Source: a virus. Taken from it: DNA of 27,707 nucleotides. The notes below the pieces were generated by a model. The model saw only the letters and a program-made list of their open reading frames with translations, was not told where the DNA came from and made no database searches. The stretch is from the IMG/VR virus record IMGVR_UViG_3300032053_000411, positions 1 through 27,707 of that record; one strand, 5' to 3'. The position numbers and the translations under genes are program-made. Shown one piece after another: positions 1 to 27,707 of the stretch; within the stretch, counting starts at the first letter, position 1; each line of letters begins with the position of its first letter.

Positions 1-10
1 TTCTCCTTTT
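1..10 (-). promoter_or_regulatory. Ribosome binding site of the next gene, which lies outside the window
   Basis: Read on the minus strand these bases are AAAAGGAGAA, a strong Shine-Dalgarno sequence. It sits just downstream of the stop of the beta-helix gene, so the operon continues leftwards with another gene whose start codon is just off the window edge. Confidence 0.6.
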
Positions 11-21
11 AATAAAAAATT

Positions 22-993
22 CTAACTACCTCCATCAAATCCAGCATTAATTAAAGGACTTCCGGCAGCAGGGGTATAATCTGCTCCGCCGACTTCGTTT
101 GTAAATTGGGGGGCAGAAGTTACTTCCCCCGTGAAAGTCGCTGCATTGACGTAGGCCGTTGTGTTGGCATTGACGAGGTTGTTCCGAGAAATCAACTGTT
201 CCCCGACGTTTACATCACTTGATATTCCCGTAGCACAGTCATAAAATATGGAATTGATAATAGCCCCAACCCAGGCATTTGCTTGCATCGAAATACCTAT
301 ATCCGAATCTTTACTATCTCCATCAAAAACACAGTTAATTACCGCACATACAGAATTCGTTCCTCCAAATGCCCATAGATTATCTGTAGCATTACTAAAA
401 AATATACATCCAAATAAAACAGAACTAAAACTACCCGCAGATAATCCTGTCGCGCCATTGGAATAAAATTTACACCCAATAAACAAAGACCCCCCCTGAC
501 TCCCACTATTACCTAGAACTCCACTACCACCGTTAGAGGAAAATTCACATAATTCTCCACTGACCAACCGGCACGAAAGTCCATGTGATCCATTATTATC
601 AAACTTGCAATTCTTAAACACGAGAACATTACAGTCGGTGGAAAATCCGATTCCGGTTGCCGCTGTAAAACGGAAATTCTTAAATACATAATAGATATTC
701 GTGTTGGCTGCAATACTGTCCGCCACGCAGTTTGCCCGTGTAGAGCTTCCCGTAATGGTTGCTCGACCTCCATCTCCCGTAGTTGTAGTGTACCCCTCGA
801 ATACGATCGGGGCGGTTGTCGTACCCACGGTGTCAATCGTTGCCAGTTCAGCATAATTCCCGTCGGCCTTGACCCACACCTTGTCCCCTGCGGCTACGGT
901 ATTCATTCCCTTATCTATAGTTAGCCACGCTGCTCCTTCTGATGTACCAGCGGCAGCGTTCGATCCGGATGTACTAACATAATATGTTGCCAT
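22..993 (-). CDS. Right-handed beta-helix surface protein (tail spike/fibre-like)
   Basis: A 323-residue protein that opens with MATYYVSTSGSNAAAGTSEG and continues with short Gly/Asn/Ser-rich beta rungs (VFKNCKFDNNG, GCKFYSNGATG, NCVFDGDSK). This is the pattern of parallel right-handed beta-helix (pectate-lyase-like) domains in phage tail spikes and other surface proteins. It has no signal peptide or membrane segment. It could bind or cleave host surface glycans; no catalytic residues can be assigned from the sequence. An AGAGAAAGAG stretch before the ATG is the likely ribosome binding site and overlaps the end of the upstream HTH gene, three bases away. Its GC content looks higher than that of the endonuclease genes beside it. 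The fold is fairly sure; the virion role is inferred from position downstream of the head genes. Confidence 0.7.
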   Translation of the reverse strand: MATYYVSTSGSNAAAGTSEGAAWLTIDKGMNTVAAGDKVWVKADGNYAELATIDTVGTTTAPIVFEGYTTTTGDGGRATITGSSTRANCVADSIAANTNIYYVFKNFRFTAATGIGFSTDCNVLVFKNCKFDNNGSHGLSCRLVSGELCEFSSNGGSGVLGNSGSQGGSLFIGCKFYSNGATGLSAGSFSSVLFGCIFFSNATDNLWAFGGTNSVCAVINCVFDGDSKDSDIGISMQANAWVGAIINSIFYDCATGISSDVNVGEQLISRNNLVNANTTAYVNAATFTGEVTSAPQFTNEVGGADYTPAAGSPLINAGFDGGS

Positions 994-996
994 ATT

Positions 997-1401
997 TTAA
1001 TCTCTTTCTCTTATAAGTTTTTTAAATTTATCATTCATAAAAAATCTTTTAAATTCCTCTTTTGTGTATCTAACACCCTTAGCCTGACAAGGAATTCTCG
1101 TGGGGAAGTCAATCAGGGTGAATCTTTTCGATATTGTTGTTGAATCTACGCCCAATATCTCCGACATTTGAGACAGAGACAGGCCCAGATTATACATGAA
1201 TTTGAGTATTGCATCATTGAATATTTGATTGGCTTCGGACCTATTTCTAAGTTTTACTTTATTTTTTAATAGAATTTTATAAATTGTACTTTCACTTCTT
1301 CCATCTTGTAGAGCAATATCGGCGCAACTTAGTCTTTTGTTTAAATATAAATCTATAATAATTTCATCGTACATAAAAAGATCTTTCAACCTTTTATACA
1401 C
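997..1401 (-). CDS. Small helix-turn-helix DNA-binding protein
   Basis: A 134-residue protein holding two HTH units of the resolvase/sigma-region-4 style: residues 11-55 (LYLNKRLSCADIALQDGRSE) and 65-98 (LGLSLSQMSEILGVDSTTIS). These resemble the repeated HTH units in the N-terminal half of the 591-residue fusion protein encoded just upstream (1472-3247), down to the acidic-residue-before-LY spacing. It has no nuclease domain. It may be a regulator, or a leftover or companion of the neighbouring mobile endonuclease. The longest reading begins with GTG at 1401; an ATG at 1374 (MYDEIIID) is an alternative, and neither has a convincing Shine-Dalgarno at good spacing. It sits with the fusion gene as a 2.3-kb block between the capsid terminator and the beta-helix gene. 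Confidence 0.6.
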   Translation of the reverse strand: MYKRLKDLFMYDEIIIDLYLNKRLSCADIALQDGRSESTIYKILLKNKVKLRNRSEANQIFNDAILKFMYNLGLSLSQMSEILGVDSTTISKRFTLIDFPTRIPCQAKGVRYTKEEFKRFFMNDKFKKLIRERD

Positions 1402-1471
1402 AATTAGAGATCACAAATGGGCGGGACAACAACGTGTGGGGATTTAATTAATTTATGGGATTTGGTTTTTT

Positions 1472-3247
1472 TTAATATAGGGGATAAATATAGCGATATT
1501 TTGGAGGAAGTGGGATTTTAATTAGGCCGTTTTCTTCAGAGAGTTGTTTTTCTGATTTGTCAACATTTTTTATTCTGCGACAACATGATTTGTGTTTTAA
1601 TTGATTATCGGACGGATCAAAATAGGAATAACTATTTGATGTTTTACCAGCCTTTTGCCATCCAGACATTCTATAAATTCCGCCATTATGACCTACCGAT
1701 GTGTCTGCATAAGAAACTAATGTTTCAATATCTTTCATATTATTTCTTATATAATTTATACAAAGATTTATAAATGTAGATCCATATGGTCTTATCACGT
1801 AGAACGGGATGCATAATCTAGTTAATTCTAATATATTCTTGTCAAGATTTTTATTTGCGCCTCTTCCGAAAGTGGCAATTCCAGTAATAATATTTCCAGT
1901 TTTTGCAATTAGTATCGTCGAAGCATTTGGGATTGTTCCAAGATAATGCTCATATCTAATTGTATTTCTAATATCATTCCTTTGACCTTTATACAATACA
2001 GATCTCGACGCATCCATTTTACCATCAGAATTAAATAATAACATATCATTTTCTGTCATGCTAGAATTATTTAAAGCATATTCGGGAAAAGCTTTCCATA
2101 CTCTCCACCATGGATGTCCATTTAAATCAAATTTTTCTATTTCTTTATGTTCAGATTCTAAAATTATTAAACCATTGTTTTCATCATAAAATCTTTCGTC
2201 GTGATATATAGCCAATTTTTGAATATGTCCATTTAATGGTTTATGCTTAGTTTCAACTGTTTTCAATATTACGGAAAACGGAATAATATGATGACAATGC
2301 AAATGTCCACCCATTTTAGATATTTGGCTTTTATAATCATTTTTCTCAAATAAATTTGTTCTCCAATTAATATAATTAGAGCCATGTCTAACCATATCTG
2401 CTATTTCAGTAATTCCGCCCTTCCAACCTGGATGATTTTCTCCTACATTTTCCCTAAATTCTTGATTATGCAATAATAATCTATATTTTATGCAATCTTT
2501 GGTAATATTAAAATATCTAGCAATTTCTTCGCAAGACATTTTCTGTTCGTTATACATATTAATTAATTCTTCGTCTTTTATATGGTTAGTTCCCTTTGTT
2601 ATTCTTGCGGTTTCTGATAACGATCTTGTTCCTTTTCCAGATTCCATTAATCTATTTTTAACAAGAGTTTCACTTTTATTAATAATTTTTGCAATTGCAA
2701 GAACATCTAATTTTTTATTCCAATATAAATCTATAATTTTCTCTATGGGCACATCTTTGCATTTATTTTGTTCCCAAGGTTTTCTTATTTGAATATTTAA
2801 TTTTTTTAATTTTCTTTTTATAGTATTGCCTGTCGTGTTAAATTTTTCACCTATTTCTACTAAAGATTTTTGTTGATCAACATATAAATTGATTAATATA
2901 TTGTCATTAATTAAATCTGTTTTATGAGATTTTTCTTGGGAGATAGAACAACTTCTTGTGCCCTCTTTAGAATCTTTTAAAATTCTATTTATTAAACCAA
3001 TACTTCTACCTAATTTTGCTGCTGTTTGTTTTAGAGTTAAGCCCTGTTTCCAGTATAATTCGACGACCTCTTCTTCTGGAATATTTTTGCGCTCAATAAT
3101 AGGTTTAACGTTTATGCCTAGTCTCTTTAATCTTCTACTAACGCAAGATTCGCTTACCTTTAAAATCCTTGCACAATCTCTTCCGGACAAATCATCTTCT
3201 GTGTAGAGTTTCGTTAAAAGATTTTCATCTATTTCGATTGACTTCAT
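1472..3247 (-). CDS. Five-HTH array + HNH nuclease + Mom-like GNAT acyltransferase fusion
   Basis: A 591-residue, three-part protein. Residues 1-262 hold five HTH units (about 1-45, 52-92, 110-152, 165-205, 220-262). Residues 290-372 form an HNH nuclease: LHCHHIIPF supplies H319/H320, ENNGL supplies N357/N358 and SEHKE supplies H367. Residues 430-561 look like the GNAT-fold Mom family, which in phage Mu modifies adenine to block restriction: HYLG (434), ITGIATFGRG, ELTR (474-477), VSYADTSVGHNGGIYRMSGW (511-530). The pairing suggests a mobile endonuclease that either gained a DNA-modifying domain or was inserted into such a gene. There is no Shine-Dalgarno before the ATG, only an AT-rich TATAGTATAAT stretch. 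It lies downstream of the capsid terminator. HTH and HNH calls are firm; the Mom assignment rests on motif recognition. Confidence 0.72.
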   Translation of the reverse strand: MKSIEIDENLLTKLYTEDDLSGRDCARILKVSESCVSRRLKRLGINVKPIIERKNIPEEEVVELYWKQGLTLKQTAAKLGRSIGLINRILKDSKEGTRSCSISQEKSHKTDLINDNILINLYVDQQKSLVEIGEKFNTTGNTIKRKLKKLNIQIRKPWEQNKCKDVPIEKIIDLYWNKKLDVLAIAKIINKSETLVKNRLMESGKGTRSLSETARITKGTNHIKDEELINMYNEQKMSCEEIARYFNITKDCIKYRLLLHNQEFRENVGENHPGWKGGITEIADMVRHGSNYINWRTNLFEKNDYKSQISKMGGHLHCHHIIPFSVILKTVETKHKPLNGHIQKLAIYHDERFYDENNGLIILESEHKEIEKFDLNGHPWWRVWKAFPEYALNNSSMTENDMLLFNSDGKMDASRSVLYKGQRNDIRNTIRYEHYLGTIPNASTILIAKTGNIITGIATFGRGANKNLDKNILELTRLCIPFYVIRPYGSTFINLCINYIRNNMKDIETLVSYADTSVGHNGGIYRMSGWQKAGKTSNSYSYFDPSDNQLKHKSCCRRIKNVDKSEKQLSEENGLIKIPLPPKYRYIYPLY

Positions 3248-3301
3248 ATTATACTATACACACATCGACATAAAAATTTTGATTATAATGAAAAAAAATT
3301 T

Positions 3302-3338
3302 ACAAAAAAAAGAAATGGGGACCGAAATCCCCATTTCT
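3302..3338 (-). terminator. Rho-independent terminator after the major capsid gene
   Basis: A perfect 10-bp stem (AGAAATGGGG at 3311-3320 paired with CCCCATTTCT at 3329-3338) encloses an 8-base loop. Read on the minus strand it is followed at once by a run of T (complement of the A run at 3304-3310). It lies 43 bases past the capsid stop, so it should end or attenuate the head-gene transcript before the HTH/HNH block. Confidence 0.88.
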
Positions 3339-3380
3339 GATTTTTAAAAGGGCTTTTATACCCTTATTTTAAAGTGCTAC

Positions 3381-4415
3381 TTACAAACTTCCAAGAATTA
3401 CGCGTCTCGGATCAAGCACTGCGAATCCGATATTTTGCCAAGCATAGACACCGGCTTTTCCTCTACGATGCAGGAATGGATCGTCAAACACAGTAATTGG
3501 TTCTTTTACTGGCATAACGAAAGAATCTGATTTGCTGAGGTCGAGACCTACAACAATTTCTTCGTCGCTTGTACCCATGGTAACGCCAATGCTATCAGCG
3601 AAATTCTGGAACTCTTGCCCAACTCCTAGTTCGAAGAGGGGATGAAGATTTACTCCATAAATTTTTGCCAATGGGCCGCTGTCGTCGTTGGCCAAGAAAA
3701 TTTCTCGGCGAGTAACGTCGTCAATGTCGTCAAGATCCCATTCTCTAATATCTTCGAGGGCTTCCTCACTAACATATAGATCGGTTAGTCGTCCACGATT
3801 TGGAGTTGTACTATTTCCACCAGCAAGACGAGCCATTGTGGTTTTCATCAAACTAACTAGACGCTTTGTGAATTGACCAGCCGTGGCACCACTATCGAAC
3901 ACCATAGGTGCTCCACCCTGATAATCAGTTCGTCCAGCGGCGGCAGAAATAAGTGCTCGCCAACCATCCGTATTCATTTTACGAATAAATCCATTTTGTA
4001 GAACTTCCATCGCTCGTGAAACTACATTCCATCGTGCAGCCCTAGCATAATCCAGCAACCAATCTATAGAATTACCCATCTTATAGGTTTGTACTGTTAT
4101 ACTATCGCTAACAACGGTTCTTGTAGGAATAGCGCCTTCGCTCGAAATAGTATATGCAACATATTGACCATCGTTGTGTTGCTGATACAAATCTAGAGGA
4201 TATTCCGCTGTGGCACCCGGATCTAACGGTTCGGGAGTAAAAATATTGTCTAGAATATCACCATTTAATAGACCTTCACGAAGAGGAACCTGCAAAGCAG
4301 CAGCCAATGCCTGCATAGCAACAGTTCGTTCTTTTTCATCGTTAGATGCAGTTCTCTTTAATAGTTCGACCATTGCTTCAGTCGGTTTTTGAATTTTTCT
4401 ATCTTTTGCTTTCAT
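3381..4415 (-). CDS. Major capsid protein (HK97 fold)
   Basis: A 344-residue protein without signal peptide or membrane segment. The sequence has features of phage major capsid proteins: a charged helical N-terminus (residues 1-45), a central stretch of alternating beta and helix (SEGAIPTRTVVSDSITVQTY; MEVLQNGFIRKMNTDGWRAL), and a C-terminal segment of the peripheral-domain type (VFDDPFLHRRGKAGVYAWQN, then IGFAVLDPRRVILGSL). Length and order (protease/scaffold, decoration candidate, capsid) fit HK97-type head operons. The start is set by a strong ribosome binding site, AAAAGGGGGTGA at 4422-4433, seven bases before the ATG. It is followed by the terminator at 3302-3338. The call rests on pattern and context. 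Confidence 0.82.
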   Translation of the reverse strand: MKAKDRKIQKPTEAMVELLKRTASNDEKERTVAMQALAAALQVPLREGLLNGDILDNIFTPEPLDPGATAEYPLDLYQQHNDGQYVAYTISSEGAIPTRTVVSDSITVQTYKMGNSIDWLLDYARAARWNVVSRAMEVLQNGFIRKMNTDGWRALISAAAGRTDYQGGAPMVFDSGATAGQFTKRLVSLMKTTMARLAGGNSTTPNRGRLTDLYVSEEALEDIREWDLDDIDDVTRREIFLANDDSGPLAKIYGVNLHPLFELGVGQEFQNFADSIGVTMGTSDEEIVVGLDLSKSDSFVMPVKEPITVFDDPFLHRRGKAGVYAWQNIGFAVLDPRRVILGSL

Positions 4416-4434
4416 CTGTATTCACCCCCTTTTC

Positions 4435-4905
4435 TTAAATATCAATGTAAATTTTAGCGAATCCATCCGCATCAACTGTCGTTTCAAACCTACCGATTAC
4501 AGCAGCGCCAGAGTCTTGTGTAGTCTTAATAAGTCCGCTAGGACCAACATAAGCCACTCCACCCGTAGCTGGTGTGCCACTAAGCATATCGGTAACAAGC
4601 CAACCTTTTCTTAACAGTGCAACCTTTTCTCCTGGACGAACTTCCATATTAGCATAATTCTTGAAATCTCTTGTAGCACTCATCGCAGGATTAACTGGAT
4701 GTAATAGGATACCTTTTGGTACAGCGCCCGAAGCGCTTGCCGCATATCGAACAACGTTTGTAATATCGTCTAATGCAACACCCGAACCCTGGGTTTCAAC
4801 GCACGCAATTCCACCTTCTTCTTGCGTGGCCTGTGCAGCAGCAGTTGACCAATATTGAGAAATATCAGTTACTTCAGCATAATCACGATCTGGTCTAAGA
4901 GCCAT
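4435..4905 (-). CDS. Probable capsid decoration/head-stabilising protein
   Basis: A 156-residue, Ala/Gly/Val-rich, mostly beta protein (RPGEKVALLRKGWLVTDMLS; TGGVAYVGPSGLIKTTQDSG; GRFETTVDADGFAKIYIDI). It has the small beta-barrel look of capsid-associated proteins, and its place between scaffold and major capsid protein is the usual place for a decoration protein. No specific family is recognised with certainty. Its ribosome binding site (AAGGGGGTGA, about 4912-4921) overlaps the last codons of the scaffold gene, and the intergenic distance is only two bases, so translation is probably coupled. A head-tail joining or minor capsid role is the main alternative. Confidence 0.6.
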   Translation of the reverse strand: MALRPDRDYAEVTDISQYWSTAAAQATQEEGGIACVETQGSGVALDDITNVVRYAASASGAVPKGILLHPVNPAMSATRDFKNYANMEVRPGEKVALLRKGWLVTDMLSGTPATGGVAYVGPSGLIKTTQDSGAAVIGRFETTVDADGFAKIYIDI

Positions 4906-4907
4906 TC

Positions 4908-5552
4908 TTATTCACCCCCTTCTTTAACTTCTTCTTTAACTCGAAGCAAACATCTGGCAGTTGCGAGAGCAACCGCAGCGTTATCATCTTCTATATTTTC
5001 TGTTCCACCCTGAGCATCAACATCTTTAACAACTTCAACATCTTTTAACGAAGCAACAACCTCTTCTACAACTTTTTTTGTCTCTGTTTTTGTCTCACCG
5101 GCATATTTACAAATAGTGGCAAAGGTTTCGTCTGATAATTCAGCAAGTTCTTTCAACGTAGCTTCCTTATCCTTTTCCTCAATAGCCTTTAGTTGAGATA
5201 GTTTTAAAAACCTCTCATTCGCCTTTTCGCGTTTCTTGATCTCTAACAGTTCTTTGCCAAATTCAACGGCCTTTGTTTTTACAGTTTCTAGTTCTTTTGT
5301 TATAGTGGCTTTATCTGTTTCTAAAGTTTTAATAGTTTCCAAAGCAACAGTAAGTTTGGCAGTCAGATCAATATTTATTTGATTTTGTTCTTTTGCTTTT
5401 GTTTCGAAAGCAATAATTGCTTTTTCTGCTTCTGTTTTATTTTGCTCTTTAAAAGATTCCATTTCTTTTAAAAGATGTGCAATCTGCGCATCCCTAGCAG
5501 TAACAGTAGATAAAGCCTCGTCTAGCTTTTTCTTCATCTCTTCGATCTCCAT
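4908..5552 (-). CDS. Nested scaffold protein (internal start within the protease-scaffold gene)
   Basis: An in-frame ATG at 5552 would give a 214-residue protein identical to the C-terminal part of the long gene. It begins MEIEEMKKKLDEALSTVTAR and is almost wholly helical and coiled-coil (residues 1-125, rich in Glu, Lys, Ala and Leu), ending in an acidic tail. This is typical of phage scaffolds. The ATG is preceded at eight bases by AAAGGGGGTG (5561-5570), the same unusual Shine-Dalgarno type used by the two following capsid genes. Nested scaffold genes inside protease genes are known in lambda (Nu3 inside C) and others. The internal translation start is inferred from this sequence but well supported. 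Confidence 0.72.
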   Translation of the reverse strand: MEIEEMKKKLDEALSTVTARDAQIAHLLKEMESFKEQNKTEAEKAIIAFETKAKEQNQINIDLTAKLTVALETIKTLETDKATITKELETVKTKAVEFGKELLEIKKREKANERFLKLSQLKAIEEKDKEATLKELAELSDETFATICKYAGETKTETKKVVEEVVASLKDVEVVKDVDAQGGTENIEDDNAAVALATARCLLRVKEEVKEGGE

Positions 5553-6356
5553 AATTTCGGCACCCCCTTTCAATTCAATTTTGGTGTCCTTGTCGGACAC
5601 AGTTTTACTTGCAGCAATTCTTATAACTGAATCTGGATTAGCGGGATTTTCTACTAAACCCTGTCCACCAAATACAATATTTTTTAGAACTCTGCCCACC
5701 TTGTATCCTTTATATTCTCCAGAACCACCATACACTCTCAAATATTTAGTTAAAAATGCGGTGTTTTCATCTCTCGCAACAATTCTTGATTCACCGTTAG
5801 AGTCTTTAAAACTATAAGAAAAATCATTAAAGAAGCATTCCATGGAAACAAACATTTGACCAGAGTTTGCTTTTTCCATTATATCTTTGATTAAAATATC
5901 TATTACCGGCATTGATTTATAAAGAACGCCAGCAACTTCTATATCAAAATCTTTTGCTTCAACAGGAACATTAATTTCTTTTCCTGTTTTATCAACAAGA
6001 CGACTTTTTATAATATGTCCCAATATAATTTTTGGATCATGTTGATAATCAATTGGCTTATGAATCGGCGTATCTTTTGCGTTTATTAATTCTTCTGATA
6101 GAAAAACGTCATCGTTTAAATTCCATCCAGTACTCACTAAAACAGAAACTAACAAAGCTAAGTCGGGTTGGTCCAGGCCGGTCAAGTCTTTAAGTGAATC
6201 AAAATTAGCGTTACTTTTTAATGTTGCAATAAACTCATCAAATTCAATTTTGGTTAATTTTTTATCTGAGATAGAGCATGACGCAGACAGATTAATAACT
6301 GACTGATTTATTTTATCAGTTAGACCATCGGTTTTTTCGGTTTCATAGATTTTCAT
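4908..6356 (-). CDS. Prohead protease with C-terminal scaffold domain
   Basis: A 482-residue protein from the ATG at 6356 (MKIYETEKTDG). An in-frame start at 6413 would add 19 hydrophobic residues and has no ribosome binding site; the ATG at 6356 has GGA six bases upstream. Residues 90-255 resemble viral prohead proteases: HKPIDYQHDPKIILGHI (His at 106 as likely catalytic residue), then FVSMECFFNDFSY with Ser 171 as likely nucleophile, and later GGQGLVENPANPDSVI. Residues 269-482 are coiled-coil scaffold. The protease would cut itself, scaffold and capsid termini during head maturation. The N-terminal 70 residues show nothing recognisable. Assignment of the catalytic pair is by motif only. 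Confidence 0.72.
   Translation of the reverse strand: MKIYETEKTDGLTDKINQSVINLSASCSISDKKLTKIEFDEFIATLKSNANFDSLKDLTGLDQPDLALLVSVLVSTGWNLNDDVFLSEELINAKDTPIHKPIDYQHDPKIILGHIIKSRLVDKTGKEINVPVEAKDFDIEVAGVLYKSMPVIDILIKDIMEKANSGQMFVSMECFFNDFSYSFKDSNGESRIVARDENTAFLTKYLRVYGGSGEYKGYKVGRVLKNIVFGGQGLVENPANPDSVIRIAASKTVSDKDTKIELKGGAEIMEIEEMKKKLDEALSTVTARDAQIAHLLKEMESFKEQNKTEAEKAIIAFETKAKEQNQINIDLTAKLTVALETIKTLETDKATITKELETVKTKAVEFGKELLEIKKREKANERFLKLSQLKAIEEKDKEATLKELAELSDETFATICKYAGETKTETKKVVEEVVASLKDVEVVKDVDAQGGTENIEDDNAAVALATARCLLRVKEEVKEGGE
5561..5570 (-). promoter_or_regulatory. Internal ribosome binding site for the nested scaffold
   Basis: Read on the minus strand this is AAAGGGGGTG, eight bases before the ATG at 5552 and inside the protease reading frame. 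It matches AAAGGAGGTG, the sequence complementary to the 16S rRNA tail, except for one A to G change that still allows G-U pairing. The same sequence precedes the decoration and capsid genes. Confidence 0.7.
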
Positions 6357-6420
6357 AGAATATCCATTAATTGATACACAATAAATAAATAATAACTTTA
6401 AGAATAAAGACATTTCAACG

Positions 6421-6470
6421 ATTTAATTAAAATTTATCTTTATTTTTTAATCATTTATTTAATTAAAATT
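6421..6470. repeat. 14-bp direct repeat, AT-only
   Basis: ATTTAATTAAAATT occurs at 6421-6434 and again at 6457-6470, flanking the gap between the protease gene and the DUF4347-like gene. It contains the palindrome TTTAATTAAA. It may be a protein-binding site, an AT-rich upstream element, or chance in AT-rich DNA. No clear promoter is visible in the gap. Confidence 0.4.
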
Positions 6471-7002
6471 ACCAATTATCCGGGAAACCCATTGACCCCG
6501 CAAAAATGGTGTGTAAATCGTTACGACTACTTTCTTTAGGAGTCCCTGTTTCGATGGTCCAATATGGTTTACGATCTGGTTCACAAGAATATAATCCACT
6601 TTGCCACGGAAAACCAATAATTCGCGTATGTCCTGCGATGCAACAACCTAATTGTTGTGATATGTTTTTAGCAAATTTGTGCCCCTTTGTTCCAAAAAAC
6701 GTTGCACATGATCTAAACCAAATAAGACTATTTTTATTAACAAGTGGTTTAAGCGTCTCTATAAATGAATCCTGGATTGTCTGTTCCCCAATATAAACGT
6801 TGCCGGGAACCCCATGGCTCCATATTTGAATAACATCAATTAGATCTAAACCAAGTTTTTTCAATTCTATTTCGGCCTCAGTCCACGATTTCACACCAAT
6901 AGATTTCCATCCAAATTGTATTTTCGAATAAATATTCCAAGATAGACCCTGGATTCCAGTATCGCCCTTGTCGTATAAAATGATTTTTTGTTTACTGTTC
7001 AT
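6469..7002 (-). CDS. DUF4347-like protein, possible caspase-fold (clan CD) protease
   Basis: A 177-residue soluble protein. The strand DVIQIWSHGVPGNVYIGEQT (residues 56-75) carries His63-Gly64. A second hydrophobic strand, SLIWFRSCATFFGTKG (92-107), ends in Cys99. GHKFAKNISQQLGCCIAGHT (107-126) follows. This order matches DUF4347, in which a SHG-x-PG-x-lG block is followed by a Cys block, a G-x-x-F-a helix and a v-A-g-h/s-T strand; His-Gly then hydrophobic-Cys is the dyad layout of clan CD cysteine peptidases. DUF4347 is usually found at the N-terminus of giant bacterial adhesins, so a free-standing copy in a phage head operon is odd. GGAGG precedes the ATG. The family resemblance is good; catalysis and role are inference. 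Confidence 0.6.
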   Translation of the reverse strand: MNSKQKIILYDKGDTGIQGLSWNIYSKIQFGWKSIGVKSWTEAEIELKKLGLDLIDVIQIWSHGVPGNVYIGEQTIQDSFIETLKPLVNKNSLIWFRSCATFFGTKGHKFAKNISQQLGCCIAGHTRIIGFPWQSGLYSCEPDRKPYWTIETGTPKESSRNDLHTIFAGSMGFPDNW

Positions 7003-7147
7003 TTATAAAAACCTCCACCTCTTTATAAAACTTATCTTTAGTTTTTACTTCCTTACTTACTAATCCACCATGAGAATCCGGATAATCTTTTGGAACCATC
7101 ATATATTGAATCGTTTGTTTCATACTATCTGGACCCACTGTTTCCAT
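6992..7147 (-). CDS. Small unknown protein, possibly a truncated or frameshifted gene
   Basis: From an ATG at 7147 this reads 51 residues: METVGPDSMKQTIQYMMVPK, then DYPDSHGGLVSKEVKTKDKF and a short acidic end. The frame stays open upstream to 7204 and encodes VFLKGTDYDGNPYKRFSYT, with no usable start codon. A good ribosome binding site (GAGGTGAG, 7203-7210) sits exactly at the upstream stop, and the GTG inside it leads out of frame to a stop after a few codons. This pattern fits either a gene broken by a one-base change near 7190-7205 or an unusual start. The end overlaps the start of the DUF4347-like gene by 11 bases and contains that gene's ribosome binding site. No family is recognised. 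Confidence 0.4.
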   Translation of the reverse strand: METVGPDSMKQTIQYMMVPKDYPDSHGGLVSKEVKTKDKFYKEVEVFINEQ

Positions 7148-7222
7148 AGTATAACTAAATCTTTTATATGGATTTCCATCATAATCGGTTCCTTTTAGAA
7201 AAACTCACCTCGTCTGCTTGTA

Positions 7223-7687
7223 CTATGGTTTTTCTGTTGGCCCATTTTTTACAACTTTTGTGTTAGCGCCAGCGGCATCAGCTTCGTCCAATGTAATATT
7301 AAATTCTTTACAAATAGTTTCGATCTCTTTAAACTCTGCCGAGGATTTTTGGTAACTTTTGAGAAGAATTTTGGCGTGCTTTTGTAAATGAACCATTGCA
7401 CGTTTTTGGAAATCTGCCTTATCTTCTACTACGGGTTTAACTTGATTGGCACGAGCGAGGGCGGCGCGTAGGTGCGGCAAGTCAACCGAGGAATTCTCGT
7501 CCGCAGATTTCGCGTTTTTATTGTGGTGTGGCAAGTGGCGATATTTAGAAAGCGTCTTACCACTTTTGTCCTTTTCTGCTCCGTGCTCGACAAGAAATGC
7601 TACGTCTGGGTATGACCGATCGCCGAAAAGTGCTTCTGCGTGCTTATCAGCAGCTTCTTTAATTGAATTAAAAAACTTATCTGGCAT
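7223..7687 (-). CDS. Phage head-module protein of unknown function
   Basis: A 154-residue, mostly helical, hydrophilic protein. It contains KYRHLPHHNKNAKSADENSS followed by VDLPHLRAALARANQVKP and AMVHLQKHAKILLKSYQ, a His-rich pattern (YRHLPhH, then LrAALAra, then HLqkHA) found in phage proteins encoded near prohead proteases and portals, sometimes fused to them. The biochemical role is not known. Two or three His residues could bind metal. The ribosome binding site AAGGAG lies seven bases before the ATG and directly follows the stop codon of the 30-residue peptide gene, so the two are probably translated together. Confidence 0.6.
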   Translation of the reverse strand: MPDKFFNSIKEAADKHAEALFGDRSYPDVAFLVEHGAEKDKSGKTLSKYRHLPHHNKNAKSADENSSVDLPHLRAALARANQVKPVVEDKADFQKRAMVHLQKHAKILLKSYQKSSAEFKEIETICKEFNITLDEADAAGANTKVVKNGPTEKP

Positions 7688-7699
7688 AGGTATTCTCCT

Positions 7700-7792
7700 T
7701 TATTTATTAAATTTCTTCCAAAGATTAAAGATTTGCCCGTAAGATATATTCGCCATTGCACATCCTAAAATAATCCCAAATATATAATACAT
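7700..7792 (-). CDS. 30-residue membrane peptide between portal and head protein
   Basis: The frame reads MYYIFGIILGCAMANISYGQ and ends IFNLWKKFNK. A hydrophobic N-terminal helix (residues 1-19) followed by a basic, aromatic tail suggests a single-pass inner-membrane micro-protein. The ATG is one base beyond the portal stop and is preceded by GAGGAAT within the portal's last codons. Its own stop leads straight into AAGGAG of the next gene. The tight fit on both sides supports a real gene that is easily missed because of its size. The role is unknown; a holin-like or membrane-anchoring function can only be guessed. Confidence 0.6.
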   Translation of the reverse strand: MYYIFGIILGCAMANISYGQIFNLWKKFNK

Positions 7793-7793
7793 T

Positions 7794-9872
7794 TTATTCC
7801 TCAGAATTCATCGAAGCCCATACGCTTGCGGCAAGAGACCTGATTTCTTTAAAGGCCAATACATCCCCTTTAACACTCGTGTAATCATTTTTCAAGTCTT
7901 TGAAAACACTAAAAAATTCATTTATTTTATTTTTATCCGCGTTCTCGATTATTTTATTAACCTCATCTTTATTTAATACACTCTTTTCATCCAATTGGGA
8001 CAAAACGACGAATTTGATATTTTGAAGCTCATCCTTTTTATCCTTTGGTAGCGACCTGATGTTCTTTGTCTCGCTCTTCTCTAGAAATATTGGATCAATT
8101 AATTCATCCAGATTGTCCATAAATCCTTCCGCCATAGCCTTATAAATCGCAAGGACTTTTGGCGTGCGGACCTTTCTTGTCTTCGTGTCTGGAATATTTT
8201 TGGGCCTTCCCGGTCCAGTTACTTGCTCGGTCTTCGGCTGATCACCCCCCAAATTATCTCCTCCACCATTTTTCGATTTTTCCAATTCAATTTGCATATC
8301 CTTCTGAAGTTGAATTATGCTCTGGGGTCTGTAATAAGGATTTGCCTTCTCAAGCAATCCAGGATCTTTTTCTCTAATCCCATCTTCATATCTCATATTT
8401 TCTAATTCAATCTCAAAATCCTTCCCAAAAATCTTCTGTACGGTTTCAGCCGACACAATATTTCTGTCAAGCAATTGGATAAGCAGTTGCTTTTCAGCTA
8501 CTTCGTCCTTGAGATTCATAGTCTGAAACGCGACCGTTGGTGTCTTACTGAAGCCCATAGCATCCGCAACTAGTTGTAGTTCATTTTGAATCCAAGTTGT
8601 GCATTTCATCCGAACATATTCCAGTCTTTCAACCAACGTCTTTAACTGGACAAAAACAGTTTGTGCATTTCCCCCAGAGGATTCCCCTCCACCCATTAGA
8701 GCGTCCGGTATTCCTAAACCCCTTATTATATCTTTGTTAACGGATTCGTATTTTGCTGATCCGAGAATTTTATCTATGGGAGGATAATCTATTTTAAAAT
8801 CAATCATATCATCCCAGACAAGATCCAAAACTCCTCCCCCAACGTTGTGTTGAAGAATATTTATTAATTTATTTACGGCAGCAGGAGTGGGAAAGATTTG
8901 TTTATCTGAATTGCCGAGTTTCCACAATCTAACGGCATTAACAACACCATCTAAAGCCGCCATATCCGCCTGCTTCATTTTGTCTTTTAACAGAACCTCT
9001 TCTATAATTCCCATTAAAAACGGAGTTCCCCAGTCTTCCCAATCGTCCTTTTTATAATAATCAACATATATTTTATCTGGATCAAGAGCTATTAGTTTGG
9101 TTCCTTTTTTAACGGCTTGTACAATTTCTATTGGGAGTAATTTAATAAATTCTTTTTCAGATTTTGTTTTAGGATTATTGATTGATTGAGCTAGTTCTGT
9201 AGAAATTCTCATTGCCAAAGACTGGTTACCAAAATATCTTCCTACAGCACCACCAATTTTTTCAATCATAGTCGGAGATAAAAATACATAACTCCATGGG
9301 ATTTCTCTTTTATTTATTTTTGTATTATCTGGACCTATTACCTCTGGTTGTTCATTAAATTTTCTTTCATCAACGGGTTCAGTATTATAATAATCTGCTT
9401 TGCTCATATCTTTGACGAGTGATCTTTTAATAATTGCTGTTTTTCTTCGAATGATCACGTTTGCGTCTCGCATTAAATATTTCATAAAATCGTTGGCGCG
9501 AGATTCAAGATTAACTTTTTTTGCCCATTCTTTATAAAATCTCTCTTGACTTTTTATTGGATGGCGCAGGTCTAATCCTTCGGAGGCGAAGTCGGACATT
9601 AAATCAACCAAATTGCGAATCAGCCCATTTTTTTTGTAAATCGCCTGTGTTAGTTGTATAATTTCTTGGTGTGTAGTAGGAACTCTCTCTTCCGGTCTGT
9701 AAAAATCTCGATCAAAACGATTAAAGCCTGCCTTTAAATTGATATCCCTTGTGTTGCTACCTATGCTTCTTCCACCATGGCTAATAGAACATATCTCTGG
9801 CAATTTATAATTAGCTAAATTACCATCAGAAGTATATAAATTTTCTTTTTCGACTTTTATTTCTTCGTCCAT
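7794..9872 (-). CDS. Portal protein
   Basis: A 692-residue protein that would form the dodecameric ring at the head vertex through which DNA is packaged and ejected. Portal-like features are the N-terminal region (THQEIIQLTQAIYKKNGLIR and NLVDLMSDFASEGLDL), a middle stretch with LAMRISTELAQSINN, and the segment GIPDALMGGGESSGGNAQTV (about 391-410) followed by a long helix (FVQLKTLVERLEYVRMKCTT), the usual portal pattern of a disordered Gly-rich loop before the tunnel and stem helices. The C-terminal 130 residues are charged and helical. The start is fixed by CGGAGATAGTTAATG. It lies between the large terminase, with an HNH gene inserted, and the protease/scaffold block, which is classic packaging-module order. 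Confidence 0.82.
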   Translation of the reverse strand: MDEEIKVEKENLYTSDGNLANYKLPEICSISHGGRSIGSNTRDINLKAGFNRFDRDFYRPEERVPTTHQEIIQLTQAIYKKNGLIRNLVDLMSDFASEGLDLRHPIKSQERFYKEWAKKVNLESRANDFMKYLMRDANVIIRRKTAIIKRSLVKDMSKADYYNTEPVDERKFNEQPEVIGPDNTKINKREIPWSYVFLSPTMIEKIGGAVGRYFGNQSLAMRISTELAQSINNPKTKSEKEFIKLLPIEIVQAVKKGTKLIALDPDKIYVDYYKKDDWEDWGTPFLMGIIEEVLLKDKMKQADMAALDGVVNAVRLWKLGNSDKQIFPTPAAVNKLINILQHNVGGGVLDLVWDDMIDFKIDYPPIDKILGSAKYESVNKDIIRGLGIPDALMGGGESSGGNAQTVFVQLKTLVERLEYVRMKCTTWIQNELQLVADAMGFSKTPTVAFQTMNLKDEVAEKQLLIQLLDRNIVSAETVQKIFGKDFEIELENMRYEDGIREKDPGLLEKANPYYRPQSIIQLQKDMQIELEKSKNGGGDNLGGDQPKTEQVTGPGRPKNIPDTKTRKVRTPKVLAIYKAMAEGFMDNLDELIDPIFLEKSETKNIRSLPKDKKDELQNIKFVVLSQLDEKSVLNKDEVNKIIENADKNKINEFFSVFKDLKNDYTSVKGDVLAFKEIRSLAASVWASMNSEE

Positions 9873-9927
9873 TAACTATCTCCGGTCCAATTGCAATACA
9901 ATCACTATCCTATTGATACACAAAAAA

Positions 9928-10971
9928 TTAAAATCCATAATTATATTTAATGTCTAAACGACCTCTTTTAACATTTCTGTTACAATGCCAACAAAGTAAT
10001 GATAGATTCTCTAAATCAAATAATTTTAACAGTTCTTCCCTCGTTTTTGCAATATGGGTGGGTACAATATGATCAATATCAAAAGGATTAATTTCATAGG
10101 ATATAGAACATATTGGACAGCAGTTGTTCTGATTTTGCCTTATGTTTTCTATGTGATCACAGAGTTGTTTTGAATTATATGGTAAATCTTTTGAAAAACT
10201 AAGATTATTATTAGAAAGTGCGTGTAATCTAACCCTTAATCTTATTTGATATTTGCCTAATGGGGTAGCGTATTTCTTTTTCTGCCAGATTCTCATTTTT
10301 GTCTTTGTTTCTTCAAGATTATTTCTTTTTGTATAATAAATTCTTCTACACAACCTACATCTTAAACTATTACATTTTTTATTTGTTTCGTGTTCACATA
10401 TGCCGTGCTTTGAACAATTAGCCAATGCGGTTGTTTCATTAATTCTACTTATTATTTCCGTAGGTAGTTTACCATCTCTGTATTTAGTATGCAAACCAAG
10501 GCGATTAACCTTACTTCTAATTCGATATACAGATTTTTTTAATTTGTTTGCGCACCAATTACTTCCTTTTTCTGGATAAAATTCTTTTAAAATATCAATA
10601 TCTTGTTTAGACCATGCTCGCGATTGACACAAACCAAGACCTTTACATCTATGTTTAACAGAATCTTTACTTTTATTTAATAGTCTAGCACATTGTATTG
10701 GACCATAAATTTTATGATTATCTATTAAAAATTTATCTTCTTTTTTTGTCCAGGTGTGTCCTTGCGAAATATGATATAATTTAATTTTTTCAATTTTTAA
10801 ACATCCACAACTTTTTGTATGCCCACTTCTAAGATTACTTGTTTTAACATTAGTTTCTTTTCCACAATCACATAAACACAACCATTGAGTTTCTTTCCCC
10901 TGGTGTCCATTTCTTTTAAGAACCGTTAACTTTCCAAAAATTTGTCCGATTAGATCAAATATCTTTCTCAT
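9928..10971 (-). CDS. HNH homing endonuclease with zinc ribbon and two SANT/Myb-like domains
   Basis: A 347-residue protein. Residues 5-60 form a zinc ribbon (WLCLCDCG at 30-37, SCGC at 54-57). Residues 73-112 (TWTKKEDKFLI) and 119-160 (AWSKQDIDILKEFYP) are two SANT/Myb-type DNA-binding repeats. CSKHGIC to CRLCRR (186-209) is a further Cys-rich segment. The C-terminus is an HNH nuclease: CCPICS (284-289), DIDHIVPTH (298-306) and NLSLLCWHCN (322-331), with His301 and a structural zinc site. Its ATG overlaps the terminase stop (ATGA), and its ribosome binding site AGAGGGGTGA lies in the last terminase codons. Standing between terminase and portal, it could either be a mobile nuclease or take part in packaging, as HNH proteins do in HK97-like phages. 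The domain build favours homing. Confidence 0.82.
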   Translation of the reverse strand: MRKIFDLIGQIFGKLTVLKRNGHQGKETQWLCLCDCGKETNVKTSNLRSGHTKSCGCLKIEKIKLYHISQGHTWTKKEDKFLIDNHKIYGPIQCARLLNKSKDSVKHRCKGLGLCQSRAWSKQDIDILKEFYPEKGSNWCANKLKKSVYRIRSKVNRLGLHTKYRDGKLPTEIISRINETTALANCSKHGICEHETNKKCNSLRCRLCRRIYYTKRNNLEETKTKMRIWQKKKYATPLGKYQIRLRVRLHALSNNNLSFSKDLPYNSKQLCDHIENIRQNQNNCCPICSISYEINPFDIDHIVPTHIAKTREELLKLFDLENLSLLCWHCNRNVKRGRLDIKYNYGF

Positions 10972-13058
10972 ATTTTTTCACCCCTCTTGATAGCTCTTGA
11001 TTGGTTTGTGTGGGCAATTTGAGATATTCCCTGTTGAGAGCCAAAGCCAGGACCATGATAGAGAGACTCGTTGGAATTGTTTCTCCTCACAAGTTGGAAA
11101 TTTCCAGGAACATCTGTATAATCTATAGGGACAACCGGAGCAACGTCTGTCATATAAGCGAATCTGTGGGCGATTAACAAACTCGTATAACGATCCTTTC
11201 TCAATCTACCCTTCTTCTGCCTGCCCTCCATGACAGACCCCGTAACGACAGACGCAGTATCAAATCGTTCTTTCCCTGTAGAGGTTTCACTTCGCTGTAT
11301 TGTGCAAATTTCATTCTTTAATTCCTCAATATTATAAATATTTTCTTCGTATGTGTCATTAGTAATATTAAGAGCCTTTTCAGCAATTAAAGAAGATTGC
11401 ATGATAGTGACATCAAAGGCCGGAAACAATAATCTTTTTGTCTCAAATGATTTGTGAAGAGCCGCATTTGCATAAGCATTGAATTCCGAAGTAGGTTGAA
11501 CGAGATGTAAAATATGCGGCCCATCAGTTTCCCCATCTGTCGGTTTCAAATGATCCACATCAATTATTTCATAAACAGGAACTTCCCCCTTTTCTTTGTC
11601 AAGCCCTTTCTTTGACCTTAACATTTCAGAAATAGGATATCCACATCCCTGACTATCCATTTCAATTCTAATTGGTTCAAATAATTTAATTAATTCTCTA
11701 ATTTTTGAACAACAATAATCATAGTAATCTATTTTTTCGTCTATTAGACCACCCTTTTTCTTTTTATTAAATTCTGGTTTATTTATCGCCCAACAATAAA
11801 CAACCCTATAGTGATTTGGCCATGCTTCTAAAATAGTAATTCCAAACCTATCACTTTCTGCTCCAGGGTCTATCCCAAATACATATTTTCTTCCCCTAAT
11901 GCCCCTCATCATTGGTGTAAATGTAACTTCACCATCAGAAGTCATTATAGATTTATTCGGAGTTGTAGTACAGGACTCGATCAAGCTCCGACAAAAGTAG
12001 CCGTCCGAATCTTTAACAAAGACGGCCTCGTATTCCATTAAATAAATGTTCTTCGGAAGAGTTGCTTTAGCATTCGCAAGCATTCTCATATCCAGAAGAC
12101 CATCTGGAAGAGCAGCGCTTGGAATCCTTATTATCGCATAATCCTTGTAATTAAAATTTTTGGGAATATTATTAAATCCTCCGAATATTTCTGATGTTTT
12201 ATTTATATCCCCTTTACTCTCTATAATTTTTTTCCACATATCGAATTTTTGTGCAAAATGATTGAACTGGTAATAGGCCGTCCCGGCGCAAATAATCTGG
12301 TTTCCATCTTTCTGTTGATTAACAAGTTCATTTTTAATATCATTATTTATGTCTAGCGTTTTTAGTCTTTTTTCTATAGCTAGTTGTTTTGCAGCTTCTA
12401 CAGGAGTTTTACTGGTGGAAGCAAATCCTTGAACTACAGTATTAAATATCTCTTCAGGAATGGAACTATATTCGTCGGCAATTATCGTAGATGCCCGGAA
12501 TCCCCTGATTTTTTCCCCAGTCCCTAGCGGCAGCGCAGTTATAACAGATTGGCCAACGCGAAAATAACATAGATCAACATTCTGACGAGGACCAGCAGTT
12601 TTACCTCCACCAACAATGCTTCTTAATACAGGGGCGTTGCTCCAAATAGCTTCTATATAACTAAATACAATTCTGGCTTGTCGAAGACCAGCGCCAATAA
12701 TAACTACTTTAGAACCCTGATCAAGAAGTGCTCTTAAAATTGCGTATGTAGCCAGACAAAACGACTTTGCGCCTCCACGGGCAGCGACAAGTAAAGGCAG
12801 TGGAGTCTTCCAAAGTATCTGGAGGATGGCGATTTGGTAGGGGAATAATTCAATGTTCAAAATATATTTTGAGGTCCATGCGATATTATCCAGTGACAAC
12901 ATCTTCATTACTATGTATTTGTCTAGACGTTCTCCTGAAGTCTTAAGATCCGAGAAAATATGGTTTGTCACAATGGGCGTTATAGTTCTATAGGGAAATA
13001 AATACGAGTACTCATTATCAGAGATTATGTTGGCGATTTCTTGGTTGTTGGGTTGCAT
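10968..13058 (-). CDS. Terminase large subunit
   Basis: A 696-residue packaging motor. ATPase: Walker A ARGGAKS (93-99), Walker B TIIADE (191-196), coupling motif CAGTAYY (257-263). RNase H-like nuclease: FGIDPGAESD (394-403, Asp397), IRIEMDSQG (463-471, Asp468) and ERFDTASV (597-604, Asp600) supply the three acidic residues that bind metal ions. All motifs are intact, so both DNA translocation and cutting should work. The start codon has no good Shine-Dalgarno, only AAAATAATATAATATG, directly after the stop of the HNH gene, which may have displaced the original leader. HNH genes flank it on both sides. Which type of packaging it carries out cannot be told. Confidence 0.93.
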   Translation of the reverse strand: MQPNNQEIANIISDNEYSYLFPYRTITPIVTNHIFSDLKTSGERLDKYIVMKMLSLDNIAWTSKYILNIELFPYQIAILQILWKTPLPLLVAARGGAKSFCLATYAILRALLDQGSKVVIIGAGLRQARIVFSYIEAIWSNAPVLRSIVGGGKTAGPRQNVDLCYFRVGQSVITALPLGTGEKIRGFRASTIIADEYSSIPEEIFNTVVQGFASTSKTPVEAAKQLAIEKRLKTLDINNDIKNELVNQQKDGNQIICAGTAYYQFNHFAQKFDMWKKIIESKGDINKTSEIFGGFNNIPKNFNYKDYAIIRIPSAALPDGLLDMRMLANAKATLPKNIYLMEYEAVFVKDSDGYFCRSLIESCTTTPNKSIMTSDGEVTFTPMMRGIRGRKYVFGIDPGAESDRFGITILEAWPNHYRVVYCWAINKPEFNKKKKGGLIDEKIDYYDYCCSKIRELIKLFEPIRIEMDSQGCGYPISEMLRSKKGLDKEKGEVPVYEIIDVDHLKPTDGETDGPHILHLVQPTSEFNAYANAALHKSFETKRLLFPAFDVTIMQSSLIAEKALNITNDTYEENIYNIEELKNEICTIQRSETSTGKERFDTASVVTGSVMEGRQKKGRLRKDRYTSLLIAHRFAYMTDVAPVVPIDYTDVPGNFQLVRRNNSNESLYHGPGFGSQQGISQIAHTNQSRAIKRGEKI

Positions 13059-13064
13059 ATTATA

Positions 13065-13730
13065 TTATTTTCTTTTTTTGTATTTTTTGTGTTTTCTAAT
13101 AGGGATTGTTAAGGCTTCCTTTATCGAATATCCATAATTATTTATTCTCATAAGCAATGTTGAAACTTTTATTCCATTTTCTTCTGCTAATTCCGAGACA
13201 CATTTTTCCTTATTGTCAAGTGTAAATTTTACATTACTTCTTCTATTTCTGGCTTGTTCTTTCATGGTAGATAATTTACAATTATCCGGAGAATATCCAT
13301 CTTTTAATTTATTGTTGTTTATCCTGTCGATAGTTAATCCTTTGGGGATTTCCCCCATATCTTTAAGAAAATTCTCAAACGAACCACCTCTTTTTGGATT
13401 CCAACGATCACAGACGGTTATTCCTCTTTTCCCATAGTTTTTATATGCCGGTTCGTTTATATTATAGCATCTACTTAATATACCGGCAAATATTTGATAG
13501 GTTCTTGATTGTTTTTTGTTTCTAGTGTGTCCATGTTTTAAACTATTATTTCTACCTAAACACCCACAGCTTTTAATCGCCCCATTAATAAGATGAGATC
13601 CGCGAACTATTTTTTCTTTGTTGCAGTCGCACCTACATTGCCAATACGCTCTATTGTTTTTAATAAACATAAGTTTAACAACAGAAAGTCTTTCAAATTT
13701 TTGCCCCGTTAAATCTATAAACTTACCCAT
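13065..13730 (-). CDS. HNH/AP2-type homing endonuclease with zinc ribbon and HTH
   Basis: A 221-residue protein. Residues 3-58 form a zinc ribbon (GQKFERLSVVK; CRCDC at 32-36; SCGC at 54-57). Residues 65-166 match the phage endonuclease family with the pattern HGHT...RCYN...YKNYGKRGITVCDRW...FLKDMGEIPKG...TIDRINNN...NC...EQARNRRSN; Asp135 of the DRI motif is present, so activity is plausible. Residues 177-208 are an HTH (VSELAEENGIKVSTLLMRIN, then YGYSIKEAL). The start overlaps the last 16 bases of the ERCC4-type nuclease gene, and the stop lies seven bases before the terminase ATG, so it appears to be an insertion between these two genes. The nearest relative in the window is the C-terminal two thirds of the GIY-YIG fusion at 19303-20259. 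Confidence 0.82.
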   Translation of the reverse strand: MGKFIDLTGQKFERLSVVKLMFIKNNRAYWQCRCDCNKEKIVRGSHLINGAIKSCGCLGRNNSLKHGHTRNKKQSRTYQIFAGILSRCYNINEPAYKNYGKRGITVCDRWNPKRGGSFENFLKDMGEIPKGLTIDRINNNKLKDGYSPDNCKLSTMKEQARNRRSNVKFTLDNKEKCVSELAEENGIKVSTLLMRINNYGYSIKEALTIPIRKHKKYKKRK

Positions 13731-14218
13731 AAACTTTTTTCTCTCCTTATCACATCCTCGAAAATCAATTGAGCAAAATGTCTACCACAGTTTCCAACAC
13801 ACATAGTATTTATTCCAAATTCATTGGCTAGAGAAACTAACCATGAAACCAATACGTGGCCCGGCACTTTTGAAATCTGTGGAGGACTGAGACTAAGAAT
13901 ATCTGACGTTAGTTGTGCTTCTATTAGTATATATTTATATTTATATGGTGCCATCCTTGAGCATTCTTCTTCAAATAGGCGTTTATTGTTATAATTGACC
14001 CACAATTCTGAAAAATCAGCTTTTCGTTCGATACAGACTAAACTTTCTCCTATTTCTCCTGCGATGGAATAATCTCCAGTTTTAAGAGTACCAACAACTG
14101 TTCCTGCGCAACGCGGGGGTCGTCTTTCAGGTTTACTAGGTTTAAATTGCCATCCGAAATTCTCTTTTTCCCGACTGTCTCTAAGAACTGTGAATTCCGG
14201 CAAAACGAGTCTACCCAT
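13715..14218 (-). CDS. ERCC4-type (XPF-like) nuclease
   Basis: A 167-residue nuclease from the ATG at 14218. This start has a perfect AGGAGG nine bases upstream; a start at 14251 would only add 11 residues inside the previous gene. The ERCC4 active site is complete: LRDSREK (12-18, Asp14), GDYS (48-51, Asp49) and IERK (63-66). Enzymes of this fold cut branched or flapped DNA (XPF/Mus81 type). Here it may resolve branched replication products before packaging, given its place between the terminase genes. No helix-hairpin-helix tail is present. The C-terminus (RREKSLWVSL) runs into the start of the HNH gene, so a few C-terminal residues may have changed by that insertion. Confidence 0.8.
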   Translation of the reverse strand: MGRLVLPEFTVLRDSREKENFGWQFKPSKPERRPPRCAGTVVGTLKTGDYSIAGEIGESLVCIERKADFSELWVNYNNKRLFEEECSRMAPYKYKYILIEAQLTSDILSLSPPQISKVPGHVLVSWLVSLANEFGINTMCVGNCGRHFAQLIFEDVIRREKSLWVSL

Positions 14219-15128
14219 CGACCGATTCCTCCTGTATAACATCTTCGCCATCCAAAATTAGGGCGTCGATCTCTCCGTTGGGAAGTTCCTGCGGCTCGCG
14301 CCAGTTCTCTTTAATATCCTCAGATGCTATCTTTGTAAGAGCGGCATAACGGCCCTGTTTGTTCCTTTCAACTTCCGAAGACTGTAATATTGCAACTAAA
14401 TTGAAGAAACTCTCTTTTCCTCCACGAAGTTCCTCTATTCGATCTTTTCTCGTCGCCGCCAAGTTCTGGTAAATCTTGTCTCTTCCGGCGGTTAGTTTAT
14501 CGTATCTCTCACTTACTTTACTAAAATCAGACCTCTTCTGATCCAATAATCTATACTGTTGAATTCTCATTTGTTTTACATCTTTATCTTCGTCATCTTT
14601 GATTGGATTGTTCGCAGCCCACATGGTTAATTCTGATATTTCCTCTTGATAAGATTTCATCAAAATAAGTTGTCGATTTATCAAGATACGATGCTTAAGC
14701 AAATCGTCAATACCCCAAAATTCGCTAGTTACAATATCAGAAAATTGGGTGCACACATCCCCATATTCTTCCATATATATGTCTATTTCATCTTGCGTAA
14801 ATTGATTTTTTAAAATAATATATAGATGACCCTTTTTAAATTGTTCCCTAAACCAAGTAGCCTGTTCTGTATTGTTTAAACCAGGAGGCGGGACAGAAAG
14901 TGTGGGGACTTCTTTTATTGGTGAAACTACCAAACCATCGTTTCCAGTTTTTTTATTAATTCCTAACTTTCTTCTGGTTCGTCTAATCGTTTCTAGATTC
15001 CATTTGTAATTAAATTTATGAAGCAACTCGTCCTGTATCTGTTTGTCTGGCACACCCTCTTTACAAAGTTTAGTAAGCAATTCTGTGGCGGGTATATTGT
15101 TGGATAACTTTTGAAAAACTTCTGACAC
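14211..15128 (-). CDS. Probable terminase small subunit
   Basis: A 305-residue, mostly helical protein. Residues 14-55 form an HTH-like unit (LLTKLCKEGVPDKQIQDELL, then NYKWNLETIRRTRRKLGI), followed by a long helical middle (115-235) with coiled-coil features. This DNA-binding head plus oligomerising helices, together with its place one gene before the large terminase (apart from the ERCC4 and HNH genes), fits a small terminase subunit, though at 305 residues it is longer than most. It starts with GTG at 15128, which overlaps the sigma-like gene's TAG stop as TAGTG, and GAGGA stands nine bases upstream. The last eight bases overlap the nuclease gene. The assignment is contextual; another DNA-binding protein remains possible. 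Confidence 0.52.
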   Translation of the reverse strand: MSEVFQKLSNNIPATELLTKLCKEGVPDKQIQDELLHKFNYKWNLETIRRTRRKLGINKKTGNDGLVVSPIKEVPTLSVPPPGLNNTEQATWFREQFKKGHLYIILKNQFTQDEIDIYMEEYGDVCTQFSDIVTSEFWGIDDLLKHRILINRQLILMKSYQEEISELTMWAANNPIKDDEDKDVKQMRIQQYRLLDQKRSDFSKVSERYDKLTAGRDKIYQNLAATRKDRIEELRGGKESFFNLVAILQSSEVERNKQGRYAALTKIASEDIKENWREPQELPNGEIDALILDGEDVIQEESVDG

Positions 15129-15664
15129 TAATTAATTTCCTCTAAAATTAAAAACACATAGTTTCTAATTTCTTCTAAGATATTTTTTTTAATTTTTTTT
15201 CCCATTAAAAGATTATTAAAATGTTCAACGAGATGCGGAGGTAAATTATTAATAATAAGCTCTTTGGTATCTTCTGCTTCAAGACTAAGAAACGGGTCTG
15301 CTTCCGGGGACGATGAAGCTAAAAACTTTGTTTTTTCTGAAATTTTTACATTGTCAATCCCAACCGCATTTACAATATTAATCCTTTTTTGAGTAAGAGA
15401 TGGATCATCTAAAACTACCCTAAAATATTTGTCTCTTTTTAAATTTTTAAGTCTATTTGTGACGTGGGAATTGAGATAGTGTTCTAAAATACCGTTTTCT
15501 GGTTTGTACCTAGATAAAGCATCAAGGCATAATACATATATTTCCTGATATATGTCTTCAGAATCGAAATAGGCAAATTTATGTTTTTGTTTTCTCGATT
15601 TGGCTATTTTGTGAATTATTGGTTCCGCTTGTTTCAACAACGCTGGTGATATCTTCGTCTTCAT
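15128..15664 (-). CDS. Sigma-70 region 2-like protein
   Basis: A 178-residue protein. Residues 30-81 match sigma factor region 2, the part that binds the RNA polymerase clamp and the -10 element: FAYFDSEDIYQEIYVLCLDA, then SRYKPENGILEHYLNSHVTN and RLKNLKRDKYF (helix with D-I-Y-Q-E, then YkPenG, then a basic N-R-L-K-N helix). A typical region 4 HTH is not visible in the C-terminal half (residues 110-178), so it may act with a partner or bind promoters in a reduced way. It could direct late transcription of the head operon it leads. The start follows GAGGCATTAAAAA, a weak ribosome binding site. Similarity to region 2 is good; regulatory function is inferred. Confidence 0.62.
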   Translation of the reverse strand: MKTKISPALLKQAEPIIHKIAKSRKQKHKFAYFDSEDIYQEIYVLCLDALSRYKPENGILEHYLNSHVTNRLKNLKRDKYFRVVLDDPSLTQKRINIVNAVGIDNVKISEKTKFLASSSPEADPFLSLEAEDTKELIINNLPPHLVEHFNNLLMGKKIKKNILEEIRNYVFLILEEIN

Positions 15665-15794
15665 TTTTTAATGCCTCGTCCTTAAAAATTTCCTGTATAT
15701 TAAAATTTTCATTTTCTTTTTGTTTTAAATCATCAAGAACTTGAGCGGTTGCTGATTGCGTTTCCTTTACAGTCAAATTGCATTTCAATCTCAT
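15579..15794 (-). CDS. Short acidic ORF, first in the leftward operon
   Basis: A 71-residue frame (MRLKCNLTVKETQSATAQVL, then acidic Glu/Asp/Asn-rich sequence) with no known motif. It overlaps the sigma-like gene by 86 bases, unusual for this window. The start is unclear: two ATGs at 15797 and 15794 lack a Shine-Dalgarno and sit against a TATAAT box. It may be a real leader protein, or just open frame upstream of the sigma-like gene. Confidence 0.38.
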   Translation of the reverse strand: MRLKCNLTVKETQSATAQVLDDLKQKENENFNIQEIFKDEALKNEDEDITSVVETSGTNNSQNSQIEKTKT

Positions 15795-15796
15795 CA

Positions 15797-15808
15797 TATA
15801 ATATTATA
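15797..15808 (-). promoter_or_regulatory. Possible leftward promoter, palindromic -10 box
   Basis: TATAATATTATA is a perfect 12-base palindrome that contains a consensus -10 TATAAT on both strands. The same 12 bases occur at 27320-27331, upstream of another minus-strand operon. No good -35 is found 17 bases upstream on the minus strand, so a phage-specific or activator-dependent promoter is possible. It lies at the head of the packaging operon. Confidence 0.45.
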
Positions 15809-15859
15809 CACCAAAATCTCAAGTTCCGATAATATATTAGTTTGTTTTTATAATTTTGT

Positions 15860-15888
15860 TTCATAAAAATTTGAGAATTGCGTATAAT
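15860..15888 (+). promoter_or_regulatory. Rightward sigma-70-type promoter
   Basis: TTCATA (15860-15865) as -35, a 17-base spacer and TATAAT (15883-15888) as -10, about 48 bases before the first plus-strand gene. The -10 is part of TATAATAATATA, a near copy of the palindrome at 15797-15808. Together they define the divergent start of the leftward packaging operon and the rightward accessory operon. Confidence 0.55.
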
Positions 15889-15935
15889 AATATACAGACG
15901 TTTGAGGTTGTGGTGAGTAAAGTGATACTTTATTA

Positions 15936-16454
15936 ATGGAAGAAATTTGGAGAGATATAATAAATTACGAAGGTTTGTATAAGATCTCTAATTACGGAAA
16001 TGTAAAAAGTCTTAATTATTTACGTACTAGAAAAGAACAAATTTTGCAACCGGGAAGAAACAAAGGTGGCTATTTATATGTAAATTTACACAAAAATGGA
16101 GTTGTAAAAAATTACAGGGTTCATCGTTTAGTCTTAGAAGCTTTCGTTGGTCCATGCCCTCCGGGAATGGAGGGGTGTCATAACAATGGAAATTCATCCA
16201 ATAATTTTGTTGGGAATTTACGATGGGACACACGCAGAAATAATCAAAAGGATAGAAAATTTCATGGAACAATAAACAATCCTGCCTGGATTGATAACAC
16301 AGGGTCGAAGCACGGTATGTCAAAATTAAACGACAAACAAATTATTGAAATAAGAGGATCAAAATTAAAAAATAAAGAATTATCAATAAAATATAATGTT
16401 AGTACGGCGCATGTATCTCGTATCAAAAACAAAAAAAGATGGAAACATATATAA
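15936..16454 (+). CDS. NUMOD4-HNH homing endonuclease (copy 1)
   Basis: A 172-residue protein. Residues 1-26 are a NUMOD4 motif (EEIWRDIINYEGLYKISNYG). Residues 62-105 are an HNH_3 nuclease (VHRLVLEAFVGPCPPGMEGC, HNNGN, NLRWDT, with His63, His82 and Asn94). Residues 129-172 are an HTH (MSKLNDKQIIEIRGSKLKNK, then a second helix ending RWKHI) that probably gives DNA specificity. It is the first gene of the rightward operon. There is no strong Shine-Dalgarno before the ATG. Its TAA stop overlaps the ATG at 16454 of the next gene as TAATG. Related copies are at 16843-17382 and 20796-21293. Confidence 0.87.
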   Translation: MEEIWRDIINYEGLYKISNYGNVKSLNYLRTRKEQILQPGRNKGGYLYVNLHKNGVVKNYRVHRLVLEAFVGPCPPGMEGCHNNGNSSNNFVGNLRWDTRRNNQKDRKFHGTINNPAWIDNTGSKHGMSKLNDKQIIEIRGSKLKNKELSIKYNVSTAHVSRIKNKKRWKHI

Positions 16455-16846
16455 TGCAAGAATTTGAACTTATTTTAATCAAGAATACTTTGCCATATCT
16501 TCATCCATATTCTTTATTGGCAAAAACTATAACTGGAAACAACGGTCATTATATTGAAAGATCTAAAATTATTGGAAATTATAAAAACCAAGCCATAGTT
16601 GAAAAAGCCAAGAAAAACTTTGAACATCTTTTGATAAATGAAATTTTACCTCCGGAATTCGAAGATTATAAGCAATGGCAGAACTGTAAAAGAACTCCAT
16701 ATGACCATATTTCTGACAATTTTTCTCACATTGAATATCCAGAATGGTATAATCCAATAAAAGCCTTAGAAAAAAGAATGAAAAATAAAGACGGGGATTC
16801 TCCTCCAAAATTACCGCCATCTAAAAAAAGGAAAATTATATTATGA
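16454..16846 (+). CDS. Unknown protein between two homing endonucleases
   Basis: A 130-residue protein from the ATG at 16454 (MQEFELILIKNTLPYLHPYS); an ATG at 16439 is possible but lies further inside the previous gene. It has no known motif. It is helical at the N-terminus, with a Pro/Trp/Tyr-rich middle (PPEFEDYKQWQNCKRTPYDH) and a basic, Pro-rich end (PPKLPPSKKRKIIL) that could bind nucleic acid. Both ends overlap a NUMOD4-HNH gene by one to four bases, so it seems to be a native phage gene into whose borders two endonuclease genes were placed. Confidence 0.6.
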   Translation: MQEFELILIKNTLPYLHPYSLLAKTITGNNGHYIERSKIIGNYKNQAIVEKAKKNFEHLLINEILPPEFEDYKQWQNCKRTPYDHISDNFSHIEYPEWYNPIKALEKRMKNKDGDSPPKLPPSKKRKIIL

Positions 16847-17382
16847 TAGAAATATGGAAAGATATAATTGGATTTGAAGGAATATATCAATTTTCTAATT
16901 TATATAGAATTAAAAGATTATTTAATAGACACGGAAATATTTCTAATAAAATACTAAAAATACAAATTGGTGGCGAATATCCACATATCGGTTTGCGCAA
17001 AAATAATAAGTACCACACTTTAAAAATTCATCATTTAGTTTTAGAATATTTTGTTGGTCCGTGTCCCGTTGGTATGGAATGTAGACATTTAAATAGTATT
17101 AATACAGATTATAAAATTGAAAATTTACGATGGGACACCCATAAAAACAATATGAAGGATTCGATAGAAAGAGGAACTTTTCATATTCCCAACAACGCAG
17201 GATCAGAACGAATAAATGCAAAATTAAATAAATGGAAAGTTAGAATAATAAAAAGACTAATAGAAGATGGATATTTAACATTTAAAGAAATAGCTAAATT
17301 GTTTAACGTTTCATATACTATGATTTGGCTAATAGCAAATAATAAAAGATTTAAATATACTGTTAACGGAGATTGCAATTGA
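16843..17382 (+). CDS. NUMOD4-HNH homing endonuclease (copy 2)
   Basis: A 179-residue protein with NUMOD4 at 1-25 (EIWKDIIGFEGIYQFSNLYR), an HNH_3 nuclease at 62-103 (IHHLVLEYFVGPCPVGMECR, H82, NLRWDT at 94-99) and a C-terminal HTH at 127-170 (NAKLNKWKVRIIKRLIEDGY, then LTFKEIAKLFNVSYTMIWLI). The dipeptide before the central His is RH instead of CH in the other copies. AAAGGA ten bases before the ATG is the ribosome binding site. ATG overlaps the previous stop as ATGA; its stop overlaps the methyltransferase TTG start as TTGA. It therefore sits seamlessly between an unknown gene and a methyltransferase gene. Confidence 0.86.
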   Translation: MIEIWKDIIGFEGIYQFSNLYRIKRLFNRHGNISNKILKIQIGGEYPHIGLRKNNKYHTLKIHHLVLEYFVGPCPVGMECRHLNSINTDYKIENLRWDTHKNNMKDSIERGTFHIPNNAGSERINAKLNKWKVRIIKRLIEDGYLTFKEIAKLFNVSYTMIWLIANNKRFKYTVNGDCN

Positions 17383-18077
17383 TAGATTTATTGCAAGGAA
17401 AATTTGAAGAAATAGATTTAAGTAAATATGGAAAATTTAATCTCGCTTTTTTAGATCCTCCCGATAATACTAAAATGAAATATGAAAACTATAAGGATAA
17501 TTTAAAATCAAAAGACTATATAAAATTATTAAATGTCTGGGTATTAAAAGCGTGTTCCTTAACAGACGGCGCAGTTTTTGTAAGTATCGCGGAAAAATGG
17601 ATGCCATATTTAGAACAAATAATACTCGACAATAAAATAAAGTTGGTTCAAAGAATCTTTTGGTACTATTCGTTTTGTCAGGCCAATAAAAAACGCTATT
17701 CCTCATCCATTAGACCAATTTATTGGTTGAACAACGATTTAATTTATCCAGACAAAATAAAGGTCTTATCAGATCGTATAATAAAATATAAAGATAAGAG
17801 GGGAGATCCATTGGGGAAGCTTCCAAATAATATGTGGGATTATTCGCGTGTGTGTGGCACGTTTAAAGAGCGAAGATCTTTCCATCCGTGCCAACACCCG
17901 GAAGCTCTTTTAGAAAGAATCATATTGGGTCACTCGAAAGAAAATGAGACAATACTAGATCCATTTGTAGGGAGTGGTGGTACGGCTATTGTTTGTAAAA
18001 AATTAAATAGAAATTGTGTAGGGATTGATGTCAGTCAATATTATTTGGACAAAATAAAGGAAATTATAGATGGATAA
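17379..18077 (+). CDS. DNA methyltransferase (N6-adenine/N4-cytosine type)
   Basis: A 232-residue orphan methyltransferase. Motif IV is FLDPPDN (residues about 24-30), a DPPD form of the usual DPPY catalytic motif that is also seen in other phage enzymes. Motif I is ILDPFVGSGGT (about 192-202), near the C-terminus, so the order is beta-class (IV before I). It would transfer a methyl group from S-adenosylmethionine to an amino group of A or C in a short target, protecting phage DNA from restriction or marking it. The TTG at 17379 is chosen because GGAG stands seven bases upstream; a TTG at 17373 is too close. No partner restriction enzyme is nearby, but HNH endonucleases are. Confidence 0.85.
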   Translation: MIDLLQGKFEEIDLSKYGKFNLAFLDPPDNTKMKYENYKDNLKSKDYIKLLNVWVLKACSLTDGAVFVSIAEKWMPYLEQIILDNKIKLVQRIFWYYSFCQANKKRYSSSIRPIYWLNNDLIYPDKIKVLSDRIIKYKDKRGDPLGKLPNNMWDYSRVCGTFKERRSFHPCQHPEALLERIILGHSKENETILDPFVGSGGTAIVCKKLNRNCVGIDVSQYYLDKIKEIIDG

Positions 18078-18426
18078 AACAACTTATGAATTAATCGAAA
18101 AATTACTAGAGCAATGGAAAAAACTTCTTAAAATCAATGCTAAAAACTCCATTGAAAAAGCTTCCCGATTAAAGGGTGGGCTTAAGAGAAGAGTTAAATT
18201 AGAGGATAAAGCGATCATTTTCGATTATCAAACCATAAAAATTCAAAATCAAATTCAAAAACAATTAATTGAATTAATTCCCGAATACGAGTCATTAATA
18301 TTATCCGAGCCAACCGAAATTTTAAATTTTGACTGGAAGACGGAGGATTATCTTGAATTATACTCAAATCACTATAATCTTGTTGTAGACAAATTGTTAG
18401 AAGTTGTAGGAAAAGTAAGTTGTTAA
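18070..18426 (+). CDS. Unknown small helical protein (paralog of 21585-21902)
   Basis: A 118-residue, mainly helical, hydrophilic protein beginning MDKTTYELIEKLLEQWKKLL. No known family. The second half (FDYQTIKIQNQIQKQLIELI, then DWKTEDYLELYSNHYNLVVD and KLLEVV) can be aligned by eye with the 105-residue protein at 21585-21902, mainly in an Ile/Gln-rich helix and in a DW-x-x-x-x-Y...N-x-x-x-x-K ending. AAGGAAATTATAG gives a good ribosome binding site. The start overlaps the methyltransferase end by eight bases; the stop overlaps the start of the next gene. Confidence 0.6.
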   Translation: MDKTTYELIEKLLEQWKKLLKINAKNSIEKASRLKGGLKRRVKLEDKAIIFDYQTIKIQNQIQKQLIELIPEYESLILSEPTEILNFDWKTEDYLELYSNHYNLVVDKLLEVVGKVSC

Positions 18427-18644
18427 ATTGTTCCACATGTGGCTCTGAAACAAATGACGGAATAGATATTTTAAAAGATATCTTTTTGTGTAAGAGTTGT
18501 GTTTATAAAATATTGACATCATATGTCCATTTAAATCCAATAAAATTATTTTGTCCATTTTGCCAAACAAATAAAAGTAATGATAAATGCCATTATTGCA
18601 ACATAAGTTTAAAAATGGGAATATTTAAATATGAAAATATCTAA
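18420..18644 (+). CDS. Small protein with four CxxC zinc knuckles
   Basis: A 74-residue protein with four CxxC pairs: CSTC (4-7), CKSC (24-27), CPFC (45-48) and CHYC (57-60). These could bind two zinc ions, in zinc-ribbon or cross-brace style. A short hydrophobic stretch separates the two halves. It starts with TTG at 18420, with GGA eight bases upstream, and overlaps the end of the previous gene. Such small zinc-ribbon proteins in phages may bind nucleic acid or host proteins; nothing here defines the target. Confidence 0.65.
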   Translation: MLNCSTCGSETNDGIDILKDIFLCKSCVYKILTSYVHLNPIKLFCPFCQTNKSNDKCHYCNISLKMGIFKYENI

Positions 18645-18655
18645 AGGGAAATAAA

Positions 18656-19273
18656 ATGCCAAGATTTTCTAGAGAGGATATTGACAGGTACTTCGATCAC
18701 GGAATATTTGCCCCCAAAAGAATAGTCTATATTGGTTCTACCAAAGACGACTGTAGTGACAATGAATCCGGTACGGACTACACCATGTCCGAAAAAGCTG
18801 TTAAAGCCATTACTTATTTAGATACCGTTTCAGACAAACCAATTATTGCAATAATGAATAATATAGGCGGTGAATGGGCTCATGGAATGGCAATTTATGA
18901 TACAATAGTTGCGTGTAGATGTCACGTAACAATAATAGCTGTCGGCTATTGTTGCTCTATGGGAAGTGTAATCTTGCAATCGGCAGACCTAAGAGTTATT
19001 GCCACGAACTGTCTGTTTCTCATTCACGATGGAACAGAAGCGGTCAATACACACACAAGAAATTTTGAAGCATGGGCAAAAGAATCAGAAAAAAATAGAC
19101 TTACAATGTATCAAATATATAAGGGAAAAATGAAAGAAAAGAATCCCAAGATAACAATTAAACAAATTGAAAAGTTGTGTACAATCGACAAAATATATTC
19201 CCCCCAAGAAGCAATAGATGTTGGTTTGGCCGACGAACTTTTGGGAGATATTAATCTTTATATAAAGGAATAA
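18656..19273 (+). CDS. ClpP-family serine protease
   Basis: A 205-residue ClpP-fold protease. The catalytic triad is complete: Ser101 in GYCCSMGS, His124 in FLIHDG and Asp178 in IDKIYSPQEAIDVGLAD, which aligns with the Asp171 region of E. coli ClpP (RDRFLSAPEAVEYGLVD). The oxyanion strand MNNIGGEWAHGMAIYD (67-82) matches the N-S-P-G-G segment. AAGGGAAATAAAATG marks the start. ClpP-like enzymes serve as head-maturation proteases in some phages, but this phage has another prohead protease candidate at 4908-6356 and this gene lies in the oppositely transcribed accessory operon, so a role in host protein turnover is also possible. No Clp ATPase is visible. Confidence 0.87.
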   Translation: MPRFSREDIDRYFDHGIFAPKRIVYIGSTKDDCSDNESGTDYTMSEKAVKAITYLDTVSDKPIIAIMNNIGGEWAHGMAIYDTIVACRCHVTIIAVGYCCSMGSVILQSADLRVIATNCLFLIHDGTEAVNTHTRNFEAWAKESEKNRLTMYQIYKGKMKEKNPKITIKQIEKLCTIDKIYSPQEAIDVGLADELLGDINLYIKE

Positions 19274-19302
19274 TTAAGTGGAACATATTAATTCAATCAG
19301 TT

Positions 19303-20259
19303 GTGATAAATAAAAATATGAACGCGACTGATACGTATGATATTTATAAAATAATATGTCTCATAAATAATAAATTTTATATAGGAAGTAGTATAAATAT
19401 AAATAAAAGATTAAAAGCACATGTGAATTTATTAAAACGCAATAAACATCCAAATAAACGACTACAAAATGCTTGGGACGAATGTGGCGAGAAAAATTTT
19501 AAATTTGAGATTATTGAAACTGTCTATGACATAAATCAATTGTTGATAAGAGAAAAATGGTGGATTGACACTACCAATTGCTGTAATAGAAAGATAGGAT
19601 TTAATATTTCTCATGATCCTCATAAAATCAATAATGGAAGATTTATTGATTTAACTGGACAGAAATTTGGGGAACTGACTGTTGATAAATATATGGGACA
19701 AAGCAAATGGTTGTGTAGGTGCGATTGTGGTAAAGAAAAGATAGTTCTTTGCTGTAATTTAAGAAATGGTAATACTAAAAGTTGCGGGTGTAAAGAAGGA
19801 AATTTAAAACATGGCCATAGTCAAACAAAGATTTATAATATATGGAGAGACATGAATCAGAGATGTAATAATAAAAATAATAAAGGTTATAAAAATTATG
19901 GGAAAAGAAAGATTAAGGTATGTTATAGGTGGTCTAATAAAAATCCCAGAGGATTTGAAAATTTTTATAAAGATGTTGGCGATCCACCAAAAGGAAAATC
20001 AATAAATAGAATAAATAATAGTGTAGGGTATTTCTCAAGTAATTGGCGATGGGCAACAAGTGCTCAGATAAATAGAAACATGAGAAGCAATAGAAATTAT
20101 TTTTTAAACAATAAAAAACAGTGTCTAGTAGATATAGCAAAGGAATACGATATTCATATAAATACATTAAGGCATAGATTAGATAAACTTGGCTTATCTA
20201 TAGAAGAAGCAATAACAAGACCAATAGACAAAAGATATTCTCACGGGAAAAGGGGGTGA
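19303..20259 (+). CDS. GIY-YIG nuclease fused to zinc ribbon and degenerate HNH/AP2-type endonuclease
   Basis: A 318-residue chimera. Residues 11-93 are a GIY-YIG nuclease: YDIYKI (12-17), FYIGSS (25-30), Arg36 and Glu84 in IREKWW. Residues 113-163 are a zinc ribbon (GRFIDLTGQKFGELTV, CRCDCG at 138-143, SCGC at 160-163). Residues 169-263 match the endonuclease family of the 221-residue protein at 13065-13730 (LKHGHS, RCNN, YKNYGKRKIKVCYRW, NRNMRSN), and 273-305 are the same HTH. The usual DRI motif reads NRI here (Asn235) and NC-RW reads NWRW, so the second nuclease is probably inactive and kept for DNA binding, with GIY-YIG cutting. It starts with GTG at 19303 or, more likely, ATG at 19318; no clear ribosome binding site is seen. 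Confidence 0.83.
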   Translation: MINKNMNATDTYDIYKIICLINNKFYIGSSININKRLKAHVNLLKRNKHPNKRLQNAWDECGEKNFKFEIIETVYDINQLLIREKWWIDTTNCCNRKIGFNISHDPHKINNGRFIDLTGQKFGELTVDKYMGQSKWLCRCDCGKEKIVLCCNLRNGNTKSCGCKEGNLKHGHSQTKIYNIWRDMNQRCNNKNNKGYKNYGKRKIKVCYRWSNKNPRGFENFYKDVGDPPKGKSINRINNSVGYFSSNWRWATSAQINRNMRSNRNYFLNNKKQCLVDIAKEYDIHINTLRHRLDKLGLSIEEAITRPIDKRYSHGKRG

Positions 20260-20262
20260 CTG

Positions 20263-20796
20263 GTGGATTTTAAGACTTTTCAGGAAGAATCTCGAAGGAC
20301 GGCAACTTATCCTGGTTTAAATGAGTCTATTGAATATCCATTGATGGGGTTAATTGGGGAAATGGGTGAGCTTTCTGAGAAATTTAAAAAAGTTTTGCGT
20401 GACAACAATGGTGCGATGTCTCAAGATAGAATTGATGGAATAATTGGTGAATTGGGCGACCTTTGTTGGTATCTGTTCCAAATATATTCTGAATTAAAGA
20501 TTGATCTTCAAAATAATTATACAGAGATGTCCATTGATAAAAATAAATTAAATTCTACACTAAGTGTTCTTGTGGCCATAAATTGCTGCGTGTCAGATAT
20601 AGCCATATATTGTTTGTCTAGCAATAAAACATTAATTGGTGAATTAACAAATAATGCAAATACTTTAATTTCTCTTATAAAAGAAGTATGTAGGTTATGT
20701 AATGTATCAATAGAAGAAGTTATGGATTATAATATTAAAAAATTACAGGATAGATTAAAAAGAGGAGTAATAAAAGGGGATGGGGATAAAAGGTAG
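20263..20796 (+). CDS. MazG-like nucleotide pyrophosphohydrolase
   Basis: A 177-residue protein with the all-alpha NTP pyrophosphohydrolase motif. Helix one reads YPLMGLIGEMGELSEKFKK (25-43) with Glu33, Glu36 and Glu39; helix two reads IIGELGDLCWYLFQIY (60-75) with Glu63 and Asp66. These bind magnesium for hydrolysis of (d)NTPs to monophosphates. In phages, MazG proteins are thought to alter nucleotide or ppGpp pools. It continues with about 100 helical residues. It starts with GTG at 20263, and AAAAGGGGGTGA (20248-20259) directly upstream overlaps the end of the GIY-YIG fusion gene. It ends in TAGTG with the next endonuclease. Confidence 0.82.
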   Translation: MDFKTFQEESRRTATYPGLNESIEYPLMGLIGEMGELSEKFKKVLRDNNGAMSQDRIDGIIGELGDLCWYLFQIYSELKIDLQNNYTEMSIDKNKLNSTLSVLVAINCCVSDIAIYCLSSNKTLIGELTNNANTLISLIKEVCRLCNVSIEEVMDYNIKKLQDRLKRGVIKGDGDKR

Positions 20797-21293
20797 TGTG
20801 GAGAGATATAATAAATTTTAAAAATAAGTACGAGATATCTAATGCGGGCGAAATTCGTAATAAAAATACTGGAAGAATTTTATGCCCAAGCAAAGACGGT
20901 AGTGGATATTTAAGAATTGGTTTGTGTAAAAACGGAAAGATGAAATCCTTTTCGGTTCATAGGTTGGTTTTGGAATCATTTATCGGTCCTTGTCCACCGG
21001 GAATGGAATCTTGCCATAACGATGGAAATATATACAATAATGATGTAAATAATTTAAGGTTCGATACTCATCAAAATAATAATAGAGACAAAATCAAACA
21101 TAATACAATTTTTAGACCAAGGGGATCTAGACATCCTCGTTCAAAATTAAATGAGTTACAGGTTAGAATAATAAAATATTTACTTAAAGATAATAAATTA
21201 ACATTAATGGAAATAAGTAGAATATTCTTTGTTTCTAAAAGAACTATTGAACATATTAAATATGGAACAGCATGGAAACATGTAGGAATATAG
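20796..21293 (+). CDS. NUMOD4-HNH homing endonuclease (copy 3)
   Basis: A 165-residue protein with a shortened NUMOD4 (MWRDIINFKNKYEISNAGEI; the E-I of E-I-W is lost at the start), an HNH_3 nuclease at 54-95 (VHRLVLESFIGPCPPGMESC, HNDGN, NNLRFDT, with His55, His74 and Asn86) and an HTH at 122-161 (RSKLNELQVRIIKYLLKDNK, then LTLMEISRIFFVSKRTIEHI). The GTG start overlaps the MazG stop and its TAG overlaps the GTG of the following gene; both junctions read TAGTG. It is closest to copy 1 in the HNH core. Confidence 0.86.
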   Translation: MWRDIINFKNKYEISNAGEIRNKNTGRILCPSKDGSGYLRIGLCKNGKMKSFSVHRLVLESFIGPCPPGMESCHNDGNIYNNDVNNLRFDTHQNNNRDKIKHNTIFRPRGSRHPRSKLNELQVRIIKYLLKDNKLTLMEISRIFFVSKRTIEHIKYGTAWKHVGI

Positions 21294-21583
21294 TGTATAA
21301 ACAAAATATGGGAACAGAAATAGAAAATGAAAAATCTTATCCGGAATTGATTCGTACATTCTTAAATTATTTCTGGGTATCTCTTCCAAAAGAGTGGGTC
21401 GTCGAAACTAAATTTGAAGGATACTTTTTAAATGTCAAAATTGTCTCCGACAAAGTTGTTGCCGGAAAACAATTTTATTTAAGACGACGATACTCACACG
21501 ATATAATGAAAAAGTTTCAAGATACCGTAGACGATCTGGCTTGCGACTGTGCGCAAGAAGTGATTTCCGCAATGAAAAAATAG
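21293..21583 (+). CDS. Unknown small phage protein
   Basis: A 96-residue protein from the GTG at 21293, with AGGA seven bases upstream; other starts are ATGs at 21272 (inside the endonuclease gene) and 21308. It has a predicted alpha-beta make-up (PELIRTFLNYFWVSLPKEWV, then KFEGYFLNVKIVSDKVVAGK, then a C-terminal helix with three Cys/Asp-rich turns, DLACDCAQEVISAMKK). No family is recognised. Start and stop are directly joined to the neighbours. Confidence 0.6.
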   Translation: MYKQNMGTEIENEKSYPELIRTFLNYFWVSLPKEWVVETKFEGYFLNVKIVSDKVVAGKQFYLRRRYSHDIMKKFQDTVDDLACDCAQEVISAMKK

Positions 21584-21584
21584 T

Positions 21585-21902
21585 ATGAACAAGCAACTAG
21601 TGAAACTTTTATTGTTTAAATGGAAGCAACTTGTTCCATATGCCTCAATACAAAGAACATTTATAGAGAATATTAAAATAAATTCGGAAACATCGTCGCC
21701 ATTTGATATGCGTTGTTTTGATCCCTTGTTAGAAATTAGTGTTTTACAAGATAAAATTATAGAACAATGTCCAAAATTTTTATGGATTAAAACCGAATGT
21801 GATCTACCACAAAACCTATGCGACGACGATTGGACAGAAATATATGCAAGATTCAATTATATGCTAATAGAAAAGGTTAAAAAAATTGTGTATAAACATT
21901 GA
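21585..21902 (+). CDS. Unknown small helical protein (paralog of 18070-18426)
   Basis: A 105-residue protein, MNKQLVKLLLFKWKQLVPYA at the start. It shares with the 118-residue protein at 18070-18426 a K-L-L...W-K-x-L opening, a central FD...I-x-x-L/I-Q...I-x-E/L helix and a DW-x-E-x-Y...N-x-M-L-x-x-K-V-x-x-I-V ending. Identity is low but the order and spacing are conserved, so an old duplication is likely. The function is not known. The start follows the previous stop by one base (TAGTATG); the ribosome binding site is weak. Confidence 0.58.
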   Translation: MNKQLVKLLLFKWKQLVPYASIQRTFIENIKINSETSSPFDMRCFDPLLEISVLQDKIIEQCPKFLWIKTECDLPQNLCDDDWTEIYARFNYMLIEKVKKIVYKH

Positions 21903-21921
21903 TAGGGATTAGTGATGATAT

Positions 21922-22506
21922 TTGAGAACATTTCTATACCACCTGTGGTCTAAATTTATAACCTTTATAGGCGATATAAAATTCTTTGGATGGAAACAAC
22001 CATTCTGGTTCGTTTTTAACGCTTCGGGGTATAAATTAAAAGGAGAACATTATAGAGAAGTAATCAAATTAATCAAGGACGGTGATATTCTATTATCTAG
22101 ATCGTTACAATATATAGATACATATCTTATCCCTGGTTATTGGACTCACGCCGGGCTGTTCTACGGAGGAGACAAAAAACAAGTAATTCACGCAATAAGT
22201 GATGGAGTTCTAGTAGAGGATATAATTAATTTTATGAGAACGGACGAATTATTGATATTAAGGGCTCCACAAGAGCATGTTGAAAGAGCATTGGCCTTAG
22301 CCAAATCGGTGGTTGGAAAAGAATACGATTTTATTTTTGACTTTAATAATTCTAATAGATTTAGTTGCTCCGAACTTATTTATTTCTGCTATCCCAAATT
22401 AATAAAATCACGAAAAAAATTCGGAAAAATGGTAGTAGTGGGCGATGATATTGCAACTTGTCCAGCTTTTACGGTTGTGTGGGATAGCACCAAACTCAAG
22501 TTATAA
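21922..22506 (+). CDS. Permuted NlpC/P60 (YiiX-like) cysteine hydrolase
   Basis: A 194-residue protein with a permuted papain-fold layout. IKDGDILLSRSLQYIDTYLI is followed by WTHAGLFYGG (His about 76), a strand VIHAISDGVLVED, LRAP, then the Cys block FSCSELIYFCY (Cys about 149). In YiiX/NlpC-P60 enzymes the His follows W/Y-x-H-a-G and the Cys lies in a later C-S-e-L motif, as here. Such enzymes cut peptide, amide or lipid ester bonds. A hydrophobic, aromatic N-terminus (LYHLWSKFITFIGDIKFFGW) suggests membrane contact. It might act in lysis or on host envelope, but no binding domain is present. It starts with TTG at 21922; the ribosome binding site is poor. It is the last gene of the rightward operon, ending four bases from the convergent endonuclease gene. 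Confidence 0.68.
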   Translation: MRTFLYHLWSKFITFIGDIKFFGWKQPFWFVFNASGYKLKGEHYREVIKLIKDGDILLSRSLQYIDTYLIPGYWTHAGLFYGGDKKQVIHAISDGVLVEDIINFMRTDELLILRAPQEHVERALALAKSVVGKEYDFIFDFNNSNRFSCSELIYFCYPKLIKSRKKFGKMVVVGDDIATCPAFTVVWDSTKLKL

Positions 22507-22510
22507 GCCA

Positions 22511-23719
22511 TTAACTACTTCTTCTCGATCTCAAATGGCCAAGAACAACGTCTAGATTTGACAGATCATTAATTAGTATATAGATACAGACTACTTTGTT
22601 CCTTGTATATGCAGTTCTCTTTCTAGTAAGTTTAACACGATATTCTGGCTTATCAAGTAGGCCAAGAACTTCGAGATAAACTGTTCCTTTTGAAGTTAAA
22701 ACTTTGAAATCTGGTCTATACCTTCTTTTCCCCAACACAAGAAGACTCTGGGTTTCATATTCAAAGCCCCTCTTAAATAGCCAATCTGATACAATAGCTT
22801 CATAACCGCTTCGTAAAAAATCGCCTCGGTTATTGTAGAAAGGGGTTCCATAGGGAGCTCTATCAAGATGACGGCGTTTGTATTCCTTTTCGCCTAAATT
22901 TACTTTGACATACTTGACTATAGACGGAAAACTATAACCAGTTATATTGGCTATGGTCCGTAGACTATATCCTTTAGCAGAAAGAATTAACGCTCTGCGT
23001 ATGGGAACTTTTCCCATCTTCCTGCGTTTATCTCCTCCTCTCATTCTACCATTATTTATCATTGTGACATGTAACTTATTGTTGATACTTTTAATATATC
23101 CACTTAGGGCGATTGCTTCAACTTGCAACTTTCTAGCTATTTCAGAGCAACCAAATCCCCTGGAAACTAAGTTTCTTACCTTTTGTATGGAAACACACCG
23201 GACTCTATTGGCCATGCTGTTCTTTTTAGGTTGGTTGTATAGAAGCTTTCTGTTAACGAAAAATTGTTTCAGCAACTGGGGCTCAAGAAGACCGAGCCAT
23301 TTATTGAGAGTTGTCCTAGATATATAAAGTTCTTCGCAAACATCCCCCAACAAAGCCCCACTTCTTGCTAAAGCCCTTATTCTTGATAAAGACTTATTCA
23401 CCAAATCGCGCTTAAGCCAACCCCTAGTTACGCTTTTCTTTTTATGACTATTTTCCAATAAATTTGAAAGCAACGATTGATCCAGCTTTAAAAGGTGTTT
23501 ACGTAAAGTTGAAGCACTTATACAAAGACTTTCAGCCACTTGATAAAAGCATACTCCAGAAGCCGCAGCTTCTTTTATTTCCGATTTCTTGCCAGCCACT
23601 AAAGCTTCTTTCGTTGGATGGAAAGTTAGATTCCCTGCGGTTCTTTTATTTGTTATCAATGCCATATTTCTTGGCCCACAAATAAAAACTTCACCGTTAT
23701 TTGGGATTCCCGAAAACAT
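22511..23719 (-). CDS. HTH-array PD-(D/E)XK putative homing endonuclease
   Basis: A 402-residue protein. Residues 43-272 contain four HTH units (about 43-82, 107-145, 175-212, 236-272; for example SGALLGDVCEELYISRTTLN and AKGYSLRTIANITGYSFPSI). Residues 298-395 form a PD-(D/E)XK nuclease: SGYEAIVSDWLFKRGFEYE (Glu307), RYRPDFKV (Asp337), VYLEVLGLLDKPEYRVKLTR (Glu350), with later Lys residues replacing the Lys of E-x-K. The E-V-x-G-l...eYr-x-K...Y pattern occurs in mobile phage endonucleases. There is no Shine-Dalgarno before the ATG. GC content seems higher than in neighbouring genes, suggesting transfer. The repeated HTH array parallels that of the HNH/Mom fusion at 1472-3247, though the nuclease is unrelated. 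Confidence 0.74.
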   Translation of the reverse strand: MFSGIPNNGEVFICGPRNMALITNKRTAGNLTFHPTKEALVAGKKSEIKEAAASGVCFYQVAESLCISASTLRKHLLKLDQSLLSNLLENSHKKKSVTRGWLKRDLVNKSLSRIRALARSGALLGDVCEELYISRTTLNKWLGLLEPQLLKQFFVNRKLLYNQPKKNSMANRVRCVSIQKVRNLVSRGFGCSEIARKLQVEAIALSGYIKSINNKLHVTMINNGRMRGGDKRRKMGKVPIRRALILSAKGYSLRTIANITGYSFPSIVKYVKVNLGEKEYKRRHLDRAPYGTPFYNNRGDFLRSGYEAIVSDWLFKRGFEYETQSLLVLGKRRYRPDFKVLTSKGTVYLEVLGLLDKPEYRVKLTRKRTAYTRNKVVCIYILINDLSNLDVVLGHLRSRRSS

Positions 23720-23724
23720 AAATC

Positions 23725-24123
23725 TTAAAATATGTTGTACGGAAGTAAATAGTGATCTGGATTAATTTCATTATAAACTAATTCGTAACCATCTTTCATA
23801 TTTTTATTTTTAAAAATCATCAATTCTCTTATGGTTTTTCCACACCCAAAAGCAGCGAATGTTTCAATATTGGCCCCTAAAGATTTCTTCCATCCGTTCA
23901 ACAATATAATCCCATTGCAAAGGTTAACAACGGCGTTCAAATCTTTGGTCATACAAGTATTAAAACTAAGATGAGTGTCGTTTTCTTCTGCCGGACTCCA
24001 AACCGTATATCCCCTATTTCTCAATAATTGAGCGGCGAGTTTAAAAGCAGGATGATTAAATTCTGGATATCCTGTCATTGGACCCGCTAAGTACCAATCG
24101 AACATTTTCTTTTTAAATATCAT
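23725..24123 (-). CDS. DUF4406 / nucleoside 2-deoxyribosyltransferase-like protein
   Basis: A 132-residue protein with the DUF4406 pattern: WYLAGPMTGYPEFNHPAFKL (10-29), LLRNRGYTVWSPAEEN (33-48), DLNAVVNLCNGIILLNGWKK (61-80) and SLGANIETFAAF (81-92, Glu87 as the likely catalytic residue). Relatives exchange or remove bases of deoxynucleosides; phage copies probably act in nucleotide salvage. GGGGGATAGAATAAAATG includes the ribosome binding site, which overlaps the stop of the 28-residue gene. Confidence 0.82.
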   Translation of the reverse strand: MIFKKKMFDWYLAGPMTGYPEFNHPAFKLAAQLLRNRGYTVWSPAEENDTHLSFNTCMTKDLNAVVNLCNGIILLNGWKKSLGANIETFAAFGCGKTIRELMIFKNKNMKDGYELVYNEINPDHYLLPYNIF

Positions 24124-24129
24124 TTTATT

Positions 24130-24216
24130 CTATCCCCCAATCTTCTTGTGTTTATTATCAATCACGCCGAAAACAAAAATTTTATAAAACAAATACCATC
24201 CATACCAAAATGCCAT
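24130..24216 (-). CDS. 28-residue hydrophobic peptide
   Basis: The frame reads MAFWYGWYLFYKIFVFGVID and ends NKHKKIGG. It is an aromatic membrane helix of about 18 residues followed by a basic tail, a build shared with the 30-residue peptide at 7700-7792. AGGAG lies six bases before the ATG and directly follows the stop of the HAD gene. The stop codon lies just inside the ribosome binding region of the DUF4406 gene, so it is well placed in the operon. The function is not known. Confidence 0.58.
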   Translation of the reverse strand: MAFWYGWYLFYKIFVFGVIDNKHKKIGG

Positions 24217-24225
24217 AATCTTCTC

Positions 24226-24642
24226 CTAATCACCTATTCCAAAAATTTCTTTAACATTTTTTAATGTTTCTTCATAATTTTCGGGGGTGGGATTTTCTGG
24301 AACCCTAAATCCTTTGTCGTCGATAAAAATATCTGCATTGGGTTTACCTTCCTGGCACCAAATATCATCATATATTAATCCTTTTTTATTTAAATAATCT
24401 TTAACTTCATTTCTCAAAAGCCAAGACGCAACCCCCGGAGCAACAACAGAAGGTGAACAACGACAGGTGTGGATTATAATATCACCAAATTCATGAAGTT
24501 TGATAAGAAACTCTCTTGCGCCGGGAAGTGGTTCTCCCCAAGAGCCTCGACCGTTCCATTTATCATAAGAAAGTAATGTCTTATCTAAATCAACACAGAT
24601 AATCAGTCTTCTATTATATTTCCTAATCATTCCCGTCACCAA
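24226..24642 (-). CDS. HAD-superfamily phosphatase
   Basis: A 138-residue protein (from TTG at 24642; an ATG at 24630 starts MIRKYNRRL and is equally good). HAD motif I is ICVDLDKTLL (DxD, residues 18 and 20), motif II is IIIHTC (Thr59), Lys100 may serve as motif III, and motif IV is IFIDDKGF (Asp108/Asp109). No large cap domain is present. Phage relatives are 5'-nucleotidase-like or polynucleotide phosphatase-like; the substrate cannot be told. Its neighbours (DUF4406, MazG nearby) suggest nucleotide metabolism. Confidence 0.8.
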   Translation of the reverse strand: MVTGMIRKYNRRLIICVDLDKTLLSYDKWNGRGSWGEPLPGAREFLIKLHEFGDIIIHTCRCSPSVVAPGVASWLLRNEVKDYLNKKGLIYDDIWCQEGKPNADIFIDDKGFRVPENPTPENYEETLKNVKEIFGIGD

Positions 24643-24718
24643 AACTTGCCCATTCCGTAGAATGATTGTCCATATAACACCAAAAACGACCGATCAGTTT
24701 CTTTATATATCTAATCAT
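24623..24718 (-). CDS. 31-residue peptide overlapping its neighbours
   Basis: The frame reads MIRYIKKLIGRFWCYMDNHS and ends TEWASFGDGND. It has a basic amphipathic N-terminal helix and an acidic end. The ATG overlaps the stop of the ATPase gene (ATGATTAG) and the stop overlaps the start of the HAD gene, so it could couple their translation. GGGAG is further upstream than usual. Without comparison to relatives a real product is uncertain. Confidence 0.45.
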   Translation of the reverse strand: MIRYIKKLIGRFWCYMDNHSTEWASFGDGND

Positions 24719-25931
24719 TTTTATCTACTATACTCCCATCAGAAATTATGATCTGACACTCCTTGCCGTGGCCGACTCTTTCAAGCCACACTTGCGCATC
24801 CATCTTTTCGGCCATTTTTGCAATCATTTCTAGATTTTTTTGGTCAAGAAGAGAGGCGTCACGAATTAACAAAATCTTAAGTTTGGGATTAAGAACCAAA
24901 CCAATCGCTACAGAAATTTTGATTCTCGCGCCCTGAGATATTTGATCAAAAGGTACTCCGTTGAATATTACGCAATCTTCGTCAAAACACAAGCCCTTAA
25001 TTGGAAATTTGGCTTTTCCCATCATTTGTTGTTTGGTTTCATCTATATTTCTTAAAGCAACCGACAATGATTCCGATTTCTCTCTTAATTCCTGTAAATC
25101 TTTTTCTAAATTCTTTTTATCGTTATTGGCTCTTACTTTCTTATTAATCTCTTCTGCTGAATTTATATTGCTTTGTATTTCTGATACATCTATTTCTTTA
25201 AGATCCTTTATCATTATTTTATCTTTTTTCATATAGCTTTCTATTTTTGTTTTTTCTTCCGTCAATTGTTTTATTTGTTCGTCTATTTTTACAATCCTTG
25301 ACTGATTATTATCTAAAGATCTCTTGTCGTTGTTTAATTTTTGATTTTGAGAAATCGCGCCCGTTAATTGTTTGGAAAGTTCAGCAACAGAAACTTCCTT
25401 GTCTGGCACATCTTTATAATAAGAAAGCCCATCGGCTTGTGCTTTTAATTCTTTTCCTCGCCTATTTACATCCGTCCTATTGTCAAAAGCTTCTTTATAT
25501 TTATTGTTTAATTCTGTAAAATCTAAACCAACCAATTTCTTAAGGGTTTCAATTCTTTTCTTGTTGTCCATTCTAAAAAATTCGGATGGATCAAAAGACA
25601 AATTCCCCACTATCTTATTTAACATGTCTTGTGGAGTAGCAAAAGTGGCCCCGTCCTTGCTCTTAACAACAAGATTTGTACCATTTTTGGTAAATGTTCT
25701 TGTGACTTGTATATCCCCAAGATCAAGAACAATCCTGGCTTTTTCTTGTCCGTTTCTTATTGGTTTATCAGGAATATGTTTACTACCAGCCAAAGCGTAT
25801 TCTATTGAATCAAGAATACTAGATTTACCCGCCTCGTTTTCTCCACCAATAATAACAAGATTCCCGTCGGGCTTAATTTCAATAGCCTTGAGACATTTAA
25901 TATTTTCCGCTTCTAATGATACTATTTTCAT
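24711..25931 (-). CDS. Rad50/SbcC-like ATPase (short SMC-family protein)
   Basis: A 406-residue ABC-type ATPase. Walker A is GGENEAGKSS (29-38). Residues about 130-290 form two coiled-coil arms without a visible Cys-x-x-Cys zinc hook, and the C-terminal half has the signature ISQGARIKISVAIGL (331-345) and a Walker B strand KLKILLIRDASLLD (349-362). The last has Asp-Ala where Asp-Glu is usual, so ATP hydrolysis may be slow or lost. Relatives hold or open DNA ends with an Mre11/SbcD nuclease. No such partner is in the window. ATG overlaps the stop of the previous gene; AAGGAAG is the ribosome binding site. Confidence 0.8.
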   Translation of the reverse strand: MKIVSLEAENIKCLKAIEIKPDGNLVIIGGENEAGKSSILDSIEYALAGSKHIPDKPIRNGQEKARIVLDLGDIQVTRTFTKNGTNLVVKSKDGATFATPQDMLNKIVGNLSFDPSEFFRMDNKKRIETLKKLVGLDFTELNNKYKEAFDNRTDVNRRGKELKAQADGLSYYKDVPDKEVSVAELSKQLTGAISQNQKLNNDKRSLDNNQSRIVKIDEQIKQLTEEKTKIESYMKKDKIMIKDLKEIDVSEIQSNINSAEEINKKVRANNDKKNLEKDLQELREKSESLSVALRNIDETKQQMMGKAKFPIKGLCFDEDCVIFNGVPFDQISQGARIKISVAIGLVLNPKLKILLIRDASLLDQKNLEMIAKMAEKMDAQVWLERVGHGKECQIIISDGSIVDKND

Positions 25932-26143
25932 TTGCTCAAATCTTCCTTGTTAATTTGTTTACCTTCATATAAAATTTTATCAACTTTTATATTATTAATA
26001 CCTATAGCCTTTCCGATAGCTATTAATGCATCCTCGAAAGAGGAGGCTGAATTAATTAGTCTTGTGCTGTTTTCCAGTTTATCTGAAAACCAATAATGAC
26101 TATCATCTGATCTTTTTATATCTTTAAATAAATGTATATTCAT
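25928..26143 (-). CDS. Unknown small protein
   Basis: A 71-residue soluble protein (MNIHLFKDIKRSDDSHYWFS). No recognised domain. It contains an Ile/Ala-rich helix (FEDALIAIGKAIGINNIKVD) and charged ends. GGGAG stands seven bases before the ATG. Its end overlaps the start of the ATPase gene by four bases, so the two are probably translated together. Confidence 0.6.
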   Translation of the reverse strand: MNIHLFKDIKRSDDSHYWFSDKLENSTRLINSASSFEDALIAIGKAIGINNIKVDKILYEGKQINKEDLSK

Positions 26144-26171
26144 TTAATAACTCCCTTATAATTATTTTCAA

Positions 26172-26486
26172 TTAATTTTTCTTGAGTGGTCCAACACCTG
26201 CATCATATGGAGACTTGCCGTGATCAATATATTCGTCGCCCTTCTTTTGTTCCTGTACCATCGCATAATCTATTGCTTCTCGAACCGTAGAAAAAGTTGG
26301 TTCACAGCCGGGTGCATCGGTAGATTCATGAAGCCTCCACCCTCTTCCGGTAACAGACCATCTAAAATTACATCTTCCGGTATAATTCTTCTTGGCGTTT
26401 TGGGCTTCTAGCCATTCTAGTCTTTTATGATCATTTTCAAGCATAAGATCATAACTATTTCTTGGATCTAAAGTATCGTCACCCAT
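26172..26486 (-). CDS. Unknown phage protein
   Basis: A 104-residue protein. The core YTGRCNFRWSVTGRGWRLHE, then CEPTFSTVREAIDYAM, looks like a small alpha-beta domain in which two or three strands are followed by a helix. This pattern is seen in short phage accessory proteins without known function. GGAG is eight bases before the ATG, overlapping the end of the previous gene. Confidence 0.62.
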   Translation of the reverse strand: MGDDTLDPRNSYDLMLENDHKRLEWLEAQNAKKNYTGRCNFRWSVTGRGWRLHESTDAPGCEPTFSTVREAIDYAMVQEQKKGDEYIDHGKSPYDAGVGPLKKN

Positions 26487-26777
26487 TTAAACATCTCCGT
26501 TTTCTTCAATTTTTTGATCTTCGTATGGTGCAACAAGACGACGAGAAATTTCTGTCTTGCAACATTCAAGTGCTCCTACGATAGCATTAAAGCGAGCATA
26601 AGATCTTTCGCCACCAAGATATTGGGGTTCTGTTATTACCTTGGCTATTTTAAAAATTATATAGTTTAAAGAACCACATAAAGAATTATTGTTTGAATTA
26701 TTTAATCTAAGCCTATTACATAAATCCACAATAAGATCATCATAATGTCTTCTATCTTCACTTTTTATATAAGGCAT
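26487..26777 (-). CDS. DUF6899-like conserved phage protein
   Basis: A 96-residue protein with the order MPYIKSEDRRHYD, then GSLNYIIFKIAKVI, YARFNAIVGALECCKTEISR and RLVAPYEDQKIEENGDV. The M-P-Y-I-K...D-R start, L-N-Y-x-I, G-A-L-E...K-x-E-x-x-R-R and P-Y-E-d-x-K-i-x-e-N-G-D-V ending match a widely spread phage family, labelled DUF6899. The role is unknown. GGGGAAATAA before the ATG serves as ribosome binding site, and the gene follows the zinc-ribbon gene without a gap. Confidence 0.75.
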   Translation of the reverse strand: MPYIKSEDRRHYDDLIVDLCNRLRLNNSNNNSLCGSLNYIIFKIAKVITEPQYLGGERSYARFNAIVGALECCKTEISRRLVAPYEDQKIEENGDV

Positions 26778-27074
26778 TTATTTCCCCAAAATAAACGATT
26801 TAAATACTACAAAAAGATCCACAAACCACATTCCCAATTTTCCAAACCATCCCCTAGTACATTTGTTACAAAAATAGAATTCATTAGGAACAATATCGGT
26901 TACTTGAATGGGTTCATTACATATTCCACATTTAAATACATTTTTTGTTACTGTTTTATTTTTTCTTTTCTTCGGTTTTGGAGGTGGTGGAAACGGTCTA
27001 TCTGGATTAACCTTCAACCAACCGTCCTCTGTCGCCGATTTCTTTCGTTTTTGTGAGATTTTCTTTTTAGCCAT
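26778..27074 (-). CDS. Zinc-ribbon protein with C-terminal hydrophobic segment
   Basis: A 98-residue protein with a Lys-rich start, a proline run (DRPFPPPPKPKKRKNK), a zinc ribbon (CGIC at 49-52, CNKC at about 69-72) and a hydrophobic C-terminus (GMWFVDLFVVFKSFILG) that could be a tail anchor. A membrane-tethered nucleic-acid or protein binder is plausible; nothing more specific can be said. AAGGAGGTG is the ribosome binding site, and the start overlaps the previous gene by eight bases. Confidence 0.65.
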   Translation of the reverse strand: MAKKKISQKRKKSATEDGWLKVNPDRPFPPPPKPKKRKNKTVTKNVFKCGICNEPIQVTDIVPNEFYFCNKCTRGWFGKLGMWFVDLFVVFKSFILGK

Positions 27075-27282
27075 TGCTAACTTCCACCTCCTTAGTAACT
27101 AGAGCAAGATCGCCGACCGGAAAATATTCAGGGCGACCGCGTTGAGGTCTTCCCTTCCCCAGACTGAGAGAAACAGCATCACCATTTTCTGACAAACCCT
27201 TGATTCTACCTATTTTGCCAACTACACCAGAGCATACATCACACTTTACAACCCTAACGACTTCACCAACTTTGAAATCCAT
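27067..27282 (-). CDS. Small SH3/KOW-like beta-barrel protein
   Basis: A 71-residue protein (MDFKVGEVVRVVKCDVCSGV). Beta strands with F-K-V-G-E-V-V-R-V, G-K-I-G-R-I-K-G-L and Y-F-P-V-G-D-L-A-L-V suggest an SH3-type barrel of the kind seen in KOW-like and similar small domains. One CDVC pair is present. The ATG at 27282 is preferred to the one at 27288 because GGAG directly precedes the latter and is six bases from the former. It is preceded by the palindromic promoter box at 27320-27331. Confidence 0.6.
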   Translation of the reverse strand: MDFKVGEVVRVVKCDVCSGVVGKIGRIKGLSENGDAVSLSLGKGRPQRGRPEYFPVGDLALVTKEVEVSNG

Positions 27283-27319
27283 AAACATCTCCTTTAAACA
27301 CTTTCCAAGTCTCTAACAC

Positions 27320-27331
27320 TATAATATTATA
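27320..27331 (-). promoter_or_regulatory. Possible leftward promoter, palindromic -10 box
   Basis: TATAATATTATA, identical to the 12 bases at 15797-15808 and about 40 bases upstream of a minus-strand start with a strong ribosome binding site. A consensus -35 is not visible at 16-18 bases. It would drive the small-gene operon to its left. Confidence 0.45.
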
Positions 27332-27354
27332 CGAGAAACCTCCCGATTTATTTT

Positions 27355-27597
27355 TTACCAACCCTTAATTTTTTTAATTTCTTTTATTATTGAAATCAAA
27401 TGATCGCAAACTATTGATTTCTTACTGCCCTCTATACCATAACCAATTATATTTCCAGGAATCTTGCTTATTGGCAAGTTAGCCTTACACACAAAATTGA
27501 GTTCTTCAAGTGAAAGTTGTACTTGTTCTAATAGATCATTAAGAATCTCTGGTTGATGGTTTTGTGTTTTATAAATTGGAGCTTTAGCTTTCGTCAT
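27355..27597 (-). CDS. Unknown small protein
   Basis: An 80-residue protein (MTKAKAPIYKTQNHQPEILN). It is mostly helical, with a middle turn (ISKIPGNIIGYGIEGSKKSI). No recognised family. GTGAG lies a few bases before the ATG. It is followed by the promoter box at 27320-27331, so it is probably the last gene of the operon entering from the right. Confidence 0.55.
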   Translation of the reverse strand: MTKAKAPIYKTQNHQPEILNDLLEQVQLSLEELNFVCKANLPISKIPGNIIGYGIEGSKKSIVCDHLISIIKEIKKIKGW

Positions 27598-27614
27598 AAA
27601 TTAATCTCACTTTC

Positions 27615-27707
27615 TTATGTTAATAACAGACTTTTCTTGGGGGTTAAAATATGTCGTTCGCCCAAAGCCTTTTCAGAAATTTGTTTCCACGCATCGTTGT
27701 CGGTATC
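27615..27707 (-). CDS. 3' end of a gene cut by the window edge
   Basis: The frame is open from the window end to a TAA at 27615 and reads DTDNDAWKQISEKALGERHI, then LTPKKSLLLT. Only the last 30 residues are seen, which is too little to identify it. It lies 17 bases upstream of the next start on the same strand, as expected for an operon. Confidence 0.5.
   Translation of the reverse strand, partial: DTDNDAWKQISEKALGERHILTPKKSLLLT

Follow-up and report, generated by a model that had tools for sequence, protein, structure and literature searches.

The 1472-3247 gene described here encodes a 591-aa protein in which five HTH units, an HNH nuclease domain and a Mom-type DNA-modification domain are joined on one chain. 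The gene was found in the window, i.e. the whole stretch of viral DNA analysed (27,707 nucleotides, IMG/VR record IMGVR_UViG_3300032053_000411), where it directly follows the major capsid protein gene. Nine further viral lineages carry the same fusion at the same place, and other related phages have a different nuclease gene there, or none. The explanation we prefer, to which we give an even chance of being right, is a free-standing gene for a homing-type endonuclease to which a Mom-type modification domain is attached; the protein is proposed both to cut and to protect DNA.

Domain architecture of the fusion protein

The gene is a single uninterrupted frame on the minus strand, free of frameshifts (Table 1); the plus strand over the same positions contains many stops. 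Matches to Pfam and PHROG, fold comparison and homologous proteins agreed on the order HTH, HNH and Mom within one protein, as had been proposed in a sequence-only reading of this DNA. No full-length relative was present among 50,697 annotated phage records, and a PDB sequence search with the window protein gave chance-level matches only. A cellular or prophage origin was rejected, as two scans of genome contigs returned zero relatives.

Table 1. Features of the fusion gene and of its surroundings in the window
Feature	Position	Strand	Basis
HTH x5 - HNH - Mom fusion gene, homing-type nuclease with DNA-modification domain	1472..3247	minus	591-aa ORF
Five-unit HTH array, residues 5-266	2450..3235	minus	Pfam and PHROG matches, alignment, helix triplets in the model
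HNH nuclease domain, residues 267-372	2132..2449	minus	PHROG match, alignment, hhalign, dN/dS
Linker with conserved HPWW-W motif, residues 373-425	1973..2131	minus	Alignment
Mom (GNAT-fold) domain, residues 426-590	1478..1972	minus	Pfam, PHROG, fold match, residues, dN/dS
Major capsid protein gene, constant upstream neighbour of the slot	3381..4415	minus	phrog_2522 (E=1e-7), A4 family, 80 loci
Intrinsic terminator between the capsid and nuclease genes	3311..3338	minus	Also conserved in L001
134-aa two-HTH protein, usual downstream neighbour of the slot	997..1401	minus	Pfam HTH, slot loci

The HTH units had been placed at residues 1-262. Five were confirmed, at residues ~5-50, 56-98, 114-156, 167-209 and 223-266. 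Pfam HTH/Sigma70_r4 families matched residues 1-265 (down to 1e-14), and helix triplets for the HTH units were visible in the AlphaFold model of the whole protein.

The HNH core, located at residues 290-372 in the sequence-only reading, could be verified and extended to residues ~267-372. The region matched phrog_8446 ('HNH endonuclease', E=1e-30) in three stretches, the best of which (residues 173-328) spanned both HTH and HNH. In an hhalign comparison the ten fused HNH regions aligned with canonical HNHs and with the HNHs of other proteins encoded at the same site with a probability of 99.6% (E=1e-24). The residues of the beta-beta-alpha metal core (H-H / N / H), H319, H320, N358 and H367, were invariant in nine intact homologs. 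Both CxxC pairs of a zinc ribbon were absent from the window protein and its relatives alike; such a ribbon is common in HNH endonucleases, not obligatory. The HNH part of the whole-protein AlphaFold model was poor (pLDDT about 30-65) and supports no structural statement.

For the C-terminal domain, Pfam PF25680 (Mom) matched residues 427-590 with E=1.2e-22 (81 bits, cut-off 27.1) and phrog_1384 ('Mom-like DNA modification protein') matched the window protein with E=6e-27. A separate AlphaFold model of residues 401-591 had a mean pLDDT of 90. When this model was used for a fold search of the PDB, the ranking was headed by both chains of the Mu Mom S124A crystal structure (8bv8; E=3e-10 and 1e-9), with a TM score of 0.62-0.70. 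The assignment of this domain as a Mom-type GNAT, made earlier from short motifs, was thus borne out by the predicted fold.

Residues H434, Y435, E474, R477, S490 and D515 of the window protein correspond to H58, Y59, E108, R111, S124 and D149 of Mu Mom, and G519-H520 and Y525 to G153-R154 and Y159, His replacing Mu R154. All Mu Mom core positions compared (58, 59, 111, 124, 149, 156 and 159; H, Y, R, S, D, G and Y) were present in the window protein. Among the ten HNH-Mom proteins the Mom residues H, Y, E, R, D, G, H and Y were invariant (10/10). The position of Mu S124 was Ser in the window protein and L177 and Cys in the other eight; S124A is named an 'inactive mutant' in the PDB entry (8bv8), and the Ser to Cys change in most of the family calls for caution about predicted Mom catalysis. 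Judged from its residues, the window domain looks intact as a Mom-type DNA modifier, with adenine acylation as its predicted reaction. It shares with Mu Mom and Mom-like proteins (PF25680, phrog_1384) the sequence family, the GNAT fold and the core residues, including the Ser equivalent to S124, but differs from them in being fused to an HTH array and an HNH domain. In addition, HNH-Mom domains form a clade separate from the standalone Mom proteins sampled, and, unlike in Mu, no com-like gene adjoins the window fusion.

Homologous fusions and selection

A search for homologs with the same domain order yielded nine further lineages with an HTHn-HNH-Mom protein. The protein of L001 (the same as L177 and L257) was 82% identical to the window protein over its full length and encoded at the same location. 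The other eight IMG/VR lineages (L189, L190, L191, L197, L198/L199, L202, L204 and L205) showed 40-45% identity. The number of HTH units varied from three to six among the homologs. In L205 an in-frame TAG (L205:6448-6450) was found at a Trp that is conserved in HNH-Mom relatives, both halves being otherwise complete.

The dN/dS ratio, computed between the window gene and that of L001, was 0.13 for HTH units 1-3, 0.30 for units 4-5, 0.095 for the HNH part (residues 266-400) and 0.047 for Mom, making Mom the most constrained and the last two HTH units the fastest-diverging part. The values for HNH and Mom indicate that both catalytic parts are maintained by purifying selection. Fast divergence of the last two HTH units is as expected for changing specificity. 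The Mom-fused proteins grouped as a single clade of the HNH tree (support 97/91), and the HNH-Mom proteins did so in the Mom tree (100/100). Since nine other lineages keep the order and each part is under selection, the fusion is not a chance product; it is real and old. All fused Mom domains, whatever their nuclease, clustered weakly in the Mom tree (63/86), which could reflect one origin with a nuclease swap or several origins.

Occupation of the site downstream of the capsid gene

A TATAAT-like box was seen by eye right before the nuclease start, and a promoter scan gave no hit above shuffled sequences. To survey the slot, the gene after the capsid gene was read at 80 loci with this capsid protein. 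All ten lineages had HTHn-HNH-Mom immediately past the 3' end of this capsid gene. Elsewhere the slot contained an HTH-HNH-HTH protein of ~420 aa without Mom (L179-L183, L193, L207-L209, L213, L228 and L230), a shorter HTH-HNH protein, a PD-(D/E)XK/Vsr-type nuclease-Mom fusion (L247 and L099, the latter obtained through the Mom search) or no nuclease gene at all. The Mom domain is therefore dispensable for homing at this site, as HTH-HNH proteins without it occupy the same slot.

Close relatives illustrate the exchange. The occupied L197 and the empty L200 were 87% identical until ~76 bp past the capsid stop; there L197 had 1.55 kb, with this gene alone, against 45 bp in L200, after which identity resumed at 88%. 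L190 and L196/L230 had different nucleases between similar flanks, and L190, L193, L196 and L230 combined close capsid proteins with differing slot genes. Presence, absence and replacement were thus all seen at one slot, in line with the earlier suggestion of a mobile element, and presence or absence at a single site among related genomes is one of the marks of a free-standing homing endonuclease.

On the capsid tree the HNH-Mom state was scattered, with 8 changes, at least 3 of them forced by well-supported branches. Together with the single HNH-Mom clade, this shows that one lineage moved among, or was lost from, many related phages. Mom and capsid distances were partially correlated (Mantel r 0.77, p 0.009); descent therefore contributes to part of the history. 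Wholly vertical inheritance was rejected as a full account because of the scattered slot states; a partly vertical history stands.

In 43 related contigs (up to 181 kb, many longer than 100 kb) clear Mom matches were confined to nuclease genes, the interrupted copy of L205 included. Those of the 43 without such a nuclease gene had no clear Mom match; many contigs are fragments, so this absence is suggestive. The possibility that the fused copy is redundant with another Mom of the same phage was discarded, as none was found; the one weak match (G009) contained no Mom-like ORF.

Other nuclease-Mom pairings and Hef

Mom domains were also fused to nucleases of another type. Additional Vsr-like nuclease-Mom fusions were present in L115 and L145, and the Vsr/PD-(D/E)XK-like Mom fusions bear other arrays typical of homing enzymes, either HTHs or the Pfam 'homing endonuclease associated repeat'. 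Two sites of the L099 phage are occupied by a nuclease-Mom gene; the one at the second site (L294) combines homing-endonuclease-associated repeats, a Vsr-like nuclease and Mom. Just upstream of it, L294:1612-2184 encodes a 190-aa protein that consists solely of such repeats.

Searches with the L145 and L247 proteins matched annotated 'Hef-like homing endonucleases' of Campylobacter phages, Bacillus phages (AR9, PBS1), Yersinia phage phiR1-37 and Pseudomonas phage PA5oct, with alignments covering the nuclease and Mom part or the Mom part alone. Hef of phiR1-37 scored above the Pfam Mom cut-off (1.7e-10) and Hef of CP81 matched phrog_1384 (2e-9); the other Hef proteins, compared individually with Mom profiles, stayed below significance. 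Aligned as profiles by hhalign, eight Hef C-termini matched 23 Mom domains with a probability of 98.6% (E=9.5e-16). In the fold search with the window Mom model, G4KKB0 (561 aa) and the homing endonucleases of CP21 and PA5oct ranked next to Mom; G4KKB0 has the length of phiR1-37 gp171 and is presumably that protein. The profile match and the fold matches together indicate that members of the Hef family have a divergent Mom-like domain at the C-terminus; in it the HY motif is without its Tyr, and the Ser and the GH loop are likewise lost or changed. A Hef query matched 545 phage records over at least part of its length, and one Hef-like record with a Mom-like tail is annotated 'nuclease/acetyltransferase'.

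The Hef homolog of FL23 lies between nrdA and nrdB, as does U5 hef. In Acinetobacter phages KARL-1 and Meroveus (L301, L302) a Hef-like nuclease with a Mom-like tail adjoins the T4-type major head gene, the same kind of neighbourhood as that of the window gene.

Like Hef as described in reviews and citing papers (phage U5; phrog_559, phrog_3339), the window protein is a phage nuclease that is free-standing and ends in a Mom-like domain; however, the Hef nuclease is PD-(D/E)XK/Vsr-like, the HTH array is absent and the Mom-like active site is altered. Consistent with an HNH nuclease rather than one of the Hef type, the window protein matched neither phrog_559 nor phrog_3339. The REase-Mom fusions described in jumbo phages, interpreted as restriction-modification (PMC7824862), also have nuclease and Mom on one chain, but their nuclease has an REase fold and homing is not mentioned in that paper. 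HTH-array HNH endonucleases (phrog_8446; gp23 of haloarchaeal virus HJTV-4; L179-L183) share the array and the HNH domain, and those of L179-L183 also the locus, but lack Mom.

The statement in the sequence-only reading that no homing endonuclease of this build had been described holds for the exact HTH array-HNH-Mom build. It does not hold for the pairing, since nuclease-Mom fusions of jumbo phages had been published (PMC7824862) and Hef bears the Mom-like tail. The HNH/HTH-array/Mom protein is therefore a new form of a known nuclease-Mom pairing.

Proposed function and alternatives

To judge from its domain families, the window protein is probably a nuclease that seeks out and cleaves DNA next to the capsid gene. 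Its HTH array would recognise a long target lying at the 3' end of that gene or close to it, the HNH core would cleave genomes lacking the nuclease gene at this site, and repair off a gene-bearing genome would copy the cassette and adjacent markers into the cut phage. The array would also bring the Mom domain to the same DNA. There, or along the phage DNA, Mom may acylate adenines, and such marks could keep both restriction enzymes and the protein's own nuclease from cutting gene-bearing DNA. Several observations count against this explanation: the Cys at the S124 position in eight of the ten HNH-Mom proteins, the lack of a zinc ribbon and the poor model of the HNH part, the Mom-less HTH-HNH proteins in the slot, and the partial correlation of Mom with capsid distances. 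A stronger version is a self-protecting gene drive, in which one polypeptide recognises the capsid-side site, cuts rivals and chemically marks its own site, the Hef tail being an older, altered form; we regard it as tentative and on the unlikely side. The sequence-only reading had likewise suggested a self-protecting mobile element that marks recipient DNA; what it observed is confirmed, and its interpretation is partly supported, by the architecture, the Mom fold and the mobility at the slot.

The same two activities could instead serve the phage, in a single-chain exclusion system resembling restriction-modification: Mom would modify the carrier phage's DNA across the whole genome, and host or superinfecting-phage DNA without the mark would be destroyed by the nuclease. 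This was the interpretation given to the jumbo-phage fusions (PMC7824862), and the strong selection on both domains and the recurrence of Mom with different nucleases agree with it. We consider it unlikely for the window gene, as array-type DNA-binding modules and a fixed capsid-side slot resemble site-specific homing and not general restriction, and so do the rapid presence/absence in near relatives and the nuclease-only versions in the slot. Those nuclease-only versions, and the many free-standing Mom genes among phages, would also suit a Mom domain that takes no part in the nuclease reaction and is cargo, an anti-restriction gift offsetting the cost of a selfish nuclease. For this a single polypeptide is unneeded, yet every intact Mom copy of the HNH clade is fused, and Mom fusions involve no fewer than two nuclease types, which makes cargo very doubtful.

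A Mom domain that has ceased to modify DNA, and instead helps the nuclease to read DNA or its bases, is likely in Hef with its eroded Mom site, and the Cys in eight of the ten HNH-Mom proteins points the same way. For the window gene such a role is distinctly unlikely: the window protein and L177 keep all tested Mu-like core residues, Ser included, and Mom is under the strongest constraint. Finally, the sequence-only reading had raised an HNH insertion inside an anti-restriction gene, and separate genes with a frameshift as grounds for refutation. An inserted HNH, or two genes joined by frameshift or assembly error, now has a negligible probability. The two parts are separate ORFs in L205, but this lone split homolog differs solely by its TAG, and nine intact fused homologs refute such an origin. 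Mom is a C-terminal addition, a Mom-less HNH clade shares the slot, and in the related contigs neither a mom gene, interrupted or separate, nor a standalone relative was seen.

Our preferred explanation, a homing-type endonuclease that cuts and protects, bears on a general question. Some free-standing homing endonucleases bind, and may cut, their own sequence, as stated in a paper citing SegH/Hef work (PMC10448857). A DNA-modifying domain within the protein would be a direct, testable answer to how such endonucleases coexist with their own target, and as the cutter-modifier pairing recurs in unrelated phage homing nucleases, self-protection by mobile cutters becomes testable. No connection between Mom and homing was found in the literature searched, mostly papers outside subscription journals, and the two literatures joined here, on Mom modification and on Hef-type homing, do not cite each other in those papers. 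Specialists would find it surprising that Mom domains are linked to homing endonucleases, Hef included. The annotation of Hef, a widespread phage protein family, would change, and, if active, the domain would be a sequence-addressed adenine acylator and a possible tool.

Other genes of the window and other Mom genes

The window is unusually dense in homing-type genes, with at least six more nuclease candidates (9928-10971, 13065-13730, 15936-16454, 16843-17382, 19303-20259, 20796-21293 and 22511-23719). Their types are HNH, NUMOD4-HNH_3, GIY-YIG and an HTH array with a possible PD-(D/E)XK-like C-terminus. Amid them, 17373-18077 encodes an N6/N4-type DNA methyltransferase (Pfam 1e-36).

Compared with L001, the window genes 4435-4905 and 6469-7002 had zero synonymous differences, against dS values of 0.15-0.26 for the genes between and beside them and 0.74 for the nuclease gene. 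This uneven dS is a recombination mosaic.

In L113, L128, L131 and L175 a pair of Mom-like genes, differing from each other, shared one locus of the same phage. In L010, L011 and Microbacterium phages a free-standing Mom gene often follows a gene with a ParB-like nuclease domain, and the Mom gene of cyanophage DSL-LC03 overlaps one that is annotated as a type II restriction endonuclease.
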